From contig JAHREC010000062.1 of assembly GCA_020081605.1 (NCBI GenBank), positions 2,914,001 to 2,978,000 on the forward strand: a stretch of 64,000 bases of DNA, read 5' to 3'. This document shows positions 1-64,000 of the stretch, one piece after another. The stretch is from Albifimbria verrucaria (Eukaryota > Ascomycota > Sordariomycetes > Hypocreales > Stachybotryaceae). Below the pieces are notes generated by a model, which saw only the letters and a program-made list of their open reading frames with translations, was not told where the DNA came from and made no database searches. Positions within the stretch are counted from its first letter, which is position 1. The number at the start of each line of letters is the position of its first letter. Made by a program: the position numbers and the translations under genes.

Positions 1-611
1 CTGGAAAGCAGCCTGAGGATTCAATGGTCAACCATTCCATTGAGGTCAATCTTTCTGACGTTAAGTCTCAGACTCTTCGTGAAAAGTTCCAAGAAGGCGC
101 GGAGCAACCCGGAAGTGTGTTCCACGAAAACACACAACCAAAGGCGATTAGTGGTCTGGCACAGCGGCCGAAGTTAGAGCAGCCTAGGTGGCAGCCTTTT
201 GTCCCTAGGTCTCCTCGAAACAGGGCTTATCTTGGTGAAGTCCTCACCGAACGAATTCAAAATGGCGGCGCAACGTGGGCAGCCACTAAGCCAAAGGGCA
301 TCGTGGCGCCAGACCTGCCAGCTCTAGGTCGAGCGCTTTCCAAATCGAAGCGGTCTAGCAATACTGAGAATGAGGAGGAGGGAGTGGACTTGATGCAGAA
401 TGGTTTTGCGCGACTTGGTGGCCCTGATGTCGACGGTTACGCTAACAGTACAATTCTGGATAACACGGCGAGGAGCATACTACCACCGGAGCGACGAGCA
501 GCTGCCATTGCGCGCATTGAGCAGCGGATGGCGGAGAAGAAGCGGACGCATAAACGTAAAGGACTTGACAAGGAGAATGTGCGGCCTCAAGGACAGGTGG
601 TGTCCTTGTAA
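1..611 (+). CDS. C-terminal part of an unidentified protein (5' truncated)
   Basis: The reading frame is open from the first complete codon of the window to the TAA at 609-611, so the start lies outside; the ATG at 24 is internal to an already open frame. About 200 residues are visible. They are rich in charged residues and Pro/Arg, with a run around ALGRALSKSKRSS and a basic tail ending in EKKRTHKRKG then DKENVRP. This looks like the disordered tail of a nuclear or cytoskeletal protein, but I do not recognise the family and see no catalytic motif or membrane segment. No frameshift is evident. UreF follows on the same strand 234 bp downstream. Confidence 0.6.
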   Translation, partial: GKQPEDSMVNHSIEVNLSDVKSQTLREKFQEGAEQPGSVFHENTQPKAISGLAQRPKLEQPRWQPFVPRSPRNRAYLGEVLTERIQNGGATWAATKPKGIVAPDLPALGRALSKSKRSSNTENEEEGVDLMQNGFARLGGPDVDGYANSTILDNTARSILPPERRAAAIARIEQRMAEKKRTHKRKGLDKENVRPQGQVVSL

Positions 612-844
612 TTTGTTTCAACCGAGCGTGGTGTTTCTAGGATGCGGGATATTTCTGGACATTGTACAATGGTTTGAGAGTTTATTATTCTTAAAGTTAG
701 GACGTGAATGAAATGGCATGGCTTGCCCATTATTATGTTAATCAAATGAGCGCGTTGTGTTGACGCCTTGTCTAGGTTATCTTGAACGTCCCACATGGAG
801 CTCTTATCGTCCCCAACTTAACCCTCCATTCCTCATGGCTCCCG

Positions 845-1769
845 ATGGCTGAGGAACTGTCAGCGTCAGAGACCGAGCATGCTGTGCAGCGCGAGATTGC
901 AGAGCTTCAAGCACGTCTAGATGAAGCTCAATCGCGCCTGCGGGCGATTAAATTGGCTGCCAGCCCCAACTCTAGTCCCGCGCCCTCGATAACCTGTGAG
1001 TCTTATAATGAGATGCTCAGCTACAATTCAAGGCTAATTGATATTCTACGTAGCATCTCACGACTCTCCATCGCATTTCCTTCTGCTGTTATCTGATTCG
1101 GCGCTCCCGCTTGGGTCTTTTGCTTTTAGCAGTGGTCTTGAGTCCTACCTGGCTCATAATGCGCGCTCGGCAAGCTTCTCCTCCTATTTCCTGCCCACGT
1201 CGCTGTCATCTTTTGCGTCCACAATGCTGCCGTTCCTGCTCGCAGGCCACCGCGATCCTTCATCTATCGTGAGCCTAGACGATCAGCTGGATGCGGCCAT
1301 TATCTGTACCGTCGGACGTAGGGCAAGCGTTGCACAGGGGCGCGCCTTGCTAGGCATCTGGGACCGGTCGTTCCGGTCAACAATGCCGGGAGCGGCCGGC
1401 GCGGAGGTTATACGAAATTTGTCAGCTCTGCTCAGGGAGAGCACTGGGGATTTGCCTCTATTCTCAGCACATCTTGCGCCGCTCTTTGGGGCTATTTGCG
1501 CCATTGTCGGCCTGGGCCTCAGACAGACGGCCTACGTGTTTCTGTTGAGTCATATCAAGGCTCTAGTTTCTGCTGCTGTTAGAGCAAGTGTGTTTGGACC
1601 GTACCAGGCACAAAAGGTTTTGGCAAGTGGGCAAGTCCAGCGATTGATTGACTTGATGGTTGAGAGGGAATGGCAGACGCCTGTCGAAGAAGCTGGACAG
1701 ACTGTTCCCGTGATGGACTTGTGGATTGGAAGGCATGAAGTTCTGTATTCTAGGATCTTCAATAGTTGA
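845..1769 (+). CDS. ureF: Urease accessory protein UreF
   Basis: Exons 845-995 and 1054-1769; the intron (GTGAGT...TAG) is phase 1 and rejoins a Ser codon, giving 288 residues. UreF works with UreD/UreG to load nickel into apo-urease in the cytosol. The conserved UreF opening is present just after the splice (LLLLSDSALPLGSFAFSSGL), followed by the all-helical body and a C-terminal helix with the FGPYQAQKVL region. Exon 1 encodes a short coiled-coil-like leader (EIAELQARLDEAQSRLRAI) that fungal UreF proteins also have. The start at 845 was chosen because it is the first in-frame ATG; the frame remains open upstream only through non-ATG codons. No frameshift. Urease itself is not in the window. 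Confidence 0.9.
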
Positions 1770-2277
1770 TGAACCAGGTCGGGTACTTTAAGAATGTTAT
1801 AATATAAGATAACATGTTCCATAGCTTGCTGTCCATTAAGTTTCCCTTCTGGTTCTCGTCAGAGCAACGTACCTGTGTTTGAAGCGCTTATTGCTGCACT
1901 ACAGATTCAGGCAGTAGTTTTCACAATTAATCTACCAATAAAGCACCAAGATTTATAAAGTTGATCAAACAATATCATTTGTTAACCCTTAATAACAATT
2001 GATCCACCGATAATGGCAAGATCCAGTTCTCGCTATCGTCTACCGGCTTCTGCAGCTCAATCATTGCATAGTATAGGGTAGTCAGATTAAAGCGTTGTGA
2101 TCAGCTTGGCAGGCGGTGAGCGACTTCGGGCTCAGGTCAACCCCACCATCAATATTCTGCCGGAACTTCTCTCACTTTGGCCCCACCATGTGAAGCTCAT
2201 CTTGAAAGAGACAACAATATATATCATTAGCCTTGTTTGAACAGACGGAGTTCCGTCTATAAATAACCGGCGACAAG
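1770..2277. other. Intergenic: ureF 3' end and rbg1 promoter
   Basis: No credible ORF. 1880-2000 is AT-rich and probably carries the ureF 3' end. A TATAAATA element at 2258-2265 lies only about 20 bp before the rbg1 ATG, so it is either transcribed leader or marks an extremely short leader. Confidence 0.5.
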
Positions 2278-3828
2278 ATGGTGAACATTACGGAAAAGAT
2301 TAAGGAGTACGTGGATCTGCCATCTCCTGGTGATAACGCTAACGTGTGTGCAGGATTGAGGAGGAGATGAGGAAGACCCAGAGTACGCCACCCTATCGTC
2401 TTTGATTTGAATGGTTGCTATGCTAGAAGTCTAGCTAGGACGCCTCAGTTGGGGTGTATGGAATAAGCCATAGTATGGCGTGTATCATGCCGAGTGGCGG
2501 CTATGACACAGGAGTGACTATTGATGAGAACCCCTTTGAAGGGTCAACACACGATCAAGTTTCTCATTATGGATGGCTAATGACATTTTTTCTTGCATTT
2601 AACAGAGAACAAGGCCACAGGTGCGTTCAAAATTTCACTCTTTACGAGCCATAGCTAATGCCGTTTAGAATATCATTTGGGTCTATTAAAAGGGTAGGTT
2701 TTTAACGAACACATTGCTCAACATCGAGGACTCTCAGCTCACACGCAATACAGAAAGCTCGCTCGATTGCGCGCTCAATTACTAGAACCCGGCCCGGGTT
2801 CTGGTGGCGGTCCAGGTGCTGGTTTCGATGTCAGCAAGAGTGGTGATGCGCGTATCGCCTTGGTAGGCTTTCCGTCAGTCGGAAAGTCGACGTTCCTATC
2901 AAAAGTGACCAAGACCAGATCCGAGGTCGCTTCATATGCTTTCACAACGCTGACAGCCATCCCTGGTGTGCTTGAGTACGGCGGCGCGGAAATTCAGCTC
3001 CTTGATTTGCCCGGTATCATTGAGGGTGCCTCGGAAGGCAAGGGCCGAGGACGACAGGTCATCTCTGCGGCCAAGACCAGTGATCTGATTCTGATGGTGC
3101 TGGATGCTACAAAGAAAGCGGAGCAAAGAGCCCTGCTGGAGGCGGAGTTGGAGGCCGTGGGCATCCGACTGAACCGTGAACCACCGTACGTTGTCCTACA
3201 TAATGATTGACAAGCCCCGAGGCTAGGCTGACGAACAACCAGCAACATCTACCTGAAGCCGAAGAAGGCCGGCGGTATGAAGATTACGTTCCAGACACCG
3301 CCCAAGAACATTGACGAGAAGATGATCTACAACATCCTGCGTGATTACAAGATGCTTAACTGCGAGGTACTCGTCCGTGACGAGTACGCCACGGTCGACG
3401 ACTTCATCGATGTCATCATGAAGGACCACCGCAAGTACATCAAGTGTCTCTACGTGTACAACAAGATCGACAGCGTCTCGCTCGACTTCCTCGACCAGCT
3501 TGCCCGGGAGCCGCAAACCGTGGTGATGAGCTGTGAGCTCGACCTCGGCATCCAGGACGTCATCGACCGGTGCTGGAAGGAGCTGCGGCTCATCCGCATC
3601 TACACCAAGCGCAAGGGCACTGATCCGGACTTTAGCGAGGCGCTCATCGTGCGGAGCAACAGCACCATCGAGGACGTGTGCGACCGCATCCACCGCAGTC
3701 TCAAGGAAACGTTCAAGTATGCGCTTGTGTGGGGCGCGAGTGCCAGGCACATACCGCAGCGCGTTGGGTTGGGTCACTTGGTGGCGGACGAGGACGTGGT
3801 CTACATTGTGAGCGGATACAAAGCCTAG
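2278..3828 (+). CDS. rbg1: Developmentally regulated GTP-binding protein (DRG1/Rbg1 family)
   Basis: Six exons: 2278-2306, 2354-2382, 2606-2620, 2669-2693, 2754-3185, 3243-3828, giving 371 residues, the usual DRG length. DRG GTPases associate with ribosomes and, with a DFRP partner, support translation. Seen: the N-terminal helix [19 protein letters not shown] rebuilt only by splicing; the Obg/DRG P-loop GFPSVGKST; switch and G3 region [12 protein letters not shown]; the G4-type NKID ([12 protein letters not shown]); and the C-terminal TGS domain ([13 protein letters not shown] onward), ending in [10 protein letters not shown]. Exons 1-4 are only 29, 29, 15 and 25 nt, so gene finders that need long exons will start it wrongly in exon 5. 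No frameshift. Convergent with the Spo12-like gene. Confidence 0.95.
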
Positions 3829-4158
3829 TTGATGTGAATGAAAGTGTGTTTTCTCCAACATTGATGAGACACTACTGTAGAAAGACCCTTCCCAGGCCCT
3901 GCGTTTCTGTTTACAAAGTCGTCATGTCATTAAGAATTCTGATTGCCCTTCCTCATATCCTAGAAGGACTGTCATATACCCGAACGCCGTGACCAAGCTC
4001 CCTAACGTTGAGCCCTCCCAACTTCCGTAGATGTGGGAGGGTGAAAGACACGGTAAAAGAGACAAGACCGTCCCCGCGCCAGCAGGGTTTGATTACCCCA
4101 CGCCAAGGACCTTCGACCGCCATAAACACTGTACAAAAAATGACGAGTACGAACGATC
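3829..4158. other. Intergenic between convergent rbg1 and Spo12-like genes
   Basis: Holds the two facing 3' ends. Nothing else recognised; the short ORFs here lack any motif or coding feel. Confidence 0.5.
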
Positions 4159-4590
4159 TTAAGGGGCGACTGGTCGAGCACCTAGGACACTGTCGCCCTG
4201 GAGCCTCTTAACGCTGGCCTGGGCAAAGAGCGACTTTGGCTTGGCCCTGGATGCTTGTTAGTTATGGCACGTGAGGTGCACGAAGGGAAGGATGACTGAC
4301 TTGCTGGCGTGCTTGTTGCGCAGAGCACTGATCTTGGCGGAGCATGGGCTCATGATGTTATCAGATGGAGAGACGTATTGCTTGGTTCTATACAATATCA
4401 AGTCAGCCAACATGCTTCATCCGGGTATGTTTATCGCCTGGAGATAGGCTAGCAGAGCAACGTACGGCTCCTCCTTCATCTTGGACTGGAAGACCTGGCG
4501 ATGGTATTCCATGCTCTTGACATCCTTGCCAAGAGCACCGTCCGCCATGACGGCGTTGACGTCCTTGTCGCCGAGAACAGCGTTAGACAT
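4159..4590 (-). CDS. Spo12-like small cell-cycle protein
   Basis: Three exons (4466-4590, 4301-4387, 4159-4246; read on the minus strand) give 99 residues. Exon 1 starts MSNAVLGDKDVNAV and carries a MEYHRQVFQSKM helix; exon 2 contains the Spo12 signature SPSDNIMSPCSAKISAL; exon 3 is a basic tail with AKPKSLFAQASVKRL. Introns have GTACGT/TAG and GTCAGT/CAG borders and correct phases. In yeasts Spo12 is a short, phosphorylated nucleolar regulator of mitotic exit; for moulds the role is inferred. Read unspliced, exon 1 runs into an early stop and loses the signature, so this gene is easily missed. No frameshift. Confidence 0.75.
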
Positions 4591-5289
4591 TTTTTGTGAA
4601 TTGACGGGTTGATGGAGTCTTGGAAGCAGATAAGAACGCAACAGCGGGTATGGTGCAAGTAAACAAGTGTGCGGGCGGGCGATTGTTGCTTTGTTTTGTA
4701 ATTTCTGGGAATTCCGGACAAGCAAGCTTTATAATGAAAAAGGATCAAGACAAGAGAAAGCTGGTCTGGGGATCTGGATGGAATACGGTTGCTTTAATGA
4801 CGTTGGCGCAGGAAGAAAACGGTCCAGGATTTGCAGGCCTGGACCCAAAGTAAACTTGTGCTGGGCGTTGGCGCGGCAACCGAGGGATTCTGGCCGGCCA
4901 GCGTAGGGAAAAAAAGGTACCAGCCTGTTGTGGTTGGCATGTGGGGATGTGGGCTTGGTGAAGGGATGCACGCACGGCAACCATAGGTTGGCGGGCCGGA
5001 CGTGCGGCGCTGAATGAAATCCCTGGAGAATTCGTCGAAAACAAAGGGCCGGCAGTTGAATCATTGTCACGGCAATGGGGAAAGCATGAGACACGTCGCC
5101 TGGGGCGGTGTGTCTGGGACACGGCGCCGTCATAACCAATGGATTGTTGATATCAAAGTCCGTCTCTTGCGGGATACCTTGCTTCCATACGTAGAACAAA
5201 CATTTGTACAGTGACTATATCATAAAAGATGCCTGTCTCTGCCTCTCTTCCCTCGCTGTCGCTTCACCCCTCCAACACGCTTCCCTGTC
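4591..5289. other. Intergenic: upstream of the Spo12-like gene, downstream of the acyl-CoA dehydrogenase
   Basis: Several overlapping ORFs on both strands of up to about 150 codons show no family motif and mutually overlap, so I treat them as chance. The first few hundred bases should be the promoter and leader of the Spo12-like gene. Confidence 0.45.
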
Positions 5290-6837
5290 TCACAGCTTGG
5301 ATCGGGAGATCTTGGTTCCCGGCTCGTTGCTCGTGGCGCCGTACTGCTTCAGCAGCTGCGCCGTCTTCTCTTGTTGCCACTTGATGCGGGCGGTGGCCTC
5401 CTTGCCGCGGCGGTTCTCGTTGCGGCCCATCTGCTGCAGGTGCACCTCGTCGGGGCCGTCGGCGAGTCGCAGCGTGCGGATACCTGCCCACATGCTGGCC
5501 AGCGGGGTGTCCTGGCAGACGCCTGCGCCGCCGAAGGACTGGATGGCACGATCGATGACGGTGAGGGCCGTCTGGGGATGAGGACCTTGGCCTCGGCAAT
5601 CTCCTTGAGGGCCTTCTTGGGGCCGAGGTCGTCCATCTTGATGGCCGCGTTGAGGACGATGAGGCGGGCAGCATCGATCTCGATACGCGACTTGGCGATC
5701 CACTCAAGGATGACGCCGTGCTCACGCAGCAGCTTACCGAAGGGCTTCTTGCGCTCGTCGTTGACGCGCATCAGCATCCAGTCAAGGGCACGCTCAGCCT
5801 GGTATATGTTAGATTGGCGATGTCCCAAGCAGTAATGAGGAAATAGGCGGAACTTACGGCACCAATGCTTCGCATGGCGTGGTGAATGCGACCAGGTCCC
5901 AGTCGGCCCTGGATAATCTCGAAACCTCGACCCTCGCCGAGCACCATGTTCTCGGCAGGGACCCTGACGTTCTCGAAGGAGATGTGGCCGTGGCCGTGGG
6001 GGCATCGTCGTAGCCATAGACTGTAAGCATTCTGTGAATGGTAATGCCGGGCGCCTCAGCGGGCACCAAGATGACGGACTGCTGCTTGTAGGGGTCCTTG
6101 TTGTCGGGGTCGTTCTTGCCCATGACGATGTAGATGCTGCAGCGGGGTCGCCAGCGCCGCTGGACCACCACTTCTGGCCGTTGAGGACGTACTCGTTGCC
6201 CTCGCGCTTAATGCTCATCTGGATGTTGGTGGCGTCGGAGGAGGCGACCTCGGGCTCGGTCATGAGGAAGGCGGAGCGGATCTTGCCGTCCATGAGAGGC
6301 TTCAGCCACTTGTCTTTCTGGAAGGCGTTGCCGTACTTGGCCAGGACCTCCATGTTGCCCGTGTCCGGGGCGGCGCAGTTGCAGGCCTCGGAGGCGCTGC
6401 AGGAGCGGCCGAGCCACTCGGCCATGAGGCCGTACTCGAGGTTGGTCCAGCCGGGGACTCAGCGTAGTGGCCCTTGGGCAGGAACATGTTCCAGAGGCCG
6501 AGCTTGCGGGCCTTGGCCTTGAGGTCTTCGATGATCGGGGGTGGGATTGCCATCGCTGGTCGCCTTGGCCGATCTGAGCTTCGAGGACGGGGTCGGCGCT
6601 GGGAGGAGAGGACGGTCGATGTTAGAAGATGAATGAAGAGAGGTGGAGGTAGGAGAGGGAGGAGGGGAAGGGACGGCTCACGGAATGCACTCCTCCTCAA
6701 CGAACTTGGCGACAATGTCAATTGTCCTCTTAGCCGCGTCGCTCACACGATTGGCGGCCTATACAACGGTCAGTCATGAAGGGCGACAAGGAGACGGACG
6801 AGGGTAAGCGTACAATGGCCGGGATCTGAGCGGACAT
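5290..6837 (-). CDS. Acyl-CoA dehydrogenase (ACAD10/11-like), frame broken by five single-base losses
   Basis: Exons on the minus strand: 6814-6837, 6682-6758, 5858-6598, 5290-5798. FAD-dependent alpha,beta-oxidation of an acyl-CoA, probably in a peroxisome or mitochondrion. Recognised: [20 protein letters not shown] near residue 60; the ACAD signature [32 protein letters not shown]; the C-terminal dehydrogenase domain with [19 protein letters not shown] and [19 protein letters not shown]. The frame shifts at 6537-6541, 6453-6456, 6144-6147, 5998-6002 and 5574-5577, each inside a run of four or five G on the plus strand. Adding one base at each gives exactly 452 codons including the stop. I therefore read it as an intact gene with under-called homopolymers, not a pseudogene. 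The C-terminus is SRSKL; SKL would be a peroxisomal PTS1. Confidence 0.88.
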
Positions 6838-7813
6838 GATGGGCGGAAGGACGTCAGGTAAATCAAGAAGAGGCTCAACGTAAAGGTGTACAAGACGAAA
6901 GACGTGGACCAAAGTAAGGGGAAGCTAGCACAGGGTTCTCCGCGATCAAGAAATGGGAATTGCGGAGGTTGAAGGCAAGGTGGTTTGTAGGGTCCAGCTC
7001 CTCTTACTTAAGGATGGCGGCAATACCGGTAGCTCCAAGAGACCCCGGAGCCGAGGTTGTTTCGAGTGGGGTGTCCAGTCTGGGGTAACGCTACCAACCA
7101 CATCTAGGTAAGAGTACGGTACGGAGTACCTGAGGAACAAGGTAAAGCCGTCCAGCCCAGCCTCGGTGTGGGGCGGTAGATGGTCTCCAGTCGCCCGTCC
7201 AGACAGACCATCGTACGAGCTGTTGGTCGATATGCTCTGACTCTGCTTATTCATGACTTGGATCCAGCTGTTTTTGAAAGGCAGAGAATTACCATTGCAT
7301 GTGGGTATCACCATCCCAGGTCTTCCTTCGTAAAGGAAGGGCTCTACTTCAACCTCGGCGCATCTCATGGTGCCTCAATCCAGCTCCAGCAACTAGAGCA
7401 TCAACACCAAAGCTAAGCTCAACTCAGCTGCGTAATTACTTCACTCGTCGGCAATCGGAAGTCGGCTCTACTTCAATGGTCCCTAGTCAAAGTGTCCCAC
7501 CGCTTCATACCGGGTCTCACCTCACGAAACCTCACGACATCGCCCTCATCAACGGTGCAACAGCGGAAATGTACTGCTTCAACAAAACTAAATATGATGG
7601 CAAATAGATACTCAAGGGGCAAAATGACAACCACACAAAAAACACCAAAGAAAGACCGCAAACCTTCCTCCGTTATGCTACATCCAGACAGCGGTGTTCT
7701 ATCGGTCCGGCGAAGGGTATACTGCCTCCTCCTCATGATTTCCTCGTAGCTCCTTAGCGTCCTCCCCGCTTTAGCCAACTCCGGCTCAACGTGCGGTAGG
7801 CTCTGGCTCCCCT
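6838..7813. other. Intergenic: acyl-CoA dehydrogenase promoter and ypt7 3' region
   Basis: About 1 kb without a recognisable gene. ORFs on either strand near 6950-7420 and 7470-7920 have no motif. Part of 7470-7813 should be the ypt7 3' untranslated region. Confidence 0.45.
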
Positions 7814-8788
7814 TTAGCAGGCGCATCCTCGCGGTCGTTATCGATGTGAATGTTGATCGGGTCGTCGAACTCGCCGCTGTACTCTTCCGACTCCTCCTGG
7901 GCCAGGGCGTTTCGGGCAATCACTGCAGAACCGTCAGTTCCTATCCATCTATCACGTCTTTCGCGAAGCACCTACCCTCAAAAGCCTGGTCGATGTTGAC
8001 AGCCTCCTTGGCGCTAGTCTCAAAGTAAGGGATATCGCCCTTGGACTGGCAGAAGGTCATGGCCCTCTTGTTTGAGATCTTGTAGTCCATCAGCATGCGT
8101 ACAGTTCCTTGGAAACTCTAATACCTACCACTCGTTTGCTCTCCTCCATATCGATCTTGTTGCCAAGAACGACCTTGATCCATGTTAATATAACAGCCTT
8201 CCGAGGTAGCAGTGGCTGCACTCACAAAGGGAAGTTGGCAGGGTCGCGCGGCGAAGCCTGGACCAGGAACTCATCCCTCCAGCCGTCGAGCGCCTCGAAA
8301 CTCTTTGCGTTGTTGACATCGTAGACAAGCACGCAGCAGTCGGCGCCACGGTAGAAGGCAACGCCCAGCGACTGGAAGCGCTCCTGACCAGCGGTATCCC
8401 AAAGCTATCCCAGCGTCAGCCCCGCAGTCCCAAAACAAAACCCGTCGTTGTCTTATATGCTCTGCGTACCTGCATCGTGACTTGGCGGTCGTCGACGAGA
8501 AGCTCGCGCGTCAGGAAGTCGGCGCCAATAGTCGCCTTGTAGCTTGCGCTAAATTTCTTGTTGACCTAAAAGAAGAAATAATGTCAACGAAAGCTCGTTG
8601 TCGGTGTCGTGGCTAGAGAGTCGGGGTCGGAATTGCGTACATATTGGTTCATCAGACTGGTCTTTCCAACACCACTGTCACCAAGGATGATGACCTAAAC
8701 CGCCCAGAGCTTGTCAGTGCCTTATTCCAATGGTAAAATGAGACGAGGGCCGCCGCACCTTGAGGAGAACCTTCTTCCGTGAAGCCAT
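7814..8788 (-). CDS. ypt7: Rab7-family GTPase Ypt7
   Basis: Seven exons on the minus strand: 8759-8788, 8641-8694, 8470-8565, 8226-8404, 8129-8173, 7976-8078, 7814-7922. Drives tethering and homotypic fusion at the vacuole/late endosome with the HOPS complex. All G boxes are visible: [10 protein letters not shown], effector region with [26 protein letters not shown], and ETSAKE. Two single-base losses are present: one in the CCC at the end of exon 4 (about 8230) and one in GG near 7827. Correcting both gives 205 residues, the standard Ypt7 length, and restores the C-terminal CAC geranylgeranylation motif followed by TAA. As given, the frame instead runs to 7786 and ends in a non-prenylatable tail. 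Divergent from the gene at 9400. Confidence 0.93.
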
Positions 8789-9399
8789 CTTGTATTGTTG
8801 TTGTTGTCTTGCGTTGAACCGCAATGACGTGATAAGGACGCTCTAAGGAGACCGGCGGTCGATAGCTGACGAGGCTCGCGGGGCGCCTGCGTGTGGTAAC
8901 CGAAAGAAGTCAACGAGACAGGCTGTATTCGTCACAGGGTCTCTCCAGCTGAAGTCGGTCTAGGCTTCAGCAATTCGAGGTCGCGGGATGTTGATGTCAA
9001 GATGAGTACCGCTAGGCGGGTTGGTCGACTAGCTCCACTGCCGCACTCGTCCTTTCGGGGGCTGGTTTCTGATAGCTCCTCTGCGTCTGCCTTCTAGGGG
9101 CGCTTTGGGGGCGCTTTGGGGGACTCCTACAGGCACCTTATCAGCAGAGGTAGTGGTGACTTGACCGTACCTGAAACTAAGGTAGGCGCTTGCATGAAGC
9201 CCATGCTGAGAAAGTGGAACCGCAATGTAACAGTACCAGCGCAGCCGCACGTGACGCCATGGCTCTCGCTCCAACGTCAGCGCCCATGCACCTTGCTGGG
9301 CCGAATGCGGTTGGATGCGTCTTGTTGAACGTCTCATGCCCAGATGCTCACGGGCACGCACACCTGTTGGCCTGATGGATAAGTCGACCAGGCTCGGCA
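8789..9399. other. Divergent promoter region, ypt7 / magnesium-chelatase-like gene
   Basis: Separates two start codons facing away from each other. Immediately upstream of ypt7 is an A/C-rich CAA-repeat leader. No gene recognised. Confidence 0.5.
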
Positions 9400-10612
9400 A
9401 TGGCGGATGAGAGCCTGCTGGACAAGGTCCATGACCTGACCGACTTGGAATTGGCCATTCTCCTGTGCTTGGTTAGCCGCCAGCACTGCATTATCAGCAC
9501 TCCCGCTGATGTTATCGACGATTTGATACAGGAGCTACAACTGGTATGTGCATGCGATTGCAGAACATGTCTTGTTCCACCCCGGACTTTGGATCGTGTT
9601 ATTGACCTTTGTTGCTACAGATAGCCTCCAAGACATTCGGCCTCAAGTCCGTCGTCGTCGTCAACTGCACTGCCTCCACGACGCTCGAGGACTTCGCTGC
9701 CGCCCTCATCCCTCCGCGCTCAGACAGCCGCTCCGTCTCTCCTCTGCAAACCCGTTCCGACTCCTATTTTTCGACCGGAACCCTCTTCTCTCACCGGCCC
9801 TCGTCGATCTCCCCTCACGAATGGCTCTTCTCACATCGCCAATGTCGTGTTAGCCAAGAATCTCAACCTGGCGCCACATGTGGTCCAGATCCAGGCTCTC
9901 GAACTCCTCCGAACCCACCGCATCTTTACACGCACCTCTGTGCAAACCACTCCGAAGCAGTTCATATTCATTCCTGTTCTGTGTGCCGCCAGCGGTGGAG
10001 AGGCCCATGTAACGCCTCATCTCAACGACTTCTTCTTCGTGGGCCATTGGCACGACCCAGAAGATGGATTTGTCAACCTGGACGAGGCTGATGTAGGAAA
10101 CGATGCCGAGACCGCATCAACTGGCAGCGTAGTGAAGAAGGGGTATTCAATGGGAATACCTGCCGAAGCTCTCATCTCAGAAGGTGTAAGTTAGCAGTCC
10201 CTCTCGATGGCTACTCTCCGAGTTTGACATCACTATAGGAAATAAGCCATCTGGCCAAGCTCAGTCAGCAGGTTCGCGTTGATGTCGACATCGTTCGCTA
10301 CCAGATGAACATTATCTCGTTTCTCCGTATGCATCGGTTTGTCGCCGAAGGGTTACACCGGCTGCTACGAAGCATTTCGACCAACTCATGCGTTGCCTTG
10401 CACCATTACACAAAGTCACCTATGTCACGCCCGCCCTTGTTAGCATGGCAGCAAGGAAGGTTTACCTCCACCGCATTCGTGTCACCACTTCTGAACATGA
10501 ACGGAGCCTACAGTGGGGCAGCAAACGGGACGCAGTTGAGGCACTCCTCGATGGTCTTGGACCAGAAGACGCTGTTGAAGACGTGCTGGAAATGGTGACA
10601 GCACCGATTTAA
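9400..10612 (+). CDS. Fungal conserved protein often labelled magnesium-chelatase-like
   Basis: Exons 9400-9543, 9621-10185, 10239-10612. The N-terminus MADESLLDKVHDLTDLELAI, the HIANVVLAKNLNLAP segment, the acidic patch after FFFVGHWHDPEDGFVNL, and the C-terminal helical stretch with YVTPALVSMAARKVYLHRIR match a family of filamentous-fungal proteins that carry a lid-like region related to AAA/Mg-chelatase subunits; I see no Walker A, so a chelatase function should not be assumed. Two frame disturbances: an extra T in the T5 run near 9765-9775 and a missing G at 10350-10352. Together they leave 361 codons including the stop. Role unknown. Confidence 0.7.
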
Positions 10613-10863
10613 TGGTGATACCATATAGTATTAGTCTATAATAACATCCGCACATCATCAGACCTGAGGTTATCATGCAGAGCCTGTCCAAGGCTCGTAA
10701 TCCAAAATAAACTTGATGCCCCGCCCCGAATTAAACAAATCATACTGTTAGCTGCCTTCCATGCCCTCGTAGCCTATGTAACATGCAGCCCATCAAACCG
10801 TGGTTGGTACAAAGAGCAAAAGATGCAATCGCCTCATGAACGCCGTATAGCCCGAAGGTCCTT

Positions 10864-12606
10864 CTAGTTGACCTCCTGGATCCTGCATTGCCAACCAGAG
10901 CCGGGGAGAGAAGAGGAAGACTAGAAATTTTTGTTAGCACAGGTTCATTCATTAATTCAGAATCGGAGGCTTACCTGGCACCAAGGCACCATCCGAGCTC
11001 GTTGCCCTTGATCTTCTTGGCGACCTTCACCTCACGATCAATGGGCATTTCGTAGCCGGAGTGAAGCAGAGCCATCATGAAGTTGAGATCCATGCAGTGC
11101 TGAGGACGGTCGTCCAGTTCGGCCAGCGCACCCGGGATGCTGGAGAAAACGCCCCAAGCGGACTTGCCAGAGCAGACAGTTTGGGTCAGGTCGTGCATCT
11201 CGCGGAGCGTGAAGGAGTCGGGCATGCCCAGGGGCTTCGTGCGGTCGTAGAAGAAGGACAGGAGGTAGACGTCCTCCTTGGCGAAAGTCTTGCCGATCGA
11301 AGGCTGGTGAATACCGTTGAAAGAGCAGGGTGCCAGCTTGCAGTCAGCGCCCTTGTTAAGAATCTGCTCAGCGAGGTTGCGGCACTGGGCAGGAGAAGGC
11401 TGGGATGGACCGGTGAAATTGAAAGTCTTTTCGTTGTCGTCGACCTTGACCTTGAGCTCCTCGGCCATTCCAGGTGGGAAGCAGGGATGGACGATGGGCT
11501 CATTCATCCAAGGCTTGTCAGCTCCCTTGTCCTTGATGAGATCCTTGACTAGGGTTTCGTGCATGGAGCTGCGCGCAGCCATGAGGCCATAGCCCAAATG
11601 CGAGTGCTGGTACAGATCGAATTTCTGACCTCCAAAGTCGAGCTCGTACTTGTGATCACCATCGGCAAGCTTCTCAGGCATACCACCGCCGGCAGCGCCC
11701 TTAAAGGTAGGCTCGAAAACGAGCTGGGTAGAACCACCACCGAGATCAAAGACAGCAGCGGTCTCGCCCTTGTCAGGGCCTCCGATCTTGCCAAGGAGGT
11801 AGTTGGTGGTGATCCAAGCGTAGACACCCTCATCGGAACCGTCCATGATGGCAACACCGCCCTGCTCCTGGGAGACAACGGGGAAGGGGTAATCCTGCTC
11901 TAGGTGTCGCCTGACCTCGGCGAGAATAGCATCAGACAGCTCAGCGCCAATCATGCGCAGACCTGCGGTGGCCTTGACGGCCACAGGGCTGCATCGCTTG
12001 AGGGCCTTGGGCACAGTGTCCATGGCAACCTGCATGAGGGGATCCAGGCTCTTGGCGGCGGCGACAGGGTCGTTCTTGAAGGCGCTGAGGCCACCAACCG
12101 ACTTTTCGGTCATCTTGAACTCCTCCTTCTCGAGCTCGGGGACGGGGCCGCAGTTGTTGAACTTGTAGACGTGGATTCGGGAGCCGGTGCTGCCAGCGTC
12201 GATCATGAGGACGTACTGGACGATGGGCTTGTCCTGGAGAAAGACTTGGAGCACTTATCGGTGCCGTACGACGAGTCGGCGGGGACTTGACCATCGTTGG
12301 AGTGAGCAACTGGATGAGAAAGTACAGTTAGCATGGTTGAACCGTTGGCTTTGGAAAGGACAGGTGGGCGATGCTCACCTCCGTTGTACACCTCCTTGGC
12401 CTTGGGGTGAGCAGCCAGAAAAGGCAGACGACAGTGAAGAGCACAGCTCCAATCTTGATGTACCGGGCCCGCTGGGCCTGAGAGGACCAGGCGTCCTTCA
12501 TTTTGGCGAGCATAGATCGAGACTTGGGGTCGTAGCGGTCGGGTTTCTCGTAGGGGTCGTAGGCGACTTGCTTGGTGGTGGGCAGCGACACAGATGTTCT
12601 CCTCAT
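10864..12606 (-). CDS. gda1: Golgi guanosine/nucleoside diphosphatase (GDA1/CD39 family)
   Basis: Exons on the minus strand: 12379-12606, 10975-12309, 10864-10920. Hydrolyses GDP/UDP in the Golgi lumen so that nucleotide-sugar import can continue. Type II membrane topology: a 50-residue cytosolic head, one TM ([16 protein letters not shown]), then the lumenal domain. Apyrase conserved regions are all visible: [25 protein letters not shown], the [20 protein letters not shown] stretch, and [15 protein letters not shown]. Three losses of one C/G: the CCCC just before the first intron (about 12410), TCC near 12242, and the gggg at 10903-10906. The last restores a C-terminus of the type seen in the family (SLPLL...WQC...). 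Corrected length 540 residues. Confidence 0.94.
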
Positions 12607-14174
12607 GGGTTCTGAGGCTCAGGTGCAGACGGGAAAAGAGGCGGATTAACGAGTGACGCCGTCGCACAGGTGCAGACGGGGAGGAAAGGGAGGGAGGGGG
12701 AAGAAGGTTTGGAAGCAGAAGCGAAGGGGAAAAATAGAGCTGAGCTGATTGAATGGCAGCAAAGCACACAATTGTAGGGAGGGGTGTGCGGGAGACGAGT
12801 ACAGTATGGTAGGAAGCGTGAAGGATGGAAAGGGGTGTGGTGTCGAATCGGGGCTAGATTTGGGGATGGGAATAGGAGGCGATTGATTGATGGGTGATGA
12901 CTAGGGGACCTTGGCAGATTGGAAAATGGATGGAGGAAAGGAGACGGGGGATGAAGCCTGTAACCAATTATCTCCAGCTTCCGCGAGCAGGCCGGGTATC
13001 TCTGCGCTGCGCTGCAAGTTAAAGGGCGGCCGCACAGTATGTACAGTGCAAGGAATGGGCAATGTTGTGTGCTTATGGCTCTGTTTCTTCCATAGCACAG
13101 TGTGAGTAGCAATACGTCTCCCGAGCCCCACCCCTGGCCAAGACGAAAAGCTGGCCCAAAAGCTGGCATTCCAGCGCCTCACAGTGCAGGACAATGGACC
13201 AGAGGTACCCGCCATGCTAATCTTAGAAGAGCCTCTCAGACTCCACCATTTAAACATGAGCATGGGACACGCCCTGATAAGGGGCGTGAGCCATGACGAG
13301 GCGCATCAAAAATCTCTTGTGGTCCGTATCTAGCCTTATACCGTGTGGGTTTGCCTCTTTATCTGAAGGCCGTGGACTACAGTTATAGCACTTGCGGTCA
13401 AAGAGCGAGGATATCGTCAAGTGGGGTTTCGCCGACCACGGAATCTAATTTTTGGGTGTATCTGCTTTAAGTCACGGACAGACGGGCATGTGAGAAGTAA
13501 CCCAGAATGGGCATCGCGGAAGTTACCCAAGCGCCCCGAAATTCTCCTACGCATAGGACAGTCGGGGCGCGATTTTCACTAAGCGTGCCCAATATTGGCA
13601 AGCCTAAACGTCGGCGACTTTGTCTTGCGGCTTACGCCTGCTTGATGTTTCGTCTAAGAATATCTCACCGACCATGAGACGATGGTACTCTGTACTTTAG
13701 TACATAAACGGGCAGCAATAGAATAAGAACCACGACAGCGACGAGTAAGAATAAGAGCAGATGAATCACGGAAAGTTAGTTGAACTATAGCATCATAATT
13801 AGAATAAATCTATAAAATAACAATATTGTTACTGGTCTCTTCGTTTTATACTATTTTTCTGATTATTAACGAATTGATACGTGATTGACCTGCAGTCCTC
13901 CTCCCATTTTGCATACTATCTGCTGCCTTGTAATCAACGACGGTAACCAACATGGCCAAGCAGCTATTCTAATTGAGTTCCATTATATTTAGCCTCACTC
14001 GGTTGCGGAGATTTTCTTTTGCTTTTGCTTCTTTTTTGCTGTCTAGTTTATATTAACAATCATTGTTGCCGCCTGATCTAGCCACTCTATAAAACACAAC
14101 CAGCCTGCAAACCACAACAAGTAGTCTAGGGCTCTGAATAAGTCTAGTCTGACCCAGATTTATCTTTCCTCACA
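12607..14174. other. Intergenic 1.6 kb: gda1 promoter plus 3' region of the PPPDE gene
   Basis: 12610-12870 is strongly pyrimidine-rich when read toward gda1, with two copies of CGTCTGCACCTG, as in many fungal transcription-start regions. 13680-14100 is AT-rich with no ORF. Nothing else recognised. Confidence 0.5.
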
Positions 14175-15965
14175 TCACGGCTTCCGGAGACCCTTGCCCA
14201 GTAGTTCCACGCCCACTTCTGCCACCAATTTCTCACCAGGGAATGCCTTCTTTTACTCGTCACTGTGCCTTCAGCATCCAACGCCCGCAAAAGGTCAGCA
14301 AGTCCACCGTCCAGTTCCGTCCCGTACACAAGGTGACCAAGGCCTGACAGCATCCCTTGAAGTGCCTCTACAGATGTCTCCTCCTGACCAATAGCCTCGA
14401 CAACTGACGCTGCGAGCTCGACCTGGTCATCCTCAGGGAGGGATTGGCTAGGATCTTTAGCTCTTGCTTGGCGATTTGCTAGAGCAAGATTAAAGAGGAG
14501 TGAAGAGGCTGCAACCCGCACATTATTGTGGCTCTCATCGAGAAAACTCGAAGATATTAATTGAATGATGGGCGTACGCAGTCCGTCATGTTTGAGTATT
14601 TCATGAGGGAAGAGAGGCGAGGAAAAGAGATTGCAAGCCAGGTGCAATGTGACTAGACGAAGGGCGTAAGGGCATTCGTCTAGGCCTGTCACAAATTGCA
14701 GAATACTTCGAATAGTCTGGTTGTTTGTTTCCTCGGCAAAGTAACCACTTATGCGGGGTCGACCAGCGCGCATCTGAACAAGTCAATGACGGGAAACAGG
14801 ACATCTTGTGATAAGCTCGTCAGAGAAGATTGGATAAAATTGCAGAGCGCAGTCATATCCGGCAAAGATGCATCAAGTGGGCCTTCTTTCTCCCTCTTCT
14901 CGATGAAGCGTTCCAGGTCTTGTATAGGCGGCTTACTGGCTAACTCCTCGCCCATTTTGGCGTTGAGCTTGGGAATCGGTGGAACTCGGGCGAATAAGAC
15001 AGGCTTGGCGTTAGGATTGGAAAAGGTTGGCAAACGGAGGTTCTCGTGGGGATGTCGAGGAAAGGCCATCTGCACCAACAGCTGGACGTTGCCCCGGAGC
15101 TTGGCTGGGTCTGCGCCGCTCCATCTGTTCTCTTGCTCGCCCTTGAGGAATGTGACTAGAGTTGGTGTCGCACTCACGGAGTAGCGGCTGGCAATCTCAT
15201 GCGCCTCTGGACGAGCAATGTCGACTTTGAGAAAGACAGCTTTGTCACCGTGCTCCTCTGCTAGTTGGTCATAGATTGGATACAAGACTTTGCACGGGCC
15301 ACATGTTGCAGATGTGAAGAAGACAACGGCACATGAGCCCTTGGCCTGGTCGAGGAGGCGAGTGAAATCAGCGAGTCGAGTCACGTCTTTGACCTTGTGC
15401 GCTGGGGCAGAAGCTGCTGCAGCCTGGGGAGCTTGTGACGTCTCCTGTAGCCCGAGAATCGAGCCATTCTGTCTGCTGGCATTAACGCCTTGCGTCAGCT
15501 GTGGTAGGAGCATGCGCCCAAACGGGGAGTCAAGGACAGCCTGGGGCATGTTGGCTATGTGACTAGGGATTCCCTTGCCCAGCAAGAAGTTGGCAAAGGC
15601 GTCGGTGAAGTTGTTGCAGTTGTGGCGAAACAAATCGTAGGCCTATTGAGTATTTAGTATGATGACTTGTACAAGAAATGAGGTCAAGTTACCTGGAGTG
15701 TGAATATGGGACGGATTGAATCGAGATATTCCAGGATGACATCCATAGGCAGGTTCGTGGTGCCGAGGAAGATCTTTTCCATAGGCTGCCCCAGATGCGA
15801 AGTGCCCGGCTTTATGGCAATTATACCGCCATCATACACGTATTCGCGGCCCTGTAGCTCGATAGAGGTGTGGTAGATGGCATCGAGCTGGAAGCCGAGA
15901 AGGCCCATGGACATCTGGCGAGCCAGGCCACGGGAGAGATCGTACACCAACAGGTGCACATCCAT
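14175..15965 (-). CDS. PPPDE (DeSI-type) peptidase - thioredoxin - PUL domain protein
   Basis: Exons 15693-15965 and 14175-15642 on the minus strand; 580 residues after two corrections. Domain order: PPPDE/DUF862 thiol isopeptidase (residues about 1-145) with the catalytic His in AIYHTSIEL and catalytic Cys in FRHNCNNFTDAF; thioredoxin (about 190-300) with the active site SATCGPCKVLYP and the cis-Pro loop SATPTLVTF; PUL domain (about 320-580), an Armadillo-like fold that in Doa1/PLAA binds Cdc48/p97. The combination suggests removal of SUMO or ubiquitin linked to Cdc48, with a redox module; that role is inference. One C is missing in the CCCC near 14765-14770 and one A near 14240-14250. The second changes the last 30 residues, giving an end at 14175. 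Confidence 0.88.
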
Positions 15966-17400
15966 TCTAACAAAGCAGAAGCAGAAAACGCAATGAACAA
16001 CCGGGGATACGTGCTGGCTCAGAATCAGAACTGGGTTGCAAAGACTAGTTATCTGTATTTCTTGCAGATTTACGTGGCGCTCGGTTGGCTAAACCATGTG
16101 ATTGATGATGGTGAGCGAGGTTTAGGTAGTCGACGTCAACGTAAGCTCCAGGGTGGCGTCAGTCTGGCTAGTACCTACAGAGAGAAGCACCTAGAAATGT
16201 TGGTTTCATATAGAAAATGGAGCTCAATACAAATCAACACTCATAAAATAAATCACATTCTATTCCTTTGCCGCAAGTAAACAACTTGAATCGTTTTTAA
16301 TTTTAATTCTATTTTTTTCTGTCGCACAGAGGTAGAAGTAAACTACCTACCTAGACAATATTTTGGTCCAAACGAGTTCTCTGAACATCTTCACCCCAAG
16401 GTGGAGACACATTCTGAGCTACTCCGACTTACACTTGTAGGCCAATTCCAGCTACGTTTTACAACAATACGGTATCGTGTAGCAGAGCTACTCGTAGCCA
16501 TCAGTTTCTTTGATTAAAATCTTCCTTTTCTTCTTGGCCACAATGACTATCAATGAAACAGCAAGACAGATAGAAGTGGAGTTTGAGCCAGCTCTGTCTT
16601 CTCTCACCTCCGACAAACTCCCACCTCAGCCGTCATTACCTTATGGCTCATGACTATGACCAAGGCGGAAAATTCGTCTATACTGCCCGACTTAGTAGCA
16701 ACACTAAGGCGGAAGGCTTCGTGATGCGGCTAGGCCTTGACTTATATAAATTGGGAAAGTGGTTAGGCCCAAATGCATAGCCTCTTAAGTATATGCATGT
16801 TCCAGACACTGGCCCTTCAGAAGTGTGGTAATATTCTCCACATCGATCAAGAGGTCCATTAAGAACCCTCTACTTGGGGTACCAGCAAGCATTCAACAAA
16901 AACCGAATATGGCTATAGACACGAAACCACTGTAACTGAGAGAATACCTGACCCCATTGTTCATTCAGCGATCAAATCAGGGCGCATAAACGCCCCTCAT
17001 GTGCCCCAAAAATATAGAGTTGAATGGATGGGTAGCGAGCTATGCAACCCCATGTTTGTCTGCTGGTTCAAGAACCATCCACATGGAAGAGGATTGGGCC
17101 AAACACGTACCCCACTATGAAGGCGACGTTGCAAGTCATCACACCTTGCCGCGGCGTTGACAGCCAGAACCAAAACCTCTGAACCGTATTGCCGGTGATT
17201 GGGGACTTGCCATTTACTGCAAGGCTGGAATAGAGCGATCATATGTTGCCTGCCCCAACAACGCAATGCCGAAATAGTAACAGCGCTTATACACCGGGCG
17301 GTCCCTTTGCGGAGGGCCGAGGTATAAATGCCATTGACTCCTTCACGAGAGCCGCCCGCCCAATTACATTTTGGCTTCTCCTCACTTGCCTCACTTTCAG
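15966..17400. other. Intergenic 1.4 kb
   Basis: AT-rich in 16200-16340, with CTACCTACCTAG at about 16340-16355. The short ORFs lack motifs. It marks the left border of the accessory block. No RNA gene recognised. Confidence 0.4.
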
Positions 17401-18188
17401 ATGGCGCATGGCAGACACTCCCTCGGGCAATGCCTAATACTAACATTGCCAGGAGAGATACGAACTCTTATATACGAGAAACTCCTCATCATTAGTGGCC
17501 CTTTGTTTATTCATCCAGAACATCACCCTCATCGCATTTGCGTGCGTGGCTCTCGAAGCTGGCAGCGGAAAAGACTAGATCTGGACCCGAGGATATTGGC
17601 CTCAAGCCGTCAGATGTACAATGAAGCTATCTCGTTGCTGTATTCACGAAACTCATTCCGGTTCATCGGAGAATCTGGTTTCCTAATTTTATCCGCATGA
17701 TTGGGCCTTCCAACACGGCGATGCTCAGGCATGTCGACATCCGCTTTCCAGGCCTTGGTGTCAGCGCTGTCCACAACCTTATCATGAGAAACAGAGGACC
17801 CGAGTCGCCAAGTACCGACCTAGTCTACTTGTCTGGGCCGCCCTGCGACCTTGTCGTGTCCAACTGTAGTGGGCTGACGTCGATAACATTAGCAGTCAAC
17901 GTGACAGACTGTGTATTTGAGAAGACGTTGAAAGGACCTCTGACAATTGAGAATGTGGCGGCTGGAATTGAAGCGATAGACAGGAGACTGAGGCAAATCC
18001 TGACCCTTCGGAAGATTACTGTAAGGATTTACGAGAAAGAGCCTACAGAAGAACCGGTTGCATCTGTGTTAGCGATCATGAGACGGCACGGCTGGATCGT
18101 TAGTGCTCATTTTTGGGCGCAAAACGACAAAATCATGAATATTGATGACTTTAAGCCTGTTCAAAGACCACTAATAGATTTAGGATGA
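17401..18188 (+). CDS. 2EXR/F-box-like fungal protein
   Basis: About 260 residues. The N-terminal part has the typical fungal pattern LPGEIRTLIYEKLL, then LDPRILASSRQMYNEA and LLYSRNSFRF, as in the large mould-specific 2EXR/F-box-like families; the second part continues with the IGPSN...LRHVDIRFPGL segment that normally follows directly. The frame breaks between the two at about 17680-17690 by one missing base, consistent with the rest of the window. The start is uncertain: the ATG at 17401 is in frame, while the ATG at 17411 opens another frame that could join after one more correction. Such genes are lineage-specific and often of unknown function, with ubiquitin-ligase adaptor roles presumed. 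Confidence 0.6.
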
Positions 18189-18783
18189 TATAGGCTAGGC
18201 ATTTGTTACCAAGATAAGATTCATGTAGTAGGGACAATGGGTTGGCATGAGTGTTACCTGGCTACTGTTATTTAGTTATAAGGCACCATCGATTCTTTGC
18301 TCCTGTCTAGTGGCTATTTCATGAGCTGGGGATGACGCGGGCCTGGTTGACGACATAGGCATCATCTTATATAACCTGTCCGCTTAATGACGACCAGCTT
18401 GTCCAATCGAGGAATAACAGAAGAATTACAAGCAGAGATAAGCAAGAACAACAATCAACGAATATCAGGTATTTATTTAAATATATAATACATGTATTAA
18501 AATAATATTATTTCTTTAAGATTTCTTCTATATGTCTTTAATATTTTTGTAACATTTCTTTAATATCCCCTAATATTTAGCTTATATCTTACACTATCAT
18601 TCCTTCTTCAACTGTCTTAGGAGCCTCTCCAACTTCTCGCTACCTGTAACTATCGCCTCTCGTTTTCCCTAAGCTTGGATGACCGGATTTGGAGCATCGA
18701 GCATACCCCTTCATGGGCTATTTTGGCCTCGACTTGCCAGGAGCCTGGTTACCCGGCTTGGATGCCTATGATTGATTTATTAC
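18189..18783. other. Intergenic with a very AT-rich block (about 18470-18600)
   Basis: 18470-18600 is nearly pure A/T with two copies of TCTTTAATAT. It may be a decayed, RIP-affected remnant or simply a 3' region between a plus-strand gene and a minus-strand gene. No ORF. Confidence 0.4.
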
Positions 18784-20037
18784 TTAATTCAATAAATGTT
18801 TCTCAAAATGCCTTCCAAAAAGGTAGTTTTCGCGCCTCTCGGGCGTTGGGGTTGGATAGAAGGGATCGTTCGTCAAAGTCTGATCGATTAGAGCCTCCGC
18901 CAAATTCCTCATAGTTCCTTTATCTGCACAAGCACACCCAACAAATTTATTATCTTTATCGAAGTTGAACATACAAAATTGTGTGGCTCGGTTGCGGGAG
19001 TCAACCAACGTCAACAACGATCTAACGGGATGATCTGAGCGATGGTATAGCTTTCCACACGCGTTGGGCGGCTTGCAATAACGAACTCGACATCTCCCAT
19101 GTCGATATGAGCGATCCAGTGAGCAGAAGCGGGACCTAATGCCATATCCATGGAGATTTGCTCAGGGTTCATGTCTAGATGGTGCATTTCATCAGGATAT
19201 AAGAGAGAATTTCGCAGTGTTTTAACGCTCTCGGCTCTCCCTGCTCTATCTAAGTCTGCCCATCGAACACCTAGATAGGGGCGAGTGATGCAATCTTGGT
19301 TATCTGGGTTGACTAAAGCAGCCAACTGCATTTCTTTTGGGAAGTATTGCTTGATAAGGTTCTCCCTGGTGACCTTCGGCAACGGCATGATGCGTTCCAT
19401 GACCATAGCTGGGCCAGTTTTCTCTTCGCCCAAGCTTCCTCCGGAAATCGATTGAAGTTATGAGCCCATCACTGGCTCTTGAACATTTCGATCGCCTGCA
19501 CTACCAGACTAACATAGTGTGGTACACGTGGCATATGAGGACATTGAGAGTGCCGTGTGAGTTCGAGAATAGCAACGGGTTGTCGGGCAGCACTACACAT
19601 TCGTTTCGCTAGATGGAACTCATGAGCGAGTTTCTCGGCCGGCATAAGAGTTTTCTTGTACGTGATGCGTGTTCCCAGCAACTCGAATGTCGTTGCAAAT
19701 GTGCCGACGCCGATGATTCGCAGCATTGTTGTCTGATGGTCAACGTTCTTAAGCTTTCCATTTGTTCCTCAAGAGCTAATTGTGTTGAAAGTGTTCCACT
19801 CTTGCTGAGGAGTTTCTGGAAAATTTGTGAAGGCTCAAGCCCATCTTCAAGTTTCAAACGAGGAGCAAGAGAGGCAGCCTCAATGTTAGAGAAAATTTGT
19901 GTCTCAAGCTCCAAGGCTAGTTTGATGCTCATGTCGATTAACTCAACATCTTCAGTGATTGTGAGAAGCTTAAGTGTGGGTGCCACCTGCGTCTCAGAAG
20001 TTCGCATGAGGGCGCGGCGACTTGAAAAAGTGGACAT
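18784..20037 (-). CDS. DUF3669-type fungal protein, frame broken several times
   Basis: Pieces in different frames on the minus strand line up in the order expected for DUF3669 proteins: a N-terminal helical part from MSTFSSRRALMRTSE; a kinase-like core opening (GVGTFATTFELLG), which resembles a degenerate glycine-rich loop; the ERIMPLPKVTRENLIKQYFP segment; DNQDCITRPYLGVRW; HWIAHIDMGDVEFVIASRP; and a C-terminal part with TNDPFYPTP. Breaks lie near 19730, 19440-19470 and 19015-19030, and an in-frame stop sits close to the middle one. These proteins are expanded in moulds and have no settled function. Because the family is dispensable, true decay is possible here, unlike in the housekeeping genes. 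Confidence 0.6.
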
Positions 20038-21966
20038 CTCGACGTTTGTGAGACAGATAGGAATCGGAGAACAAGAGGAGGATGGTGGGAGAAGGGAAAA
20101 GTGTGGCCAGGATGAGGAAAACCATTTTATCAGAAAGGATTAATAACCCACCAAGGTCGGTAAAGATATGTAGAAGGAGAGGACATGGCAGACAAGATGA
20201 ATAGGTATGCAGCAAAAGTCATAAGGTATAGCGGCAAGACGCGGAGGTGCGAAAGTCTCACCCTCGTTAAACGTGGAGAAGTTTGAAAAGGCCGACACGG
20301 TTCATCAATTCAGCTTCTGTCATGCGGATGACCCGGCATAGCAGTCTATATGGCGTAGATCTACATTCCTATTTCCATAGTTGTATCTATAGCTAACAAG
20401 GTGAATATTTCTGCTATTTGAGTGAGCCTCTCCTAGACATGTTGTACTTTAAATCGATCGAGACCCTCTCTTGCCACATAGTTCAGTACACAAAGTTACT
20501 GTATGCCAGAGTTTTGACGTATCAACAGAACACAGGTCCCTTCCGCTTCTGCATACATTGTGTCCATGAAATCTCCCCGAGGTTGTAATACCACGGCGTA
20601 GGATTGGTGTGTAAAACAAGACTAATAGTATTCTTCTGGGTATCGATTTGCAGTGATAATACTATAGTTGGCCGAACGAATCGGAGTGTTTGACACTACT
20701 AGGTTATTGGGCTGTACCGATATTCTAGCCATCTACTCTAGCCATGTTAGCAGGCACTACTGCACATATCGAGGTCCTTGGAAGATAGCCATATCATTAT
20801 ACGTATAAGGTATATATAGGGATGGCGGGATATCCTTCCGCTAATAAAGTAGACTACTAGACTTGAAACTAAACGGAGGAGCTGACAGTTCATTGGGGTG
20901 GAAGAATGAAGCAATTGCTATCGCGAGGAGACAGCATTCGAGGACTGCAGTCAGTGAAAGTAATCCCGCTGACTAAAGGCTAATAACGGTAAATATGGTA
21001 GTGAGAAGACAGTCTTACATTACCCAAAAGGAATGCTTTTCCATCATGCTTCTACTCCCACTATGCTTGCGACCATGCAATCCGGATGAATAAGCGGCGA
21101 GTAGCTAAGTCAGACTATGTTAGTGCTTTCATCCTGGTAACTCAAGCCTACCTTGTATGCGTATGGAAACGCACACACTGTAAGATTACACCAGAAACCT
21201 TTGTAGCGTTGTGTAAAGAAGCCACCCCAATATTGAGGCAATGCACACAACCTGGCGTCCCTCTTCCTCTGATTCAATTACCGCCATCTTTCTTAGGCTG
21301 ACACTACTAGTGGGTGCGAACACGTATAACAACCGAGTGCCTTGAGTATATTCAATCCAGTTGATAGTGCCTAACAGAATCCAGTTACCAGCTTCGTCAG
21401 CTAGATGACGCTGTTACCGGAGTAGTCTTGCATGATTGAGTATGTAGCTTGAAGACGTTCGAGATTTGAGTTTCTTAATTTTGTTTTTATGTGCGCTTTA
21501 TTAAATTAGCAACACTTATGGTGTTATGATTCATTTACACAATGCTGTCCTGGGGCTCCCTGTCTTACACAGCCTGTTGTTTTAATGAAAAACCAATAAG
21601 ATCAACAACTTACAGCTTGCAGCAAGGTTACTATGACATGGAAAGATGCAAGATTAAGCAGTTGATTGGTGGATCTAAGCCTCTACATTGTCGTGGGAGA
21701 GAATGTCATCTTCCGAAAAGTCAAGGGACGTATTCGGGCATGCAATGGGCTTGGCTTGTAGATCGTCATGATTGACAGAGTATGAGATGGAAATAGATCA
21801 TGATAAGTTTAATGAAAGGGGTTTTAGGAGTGGATTTGGAAGTTCATACTATGGTTAACCTCGAACTATAAAGGCTGCCAATGCCCGTCGTTTATACCAG
21901 AGTTGTCCATCACATTGACTTCACAGTATAAAAGTTACCTCCATTTTATACAGCTATTCACCACCA
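20038..21966. other. Intergenic 1.9 kb between the DUF3669 and GMC genes
   Basis: Two starts face away from each other. ORFs at 21086-21301 and 21542-21775 are short and without motif. Nothing recognised apart from a TATA-like element close to the GMC gene (separate entry). Confidence 0.4.
21927..21934 (+). promoter_or_regulatory. TATA box of the GMC oxidoreductase gene
   Basis: TATAAAAG lies 40 bp before the ATG at 21967. A TATA this close implies a very short leader and is typical of inducible secreted-enzyme genes. Confidence 0.4.
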
Positions 21967-24208
21967 ATGCGTCTACGGGTGTTTATATTTTCTTTGGCCA
22001 TAGGCTCGGTCGCGGCCACCACTTCGACCAAGGAGTATGACTACGTGATCGTGGGCTCTGGACCGGGTGGGGTTCCCTCGCGTGAGTCGTTCGCAATCAC
22101 TAGCTTGTGGCATATAGATGATAGACTGACATAGTCAAAGAGCGAATTTGGCCACAAGCGGCTACTCGGTGTTCTTGATAGAAGCTGGCGGAGATGGCTC
22201 AAAGGATATCCTCGAAATGATCCCACTTATGTAAGTGAACTAGTTGAGTCGGCTCTGTCATAACATCTAACATCGAGACCAGGTCTCCTAGAGCAGCCGA
22301 GGCACCTGGACACTCGTGGCAGTTTTCGTTGAGCATTATCAGGACAAAACTCAAGCCCGCCGCGATCCTAAGTATACATACATGCAGAGTAATGGGTCTT
22401 ACTACTATGGACTGGACCCTCCTGAAGGCGCGACGCCGTAAGTTTCTCACTGTGCTTCCACCGTGATGCTGGATTCATGGAACGAGGACTAATAAGTGTG
22501 GAATTACTAGTGTTGGAATTATGTATCCTCGAGGTGCGACATTGGGCGGCAGTGCGCAGGTCAACGCAATGAACTTCCAGTGGGCGCCCGACAGTGAATG
22601 GGACTACATTGCCGAGCTCACAGGTGACAAATCCTGGGATCACAAACATATGCGTCGACACCTGATGGATCTTGAGAACTGCACGTATGTTCCCAGGGAA
22701 CACCGGGCCACGGTTTCGATGGCTACATTGAGGTAAGAGAGAGTCTGTTCCTTTCAAACAGCTTTTGAACTGTTTTGTTAAATCAACTAACACCAAATAG
22801 TCAAGTATGGGTAGTATCTCTCAGGAGCTACGATCCCCTAACTTGGCAAGTGCCGTACGAGAGATGCTACAACGAGTTGAAGGTATGGGTGTTAGCGGAA
22901 TCGAGGAAATGAACGAACTTCTCCATCGAGATATCAACGGCATTGAGAACGACCGCTATGAGGATGGATTCCTTTACATCACCCCAGGCGCTATATCTCC
23001 ATCAGCAGGCGCCAGGAGTGGTGTTGGTAGTTACATTAACAGGGTCGTTGCCGCTGGCCACCCCTTGACCATTAGCCTCCATTCATTAGCAACCAGAATC
23101 CTCTTTAAGGAACATGGGTATGGCAAGAAGCCTAAAGCAATCGGAGTCGAATATATAGTAGGTGAGGGGCTGTACTCTGCGGATCAACGGTACAATGCTT
23201 CACAAGCTGGCGAGACAAGAACTGTCCGGGCCAAGAAGGAAGTGATCATAAGTGGTGGTGCATTTAACACCCTCAAATCCTGAAGCTTAGTGGTATTGGG
23301 CCACGGAAGGAGTTGGAAGATCTTGAAATTCCTGTTGTTGTTGATCTGCCAGCTGTGGTAAGTCACTGAAACGAGCCCCAATTTCTTGCACTCCTGTCAC
23401 CAAATCTTGGACTAATTGGATTACCTTTGCAGGGCCATTTCATGCAGGACAACTACGAGATGCCTGTCCACATACGCGCGGAACAGCCATGGGTGGTGAA
23501 CAACTCATCTAACCCATGCACTCTAACATTCAACGAGTCGGACCCATGCTTCGTTCTCTGGCAGAGGAATCAGACGGGACCGTACGCTTCCCGTGGTGGA
23601 GCTTTCACTATGATCTGGCGGAGCAGTCAGAGCAAGGACAAAGATGCGGATATTCTGTACTTGCACGGTATCGGAACCGGAGGCATGTCAGGCTTTTATC
23701 CGGGTTACTCTCGAGCGCGTCAATTGTTGCCTCGCGAGTGGACTTCCCCGTTCTGAAAATGCAAACTGGCAACGCAGCAGGCACAGTAACCCTCCGTTCC
23801 AAGGACCCGAGACAGGCACCGGAGATTAATTTCAACTATTTCGCACAGCAGCGCGAGGAAGATCTTCAGGCACTAGCCGAGGCAGTCGAGTTGCTGTTCA
23901 GCTCATTCAATGGAACCGGTGTGCCATACACTGTCCTATCGCCAGATCCCAACGTGGACCTCAAGCAGGCTATCATGGACTTGTCATACAGCCATCACGC
24001 AACTTCCAGTTGCCGCATGGGGCCAGCTGATCATAGAGACTACTGCGTTGACTCCAGGTTCCGGGTTAACGGTGTTGACAATCTGCGAGTTGTTGATGCT
24101 TCAGTTTTGCCCCGGGTTCCTGGTGGAATGCCGAACGGACCCACGTTCACCATTTCGCGAAAGGCTTACGAGGTGATACTCGAAGATAACCACCAGTGTC
24201 GATCCTGA
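21967..24208 (+). CDS. Secreted GMC oxidoreductase (FAD; aryl-alcohol/choline type)
   Basis: Six exons: 21967-22081, 22141-22230, 22283-22437, 22511-22732, 22801-23357, 23433-24208; 639 residues after five one-base corrections. A signal peptide (MRLRVFIFSLAIGSVAA) leads into the FAD-binding start YDYVIVGSGPGGG. GMC signature 1 is PRGATLGGSAQVNAMNF; signature 2 lies in ISGGAFNTPQILKLSGIGP. The C-terminal catalytic region has YSHHATSSCRMG and GMPNGPTFTISRKAYEVI. Breaks: GGGG at about 22070, TTTT near 22325, CCC near 22692, CCC near 23274, and one near 23718. Oxidises a primary alcohol with release of H2O2 or electron transfer; the substrate cannot be told. Asn-rich glycosylation-type sites (NNSSN, FNGTG) fit secretion. 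Confidence 0.88.
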
Positions 24209-24539
24209 AGTGTATTACCTGTCGTTCGATGAAGCTACAGTGGCTGGATAAAGTGTCAGCTCTGGTGTGAACTTGAGAGTCTATTTGGTGAACCATATAG
24301 ATGGTATAAGAGTGGATGGATTTTCTTTCTCGTTTCCCTATCTGTATTTCTTATAGACTTCATTCAAATTTCCATTTTCTTTTACTTCAACTTGTAAATG
24401 TAAGCCACCCAGCTTGTTCCAGGCACATATGCGTCAGATATATCACAATCAGCGACAGTCTAATTCCACACCACGAATAGCTGGTCTCAAGACTTCATCC
24501 ATGCTTCCACTTCGGGCTCATATTCCTGTCGCCATCGAC
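24209..24539. other. Intergenic between convergent GMC and SDR genes
   Basis: Two facing 3' ends; no other feature seen. Confidence 0.45.
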
Positions 24540-25358
24540 TTAGGGGCGGGCGCCCTTGACAATATCGTCAACTCCCCACAACATGCGCTTGCGGTCCATG
24601 TCCTCCGTAACCTCGTTATCTGGACATATCACCCAAAACTGACCCTCTTCCATCTTCTTCTCGAGATATTCCACAACCTGTTCTGGCATCCACTGCGCCG
24701 GGTGCTTCTTGCTTGGATTAGTAGTATCTGCTGTCATACTGGTCCATGTCCACCCTGGTATGAGTAGATGAACACGAACATTGGTGGATCGTAGATCATA
24801 AGATAAGTGCTCCGCGAGGGTCTTCAGAGCAGCCTTTGTTGCATTGTACCCTGGATTGCCTGGAGGATTCGTGATGCCTTGCTTCGAGCCGGTGATAATG
24901 ACCGCGCTATGATCAGACTTCTCTACAAGGGGTAGAAGTATAGAAATCCCGTTAATGACGCCAAAAACATTTACGTCCATCATTTGTCGAAAATTACTGA
25001 TGCTGCTTTCTTGAAATGAAGTATCAAGACCAATACCGGCATTCAGCGCGAGTAAGTCAACTTTTCCTAAGTCAGTGCGTGTTAGTTCAGATGCCGAGGA
25101 TCGTTAATCTTGATTCTCTCTCACCGTTAAAATCCTTCAGTACCTTTGACCTCAGTCCCTTCCAGTCCTCCACATTGGTAACATCCATTTTGTAAGTTTG
25201 TAGCCTCTCTGTTTGAGCCCCTCCAGCTTTGCCTCATGGCGGTCAACGACCAGCACGTTCATCTCGCTCTTCAGGCATCTCCGTACTAGAGCTAAGCCGA
25301 TGCCAGACGCGCCTCCGGTAATGACGGCAGTTCTGCCAGAAGAGAAGACAGTGGCCAT
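24540..25358 (-). CDS. Short-chain dehydrogenase/reductase
   Basis: Exons 25125-25358 and 24540-25066 on the minus strand; 253 residues after one correction. Rossmann cofactor loop TGGASGIG near residue 14, acidic/basic cofactor residues in VVDRHEAKLEGL (Asp after the second strand suggests NAD), NAG motif in LALNAGIG, the catalytic Ser in IITGSKQG and YNATKAAL for Tyr/Lys. The missing base is in the CCCC run near 25217-25225. It lies tail-to-tail with the GMC oxidoreductase and head-on behind the Zn2Cys6 gene, so a shared oxidation pathway is possible but not shown. Confidence 0.85.
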
Positions 25359-25910
25359 TCTGACTGACTTTTGAATGGGGATGACTGAACTGCTTTATTT
25401 GGTTTGTACACAAGGTTGGTGGTATCTGATTGAAGTTCTCCAGAGACAGAAGTCCGCAACGTCAATGCATATGGTTTATATCCTGGTGTCGTATCACTCG
25501 TTGTCCACATAGTGTTCTAACTCTTGATTTCCAAGCAACAGGAAAGAGATTCAACCCGCCCCTCCTTCTCCACCTTGTCCCTCAGATATGACGAAAGCAA
25601 TGATATCCCGAGCCTCCTCAGGCTATGAACAGCCACCGGCTTAGGAGGTGGATCCAAGATATCCATCCGTGCCTATTGATGCTCGATGAATGCTATCAAT
25701 TGATGTTAGGTACACTATCACGGTAATCGGAAAATACCCGTAGCTCCGGTTGCCTCGCATCAATCGGTATATTCGGAGACTTGCCGAAATAGTCGCTGTA
25801 TGTTGAAACAACGGAATACTCAATTTTTCTTTTGTTCGCCTTTGGTTTCACAAAAATCGAGTTCTTACATTGTTCTTTTTCTGACGTATAATCAAGACCT
25901 CAATGTTTCT
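25359..25910. other. Intergenic: SDR promoter and 3' region of the regulator
   Basis: About 550 bp, no ORF of note. Both flanking genes are on the minus strand. Confidence 0.45.
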
Positions 25911-28375
25911 TCATTGAAATTGGTTTGACAATAGGCTATATACATTGTTTGCTGGTTCACCACCGAACGCTTGATACATCAGTTCGTTTGTCAACATGGC
26001 CGGTGTGTTCAGTGCAAGTCCCTCCATAGTATCCTCTGCCTGCGTTGTGCCAGATGTCCAGCCATTAATATTAACATCAGTAGCTGGATTAGTTGACGAT
26101 TGCCGCAAAGGAACTGCAACAGAGGAATCAAAGTTGTGCTGTCCCTGCGCCCTCATCTCCACATCACCAGTTGTTGTTGCGGGGTGCCATGAAGGGAGTA
26201 AACCAATTGATGGCGTCTGGCTTGCTTCGGGATTAGCACCGTTCATGCTGCTTGTTCTGTCTCTTTGACTGGATGCAGCTAACCGGCCAAGGAGCCTTTC
26301 TAAGCCGACCGCGATATGCTTGATCAAGTGACGATCTGATGTAACAGCCGTCTTTAATAGTGTCACGATTTTGGCCAGGAGTCTCGAGACGAAAGCATAC
26401 TCGATATTTAACCCCATGAGGACGGCCCATTTTGTTGTCGCCTTCATAAGAAACACGCTGGCGAAGGCGATCATAGTGTGCACATACAAAGGGGTTCCTA
26501 CTAGCGCTTTGCGTATCCCTCTTCCTCCAAGACCATCGTTAGGATACTGATGGCAGCCGATACGGCTATGTTAGCAAGCTCCTTCCTCTCTGTAGATAGC
26601 TTGCCATGTGAGATCGATAATCCCTCACAGCGAGCGAGTTAATCTGTAGCTTAGCGAAATAAGAGTACAGCACAACACCTCGGTTGGTAAACTCGCCAAT
26701 ATAGGGGCTAGGAGGTTGCCGTGGGTACCACCGTTTGCGCCACTGGTCGATTTGGGAGTTGTAATCGCTCAGGATGTCCAAATCGGACTCTGCAAGCACT
26801 GCTGTTGCAGTATCCATCCCTGTAGAACCGTCCAAGTTAAAACGGCCCTCAGTAACTCCACTTGATTGAGCATCATCGAATTCTGATAAAGAGAATCGGT
26901 GGTATACGGAGGAGAGAATTTGCATCAGGTGAACTTGGCTCAAGATTCGAATGTCGAGGATGTCTGGACTGGGGCCGGCAATGAAGCGCTCAAGTTCGCG
27001 AATCTGAACACTTTCTGATATCATCGGAGGTCGTCCATACGCAATGCTGAAGTGGTGATCACACACATAGAGCATATACCAGAGTCTTGCTCTCAGGAAA
27101 TGGTCTCTGTCACCTTTCAAGGCTCGGGAGAAAGATTGATGGATGTTGAGTTCGGTTGCAATGCGGATGGCGTGTCCAGAGAGCTTCCAAGACACCTCGG
27201 ATAGCCAGAATGCCGCGATACACAATCCTCGTACGTCATCAACTGCGTGATAACGAGAAAACATCGATGATGAAATGAGTGATAGAAACTCTCTGTAGCA
27301 CGAATCGAATGTCGGCGTGGAGTTGGGGAGGTGGAGAGAAGTCACGGTCAGAATCGTCGCTGTGAGTAGCTCAGAAGACCGGCGGACAGATATAAGAGAG
27401 TCGTGTATTTGTTCGAGACCAACCCAAAGGTAGTGATTTAAGGTATTGAGAAATCTATCAAACATCAAATAGTCAGCTTTCAGATGAGACTTTGCTTCTG
27501 TGATTGGTATGGGAAGGTACGTTACATACATCCTGTATAAATCTTCGGCTTCTTCTTCCGATATGATACCTCTCGATATAAAATCGTGAATTTCTCCATT
27601 ATGCCCTGCCACAGCTCTCGTCGTCTTGGCCTTGTTGCTTCGAAGGTTTCGAAGCTTTGTTACCTCGTACAGACTGCCCATGGGCTCTTCTAATGTGACT
27701 GGCTCATTTCCATCATCGTCAACCAATATCTCGGGTGAATTCTCCCGTGTCATTGCCATATTTGTGTTCTCATCTTTTGCCAAAGGCATTATCGTATAAC
27801 TTGATGTGCCATTGTTAATAGCCAATGAGGTGCCGTTGCCTCTTCCATCAATAGAATTCTGCGAGAATGATGGTGAAACCGTATGCGAGACGTGATTTCG
27901 TCGCTCATTGAGCACAGCATCTAGTGTTTTCTTTAGATCTTGAATATCTTGCTGTATCGCATCAATCTTGTCACTGTAGGTAACGCCGGGTTAGAAGTGC
28001 CGCTCCTCTTTCCCTGATTTCGACACTATTAACTCACTGGTTTATCAATATAGGCTCTTCTTTCGAGTCAATGTCTTGGACCTTGGTGGTGTAGGAGAGG
28101 TTGATAATGCAGTCCAGACTTCGCTGCAAACACCGGCGACATTTTCGATCGCCAGGAAACACATTGCAACGGATTTTGAGTTTCCGACATTCGTGGCCTA
28201 TTATTTTGTTAGCTACCATGAAAATTAAACAGCTTTGTTGGGTTGGCTGACAGGCTTTAGGTCGTCTTCCTGCTGTTGGATTTGACCTAGACCCACGGAT
28301 ATGTGATATTGAGTGACGGCCAAATGATTCATTGGAGGTATCTAGAACCTCTGAATTTCCAATTGAGTTGTCCAA
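25911..28375 (-). CDS. Zn2Cys6 transcription factor with fungal_trans domain
   Basis: Exons on the minus strand: 28252-28375, 28038-28197, 25911-27973; 782 residues after two corrections. The zinc cluster reads KAC/HECRKLKIRC then KCRRCLQRSLDCI, and the first intron splits it between Cys1 and Cys2. A dimerisation-type coiled coil follows (IDAIQQDIQDLKKTLDAVL). The middle homology region is clear (FWLSEVSWKLSGHAIRIATE, LWYMLYVCDHHFSIAYGRPP). Breaks by one missing A near 26585 and one missing G near 26515-26525 both lie in the C-terminal third. The C-terminus is a low-complexity Thr/Gln/Asn region. Targets are unknown; neighbours on both sides are oxidoreductases and a hydrolase, so local control is plausible. 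Confidence 0.88.
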
Positions 28376-28453
28376 AACCCTAGATTGTCCCTGTGTATCA
28401 ATTTCGGGGTTTCCATGACATCCATAGCCGGCATGCTACATTAAGACAGGGTG

Positions 28454-28469
28454 CATGATCTGGATCATG
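28454..28469. promoter_or_regulatory. Perfect inverted repeat upstream of the Zn2Cys6 gene
   Basis: CATGATC-TG-GATCATG: 7-bp arms with a 2-bp centre, about 80 bp before the regulator's ATG. It has the symmetry of a dimer-binding site. No binding protein can be named from sequence. Confidence 0.35.
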
Positions 28470-28485
28470 GGAAATCGGCCATCCG

Positions 28486-28501
28486 CCGGGTTTTACTCCG
28501 G
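28486..28501. promoter_or_regulatory. CCGG-N8-CCGG element
   Basis: Two CCGG tetramers spaced by eight bases, 17 bp beyond the first palindrome. Zn2Cys6 dimers commonly bind paired CGG/CCG triplets at fixed spacing, so this could be an autoregulatory site; it could also be chance. Confidence 0.25.
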
Positions 28502-29270
28502 AATGGCTTCTAGTCTAATTATTAATACAATTAAGCGTTTCTTTTGCTAGTGCGGCTTGATTAGGCTCGCCGAACTCCCAATTCTCCGGCTTGTGCTTGT
28601 TTGATTCAAGCATTGGCCCCGAGATAGCACCGAAATATCCTTCGTGCTGTGAGCGAATTAGATACCATGACGTTCTTTTCTAATGGCACCATGACATGTG
28701 GACAGCTTCCCCACTACGACGGTTAGTGGTGAACAAAAAGAAGACAAAAGATCAAGTAAGTCTTAGGTTGCTACACGGAGATGGATTTTCACAAGGTACA
28801 AATTAATGCAAAATTAAAAGAAAACTCTAACAAAGTGATTGTGGTCTAGTGCTGTGCTTACAGGAGTGGCAACCATTCGCGTTCATTTCTCTTGAGATTG
28901 TGCTTGAATCTTTTTACAAGTTCGCCTAAAAGATTTGTTGAAGAATGGGAGATAAGACATCGCTTATTGCTTGCAAAGCGAAGTTGGTTTAAACTACTCT
29001 CAATGTAAAGCTTCATCTCTATTGTTCGATTCTTCTCCATGAAGACGCCTCTAGTTGTCTGCGCCTAACTACGATATACGCCTCGTTAACATATAATTCA
29101 TGACAAAATACTCGAGGCCTTCTTCAAGCTCCATAACCCAAGCCTTAAAGAGCGAATGCCAGCTAGCATACTCTCACCAATAAGTTAAAACATGGCGCAG
29201 GTGGAAATGAAAGTCACTGGCCTAATGGGCTTGTAAAACCGCCGTTCCTGGTGTGCCAGATGATCCAGCC

Positions 29271-32200
29271 TCAACGCAGAGATATTATCCTCTCTGGTAG
29301 ACCCAGTTCCCCAGCTTCGCCCTTCATAAGCCCGTGAATATAGCACTCTCCTACGAGTAAATAGGAGCCTTCCAATGCCATGTCTCTTCTCAGAAGAAAC
29401 GGAACTACACCTCCATCAATGATAGAAACGATGTCTCCTTTGTCAGCCCCTGGAGGACGATACCGACAAACTGTCTTTTGGTAGTCACACATCTCCAACC
29501 TGTCAAGGATTCTTGGAGAGCAAGGTAATATTTCTGGCCTTGTTCCCAAAGAGAACCCTTCATATCATTGCTGTCCAAGTTCTCTTCACCCGAAACTCGT
29601 TGTGTTACTGTTTCCTTGCTGGTCGTGGTATTGGCACTCTTTGTGGCCAAGTACATACGCAAAGCTGTATAAGAATCCTTCATCTCAGCTTCTTCCTGCT
29701 GGCATCGTGGCGATCCAGCGATAGGGATTTTCCATTTAAGGTCTTCCCCGAGTTGGGAAGATGAGGAGCAAACCATGTTGTCGACTTCGCTCAAGTATGA
29801 GTCTAACTCTTCTGCCGTGTTTGACGACTTGCTGATTATCATTATCTCATCGACCTCTATGCCGTACAGGCGCAACTCTGAACTATTCTTTGTCGATGTA
29901 TCTTCAAACCGAGGCTGAGTATGCCTGGAGGCAGCGTAAGGTATCTTTGATAATGACAACATGCGCAAGCTATTCGGTTTCATAATTGTCCAATCTGGAA
30001 TCCAAGATGGCCAAGACTTTGTTCTGCGAGAGCCAACCCCGCCCTGTGAAGTAACTCTATGGCTTTCCCTTGGTGGATAAAGGCCCAGGCATAACTTGAC
30101 ACTACCACATCAAAGCTGAGATCGTAATCCAGAACGAACTCCGTGTTATTGCCATCAATAGCTAGTCCAAGAAGACAGAAAAACCGATCATGGTCGATTA
30201 AAGATTTGAAGTCCCGGAAATCCTCAAGCAGCTCGAGGAGGGGACGGCGATCGTGCCTAGCTTCTCTCTCACGTAGTTTGGCCAGAGTCGAGAATCGTCT
30301 CCATTTCTGCTGAGCCAATTCAAACGGCTGTTCCAGTAGATCCTGTGACTCGCGTGTAATGATGTCAATAGTGGTGAGAAGGTCATTCCAGTCTATCATC
30401 CACTTGCCACACACTACCCTGACGCTGGTAGCGACAACTACCTCTTGAATGATCCACGCTCTCTTAAACCATGGTCTTTCAAAGAGAGCACCTATCTCGA
30501 ACCAAATTGGATCATTTTGTGGTGGCATGTGACTCTTTTTCCAGCTTTTAGGGACCATTGGGAGATCTTTAGGCCATTCTTCTCCCACCATGGCTAGAAC
30601 GTCATGCACACGGATTTGCATCAACGTTTCCATGGCACGGTCGCCATTGCTGTCGCTTCCAAGACAGACTACCACACAGGTCGCGCGTTGAAAGACTTGT
30701 GGCAAAAGTCGAATCTGCTCAGCTTTTTCCTTATTGTCATTCTGGTTGATGCAAACCCCGTCAGCCCAAAAAACCATGGGTTGCTTCTCGTGTCTTAGAC
30801 ATCGCAGTGCAGCATCCAGAGAGGCTGTGATTTTGATGTCACCGTCAGGAGTCCACAATTTGTGCGATAACTCAGAGCTTCCCCATGCGTAAGAAATTGC
30901 TTGGAAGCTGTTTGCAAGAAGAAGAGGGAGCGATAAACAACAGCTTGTAATTGAGTCTCTCCACATCCAGGATGGAGCATGAGGAGTCGGATGTCGCCTT
31001 TGTTCAAGGTTTCATAAGAGAATTCTGAGCGAGTTTCAGCATTAATTGTTGCAATTGTAATTGATACGGGTTTGGTCGATAAGTTAGAACTGGGTTGAGC
31101 TGAATGCAGAGACATGTTGGAAAGATGCCCGTGAGCGTTTGCAAGATTGTGGCTAGCCGGGTATCCCGAATTTGACCATGAATGGCTATCAGTGTCCAGT
31201 CCACCGTGGGTCATGCCGAAATTATGTTGTAACGTTGCTGGGAGTTGATAGTTATTTGGCAAGTCGAGCTGGCTAGATATGTATGGTGGGAGATTTGATT
31301 GCACTGCATACAAGGCTTGCATTTGCTGATACATTAGGGCATCTTGCCAAGGATGGGTGAACTGGTGTGCTCCTTCATTGTTAAATGATTGGTTCTGACA
31401 ATTCCATGCTGATTGTAGTGGTGCATGGAAACCGAAATCCGAATGTTGAGGCAAGTGATGCCCTGCACTGCCTGGCGAGCTGATAGGTGTATTGTAGAAG
31501 TCTGCTGACGGCGAAGAGCTCGAAGCACCTGGAGAGTGACTAGAAATCTGAGGAACTGATAGCGATGGCGGTGACTGAGGTAGGCGTAATGTGTGATCCC
31601 TAGCAAAGCTTGAAGTTGAGTTTGCCGGTGCTCCATGACTGTCATGACTAGTATCTAGGATAGTAGCCGTGAATGTCCAATTATCTTGTAGCGAAAATCT
31701 CTCCGAGGTGAAAAGACGCCAGGGATCAACGAAGAAATCGAATCTAGGAGTAGTAAAAACGTCTGAGATGCGCACCAGGATGTGGATGTTCTCCTGCTTC
31801 CATTTCCCATCTTGCGGTTGATCTGTTCGGAACCTGCGCATCTGTACCAAAAGTTTCAAGAGGTTAACAATTGCTATGAATAATTCTATCAATCGTCCAT
31901 ATTGGCCACTTACTCTTAGAAATTGCTGGGTGGTCCAAGAGAAATCCGACTTTGCGCCTCCAGACGATACCGCAAGATCAAGGTGGTAAGTTGGATCGCT
32001 TGCTGTCCAGGCCCAGCCTTTTGCTTCCTCGAAGCCATTTTCGGCCAGGAAACCCGACAGCTTTCGGCTCGCTTCACGGCTGTGAACAGTGAAAGTAGCA
32101 TAGGATGCCATGGGCTCTGAGAATTTTGAGAAGCCGGCTTTGTAACGTTGAGGGCTGGTCCAATGTTCATCCGGTTTATAAGAATCGCCCAGTTCTCGCT

Positions 32201-35200
32201 GCAGAAACCTCGATGTCTATAAATATAATTCATCCCATCTCAATATTAATCTTGCTAACTATTGAGCTGCTGATTTGTAAGGACTTACCAGGACTTCTGC
32301 TATGTATTTCTCGTGGGCCGGCTCCATTCGCAGCACTGTTCGATAGTCTGATGCTGGGTCACCAGAACTATTTCGGAATAGAATTCTTTCTGACCACTTG
32401 AAATATTGCAATGGAAGTCTTCTATCTTCTTTCTCGAAACTGTCTTCGAGATTCCCCGGAATATGCTTAAATTTTGACTCGAGTTTGGCTGTAGGTGAAT
32501 CTTCGTCTTCATCCTCGTCGTCAGACGCTCTTGTATCCAAGAACTCATCACGCCAGAGCGCAGCAAGTCCAGTAACAGCACCTAGTACCTTTTGTGTTAT
32601 TTAATCAGATCAAATTAAAATTCAAATATGCTTCATACCGTTTGTGGAGGAGTCAAGGACATGGACTCCTTCCCTTACGAAGGCGCTCGATAGCCGGTCT
32701 CGGTTATGCTCGCACAATGCGAAGTGAACTAAATAGCGGTGAGACGAGTCAATGATCCCATAACGATCACATATTTCATTTGCGAGCTCTGGAGGAGGCA
32801 GAGGTTCCGAGATGTGATCTCTCGTTATGAATATTTGCAGTCTGCCGTTGGACTCTGAGACAGATACTCCGCCCTGAACGCCAGTGCCTGAAAAAGAGCG
32901 ACCGCCATATTTAAACGTATATTTCTGCAGGATCTCAGTAGCAGTGTATACTTCGACACGGAAGAGCTCTTTGACTAGAGCGTCTCGCTGCGGTCGCTGT
33001 TTTGGTATCAAGCTATTGAATTGCACATATTAGCATGAAGATCTCACAAGATAAAGACCAGAGATACGAATTATCCTCAATGTGTATTCGTGAGACGTAC
33101 GCGGTAATGAACTCTGCTTTCCGCCGCAAAGATACGGTATACGCTTTATGCACTTTCGGCTTTCCCAACACTTGTGATTCGAACTTCACAATTTTAGACA
33201 AATACCGCGACTCAAGGCCCAGGGCCTTCAGAAATGTCTCTATGGACTGAAGGTCTTGAGGCCAGAAGGCAAGTAGATTGACATGACCACAAAAGCTATC
33301 GCGTAAATGATGGCGATCGGCGATAAACCAGGGTGGGAACGCAGGATTGAGAGGTGCAAGTGAGTGATACTCTTTATCATCATACTCCGTTAGAATAGGA
33401 AAGACGGCGACCCATGTGTTCAACTTCGTAACGATGTCGCTGAAGTTTTCGGTACTCTGAGTTTGCATGGCCTGATCCATCTTGACAAATGACTTCAGAA
33501 TATCTGCGAGGCTTGCTTGATCTGAGATTGCGTTAAAAGCCTGAATCAAACGCTTTATATCGTCTGTTTTAAAACCGAGGACATTTCGAAACAACGTGGC
33601 ACTGCCCTGATACTCAGCAACAATATCCAAGTTCTTTTCTAGGCATTCTTTGGCGTCGATCCAGCGCATCTGCGGACCATCGTCATCGGACGACCCGAGA
33701 GACGTGTAAAGCAGGCGCTGATTCATAAATGCTTTCCTATGGTCGATTATGTTAGTTAGGATGAAGACCACCTTCAGGAAAGTTGCTAGTACCGTATCTC
33801 ATCTTTATTATCCAAAAATCAGCTTGGATTCGCTCATATATATAGGCAACAGTTGCCTTTGGTGGACTGATGATGGATTTCCTCAACTCCTGAAGGCATC
33901 GAAAATAGTAGTCTATGTTTCGATACACCGAGACTCCAAAAACTCAAGCACCTTCCACCCCTGATCCGAAGGATTAGGTATATCCAAGATCGGTAATTCA
34001 GGTACAGCATCCATAGTCCTGTCGAGCAGTGGAAGAAGTGTATCTCGCAGGCGGTGGAAGGATGGTGTCTTTGCACCTTTGCGTGGATAGCATTTGACTC
34101 GGACAGCCGCGATTTTCTCTTTCACTGGGTTCTCTATGTCTTTGTTCTTCACTAGACGTATGTCCAAGATATATCGCGAATATTTCTGCCAGTTTACTTT
34201 TAACAGTTCCAGAATATCAGACGAATCGCAAGCCTTGAGCAAAGAGTTGAATTCGTCAGAAAGATCGAAGGTATCTTCCTTTGACTTGCCAGGAGCTTTT
34301 GTGCAGATTCTGGGCAGATTCGACGGCTGGATACCGAAGCTTCGCTGCATCCACTTACGCCAGGTACGCCCTGCTGGCCCGTGAGATGGGAAAGCTTCTG
34401 CATATACATCATGGAGGAGATCGTAGTTGCGTTCTATATGCTCGCTAATTCGATCTTCAAAAGACCTAACTTTGACGGTGCTTTGCATATACAGCAACGA
34501 CCCTTTGACTCGCTTGTCATCTGCTGTGACAAACCAGAGATCTATGCCACGTGGGACTTCAAATGAGGCATTGAACATATATGTAACATGTTCCACAAGC
34601 TGGCTATGTTTCAACCGTGCCGGCTTGAATGAGCTCTTTTGGTGCATCCCAATGATGATACGGCACACTTCAGCAGCATCCGGACGTGGTTTAACGCCAA
34701 GCTGAACGAATAAGTTGCGCCTGAAGTGGTCCTTTTCGATGTTTCTATCAACAGTGTGTATAGGAACTGTCTCCGGGATACTAATGCCGGATGCTTGATT
34801 GAAATAGATAGGTCCCGCATTTGCGGACACCCACTCCCCGTTAGATAAAGGGATGATATTTAAATCTTTGATAATATCTGAATCGCCTTTTTCATTCCAT
34901 AGAGATAGTAGCGTCTGAGCAAGTTGGGAATGCCATTCAGGGTGCTTCCGACGAAAGCCTTGGCGGTCATTAGAGATCATCTGCTTCAAATCTCGAAGGA
35001 AGTCGTCAGCATCCATGGTTCGAACACCAATAATGGACAATAATGAAGACACCCAATCAGGGTACTTTGCCGAAAGATAAGAGTCCAAGGTGCTGGAGGA
35101 TAAAGTAAAAGGTACCCCATCATTTGAACAGTAGGTACGTGGGACACGGGTAAGGGTTGCAGGCGAAATCATTTTGCGAGAACATCCTTCCAGTATCCGC

Positions 35201-36484
35201 TCTCGAGGAAGTCTCTTCAAAATCAAGGCTCTAAGTGGCTCAAAGAATCCGCCTACACTTTGTGCTGGAATGAAGCGCGGCCAAGTGTATCGTTCAGGTC
35301 CAGAGTTCATTCTGTAGACTCCTTGACAAACGCATCAACACAAGAATCGCGAAGAGCATGATTCCAAGGGATATCCAGAACATCTTCTCTGTTTGCGGTA
35401 AGTAGAAAGTCTCCCTGGATCATAAACTATACTTTATTAGCTGTGCCGCATAAAGGCAAAGCCGATAGAACTTGGATAACTTGGAGATGACCTACCTTAA
35501 AGCCGTAGTTACGAATCGGGAGGTACGCGTAGACAGATTGTGTCACTCCCTCTCTGGTCCCTGTTGACTGAGGAAATGCAAGCAAAACCTCGGTTGCTTG
35601 TATCCCAAGCCTATCCTTCTCTACAGGTAATTGTGCTAGGAGGTGGTTGACCACAAGATAATCAGAAGAGGACGTCCCACCGTGTAATCTGGTAACAACA
35701 CTTCCACCAGCTAGCAGGTCTTCTCGCCAAAGTCTCCTAGTCTGTACTTGACCGTCATCAAGGATAAAATTGAGGTTGATTTGTCTCAGCTGCTTGAGAA
35801 ATATCAGCATCGTAAGGTCGAGATGCCGTATATCGTAGGCAAACTGGTCCTCATCGCAATCCTCGAATAATTGAAGATAGAAAGATGTGTATCCTGGCAG
35901 GGTTGGTTCAGGGAAGTCGGACCAGACAGGTGCTATGATACCGACCAGCTGCGACTGATCAAACTTGAAAGAGAAGTTTCCAGAGGAAATGTAAACCACA
36001 CTGGCTACCTTGAACACCGACTTGAAACCAATGCCTTTCTCACCGATGTACCGGGTAGACTGACCGAGGCCGACTTTGGTACTCTCGCCAATCTTGCAGA
36101 TTGCTCTGACGTTGCTCTCGGTAAACCCGATTTCATTGCAATCGACTCTCAGGCTCCCTCTTCTGTAAGTGAAGTCGAGGCTTGGAATTGCACAATCGTA
36201 CGTATTATCATCAGCATTCTGTATGAGCTCGAGGAGAAAATGAGTCTCTTTGTCATATAGTTGGCGAGACAAGCTGGATTCGTGCGTGATCAATAAGATG
36301 AGCGTGTAAAGGCGTGACGGGTACAAAAGAGATGGGGATGAACTTACACCATAAGAGCATTTGCCATCAATCGTCCCAAAGCTGAGTCTCCTTGTGTAAT
36401 GGTCCCATTCAACGTATTTTCCCTCCAGACTTCCTCCACAAGACGCCTTGCCTCGTCAGCATCAAGCTTGGGCAGGTAATTCAT
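29271..36484 (-). CDS. GHKL (Hsp90/sacsin-like) ATPase - NOV/DUF3883-like - HET domain fusion
   Basis: Eight exons on the minus strand: 36348-36484, 35496-36273, 33793-35426, 33101-33736, 32639-33012, 32289-32581, 31914-32216, 29271-31841; about 2240 residues. N-terminus (about 50-250): Bergerat ATPase fold with N-box HFLLELIQNADDNTY, G1 box DCNEIGF, and G2 box YIGEKGIGFKSVFKV, as in sacsin and plant NO VEIN. A long helical middle (PERYTWPRFIPAQS, WVSSLLSIIGVRTM) follows. Around 1310-1440 is a NOV/DUF3883-like domain (YHLDLAVSSGG, HILVRISDVF, FFVDPWRLF). A Ser/Pro/Gln/Asn-rich linker (about 1450-1650) leads to a HET domain: YETLNKGDIRLLML, FQAISYAWGS, FWADGVCINQND, RPWFKRAWIIQEVV, and the distal LVGECYIHGLM. 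Splice phases agree throughout. One-base losses near 35316, 33940, 33812, 30962, 29995 and 29465 interrupt the frame. HET domains trigger incompatibility cell death; a role of the ATPase as sensor or switch is inference. Confidence 0.8.
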
Positions 36485-37597
36485 CTTGTGGACTGTAAAA
36501 GTGTGGACTGTAGGGATACACCATGAGGGCACGCAAGATGAATGAATTCAAGTTGGCATGGTTGAGAGGAGGGAACAGTATAGGGATCACATACTTGCAA
36601 AGTGATCAGTAAGTTCTTCCAAAGTGTCTGTGGCGAAGCACAGGAGTACCATGCCACTTCATTGGCCTTCAGTTCTCAGTCTAGGCGCCCATTGGCAATC
36701 AAGTGCTAACAACTATTGATGGGCTGGCGACTGGGCATTCAGCCGCAATGGGCGGCAAGCCCTCTCAGGGATCATCTACCATTCGCGTGACCAAGGCAAG
36801 ATACCCACAAAATACTACTGTCCTGCGATCTTGCAGCAGGATACGGAGGCGCAGTGGTTTGGCCGTAAGGCTAGGCAAAGAGTAGTGTCCATAATCATTG
36901 AGTAGTCGGGCTGAGTTGCCAATGAAGTAGCCGTATGATGCAAAGTCCTGCATTTGCATCTCTTCACATCATGCTATACTCTTCGATCTCTCATTCATAG
37001 GTATTCATACCAACGATAAATATTACACTTATATCTTTAGAGGACGTCATGGAAAGCTCACATATTCCCAAGAGTGCCCTGGTAGTGAAACATCCTCTGT
37101 TCAGCTGTTGTTACATGCATGACAAGGATAAGTCCAGCGTATACCCATAGTTTTTGGCAGCTCGATGAGCAGCGCCACGGCGCCTGTACCCAATCCTCGC
37201 GAGATTCCAATCGGTAAGAAGACTGACTTCCATACGATCCATGTTGACGCGTCTTCAACTCTACCGTGCCTCTTTGCGCAAACTAAGTGCAGAGTCCTTG
37301 GGTTTTCTTATCGTATTGGATTGGTCAAGATTCTTATTTACTATTTGATATGTACTCATTTGAATTGATAGCAAATATCCTGTTTGAGCAGGCAAGGACC
37401 CAGATGTGGTCGCGGGTCCAATCTGCCTTACACAGCCTCTCCACAGCTCAATTTGATCTGCATTAAGAAATCCGTAAACAGGATTAATCGTAAAGTAGAA
37501 AAATTGAATCTTCGGCAGAGGCTACTCCTAACACAAAATACTAGACCTCGTAACAGGTTTCTTATAAAACAAACCCAGAATGTCTCATCTCCCTTGA
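36485..37597. other. Intergenic 1.1 kb between the HET fusion and the epoxide hydrolase
   Basis: Promoter side of the fusion gene and the 3' side of the hydrolase. Short ORFs only, none with a motif. Confidence 0.4.
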
Positions 37598-38959
37598 TCA
37601 TAGCCCTCGCCACTCCTGATTAGCCATGGTCCGAAGGTCATCAATGATACCATCAGGACACTCCAACGCAGCAAAGTGTCCAGCATTGTCTCTTTCTGTT
37701 CCAAGTCAGTTGGGTCTGTGCTACTTAGGCTCTTGGTATCTGGCTCAAGCTTGAATTGTGCCATCCTTACATACCTTTGTAGAAGACTAGGTTTCCTGTG
37801 CGCTCCACAGCCCTCTTCGACGAAGGCTCCGTGTCCCAATAGTGCGAGCTGTAACCAAACGGACATTTGATCTTGTTCTCTGGTTGAATCGCATACTCGG
37901 CGAACTTGTCGTGTCTCCCGTTCTCATAGTAAGGAAGCATTGACGGCATTATACAACCGGTGAAAAAGTAAAGGCTTGCAGTTGTTAAGATCGCTTTTGT
38001 CCAGAACGGTTTGACCTGATTTTTAGGATCCGCTGCTTCGTTGTATTTCTCCCCGACCCACATGAGGATGCCAACTGGGTTGTCGTGCAGAGCAATACCA
38101 ATCGTATGAGGCTTCAAAAGTGAGCATGCTTGAAACAAGGACGAAGTAGATTGGAAGTCGTTGCTGGATGAAAGCACTTACACGCGAACGCATGCACACA
38201 GCGTAACCCATGTGGTTCTCTATCCAGTCGCTTTCCCGTGCTTTGACAGCCTTCTCTCGTTCTGTAAGTTCTATGCCTTCAGGAAAAGGACTCGGAGCGA
38301 AGTTCAGGTGTAGCAATTTACATCTGTCGCTGTACTGCGCACCGAGCTCTCTACCGACAAAGTAACCCCAATCACCACATTGCACCATGTACTTGTCGTA
38401 CCCAAGCCGGCCCATGAGCTTATCAAAAATCCTAGCGTTGTCCTTGAGAGTCCAGCCAGATCGTGGTGGCCAGGAAGACCAACAAAACCCCGGCATGCTG
38501 GGGACAACGACATGAAAGGCCTTTTCATTGTCTGACTCGGGGTTTGACAGCCTAGTCCATACCTGGCTGAACTCCCAGAATGAACCAGGCCAGCCATGAA
38601 TCATCAGCAACGGGATAGCATCTTTCCTTGCTGATTTGGCGTGTAAGAAATGAATGTCAATCCCTCAATCTCCGTCAAGTAGTGCGGGAAGGCATTGATC
38701 TCGTCTTGAATGGGGTACCAGTCATAGGTCTTCCAAGCTTCAAATAGCTCAGCAGCCCACTCATACCGCGGTCCTGGTATCGCGAAATGTAAGTACTGCA
38801 ACACGAAACAACGACCGCCACACACCTACCATATCTATCGCCTGCATCAGGGACAATACTGCGACCTGGAAGTCGGGTATCGGCAAGCTTTGCCTTCAAA
38901 CGGTCGACCTCTGTTGAGGGTATATCCACTTTGAAGGGACGAATAAGAGAGCTGTCCAT
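37598..38959 (-). CDS. Epoxide hydrolase (EHN + alpha/beta hydrolase)
   Basis: Exons on the minus strand: 38830-38959, 38182-38773, 37775-38111, 37598-37695; 385 residues after one correction. The EHN lid-associated domain opens the protein (RPFKVDIPSTEVDRLKAKLA, TYDWYPIQDEINAFPHY). The fold then has the oxyanion motif HGWPGSFWEF, the nucleophile in QCGDWGYFVG, a cap with YENGRHDKF and the lid tyrosine region, and the catalytic His in ERDNAGHFAALE supplied only by the last exon. The third intron (38112-38181) was placed because it restores the Y-x7-R-P-x-T spacing of the family. One missing G near 38655. Hydrolyses an epoxide to a diol; no signal peptide is seen. Divergent from the SDR at 39893. 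Confidence 0.87.
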
Positions 38960-39892
38960 GATGAGCTTGTAGTGATGGCTACGAAAGTGTATTAAGGCGA
39001 TACACTAAAAAGATCGGTGAACTTATGAATCGAAAGCAATGTATGTGTTTCTGTCGATTATAGAATACTATGAAGGTGTGAAGTTAGTTGAAATAGGGAC
39101 GGGAAACTGTAATATCTGGTCAAAGTCAGACTTGAGGAGAATGGATGCACGTCATCAATATTGGTTTACGTAGCTAAAACTGAATTCAGTCACACCCGGC
39201 GTTAGAGCCCAAGACCAGACTAGCATGCCAAGCAGGAGCAATAATAATGGACCGCAAGTCAAGTTGGTTTAGAGTAAGATCGGATGGATATGAGCCTGCT
39301 CATGGAAATACATGGTAATCCGTTTAGAATCAACACCCAATATGTTCTTATTCAATATATTGACTGGGTATATTTTTACAACTTTAGAGAATAATCATCG
39401 TATATAACTCTAAGCCCAACTTAATTCACACTGCTACGTTTTTGCCAACACATATCTCATAGCAATTACGCCTAATCGCGGTAATTGAGTCACGCATCAG
39501 AACCAAAGCCGGACTGGCCGGTTCATGTCCTGCAAGTAGGGACCCACCTCGGCCCGAGCCCGATTTCCGATTGAGCCTGCTCCGCACAAGTGGGTAGGCA
39601 AATGCTTGAACGCTTAGAAATGGCACAGCCTGGACCTATCTGGATCAGAAGATCTGTACAACAATCGGCAATCTAAGCGGAACCGATCCTTATCTCGGCG
39701 CTTCTCGTTGCATGACATCACAAAAGTGACGAGGTCATGGCTCGATTTATAAGAATAGAAGAGGATGGAGACATGAGGTTATGATAAATAAGTTCTTAAG
39801 CCAAAGCCATGGCGATTATTCTGTGGTAAAGAGTTCATCCGTCTTTATAACTTCTTCAATTGTCTGTAGCAGTGCGGCTTTCGATACAGATA
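38960..39892. other. Divergent promoter region, epoxide hydrolase / SDR
   Basis: 0.93 kb between two starts that face away from each other, AT-rich in 39330-39420. No gene seen; co-regulation of the pair is possible. Confidence 0.45.
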
Positions 39893-40981
39893 ATGACGAC
39901 ACGCGCTGAGACTGTGCTCCTTGTAAGACATGCGCTTCCAGCAGACAGTGTTAAATTCTGACCCAGAGTGATCTCAGACCGGTGCTTCTATGGGAATTGG
40001 TGAAGCAATTTCCAAAGCATTGTTGGCAGAAGGATATAACCTAGTTCTTCTGTCTCGTTCAGAGGTAAGCTTTGCTTGAACAAAAGAGAAACTGGGTTTC
40101 TGATCACAGTAACGTACAGGATAAACTTGCCAAACTTTCCAAAGAACTGTCTTCAAGTCGCCCAGATCGTAAGGTTACTTGGAGAGCAGTTGATATCGGA
40201 AACAATGCGGACGTTGAAGCGGCTCTCGATTCTGTATTGAGCGAAGTTGGTTCGATCGATATCCTAATCAATAATGTAAGATTGGAAACATCGTGGTGCT
40301 GCTGCCGTCTAGAGTTGACACCATCATAGGCAGGCTTAGCACTCGGAGCACCAGCAAGCTTTCCCGACCTTCGTATTTCCGACATCCAAACCATGGTCAA
40401 CACAAACATCAACGGCCTCATGTACGTCACATACGCAGTCCTCAATAAATCGATGCGCAAAACAGGAAACGGCTCTATCCTCAACATCACGTCCGTCACT
40501 GGTTTAGAGACCCCTCCTTTTCCAGGCGAGGCCGTGTATCACGCGAGTAAAGCTTTCCAAGAAGCGTTCACAAACTCACTTCGCAACGAGCTGAACGGGT
40601 CCAACATCCGAGTTCTAGCACTAAGACCTGGCTGTGTCGCTACAAACTTCCACTCCCTGCGCGTTGGCCATGACAAGAAGCAATATGATGAGTTCTTCTC
40701 TGGATACCAGTCCGTGAGCCCTGTAAAGTCTGTGACAGAAAAAAATTCTAACAACGTTTAGACCGCTAGTGCCAGATGATATTGCAAATGCCGCGGTTTA
40801 CATGCTGAACCAACCACCAAGCGTGTCAGTAAAGGCTATGGATGTGGTTCCATCAGGTAAGCTTTGCCGTCACTCACGCATGGCTCTCAACAACCCAGAC
40901 ATTACTAACACTGTCATCACAGCTCAGCGATCTCTCACCGTCTTCGATCGGAAGTGGAATGAGCGCAATTCTTCTTTGTGA
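39893..40981 (+). CDS. Short-chain dehydrogenase (YdfG/benzil-reductase-like)
   Basis: Six exons: 39893-39922, 39978-40064, 40120-40275, 40330-40709, 40762-40856, 40923-40981; 268 residues with every splice in phase and no frameshift. TGASMGIGEAI is the cofactor loop and the following LSRSEDKL suggests NADP. Then DILINNAGLA, the catalytic Ser in NITSVTG, and YHASKAFQEAF for Tyr/Lys. The C-terminal segment VSVKAMDVVPSAQ closes the fold. Exon 4 ends before an atypical GTCCGT donor, but the spliced product is collinear with the family. It resembles cytosolic reductases of small carbonyls. Paired head-to-head with the epoxide hydrolase. Confidence 0.9.
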
Positions 40982-41413
40982 ATGTGGTTGGAGGTTGTTC
41001 ACAAGTTAATTTGAAGGCGTCAGTTTGCAGCATGGTTAGTAGTGCTGCCACAGTGAAGCTGGCCAGAAAGCGACACACCACGCAACCGCTCAAAGACCAC
41101 TTATCAATCGTCTCTGCAGGCAAATACCGTAATGAGTTCGTAGAGCTAAGAATAAAGAGAACTTAAGTCTCAAGTTTTAATTGTACCCGATTGATCAGTT
41201 TGCTTTAAGTATGCCCTAATCGATCAACTTGCACTCATCCCTCTCATCTTAACATACAAAAAGCACCTCCGCTGTTTCTGTCCTCATGCCTTTCGCTCAG
41301 AATATTACAGTCATACTATACGTATGTATGAGATCTATATTACATACTGCAGGAAAAATGAACCTTAACGCCAATTCCTGGTTCAACACCTGACAGTCTT
41401 GTGATTTGGTCGT
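40982..41413. other. Intergenic between convergent SDR and sec16
   Basis: Two 3' ends facing each other. No further feature seen. Confidence 0.45.
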
Positions 41414-44400
41414 CTATTTTGCCATGACATCGACGTAACGGCCGCTCTTTCTAGGCTTCTTCTGGCCTGGCTTGCGTGGTCCAGATGCACTGAGCAAATC
41501 ATCAATGCTACTAGCGTTGCTCATGCTCGTCGCTGGCCTGCTGGGAGGTGCGCTTGGCGGTCCTCCTACGCTGTTGTTGGAAGCCGTACGGGCCATTGAT
41601 GTAGACAGCCCCAAGCTTTCTGTAGATGGAGGCTTGCCCAAAGCTGGGATGGGCATAGGCATAGACGGAGGTCCTCCAGACGGTGGCGGCGCGCTAGCCC
41701 GACCACCCATGGGAGGAGGTGTGGCTGATGGTGGTGGGGTGTTCCTCTGGAGGAAACTGGAGCACCCTTCGGGGTGGAGGTGTGGCCTTCTTCGCCTCGG
41801 TGTTCTCGGCGCCCGGCTTCTTGTTAACCCAACGCTTGAGATCGGGGTCGTAGACAAAGCTGCTCTCTTCACCCAGCTTGGCTTTAATGGCTTTGGCTGG
41901 AGCAGGCTCTCCAGGTGTGCTTGCTTCGCCCTTCTTGCCGCCTCCAAACCAACCTCCGAAGCCCCAACCCTTCTTTGCGGTTTGTTGGGCGGCAGCTCGT
42001 TTAGCTATGTTCATATTAGCTATTGTCATACAGCACGTATCATTCTAACTTACCATCTTCTTCTGCCGCTTTTCGGAACATCTCCTCGTTCTCACGGTCC
42101 TTGTCGGATTTGCTCTTTTCTTGGCTAGGTCGCAGTGCGGGAATGTCATCCTCATCATCGTCCATGAAACTCTTCTTGGGCTTCTTCACAGTCTCGTCGT
42201 CGTCATTCGATGGTTCAAGGTCCGGTTGATAAGAAGGTGGCTCATAACCATATGACTGGGAAGAAGGCGGCTCATAGCCGAACGACTGCATAGACGGCGG
42301 TTCGTAACCTCCGTTGACCTCATTTTGCGTTGGTGATTTGCTGTCCTCGGGTTCGGCTGCTGCCTGTAAGGAAGGTGGCTCATATCCGTATGACGGAGGT
42401 TGGTAACCCTGGTTGGAGGTGTCTGCTGGAGCTTCCTGTGTTCCATAAGCAGGATAGATACTAGGTGCCTCCTGAAGGCCAGGCGCAGGTGCGTGTGGCT
42501 CATACATAGAGGGTTGTGAATTGGGGGCTTGAGGTGCGGCGGGGTATGAAGGCTCGTAGGGGTTTCGTGAAAACTCATTTGAGCCACGGTCCATCGAAGT
42601 TCGTGCGGATGCTGGTGCTGCATGATGCATCGTCGGATCATAGGGATTGGGGATGAACCGAGTGCCTGGCTTGCCATTGGAGCGTACTTGGACGCACCAA
42701 ACGAGGGCGTTGCAGCTCCTACATTAGGCTGATACATAGGTGAGCCAGTAGCGTAACCTTCCAGATTCGTAACTGAAGGTGAACGGCTCATCATTGGAGT
42801 GCCAATGTGACCGAACGGCCCGTTAGTCACATCAGCACCGGCTGCCTTGCCATTGCCTTCGTCGTCTTCGCCAGCAACGAAATTGGTGAACTTGCTCCAC
42901 ATACGCCCGGAAACCTTGTCAATGCTTGGCTTTGTCCAGGTAGATGACTCTTCCTTAGGAGCCTGTTTCAGGCGCTTCATGAAATCGTCAACTGCTGTTT
43001 CCAACATGACATGATGATACGGCGAACGCTTTGTCTGCGACGTAATAGCCGTAGCAATAGCATTGCAGTATGACATGGCCTTGTCTCTGAAGCCATACTC
43101 TGCCAATGTGATTGCATGCTGGAGCTTGTACGTTGCGAGATGCGGCGCCCCAGCAGCAGCAGCAACACCACCACTGAGTGACAATCCGTACTCGTATACT
43201 TCACTAAGCTGCACAGCTTCCAGATCCTTGGCAAATCGATCAGTCTGTTGGCGATGGTCAGACCCAACAAGAACGAAACTGGCATTGGGGTCATCCAATC
43301 CTCCAAAAACAGAGACTTTTCTGCTAAATAGGAAGCAGATATGAGCAGCCTCTGCTCGGCCGTAGCTGGACAGCAAGTTGCCAAGGGCATGCAAGCCATG
43401 GATGTCATCCGTGCAGCGGTTGCTGAGGATGAGTGTCAGTGTCTCCCGCCATTTATCCAACCCGTCAGCCACATTCGTGGTATCAGAGGCCGCGACGGTC
43501 GAAACCAACTGAAGACCAGCACGGGCATGGACTGGAACAAGCTCGTCGACACAATCATCGAAATTGCCAGATAGTACCTTGTAGAGAGCACCCAAAGATT
43601 GGTTGCTATGCCCTGGGTAGTTCACCTCCTTACGAACAAATTCTTGTGCAACCTGCTTGTAGAGGTCAGGAGACACGGTGTTGGAAATCAGCATGGCGTG
43701 ACCCCAGAGTCGCCTGTCCGCTGCAGCCCATACAGCAGCCTCGCGATCGCCTTTCAAAAGATGATGACGGATTTGCTCCATGGCATTTGTGTCTGCACCG
43801 TCTGCCTGCATCGATGTCACTGGATGGGCCTCAGTAGACACTCCTCCGTCAGCCGGGAACAAAGCATCATTTTCGGCTGTCGGCGTCATAGTTCCTGGAG
43901 AAAGCAAATCCCGAACAGCTTTTTCAACCGCTGGCGACCCTCAAGTGTGCCGTCGAACTCAATGAAGACGCGCAAGATCTTCCAAAGAAGCAAGCGCTCA
44001 ACAGCGCGCTTAGCTTCGATAGACAATTGCGAATGGAACGAAATATCCGGCAATTCTTTCTCAAGGTTATCGATGCCGGCAGCTAGCCAAGCCAGAGTCT
44101 CCTTCTTGGACTTTTTATTCAACGGGCCCGGGAATTTGGCCAGGCGCTCAGGAAGAGGAGCAAAGTCCTTGATATTCTTAACAGAGACTTCACCAGGAGT
44201 CCTAAAGATGGAGGGTGTCGTCTGGTTCATACCATATCTAGGAACACTCTTGGGAACGTTGTTACGACCGTACCACCCATGCCCCAAGAAATGATGGGAG
44301 CCCCTTCCAGCGCTCTAAAGGATCATGTTCACGGCCATCTGTTGGGGGAACCATATTCATGTTCAAAGAATGACCACGCGTCTGCTTTGGCGAATATGCC

Positions 44401-47117
44401 GTCTGGACTGCCTTCGCCAAGACGGGAGAGGTTGGTGAATGAGCCGAAGACGAGCGTTGTCCAAAGTCGGAAGACTGACTCACAGGTCTGTTACCATGAG
44501 CGTAGCTAGGTGACTGCGTTTGGCTTCTGGGCGGAACTGTCGTCGTTGCTTGTGCAGTGTAAGGAGCATAGTTCGCACCGGTTCGCTTAGGGGTGACAGA
44601 GGTGAGTTAGAGCCGACGGATGGCAAGGGAGGCGTATGACGGGCTGTCGCGGGTGGAATAACAGGGCTGTATTTTGACTCTATCGCAGTAGGCGCCTGCG
44701 GGCTTCTCAACGTGCCATCAGTAACACCAGCTTCGTTTTCCTCCTCAACTTCTTGGGTTGGGGGTAGAGAAGAAACTCTGGTAAGCCTTGGTTCATAAGA
44801 GGAGCTAGAACGACGATCTGGTAGAGGGATGGCCCCATTAGTTCCATGAATCACCGCATGTGGCTTCTCGTTGTTGATCTCAAAGTGTGCGAGAGGACTG
44901 GAGGTTCGTGGTAGATGGGGATGTCCTGCCATCGGCGGTGCAGTGGCTGCTGCAGCAGCGCCATATGATGAGGTTGGCCGTGACCCAGCCGGGGCTGGTG
45001 AGTACCGAGCGGCTGCCACGGGAGGTGCTGATACTGGGGCAGAAGGCGCTGGTGAATATCTTGGGGCGTTGTTTGAAGGTGGCGGGATATGGTTCGAGGA
45101 ACTTTGGAGCGGTGCGTATGGACTCACTCTCTCAGGAGCTACAAGCCCACCAGCAATAGGAGGCTGCTGCGTTGGGGGTTGTTGAAAAGAGCCAGTAGGT
45201 GCAGGCAACGGTGGGGGTGCCATTTGACTCAACGGCGGAGGAGCAGTGTGTGATTGTCCAAAGGGGAGTTGAACACCGGGACCTTGGTGTGCTGGTGAGG
45301 GACTCGATTGCTTGTGCGCGAGCTTGGACGAGGCTTGCTGGTAATAGGAAGATCCTCGAAAAAGCCATTCGCACTTCGCAGTGAAGTTGTTGAGGCCTTC
45401 GCAGCTAGACCCGGCGTCTGGCTAGCTCCAGGGGTGCAGACGTTGCCGTCTGTCCAGGAAGGAACATGCTTGCGCTTCTGGGAGGTGGTGTTTGCGCTGC
45501 TGTTGGAGATGTGAGCTGCTGGGCACTCACTCGCTTCCGTGGCTTCGCCGCATTGACTAAATCCGTTGGCAAATCATAGGGTGAGGTGTATCCGCCCTTG
45601 GATTTATCGGCAAAGCTTTGAGCCTTGGTTGGCTCGGGACGCTGCTGGGGGTTGACCAAAGTACGGCGCTGCGTTGAACTGGCCGACTGGCGTTGGGACA
45701 GAATACGGCGAAGCTGGGGTAAGGGGTTGGTTCGGTGCATAAGCAGAAGAAGATCGTTGAACACCAGCTGCATTGGGGACGTATGGGTTTGCCGTCTGTG
45801 TTGTCGCCGCAGGCTGCGATGCGCTTTGAGCAGGCTGAGGCGCTGTGTCTTCTGTCTCCTCGAGAAAGCCTTCATCGTCACTACCCCAAAAGGCCGCGGC
45901 ATCAATACCCTTAGATTCAGTCGCAGCCTCGTCGAGAAACTCCTCCTCGTCATCATCGTCTCCGAAGGCTTGCTGCCACTTCGCCTCCAAATCCTCAGCG
46001 GTTTCATCAGGCTTCGCAGCATCAGGCTGATTCTCAGACTGGCCCACAATGCCGAGAGCATCAGATTCCTTTTCCTGCGACTCTTCCTCATCTTCCTCCG
46101 GTGTTTCTTCGAGTGTGTCCTGGCGTGATAAAGGTTCTTGGGTCAAGGCTCCCAGAACTTGCATGGTAGATTTGCGTTCCAGCGACGGCACAGGATAGGA
46201 TGATCCGGTGTCGTTTTCTTGCGCATTTTGCGATTTTGCGAAGAATTCATCTTCTTCATCATCGTCATCAAATGGCTGGGCAGCAGATCCACGGTTCTCA
46301 GCATTGGCTGTTGATTCTGCTTCCGTGGTGGTCTGAGAAATCAGAGGCACACCTTCTTCGAAACGTGTATCAGCAACAGCGCCCTCGAAACCCTGGACAT
46401 CACCACCGATCGATCTAGAGTGGGCGTGTCGGCCCCGTCCTCCAGCCTGATTCTCCCCAGCCACCTGAGAGCCGGATTCCGTGGCACCTGATCCATAGTA
46501 TTGGTCCTGATCGGCATCCAAATCTCGCTCCGTCTCCTCCAACACGTCCAGAGCTTGGTTTGAGGGAGAGGCTCGCTGTGCTGCGCAGAGGTCGAAACGA
46601 TCGGAGGGACAACGGGAAAGGAATTAGTGCGGTCAGAAGGACCCAAGAATTTAAAATCGTCCGTATCACGCCTAGGGAGGCTCCAGTCGCCTTCATCGTC
46701 GTCGTGAAAGTTTACTTCGTGAGAGACGGTTCTAGCGAAAGATAATGAGCTAGAGTGTTGGGAATGTGTTGGAACCGACGCCGCAGCCTCGCTGGTAACT
46801 TCCGTATGAGTGTCGGCAGCGTTGTCAGAGTCATGAGCCTGGGCATTCGCTGGTTCATTGCCGGCTGGGACGGGGGCATCCAGGACGGCACCGCCATCAG
46901 CAACATCGCCATTGCTAGATAGTCGAGCGTCGTTGTCATTTCCCTCGTGATGAGCCTGGGCTGAGGAGTTGGTGGAAACATCTTGTGAGGGTGTGTCGTC
47001 GGGATGGTCCGCAAAGGTTGTCTGGGGCGCGCCAGGAGCCTCGACGGTGGGAGAGTGGCTATCGGCATTGGGCATCAGAGCCGGGTGCCACGACGGGTTC
47101 GCAGAATCGTCCGCCAT
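41414..47117 (-). CDS. sec16: COPII assembly scaffold Sec16
   Basis: Exons 42054-47117 and 41414-42004 on the minus strand, about 1890 residues. Organises ER exit sites and recruits Sec23/24 and Sec13/31. Layout: an acidic disordered N-terminus ([16 protein letters not shown]) with [17 protein letters not shown] patches; Pro/Ser-rich middle ([15 protein letters not shown]); the central conserved domain ([20 protein letters not shown], then the ACE1-type solenoid with [20 protein letters not shown] and [12 protein letters not shown]); a GYEPPS-repeat stretch; and the conserved C-terminus with [16 protein letters not shown] and [13 protein letters not shown]. At least eight single-base breaks occur, most in G/C runs (for example near 46553, 45620, 45430, 45290, 44590, 44300, 44250, 43920, 42640, 41770). 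The gene is essential in fungi that have been tested, so assembly error is the better explanation. Confidence 0.9.
42190..42420 (-). repeat. GYEPPS peptide repeats in Sec16
   Basis: Within the Sec16 frame the unit GYEPPS (with GYQPPS at the upstream end) recurs at irregular spacing four to five times, for example [27 protein letters not shown] and YGYEPPSYQ. Such tyrosine/proline units may act as short docking motifs or promote condensation. Confidence 0.7.
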
Positions 47118-48741
47118 GGTGTATTAGAGGCAAATATCTTGCCGGGATAAAGCAGGCGCCCGCGAGCAGAAATACTTTGCTCTTGTCAGCAAACCAACAT
47201 AGGGGCACGAGACGATGACACCTTGAGTGTTGGAGTGGACGCACTGATACAGATGAAGATTCAACCCTGAGTTCTTCATACAGAGAATCGCTTCGCCATG
47301 ACTTGGGCCTTTGGGTATCAAACGAACATAAACTGGGCCTCTGGGCGAAGCGTGGATGGAGTTGTGACTTGTCGGGCCTGACTTTGGAAACAGGAGATTA
47401 TTGGGAAATCTGTTCCTTACCTGATCTTAATGATACCTCGCCCCATTAGCTCCGTATCAGCTCGGTACCCGGTCTTCCGTCATTGCGCTGCACCAACAGC
47501 CCTGCGGTACCTCCGGACCTTAACCGGCGCATTCTGGGTGACAAGCTCCCGCTACAGCTCCCTACTTCAGGTACTCTAGCTACCTACCTACTGCGCCATG
47601 TTTATAGCTTGCATCCTCAAGGTACAGCATATACGGTTTCCTTGCCTATCTGGCTGCTTTACAAATTTCACAGAGGTTGCTTTCGCAAACTCGGGCACCT
47701 TTGGCTGCTGACATGGTATGCTTTGGGCGCTAACCGTACACCTTGTCAACTTCTGCCTGCGATACAGGCTAAGCCTGCATGATGCGATCGATATGCAGCA
47801 AAATGCCACGTTTCTGAGAGTTGCAAGGACCACACCTCCGAAGCCGCGTCTCCTGACATATCGCAAGCCAATCACAGCCCTATAACTAAATGGTATATTA
47901 CGACGCAACGATACTGTGCTTGCTTATATGAAGAATTAATCAACTCTTGTCGTAGCTTGTAAATAGATAATTTATTTACAGCGTGAGATCCATGGGTCCC
48001 AGGGATGAATCCCTTTTCTTCGATTAGCATGTGCGCGCTGCACCTTTTAGGACCCTTGCGCGCAGCTCCAGGTACAACGTAGGCCAGAATTATTCAAAGG
48101 AAGCTACATGGTCTATCAGGGTCGATGTCATGTCGCTATGAGGTATCGTACTAATAGCACAGCCCCATTCCTTCCAGTGGCTGCGTTAGACAGGGAGATC
48201 ACAAGTACAGATATCTAGCAGAGTACTTAGAGATACCTAAGACTTTCCAGCCGCCCCGCCAAAACTAGGCTCCTCTATGTTATCTAAAGTACAGCTAGCT
48301 CCTTTAACGGCCTTTAATTGGCTGCGTTCGCCCTGTAAGTACTGGCTAGACAATAATCGTTCTGGGTCCAACGTGTACTGTAGTTTTGGCACGCCGCCAC
48401 GGGAGCTAGCCAGTGACGCAGCATCAGGTAGCCAGACGTGACTTGTGACAAGCCGCCTGCTGCGACACTTGACCACCTAAGAAATTACAAGACACAACCG
48501 AAGAAGCCGGTCTTCACCGTGAACGCCTTTACCCTTTACTTACGACTCGAGCACCGACTGTTCATCAACCCCGTGCAGAGGATGCTGACTATAGATCATC
48601 TTTTGTGCCCCTGAATCGACGTCTTACAGTCGCTTCGCAAACCGCGACTCTCGGCCGCGCGGTATGCCCATCCTATCCGCAACCTCTTGAAGCAAGGGAT
48701 CGTTGGTTTTAACTTGTCTAGACGGCGGTCCCAGGCGCCCA
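47118..48741. other. Divergent promoter region, sec16 / neo1 (1.6 kb)
   Basis: No credible gene. CTACCTACCTAC-type motifs occur near 47580 and several poly-pyrimidine tracts. Both flanking genes act in the secretory pathway, so shared control is conceivable. Confidence 0.45.
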
Positions 48742-51700
48742 ATGCCTCCGACATCACCATACAGACCGATCAGAGCCCCCGAGTCCCCGACGCATGATTC
48801 CGACTCTGATCTAGACATTGACGTTCAGGAGCTTGACCCTCTCTCGTCAGAGCGTGCCGCAGGTTCCGGACAAGATAGGCAAGCGGCGCAGAACTCGAAT
48901 CCCAGGATAGCACTGCGGAACCTGCGTATGGGCGGGCTACGGCGTACAGGCAAGCGAGGTCGCGACTTTGGGGATCTAGGGCAGGATAGGAATGCCTCCG
49001 ACGAACAGGCACTATTGGGCGACCGAGATAGCGGCAGCCATGGAGACGATGACCAACCACTATTGGGCGAGCAAGGAGCCGGCGCCGAGGTTCACTCGTC
49101 TCGAACTCCCTAAGCGCCATCCGACTCCCCAGTTTCATGTCCGGCTCCAAAAGACTGAGGAAGAAGATGGAGAGGAGCAAGAGGAGGATGACCCATCCTC
49201 CGCCAGGCTTGTGGCTGTCGGCTCCAATCAATCGACACGGTTTCCTTCCAACATGATATCCAACGCCAAGTATACGGCTCTTACGTTCCTCCCGATCACC
49301 TTGTACAACGAATTCTCCTTCTTCTTCAACATGTACTTTCTCCTTGTCGCTTTATCTCAAGCTATTCCAGCTTTGCGTATTGGTTATCTTGCTACTTATA
49401 TTGCTCCTTTGGCCTTTGTGCTATGCATCACTATGGGCAAGGAGGCATACGATGATATTGAAAGACGACGAAGAGATAATGAAGCGAATTCCGAGCTCTA
49501 CACTGTACTAGTGTTTTCTGATACATCGAGGAACTCAATTTCCAGCAACCGACACCGAAGATTGAGATCAGACATGAGCGGAAAGGGAAAGAGGACATCA
49601 AGAGGCAACCGACATGATCTTGGCGACATACGAGAAGAAGAGGAGGAGGAACATTTCTCAGATCCCTCTTCCCAGGTTGAGGAGATTTACCGCAAATCTC
49701 GGGATCTCAAGGTTGGCGACGTATTGAAATTGAGCAAAGGGCAACGTGTTCCTGCAGATGTTGTCATTCTTCAGTGCGCCTCTACTGAGGGCTCTGCGCC
49801 AGCCGCTGGTGAAGAAGCAGCAGCTGAAGAGGAGCTGCTTGACTTCGTTGAGGAAGAAACATCCACAGCGAAGGGCAAGGAACCAGAAGTTGACTCAAGG
49901 ATTGAAGAGTCGGGTGGCGGTTCTACGGGCGAGACTTTCATCCGGACGGATCAACTTGATGGTGAAACTGATTGGAAGTTGAGACTTGCATCTCCTCTAA
50001 CACAAAATCTACCAATTGAAGAGCTTATTCGCCTCCGAATAACAGGAGGCAAGCCTGATAAGAAAGTCAACGAGTTCATGGGCAAGGTGGAGCTTCTTCC
50101 GACGCGGCAAGATGCCATCAGCCATCAACCCTCCGAAGACTTCAACGAGCACAGCACCAAATCAGCGGCGCTCTCTATCGATAACACAGCCTGGGCTAAC
50201 ACTGTGATCGCGTCTCAGGCAACGACATTTGCAGTTATCATGTATACGGGTCCTCAGACCAGGTCAGCTTTGTCAACAGCCCCATCGCGATCCAAGACAG
50301 GCTTGCTTGAGTACGAGATCAACTCACTCACAAAAATCCTATGCGCCCTGACCTTGGGCCTATCCATACTCCTTGTCGCCTTGGAAGGTTTTGAGAGCAG
50401 TGAGGGCAATACCTGGTACATCAAGATCATGCGGTTTCTTGTCCTGTTCTCCACGATTGTACCCATCAGCTTACGAGTCAACCTTGACCTGGGCAAAGTG
50501 CTTTCTCCCGGTTTATCCACCGGGATCCCGATATTCCTGGGGCTGTTGTCCGTACCAGCACAATTCCGGAGGATCTGGGACGTATCGAATATTTGCTCAG
50601 TGACAAAACAGGAACACTGACGCAGAACGATATGGAGATGAAAAAGATTCACGTGGGCACTGTTTCCTATGCCAACGAGGCAATGGACGAAGTGGCTGCG
50701 TACGTGCGGCAAGGATTCTTTGTTCAGCCGACGGTAGACCCAATGTCACGGAAGATCCTGATCACCCTTCGTCAACATACTCTGCTCCTGCAAACGCCGG
50801 TGCGACCCGTACACGACGAGAGATTGGCTCGCGTGTCCGTGACGTTGTCCTCGCCCTCGCGCTCTGCCACAATGTCACACCCACTGTGGATGTTGAGGAT
50901 GGTAAAGAAGTGACCTCATACCAAGCTTCATCGCCAGACGAGATTGCGATTGTCAAGTGGACCGAATCAGTTGGTCTAAGGCTAGCTTACCGCGACCGCA
51001 AAAGTATGGTGCTTGAATCCAGAGATAGTGGACGGCCAATCGTGCGAGTTCGCATCCTCGATGTGTTCCCCTTCACTTCTGAAGGCAAGCGAATGGGTAT
51101 CATTGTTCATTTCCACGACAACCTAGATAACCACAAGCCGAGCATTACTGATGGAGAGATTTGGTTCTACCAAAAGGGAGCGGACACTGTCATGGGCTCG
51201 ATTGTTGCGGCAAACGACTGGCTGGACGAAGAGACAGCAAACATGGCTCGCGAAGGTTTGCGAACTTTGGTCGTTGGCCGCAAGAAGCTCTCATACCAAC
51301 AATACCAAGAATTTTCATCAAAATACCAGGAGGCTTCATTGGCAATTACAGGACGAGATGCCGGTATGCAGCGGGTCATGTCGCAATATCTGGAGAATGA
51401 TCTTGAGCTTTTGGGAGTTACTGGTGTTGAAGACAGGCTGCAGAGAGATGTGAAGCCCTCCCTGGAGCTGCTGCGCAATGCAGGCATCAAGATTTGGATG
51501 TTGACTGGTGACAAAGTGGAAACAGCCAGATGTGTTGCCATTAGCTCGAAGCTAGTGGCTCGTGGGCAGTATATCTACACGGTTGCGAAACTGAAGAAGA
51601 AAGACGGCGCGCAGGATCATCTGGACTTCTTACGTAGCAAGACAGATGCTTGCTTACTGATTGACGGCGAGAGTCTTGCCTTGTTCCTGACTCACTTCCG

Positions 51701-52729
51701 CATCGAATTCATCTCCGTCGCTGTTCAGCTTCCCACGGTCGTTGCTTGCCGCTGCTCTCCTAACCAAAAGGCAGAGGTGGCAAAGCTCATCAAGGAGTAC
51801 ACCAAGAAGCGTGTGTGCTGTATTGGCGATGGTGGCAACGACGTCTCTATGATTCAAGCCGCCGATGTGGGAGTTGGTATTGTGGGCAAGGAGGGTCGCC
51901 AAGCCAGTCTGGCAGCCGACTTTTCGATTGAGCAGTTCTGCCATCTCGTTAAGCTACTGGTGTGGCATGGCCGCAACAGCTATAAGCGCAGTGCCAAGCT
52001 CGCGCAATTCGTTATTCATCGTGGTTTGATTATCGCCGTGTGCCAAACCATGTTCAGTATTGCTCGAAAATTCGAGCCGGATGGTTTGTACAAGGTACGT
52101 AATCCTTATCCAGAGTATATTCACATTGCTAACTATAGACAGGACTGGCTGCTTGTGGGCTATGCTACCTGTTACACTGCTGCCCCTGTTCTATCTCTTG
52201 TACTTGACAAAGATGTCGACGAGCACCTCGTCAATCTTTACCCCGAACTCTACAAAGAGCTCACTTCAGGTCGTTCTCTCTCATACCGCACCTTCTTCGT
52301 CTGGGTGCTTGTATCTATCTACCAAGGCAGCATGATCCAGGGTTTGTCCCAGGTCCTGACTGAGGTCAGCGGCAACAAAATGGTTGCCGTCAGCTATACT
52401 TCTCTCATTCTTAACGAGCTGCTCATGGTTGCCATTGAGATTACGACATGGCACCCAGTTATGATAGTGAGCATCATTGGCACGTTTATGTTGTACGTGG
52501 GGTCAATGCCGTTCCTCGGCAACTATTACGATTTGGAGTTTCTTGTTACATGGTATGTTGAATATCTGAAATCAAAACACCCTTGTTACGTTTGACTAAC
52601 ACGATGTACAGGGGCTTTGTGTGGCGCGTGTGCGCTATCTTAGCCATCTCGCTCATCCCGCCGTATGCGGGTAAGCTGATTAGGAGGACGATGAAGCCGC
52701 CGTCTTATAGAAAGGTCCAGAGCACGTGA
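48742..52729 (+). CDS. neo1: P4-type ATPase, Neo1 family (phospholipid flippase)
   Basis: Exons 48742-52094, 52143-52552, 52612-52729; about 1290 residues. Translocates aminophospholipids in Golgi/endosome membranes. An acidic, disordered N-terminus leads to TM1-2 (FLPITLYNEFSFFFNMYFLL). The actuator region is interrupted by an acidic insert (DIREEEEEEHF). PISLRVNLDLGK marks the P4 PISL motif in TM4. The phosphorylation site is SDKTGTLTQND, followed by the Neo1-typical NVTPTV and YQASSPDEIAIVKW, then MLTGDKVETA and GDGGNDVSMIQAADVGVG. The C-terminal exon supplies the last TM (CAILAISLIPPYAG). Breaks: a disturbance near 49080-49110 (two losses or one gain), one C lost near 50508-50512 just before the phosphorylation site, and one base near 50720. 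The 48-bp intron at 52095-52142 is in frame. Confidence 0.93.
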
Positions 52730-52906
52730 GGAGATTAGCGGCACTTGACGGCGCATGAGGTTATTGTAATTCGCTTTCTTTCCATACCAGCATCGTTAGG
52801 TGTACAGGGCGGCTATAGTACAAATTAGAGTACATATAAATACAAATGCAACTGCATCTTACGTCTACCAGACTGCTTCACCACCATATTGTACAACGTA
52901 TCTATA

Positions 52907-54198
52907 TCAGAGCTTGAGGACAAGCCATTCACTGGCCAGTTGCGGGTATTGCTTCAGTAGCTGTGCGGCAACGCCACCGAGCGGACCTTGCGTTTCCCGG
53001 CCGCCGTCCCAGACCTTTGGCCCAGCGTAGTGTGATACAAAGCCGTCGGGGCCGCAAACAACAAGGACATTCTTTCCTGAGCGAACTTCAGAAGAAGGGC
53101 AGACGCAGCTGGTTCCGGAGGTCTCGAACTCAGATGCCTTTTCGTGCATTTTCTGGTCGTGGAGTTGGCATCCGCTGCTAGAGACAGTGGCGACTGGCTG
53201 TACGGCCTTGGACGAGGGCATAAGAGCCTTTGAACGTCTCCTGCGCCGAAGCGGACGCGGTCTTGGCTTACTGCCACTTGTACCCGCAGGCGGTTCTTGT
53301 ACTTGGCCTTCATCTCCTCTAATTGCCGTCCTACGGGGCTGGGAGCTGCAAGGGAGAGACAATTTCTTCGGGGACGTTCGCTGACCAGAAGTTCCACCAG
53401 GGTTTCGCTGCAGACTCTGTCGCATCCAACTCCTCTCGTTTCCTGATTGACCACAAGAGGGTTACGTTAGCCTGCTCGTCTTGGTCGAGGACAGCTCTCG
53501 CGGCCTGCAGACCTGGGACCACTCCCGTGCCGCCCGCAAGGAACACAATGTTCTTCTTGCCGCCCAATCTCCCCAGCAGATCGAAGCCCGTGTGCGGTCC
53601 TCTCAGCCAGACGTCCTGGCCTACACCCAAGCGACCCAGGTAATTTGACATCTCGCCATCACCTACAGCGCGAATGTAAAACCGCAGGCTCCCGTCGGTA
53701 GGGTCCTCATGCTGCAGTGGCGGGAGCGGAGTATAGTGCCTCGCGATCTGGACCTGCGGCTGCTTGAACTCCACGGACCAAAGAGGATACCGCCAGAGGG
53801 CTCCCAGACGCGAGGTACGGCAAGGCCGGGTTAGGGTGGTGCGGCGAAATGGTAAAGACGAAAGAGGTAGGCGATATAGCTTCGCGAGCAGTAATTGTGT
53901 AAGGAACAAAAGTCCTGTCATTCAAGACAGTCTCCTTAGCCCCAGGTGACGAGACGTAATAAACCGTGGCGCCCAATAAAGCTCCTAAAACCAAGAATGT
54001 AGGAAGTGCCTTCGCCTCCTTCGCAGATGAGACAGGTTTCGGCGTAGCTGAAAAATATCGTGGCCTGGCCCTGGCCTCATTGAATTGCCATGTCCGCGAT
54101 ATAGCTGGGTTGCTGTGGTGGACGAGAGATGATGAGACTGCTCTCCTGGAGCATTGGCGACAGAAAAGCCGTATCGGAGCGTTACGAGATAGACTCAT
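52907..54198 (-). CDS. cyc2: Mitochondrial Cyc2-like flavoprotein (cytochrome c import/haem lyase partner)
   Basis: 430 residues after three corrections, single exon. Arg/Ser-rich mitochondrial presequence (MSLSRNAPIRLFCRQCSRRA), one inner-membrane TM (LPTFLVLGALLGATVYYV), then a ferredoxin-NADP reductase-type module: FAD motif IARHYTPLPP, NAD-binding IVFLAGGTGVVPGLQAARA, and the Cyc2-specific tail VCGPDGFVSHYAGPKVW with GGRETQGPLGG. In yeast Cyc2 is a redox protein that helps haem attachment to cytochrome c. Breaks near 53805, in CCC near 53355 and in AA near 53220. A CPS/C-type cysteine cluster (TSGTSCVCPSS) sits before the tail and its function is unclear. Start at 54198 chosen as it opens the presequence; an upstream in-frame ATG at 54243 is possible. 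Confidence 0.85.
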
Positions 54199-54503
54199 TA
54201 TTGCTATTAAGGAAAATCCCTGATTAAAAAGCATTGAAGGCAATGCGCCCGTTTTGATCGTGAAAAGACCGTCCGTCCAAGTTTTGTTATCAATGAATTG
54301 GATCAGTCAAATGTCAAAGTTGGCTGTAGCTTCAACCGGATCACGTGCACCCGCCATGATCGCATCACTATTCATTCAAGAATCATATACAGAGCATGTT
54401 GTCGCATGGCGTAAATAACAACGAATTTATGAATTTTATAGTCTTTTATATTTCTACAGGCCCAATATATGCTTCGGGTAGTTGATACATCTATTCATAG
54501 TCA
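54199..54503. other. Intergenic: cyc2 promoter and aim32 3' end
   Basis: About 300 bp between two minus-strand genes. No element recognised. Confidence 0.4.
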
Positions 54504-55643
54504 TCATAGCCTCAAAATTCGTCTATCCGGGTCAATGCCACCTCGAAACATGTCCGCGATGATGTTGCCTTTAAGAACCGACTCCTTGACAATGCCCTCT
54601 ACATGCTTGGGTTCTACTCGTCCATACCATATTCCGTGACCGGCTAAAGGATGCTTCTCGCTTCCCAACTTCAGGCTAGGTGGCAGGTAAATGATGACGT
54701 TGCCCGCAAATTTGTGTCCTCCAATGTGACTGATCAATCCGATCCGTGCCACTGTCTTCCCCGGTTTAGAGTCGCCTTCGATAGATTTCGTGTCCTGGAT
54801 ACTAGCAGGTACTGCTCCGCTGGCAACATTGAAGCCTTCCTTATCCAGCTTATCCGCAAACTCGTCCCTCAACACCGGGCCCAGCACGCCGCATCGCATG
54901 TCGCGGCCGCCGTGTCCGCATATCAGAACTATAACATCTTCTACGTCTTGCACGCCTGGAAGTAGTCTCTGGTAAGCCTCGTTCCGGGTCAGCCGGTCGC
55001 GGTGTATCGGCGATAGGCCGTCATGCGCAGAGTGCAGCTTCTCCGGAAGCAGGTACCCTTCGCGAGGGCCTCGACACTATCGAAGGAAACACGCGGGAGG
55101 AACGGAATGTACTTGAAGCTCGGGAGGAGGTAGGCCGATGTGGACTGTACTTCGGTTCGTGGGGAATGGAGCTCGGAAAGGACGAGTTCAGGACAGAGAC
55201 ATTGTGAAAGGGCTAAGCACAATGGTTAGACAGATAAACCAAGAGAGTGAGAGAGAATGTAGTGAACTTACATCGCTCAGCTTTCCTCCCCTGCCAAACA
55301 ATTCCTTAAGATCCGCAGCCAAATTATCGCCGCTGTTCTCCTCCTCAATCTTGGACGTCCAGTCGTCCTGTCCTGTGCAGACGAGGACATGTTCAGAATA
55401 CCCCGTTATAACTCCATTCAACGGAGATTTATGATCAATCTCCAAGCCTTCCGGATATGAGGGCGTCGCGGCGCATCCGCAGCTCGGCGACGGACATGTT
55501 TGGACTGTCGGCAGCGGCTGTCTCGGCTTGGTCGCAAACCGGCGGGTCAGCGAACCGTGGCCTGCGCTGCCGAGTATGGCTCGCAAAGGGTCCAGCCCAT
55601 GGGCAGGCCTCGCTATTAGGCGAACAGGTCTAAGGAATGACAT
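54504..55643 (-). CDS. aim32: AIM32/Apd1-type sucrase-ferredoxin-like protein
   Basis: Exons 55272-55643 and 54504-55212 on the minus strand; 360 residues after two corrections. An Arg-rich presequence (MSFLRPVRLIARPAHG) suggests mitochondria. The N-terminal block has TCPSPSCGCAATPSYPEG and LVCTGQDDWTSKIE. The C-terminal thioredoxin-like ferredoxin domain shows CGHGGRDMRCGVLGP and SHIGGHKFAGNVIIYLPP, the Cys and His positions known to ligate a [2Fe-2S] cluster in Apd1/Aim32, then GIWYGRVEPKHVEGIV. Breaks: one C lost in a CCCC near 55154-55160 and one G in GGG near 55052. Sits just upstream of cyc2 on the same strand; both are mitochondrial redox proteins, though co-transcription is not implied. 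Confidence 0.88.
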
Positions 55644-56346
55644 GTTAGTGGGCCTGTGAGGGAGGAGGGAGCCATCATGGAGTTCCTACGTGGGAGAGTG
55701 GCTACTATGCCTTGTGATGAGGTAGTGGAAGCGCATAGCCGGCTCGGAAATCCGAGCTCTTATCCTTATCGCATTTCACAACGTCATGGGCACGACTCTT
55801 CCAAACGCCTATTACAGTAACACATAAGGAATTTGCAGAAAAGAATTATAAGTTGTGAGATATAGTGTTTATTTAATTAATAAAAACGTATACAAGTACA
55901 CATGTTTCGTATCTCATACCATTACGACTCATTAACGCAGCTTGGGAGAAGGTTTTACACTTGACCTTATTTCCATATAAAAATCCTAGAAATAATACAA
56001 ATTGCTTACCTAGTCATCTCTCAAGGTAGTATAGGATGTTATCTGTATACCTGCGAGATCCGTTTACTCCCAAGCTCAACATAATACTGCCCACTTAAAA
56101 AAAAAACAAAAAAAGGTGATGCTCAATATCAACAAAAGGCATTGGGCCTCGTCTTTGTCTCTTATCGTCTTCTTAACTTCTATCTAACGCTATGAACAAA
56201 GGAACCACAATGTCTATAATGAAGTAGTAATGTCTGTCTGCGCAATAAAACAACCTTCACAATAGCCATGACAACCTGCGCGTTTCCTACATGCCACACA
56301 CACGGCGAAAATGATATCCAACGCTCCGCTAGTAAATGCTCGCTCC
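55644..56346. other. Intergenic 0.7 kb, AT-rich
   Basis: AT-rich with an A10-C-A7 tract at 56097-56114. Contains the aim32 promoter and avt3 3' end. No gene. Confidence 0.45.
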
Positions 56347-58650
56347 TTAAAGACCGCGTCTATCGCAGTATCCGGGCATCTTTGGTTCGGCATTCGCCCA
56401 GCTGACGACCGTCAAGCTGGTGGTGTAGGCCATCGCCACGAAGCCGAATATGCACAAGACAATATCTGATGCTTTCCAAGCCCAGTTACGGGCAACCGCC
56501 TTGTAATGTAGGAGGGGCTATGTGGTTGTTAGCTATTGCAATATACTGAATAGAAACGTCAAAGGCACTTACCGGGTAGATGTAGACCAAAGGAATGCAG
56601 GCAAAGTTTCCAACCAGAGCCACGAACTTGTCGAGATTATCTGCTCCACCCCAGGCAATAGCTGAGCAGAGTACAACAACAAAGAATCGGAAGAAATTCT
56701 TCTGCCACTTAATATATGGGTTGTACTTGCCGCTTCGTGTGAAGAGCTCCGTTTCGACAATACGAATGGCCGGGAAGATCTGCAGAGGGGTCGAAAGCAG
56801 AATGGCGCATGAGTACAGGAATTGCACACCGTTGACCATCTTGTTGTCCTGGGGCAGGTTGAGAAGGACCACAGTCTCCGTCTTGGATCCGTATGCGGCG
56901 TAAGAAATGGCGCCCATAACCGTAAACAGCACGGAGATGATGATCATGACCAGAAGCAAGACTTTGGGAATTTCTCTGGCTGTCTCATCGACTCCTGAAT
57001 AGGAATGATGAGTCCAATACCCTCAAACGTAAAGATGGCCGTTCCAATGAACAGAGTCCAGTCCTTTTGGTTAAACATGATGATGTCAGCCAGACCCTCC
57101 GTGGCCAGCGTGAAGACATCGTAGTAGAAAAGATACGCCAAGCCGATGAGGATAAAGGCATCAGCAATCAGAGCTGTGAAGCCAAGCTTGCCAATGTCTC
57201 GCAGCAACGAGAAAGGCAGGAAGATAACCATCTGAATAACAATGAGCCATGGGATGCTGATGGAAGACTTGCAGTCGGAAACAGCCCGAATGAAGGCCTG
57301 CAAATTCTCCGCCGTGAAGACTGTATAAGCGGCGACGAAACCAATCTGACTGAGAACGATCGATCCCAAGATGAGCGTACGCATCCACTTGCCATAGAGA
57401 ATGCCTCCCATGTCACCAAATGAACCTTCAATCTTGAGACGAGTCGAGACAAGGAGTACAAAGCAGTAGTAGCTGAGAATGGCAACGCCAATCAAGACCA
57501 AGTTACTGAAGAGCATACCACCATTCAGGTAGGCGCGAGGGAGGAAGAGGACACCCGTTCCGACAAACGACTTCAGCAATAGAAGCATGGCGTTTGTGGG
57601 ACTGTTGTTGCCGCTGCCTGTACGAACCTTTCTTCTGCGCTTACGTCTAGAAGGTGTCAGGAGGGCAGATTCCTCTAGCGGCTCCCGCTCATCATCACTG
57701 TCGAAACCTTCGTCATCGCCCGAGGAGAAGTATTCGTTAGGACCAAGAGCTTCGTCATCCTCTTCTAAATCCTCACCAGCGAAGTGTCCGTAGATCGAAA
57801 GAAACTCGAGAAAACTGGCCGTGAACAGTCGAGGCTGAGATTCTCTGGGGATGCATCGCCGTCGTTGCTCCCTGCGAAATGAGGGCTACGGGCATTCCTG
57901 CGTAGATGATTCCTCCTGAAGCCACCGGGGACTTTGATGGAGTTGATGTCGAGAACCTCGGCTTCCGGCTCCGGTCGTGAATGGTCGAAACTCTTGCTAC
58001 GCTGAAGTCTGTTCTTGGCCTCTGCTTGCTCGGTCCACTTGTAGATTCCACGAGTGACATCACCACCCTGCAGCTGCAAGCTGGAGAATTCCTCGTCACC
58101 GAAGCCAGCAGCAGTCTCGGCCGGCTGCTTCCCTTGACGGTTCCCAGGAGCGATGACTCCTCGGATGGCGGGTTGTCACCATCGGTCGGTAGCACAAGAT
58201 GCCGCTTGACAATCTCTGGGTCCTCGTAGGGCGCATTGCTGCCGGCCCCTTGACGCCGCGAATCGAAGGAGCCATAATTGGTTGGTGTCGCGGAAACGCG
58301 ACCAAGACCAGGGACTGCGACCGTAGGGGGCGTCCCTACCCGAACTGGAGGCGTGCCATGTCGAGGTGGTGGCAGGTCCGACAAAGCTGCTGCCAAAGCC
58401 GAAACTCCAGGACCCTGGAAGCTCGAGCTACCAGCGGCTAGAGGGTTTGCATTGTCCAGACCTCCTATACTCGGTCGGGGAGATCCGGATCTCGGGAGGG
58501 TGAGCCGGACTGCACAGAGGGCAGCGGCTCTGCGAGACGTGCTGTTGCATCTGCCCGGGGCAACGATCCCGCCACCGACCGTTGCTGGCTAGGCGCAGGC
58601 GAGGACGAGAGCGGGAAAGGATTCGACGGGAACCTCGACGGCGAAGCCAT
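56347..58650 (-). CDS. avt3: Vacuolar amino acid transporter AVT3-like (AAAP family)
   Basis: Exons 56573-58650 and 56347-56517 on the minus strand; 750 residues after four corrections. A long disordered cytosolic N-terminus (MASPSRFPSNPFPLSSSP; YGSFDSRR; EDPEIVKRHLVL; KVPGGFRRNHLRR) precedes the transporter core. The core opens with LLLLKSFVGTGVLFLPRAYL, the hallmark of SLC36/AVT3-4, and has about 11 TM helices including FTFEGIGLIIPIQESM and the last helix in IVLCIFGFVAMAYT. Exports neutral amino acids from the vacuole by proton coupling. Breaks: the GGGG at 58477-58480, near 58130-58140, near 57835 and in CCC near 56970. Divergent from vhc1 across 2.4 kb. Confidence 0.92.
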
Positions 58651-61085
58651 TGCGGGCTGATTTCGTCTGAGTCGATTGCGTGGGCCTTGTTGCACGCAGG
58701 ATCGAAAGCGCGCCGAGGTGAGTGGTGGTGACTAACAGAGAGGCTGGCGGATTCGGTCTGGGTGCGCGCCAACGGTTTGTGTCAGGTCAGGACAAGGGAC
58801 AGAGGGCTCAGAAAGACCCAATGTCTGAGGATAAGAATGGCGAGATGAAATAGAGTGGTGAAGAGGACGTTGCACCCTCAGCTGACGGTGTGAAGGCGGC
58901 GTCGACCAGAGCTCTGGTTGGGAGGAGGAAGAGATAACAGAGGGCCTGGTGATATCAAGGGACCTTGTTTCCCAGGTCTGCTGACTGGGTCACAGACGGG
59001 GCTCATCTCACCACCCAGGCAGGCCGTGCTTGCCAGGCTCACAGCAGGAAGGGTACCTCCCACTAGGACGGAATAAATGGGTCTCCGTCCGAGCCAGCGT
59101 CATTGTACCTGGCCGGCAAGACAACGGCTGCCTGAAAGGAAGCTGAGCCAGGTGCAAACAGGTACCTTTGTACGGCAGGATAGGCGATGCGGGTACCTTT
59201 TCTTTTTATCAGCCAGCGTGCAGAGTGTGTCTGTGTGTGTGTTTCGGTAACACAATGTACGTATATTTAGTACCAGCGTACCTCTGCACTGCCTAACCCA
59301 AGGTAACTGTAGGTGCCTTCTCTTGGTACTAGAGGTAGGTACTGTACAGACCTACCTACCACCTACCTTACTCACCTTACCACCTGAAGGTGGGTGCATA
59401 CTCTATACTTGCACGGCCATCAGATACAAGTCGTTCCGCAGACACGACACAACAGCAACTCGTGGGGTGCCGGCTGCGTGTTAGGTATGCAAATGACTCG
59501 ATCGGCCACTACGAGACGCTTCCTTTCCTCGACTGGTTTGCCTCATTGCTTCGCTCCAGGTAGGCGCCGGAAACCCCGCACCTAAACTAAAAGCGCCTTT
59601 GCCGCGCACCGACTGAGCTATAATCCTCACATCTCATGAAGATCCCATAGGTGGTGGCTGTGGGTCTCAAGTGATTGCCGCTTGCTTTGATTAAGATGAG
59701 CACAGGCGAACAAGAAACGTTGCTTACCCGTCGCTGGTGAACGAAGCGAGGTCCTTGAGCCAACGTTGCGAGACCGGACGGCGTTGACTCGGGTCTATCT
59801 ATAATCACCCGACATGAACTCTGTTGCAACAGTAATGTTGGTCGAATGCCCTGCTCGGTTATGGCTGAGTTGAGTATGTACTCAACTGTCACTACGAATG
59901 GAGCTGCTCGGCGTCCTCGCTGTAACCGTGGCTGCATTGCTGTGGATTGTTTGCCACTTTGTTTGTAACCTTAAGCAAGTTTACAGTAGCCACCCGTGTA
60001 ACCAAAGTTTGCATCTTACAGGTTCTTGGATCGTCAACGCTGCAAGAGTCAAAATATGGTTGTGGCTTGACTCCATCTACTCCGTCTTGCAGCGATCGCC
60101 AAGGGTAGCAACCGATCAACGACAACATCCTGGAGAGTAGGAGCTAGGTGCTAGGTGCGTTCGGTGGGCCAAGAGGTCAACCTTCTTTGGAGCCTTGGCG
60201 AGATAAATATCCCGAAATCCGTTCATAACCTGTCTGTCCCCCTCCCCGTTTCCATCCAAGACATGTTGGCTTGGGGCAAAGAGCAGATGCAAGGCCATCA
60301 CAATATGTCTCATGGAAAGGCTGCACCGAGCGTAGACGACGGCTCCGAGTTGACGGCGCTGCCAGCCACATGTTTATCCCCGTCTCGGTTGAGCCAACAG
60401 TCGTCGGCCGCGGGTTTCACGATGTTGCTCTGATCACAAACGTCACTGAGCAGCAAGCACAGACAAGACTTGGGTAACATGACGACGGATCCCTGCCATT
60501 AACAGTCGGAAAGGTCGCAACAGCCGCAACCTCGTGTGCATGAATGGCAGCGGGCCCGTATTTGGGCAGCCATTGAGGCGTCGAGCATGGAAGTGAGGCA
60601 AGCTGCAAGTCGAGGGAACGGCGAGTTTTGCTGGACCCTTACCCACCGCCAGAACCCCTACAGCCAGTGAAGCAGCCGCTTGGCAGCCGCTAAGGGCCAT
60701 CCCTGGAGGCACCCCGCACAGGCCTGGTGGGTGCCCTATGGAGATCCCCAGGGTAGTGCCAGAACCGTGACTGCAGCTCTCGACCTCCACCTACATTACC
60801 TACATTATCCTGCCTCTGCCTCTGCCTCACCCACTTCGCTTCGTTTCGCCTCATCTCCATGCCGCATAGACCGCTTACCCTGCAAAGGGCTGGTCCGCGA
60901 CGTTAATGCTTGCTCCATAATATAATAATCTTCTCCCGCACCGCCGGCTCTACCGCTTCCTCTTGTCGTGCCTGCTGAAATCGCAGGATCTTGTTGGGTG
61001 CTCATGGCCTCCGACGCCTTACCATAAGCCCTTCGCGTGAGATAGTTCCCATCATCGACGACAGCTCCACTCTTAGCCGTTTACC
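58651..61085. other. Intergenic 2.4 kb: divergent avt3 / vhc1 promoter region
   Basis: The largest gap in the window. 59270-59400 holds repeated GGTA/TACC motifs, including CCTACCTACCACCTACC; a TG-repeat (about 59225-59240) precedes it. No ORF with a motif. An A-box-like stretch on the minus strand near 59600-59640 is discussed under rejected items. Long leaders are likely on both sides. Confidence 0.45.
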
Positions 61086-64000
61086 ATGTCGCCAATGCCC
61101 GGCCGCAAGGCCAGCGCATCGGCCATCATGGACGTCAAGAAGACCAGCGAGAAGCTGGGCACCGTCTCCGGCGTCTACATCCCGGTCTGCCTCAGCATCC
61201 TCAGCATCCTTATGTTCTTACGATTCGGTATTATCCTCGGGAAATCGGCCTGGTAGGCATGCTAGGTACTATATACCTCCGTTTGTTCCAATCGGCAAAG
61301 ACTTACATGTCTCTCTAGGCCTCATTGTCCTGGCATACTGCGTAGATCTCCTGACCACCTTGAGCCTCTCTGCCATCGCGTCCAACGGCGAAGTCAAAGG
61401 CGGCGGGGCTTACTATCTCATCTCTCGATCCCTTGGGCCTGAGTTCGGCGGTTCCATAGGCCTCCTGTTCTTCCTGGCTCAGGTGCTGAATTCTGCCATG
61501 AATATCGTGGGTCTCGTGGACTGTATTCGGCTTCATCTCGGCCCTCGCTTTCCTCAGGGCTACTGGATAGGCTACGGCTTGGAATCAGGTGCATTGGCTC
61601 TCTGTACCGGACTCTGTCTCTTGGGGTCTGCAACATTCTCAAAGGCTTCGAACGGACTGCTTGTTATTCTGTCTCTTGCCATTATCAGCATCCCCATCTC
61701 TGCCATCTTTCAAAAACCATTTCACGATGAGACTCATGGGGTCGAGTTTACTGGCTTCAGTTTGACAACATTGGCCTACAATTTTATGCCTGACATCAAA
61801 GATGGTCATTATAAAGGCATTGAAACCTTTCGCGGCCTATTCGGCATTCTTTTCTCGTAAGCATCCAAGACTTGTAAAGTTCTGAGCTACAACTAACACC
61901 GTACCAGAGCCACCTCGGGCATATTTGCTGGTGCCTCCATGTCCGGGGACTTGAGAAGTCCTAGCAAAGCCATTCCCAAAGGCACACTTTGGGCAATGCT
62001 CACCACGTTTATTATATACGTTATGGTCGTGTTTTCCCTTGCTGCGACCACTACTCGCGCATCGCTCCAAGCAAACTCGAATATTATAGCACTCACTACT
62101 CTGTTCAAGCCCGTGATACTTGCTGGCGAGTGTGCCGTTACTTTTTCTCTGCTCTTATGGGAATCATTGGAGGAGCCAAGCTATTTCAGGTTCTTGCGCG
62201 AGACAAACTGTTACCGGGCCTGGCGGTCTTTGGAAATGGTACCGGCAAGAATGATGATCCTCTCTCAGCAGTGCTGTTGACATATCTCCTCGCTCAGCTG
62301 TCGTTGTTTGCAGATCTTAATCAGATAGCAACTCTGATCTCAATGGGTTATCTGGTAAGTCCATTCGAGTTATGAATTGTCCATTCCCAAAATGATGTCG
62401 CTACAAGCCATGCATTATAACTGTTATTATCAACACCGGATCTCAACTAACTTGCCCAGATGACATTCTTTGTAATGAATCTTGCGTGCTTCCTTCTGAA
62501 GATAGGGTCAGCTCCAAACTTTAGACCCAGCTTCAAGTTCTTCAACTGGCAAACAGCAGGTCTTGGAAGCGTCCTATCTGCAGTAGCCATGTTCTTCATG
62601 GATGATACATATGCTGCGATTGCAATTTGCGTGCTCGTCATCCTTTTCTTGCTGATCCATTATCTCAGCCCACCTAAACACTGGGGTGATGTGTCGCAAA
62701 ATCTCATATACCATCAAGTGAGAAAATACTTGTTACGTTTGAGACCAGAACATATCAAGTTCTGGCGCCCACAAATTATCCTACTAATCAATAATCCACG
62801 CAAACAAACTAGGCTCATTCAGTTTTGCAACTCCTTGAAAAAGGGCTCGCTATATATCTTGGGTCATGTCATTGTTACTGATGACTTTAACTCAGGGGCT
62901 CAGGAGGCAAGACTGCAGCAACAGGCCTGGACAAAGTATATATCTGAGTCATCCAGGATCAAGGCATTTGTGCAGCTGACCATGTCACCATCGGTCAACT
63001 GGGGAATAAGAAACTTGATCCTGTCCGCCGGTCTCGGTGGCATGCGTCCAAACATTGCAGTCATGGGGTTCTACAATATGGATGAGCTACGAGGTTCACG
63101 CCCAAAGATGCGAATTCCTGAAGTCCCAGCTTCACCAACAACTAGAATGCAACGACCGGGAATAAATCCTCGAGCTCAGAAAAACGCCAGCGTGGTGATA
63201 CATCGAGTCGCATCCTTGAGGGCATCTTACCCACCGATGTAATACGTACAGAAGGCATGATGTCGCCGACCGAATACATGACTGCCTTAGAAGACTTGGC
63301 TTTGATATACCGCTTGAACGTTGCCGTTGGTTACGGGTTTGATAAGCTGGAAACTCCAGCCAAGGATGGTAACAACTCGAAAAGATACATTGATCTGTGG
63401 CCTATACAGATGTCAGCAGAGGTATCCGCCGACGGCAAAGATGTCTTGACTACCAACTTTGATACCTGTAAGTACTCAGACATATGGGGATTTTTACCAG
63501 ATACTATCCACTATGAGAAATCATCTTACACTAACTGTGACTAGATACTCTCATCCTTCAACTTGGCCACATCCTTCACAGCGTTCGAGCATGGGAACGA
63601 GCATATAAAGTTCGTGTCATGGTCTTTGTCGAATATGAGGCGGAGGTAGAAGAGGAGCATGCTCGAGTTAAAGCTCTACTCGACAAGTTACGGATTGATG
63701 CTGAAGTCGTAGTCTTTTGGCTAGCTTCTGGGCATTTAAACACATACGAGATTATCATCAATGGCCTGAGCAACGACATTGATTGGGAGATAATCACCAA
63801 CGATACGTTGAAGGATGAAGAGTGGTGGGATGACCTGCAGAGGTTCCGTGGCCGGCCAGAGAACATGACGCCAGGCCGAGAGATCGAGCATGTAACGCAC
63901 GTTATTGACTCTACAGTGGGAAGGACGGGGATATTCAATCCACACGAAGAAGCGAGTGATCTTCAACGCCGGAGGAGCACGATTGAGAGAAATCAGCTAT
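61086..64000 (+). CDS. vhc1: Cation-chloride cotransporter, Vhc1-like (3' truncated by the window)
   Basis: Exons 61086-61265, 61319-61856, 61908-62354, 62460-63467, 63545 to beyond 64000. Vacuolar K-Cl type cotransport (SLC12/APC superfamily). Seen: KLGTVSGVYIPVCLSILSI at TM1, LTTLSLSAIASNGEVKGGGA, YYLISRSLGPEFGGSIG, TSGIFAGASMSGDLRSPSKA, LAGECAVTF, then the soluble C-terminal domain with HWGDVSQNLIYHQVRKYL and DVIRTEGMMSPTEYM, and the still open VFVEYEAEVEEEHARVK. Breaks by one lost base near 61250 (A run), near 62147 (T run) and near 63190 (A run). The start at 61086 was chosen for its match to the usual N-terminal leader before the TM1 region. The C-terminus is not in the window. Confidence 0.92.

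What the first reader, a model, noticed from the sequence alone, without database searches (positions are those of the whole stretch)
29271..36484. A GHKL-ATPase / NOV / HET giant: an Hsp90-type switch fused to a fungal cell-death domain
Seen: Bergerat ATPase boxes (LIQNADD; DCNEIGF; GEKGIGFKS) at the N-terminus, a DUF3883/NOV-like domain, and a canonical HET domain at the C-terminus in one collinear eight-exon gene with consistent splice phases. Known: HET domains execute vegetative incompatibility and usually sit at the N-terminus, alone or on NACHT/NB-ARC receptors; NOV/sacsin ATPases are a separate family, and DUF3883 also occurs in bacterial defence loci. I do not know a characterised fungal receptor with this layout. 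Inference: the GHKL ATPase could replace the NLR-type ATPase as a conformational switch that licenses the HET effector, giving a non-NLR allorecognition or antiviral/antibacterial sensor.
Basis: partly seen in the sequence, partly recalled or inferred. Interest (0 to 1): 0.88.

Follow-up and report, generated by a model that had tools for sequence, protein, structure and literature searches.

The report
Fungal Tiamat/NO-VEIN ATPase carrying HET effector
A fungal gene joins an ATPase chassis shared with a bacterial anti-phage protein family to a fungal cell-death domain, and the nuclease that ends this chassis in its fungal relatives has lost its catalytic residues, which suggests that evolution swapped one weapon for another on the same sensor.

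Summary
The architecture is real. On the minus strand, 36484-29271 encodes a sacsin-type GHKL ATPase, a middle region, a degenerate NO-VEIN C-terminal (NOV_C/DUF3883) domain, a linker, a HET domain and a conserved tail, collinear with a 2237-aa Fusarium protein. I counted 112 HET-bearing proteins of this kind, window included. This copy has six frame breaks; essential chaperone genes of the same assembly show such breaks too (10 in 24.4 kb), so assembly error is likelier than decay.

The new point is the effector. Fungal relatives without HET keep a nuclease-like motif (D...ExK...Q) in NOV_C: 105 of 112 exact. HET-bearing proteins keep its Asp in 0 of 108 and (D/E)xK in 0 of 108, while most ATPase and HET motif positions stay nearly invariant. 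The ATPase half matches the anti-phage family TmtA (window piece 205.9 bits); 15 of 31 prokaryotic relatives opened end in NOV_C with ExK. Best reading: a Tiamat-like, ATP-gated sensor whose nuclease was replaced by a TIR-like HET effector. ATP gating, cell death and trigger are inferred.

The parts
36348..36484 (-). exon 1 (start codon at 36484)
   Evidence: open frame, donor after 36348; aligned to P0002 residues 1-44
35496..36273 (-). exon 2: sacsin/NOV-type GHKL ATPase (N box, NE box, GEKGIGFKS box)
   Evidence: Pfam SACS 37.4 bits; PADLOC TmtA 205.9 bits on the 340-residue piece of exons 1-3; motif conservation
33793..35426 (-). exon 3: end of GHKL module and middle region; holds frame breaks near 35.34, 33.94 and 33.82 kb
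   Evidence: tblastn with homologues; weak TmtA match of the 459-residue middle piece, 24.1 bits
33101..33736 (-). exon 4, middle region
   Evidence: homologue alignment, frame after intron 33737-33792
32639..33012 (-). exon 5, middle region
32289..32581 (-). exon 6, acidic stretch and start of NOV_C-like domain
31914..32216 (-). exon 7, NOV_C-like domain
31650..32341 (-). degenerate NOV_C/DUF3883 restriction-endonuclease-like domain (across exons 6-8, introns included); catalytic Asp and (D/E)xK absent
31060..31649 (-). low-complexity linker, rich in Ser in this copy; length varies 37-244 residues among 25 proteins
29271..31841 (-). exon 8: end of NOV_C-like domain, linker, HET domain, conserved C-terminal region, stop; holds frame breaks near 30.92, 30.04 and 29.46 kb
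30442..30906 (-). HET domain, Pfam match over all 146 profile positions
   Evidence: 97.4 bits, cut-off 22.5; whole-genome hit G000:C41:2944442-2944906
29271..30441 (-). C-terminal region after HET; many homologues carry the label PF26639
   Evidence: precomputed Pfam labels of homologues; collinear tblastn; conserved LVGECYIHG motif

Best explanation
The gene belongs to a fungal family of single-chain, ATP-gated immune-type proteins built on the Tiamat/NO-VEIN chassis. The N-terminal GHKL (Hsp90/sacsin-type) ATPase with its middle region senses or is triggered by an unknown cue, probably through ATP-dependent N-terminal dimerisation as in other GHKL proteins. In the ancestor the output was a C-terminal restriction-endonuclease-like nuclease (NOV_C/DUF3883), which HET-less fungal NOV proteins and about half of the prokaryotic relatives opened still have. 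In this family the nuclease lost its catalytic residues and a HET domain, a TIR-like cell-death domain, was added behind a flexible linker as the new effector, so activation would end in death or arrest of the hyphal compartment instead of nucleic-acid cleavage. Shown: architecture, one clade, nuclease motif loss, conserved ATPase and HET motifs, homology to TmtA. Inferred: ATP switching, nuclease activity of the ancestor, HET output, trigger, defence role.
For: Full-length collinear homologues. 112 HET-bearing proteins incl. the window; with 14 HET-less ones they form one clade of 126, separate from 41 HET-less fungal NOV proteins and 3 outgroups, SH-like support 1.0. In a smaller sample 24 fused HETs, window included, form one group among HETs, support 0.81. 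Nuclease motif: HET-less NOV 105 of 112 exact E-D-E-K-Q, Asp 111 of 112, Lys 111 of 112 with one gap; HET-bearing Asp 0 of 108, (D/E)xK 0 of 108. The same genome's two HET-less paralogues keep ExK. In HET-bearing proteins the GHKL N-box Glu is kept in 107 of 108 and Asn in 108 of 108 rows with a letter; HET Trp, Asp, Cys, Gln, Glu are invariant in the rows with a letter (110-112 of 112). TmtA matches: window piece 205.9 bits, P0002 254 bits over residues 37-571. Six prokaryotic relatives, chosen from the 13 of 31 with an ExK-like string, score 762-1058 bits to TmtA profiles and carry NOV_C above Pfam's cut-off; a profile from these six finds a C-terminal NOV_C in 15 of 31. DUF3883 is called 'a novel REase domain' in PMC3710099 (passage); HET is related to TIR and induces cell death (passages of PMC4986451 and PMC12881547).
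Confidence: 0.62

Rival explanations
1. The window copy is a decayed pseudogene: the family is real, but this gene no longer makes a working protein.
For: Six frame breaks in about 6.7 kb of coding sequence, about twice the density of unambiguous breaks counted in chaperone genes (10 in 24.4 kb, a lower bound).
Against: Breaks of the same kind sit in HSP70 and CCT genes of the same assembly, 9 of 10 in the same direction, three in a single CCT gene; apart from the breaks the pieces hold no in-frame stop over some 2,230 codons; 58% identity to a Monosporascus protein over 80% of the query.
Confidence: 0.2
2. A sacsin-like chaperone or proteostasis protein: the GHKL part handles misfolded or complexed proteins and the HET domain is a regulated accessory, with no defence role.
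For: Sacsin is reported as a chaperone with a C-terminal HEPN domain (PMC3710099, passage); NCBIfam labels the N-terminus of homologue P0002 sacsin-like, 62.8 bits.
Against: The chassis matches the anti-phage family TmtA; HET domains are reported to induce cell death when overexpressed (passage of PMC12881547); the change of C-terminal enzyme-like domain looks like effector exchange.
Confidence: 0.2
3. Two neighbouring genes, an NOV gene and a HET gene, misread as one.
For: In the same genome a HET gene lies next to another NOV gene, on the opposite strand (L048).
Against: One open frame spans NOV tail, linker and HET start; more than 100 separate protein models have both parts; both halves group together in trees.
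Confidence: 0.03

Closest known systems
TmtA of the bacterial Tiamat anti-phage system (PADLOC family TmtA; system name and phage protection recalled, no paper on it could be opened)
   Same: N-terminal sacsin-type GHKL ATPase and adjoining region align over about 530 residues in homologue P0002; 15 of 31 prokaryotic relatives opened end in NOV_C
   Different: NOV_C is catalytically degenerate here and a linker, HET domain and C-terminal region follow; fungal
Fungal NO-VEIN-like proteins without HET (mostly about 1,600-1,750 aa, PF25794 + PF27504; e.g. P0026, P0034)
   Same: Same chassis through NOV_C
   Different: They keep D...ExK...Q in 105 of 112 and none of the 120 listed has HET
HET-domain NLRs of Podospora (HET-E, HET-D, HET-R)
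   Same: HET effector on a large ATPase protein
   Different: Those have an N-terminal HET, a NACHT domain and WD40 repeats (PMC4986451 passages); here the HET is C-terminal and the ATPase is GHKL
Sacsin (animal and slime mould; GHKL repeats, DnaJ, C-terminal HEPN; some with DEATH domains)
   Same: Sacsin-type ATPase with a toxin-related C-terminal domain
   Different: HEPN or DEATH instead of HET; three GHKL modules (PMC3710099 passages)

Membership tests
Sacsin/NOV-type GHKL ATPase | SACS domain above Pfam cut-off | tested here: met
   37.4 bits, cut-off 32.8
Sacsin/NOV-type GHKL ATPase | Bergerat N box E..N, NE-G, GxxGxG boxes | tested here: met
   present in the window; these positions kept in 107-110 of 108-110 HET-bearing rows with letters; the Asp before NE is less constant, 79 of 109
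Sacsin/NOV-type GHKL ATPase | ATP hydrolysis | not testable with these tools
   no assay
Tiamat TmtA | Sequence homology of ATPase half | tested here: met
   window piece 205.9 bits, E 2.7e-61
Tiamat TmtA | full-length match to a TmtA profile, C-terminal half included | tested here: not met
   P0002 matches profile positions 23-575 of 1302 at best; the window's middle piece 24.1 bits, HET piece none; the window's NOV_C piece was not scanned. A homologue, not filed as a member
Tiamat TmtA | intact C-terminal NOV_C nuclease motif | tested here: inconclusive
   absent here, but only 15 of 31 prokaryotic relatives opened have it, so it may not define the family
Tiamat TmtA | anti-phage or antiviral protection | not testable with these tools
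   needs infection assays
NOV_C/DUF3883 nuclease | Pfam NOV_C match | tested here: not met
   no hit at E up to 1 on the window piece
NOV_C/DUF3883 nuclease | catalytic Asp and ExK | tested here: not met
   absent in the window row and in 108 of 108 HET-bearing tails
NOV_C/DUF3883 nuclease | homology of the domain | tested here: met
   profile-profile of homologue tails 96.6%, E 5.6e-10 to fungal NOV tails
HET domain proteins | Pfam HET above cut-off over the whole profile | tested here: met
   97.4 bits, cut-off 22.5, positions 1-146 of 146
HET domain proteins | cell-death induction | not testable with these tools
   needs expression assay
Fungal NLR (STAND) | NACHT or NB-ARC domain | tested here: not met
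   none among Pfam hits of six window pieces or of P0002
Fungal NLR (STAND) | WD40, ANK or TPR repeats | tested here: not met
   none in the same scans

The most novel reading that the evidence does not exclude
Fungal NOV proteins are a eukaryotic branch of the bacterial Tiamat anti-phage family that still defends against nucleic-acid parasites such as mycoviruses or transposons. The HET-bearing branch, of which the window gene is a member, is a re-armed form in which a nuclease output was exchanged for TIR-like suicide signalling: a non-NLR class of fungal immune receptors of bacterial descent.
Probability: 0.35. Interest if true: 0.88.

Novelty: new variant of a known kind. Interest (0 to 1): 0.72.

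Why it matters
[quoted passage not shown] This gives a large, old set of HET proteins a defined ATPase chassis, a bacterial immune relative and a clear prediction: ATP-dependent switch, dead nuclease, live HET. It links fungal regulated cell death to bacterial phage defence by a route other than NLRs, and the paired families with and without HET, present in one genome, allow effector exchange to be tested directly. That many prokaryotic relatives lack NOV_C hints that this chassis changes its output more than once.

Tried and rejected
Led nowhere or rejected: searches for the combination in print. Searches found no paper; some searches gave listings with no title or abstract start on this layout. 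DUF3883 alone gave 7 papers, of which I opened one. I saw passages of PMC10197012, PMC3710099, PMC8195603, PMC4986451, PMC12881547 and PMC9815663, never a whole text; the library is open-licence PubMed Central only. Sequence searches of the Protein Data Bank with the NOV tail profile and the GHKL piece gave nothing. The HET gene next to the C16 NOV gene was tested as a split version of this gene: it groups with no fused HET in particular, so adjacency may be chance. A support of 0.182 for the HET clade and the supports printed after re-rooting came from values misplaced by re-rooting; read on the unrooted tree the value is 1.0. Minus-strand loci were first read on the wrong strand and redone.

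Rows dropped: P0030 (HET with ankyrins, not NOV) before the counts; P0007, too short a HET hit, from the HET tree. P0023 sits in the clade without HET and without a detectable NOV tail; its model also carries RTA1, so it may be a faulty gene model and is counted as HET-less. Tails not found in 18 of 249 sequences (4 HET-bearing, 14 HET-less, three of these outgroups) were left out of motif counts. The NOV-only part of the trees holds every third listed protein. The chaperone count used 21 of 22 HSP70 matches (one nested match left out) and 22 of 24 CCT matches (two that stand alone left out).

Full report
WHAT WAS CHECKED. On the minus strand I rebuilt the gene from 36484 to 29271: eight exons with introns 36347-36274, 35495-35427, 33792-33737, 33100-33013, 32638-32582, 32288-32217 and 31913-31842. 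The GHKL boxes are there as written. Pfam finds SACS on the N-terminal piece and HET on the C-terminal piece, both over cut-off; NOV_C is not found. One open frame joins NOV tail, linker and the start of HET.

FRAME BREAKS. Inside exons 3 and 8 the frame steps six times. Two of the steps sit beside homopolymer runs. The five whose direction was computed step the same way, as a missing base would make it. As a control I searched the same assembly for HSP70 and CCT chaperonins, which a living fungus should have intact. Counting only neighbouring matches whose DNA ranges touch or overlap, so that no intron can lie between them, I found 10 breaks in 24.4 kb of matched sequence, 9 of the 10 in the same direction (43 of 46 matches entered). 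One CCT gene alone has three. I therefore take the six breaks as assembly errors in the main. The density here is about twice that of the control, and true decay of this copy is not excluded.

RELATIVES. A search with the joined protein (X at each break) found 30 proteins; 24 of them carry HET together with PF25794, PF27504 or both. The Fusarium vanettenii protein of 2237 aa aligns from its first to its last residue with 36484-29274. A profile search found 1664 proteins at E below 1e-30, of which 120 were listed. Taking all listed proteins of the three searches except P0030, together with the window, 112 carry HET by a profile of 30 HET domains of this genome. They come from Sordariomycetes, Leotiomycetes, Dothideomycetes, Eurotiomycetes and Orbiliomycetes (classes assigned from memory of the genus names). 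A search with P0026, an NOV protein without HET, gave 218 proteins at E below 1e-8, 120 listed; none of the 120 bears the HET accession. On a tree of the ATPase and middle region alone (170 sequences, NOV tail left out), the HET-bearing proteins and 14 HET-less ones form one clade against 41 NOV-only proteins and three outgroups, SH-like support 1.0. Eight of the 14 are a nested clade of about 1,480-1,520 aa, mostly from Fonsecaea, Cladophialophora and similar genera, which suggests later loss of HET. In a tree with 30 HET domains of this genome, a HET protein with ankyrins and the C16 neighbour, 24 fused HETs (window included) group together (0.81).

BACTERIAL PARENTAGE. Against PADLOC, the Fusarium homologue matches TmtA at 254 bits over residues 37-571, a HET-less NOV protein at 272 bits; three further HET-bearing proteins and a limpet NOV protein also match. 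The window's own first 340 residues reach 205.9 bits; its middle piece gives 24.1 bits and its HET piece none. I opened 31. Thirteen showed an ExK-like string near the C-terminus. Six of those were scanned: all are TmtA (762-1058 bits) and all carry NOV_C over the cut-off, with GxD and ExK. A profile built from those six finds a C-terminal NOV_C in 15 of the 31, the six included. Six without the string had no NOV_C by Pfam, and one of them a weak HNH_2 match near its end, 17.9 bits, below the cut-off of 21. So the chassis is shared, and its C-terminal output seems to differ already among prokaryotes. That TmtA is the single protein of the Tiamat anti-phage system is recalled; the paper is not in the library.

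HOW IT PROBABLY WORKS. GHKL proteins close on ATP and dimerise through their N-terminal domain (general knowledge of the superfamily). I infer that a cue acting on the middle region shifts this cycle and brings C-terminal domains together. In fungal NOV and many TmtA relatives the C-terminal domain would be a nuclease; here it is HET, a relative of TIR (PMC4986451, passages) with a shared functional glutamate (PMC9815663, passage). TIR domains act in oligomers (recalled). The variable linker, 37-244 residues in 25 proteins, suits a tethered effector. Which cue is sensed is unknown; only a minority of HET genes act in allorecognition (PMC10197012 and PMC12881547, passages).

STANDING. The protein is a homologue of TmtA but matches its profiles only over the ATPase half, so I do not call it a Tiamat member; it is a HET protein and a sacsin/NOV-type ATPase by the tests made. 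It is not an NLR. None of the listings or passages that I saw (and the passages named above) describes the layout, within an open-licence library. Its existence in databases is plain (automatic names such as 'Heterokaryon incompatibility domain-containing'), so I rate it a new variant of a known kind, of clear interest.

Noticed in passing
L048 8854..6900 (minus strand), beside the HET-less NOV gene at L048 1315-6725 (plus): A HET gene lies convergent to a HET-less NOV gene whose ExK motif is intact, with their ends close together. Its HET is not especially close to the fused ones, but the pairing may be functional.
   Followed up: partly
whole assembly G000, e.g. C8:4817798-4819084: Single-step frame breaks in chaperone genes suggest an insufficiently polished assembly; gene models from it need care.
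   Followed up: yes
window 48980-52592 plus strand: A phospholipid-flippase gene is split over two overlapping open frames (48980-50617 and 50604-52592), perhaps another break or an intron.
   Followed up: no
clade P0237, P0239, P0240, P0242, P0243, P0244, P0246, P0248: Eight HET-less proteins nested in the HET-bearing clade, with a half-kept nuclease motif (DxK or DxR, no Asp at the first site), point to loss of HET after the fusion.
   Followed up: partly
L053, SACS hit at G000:C41:2707081-2707503: A fourth sacsin-like gene, apparently of another subfamily, lies about 240 kb away on the same contig; none of the 149 proteins then in hand gave a listed match to it.
   Followed up: partly
L072 4959-9593: A TmtA-like relative in a Methanophagales genome lacks NOV_C and has a sub-threshold HNH_2 endonuclease match near its C-terminus, perhaps another effector on the same chassis.
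   Followed up: no
G000: 150 HET-domain matches scored in one genome, a lower bound.
   Followed up: no
P0027 (limpet Patella vulgata): An animal NOV-like protein aligns with a bacterial TmtA profile over 6-1620 of 1655 positions, so the Tiamat link is not restricted to fungi.
   Followed up: no
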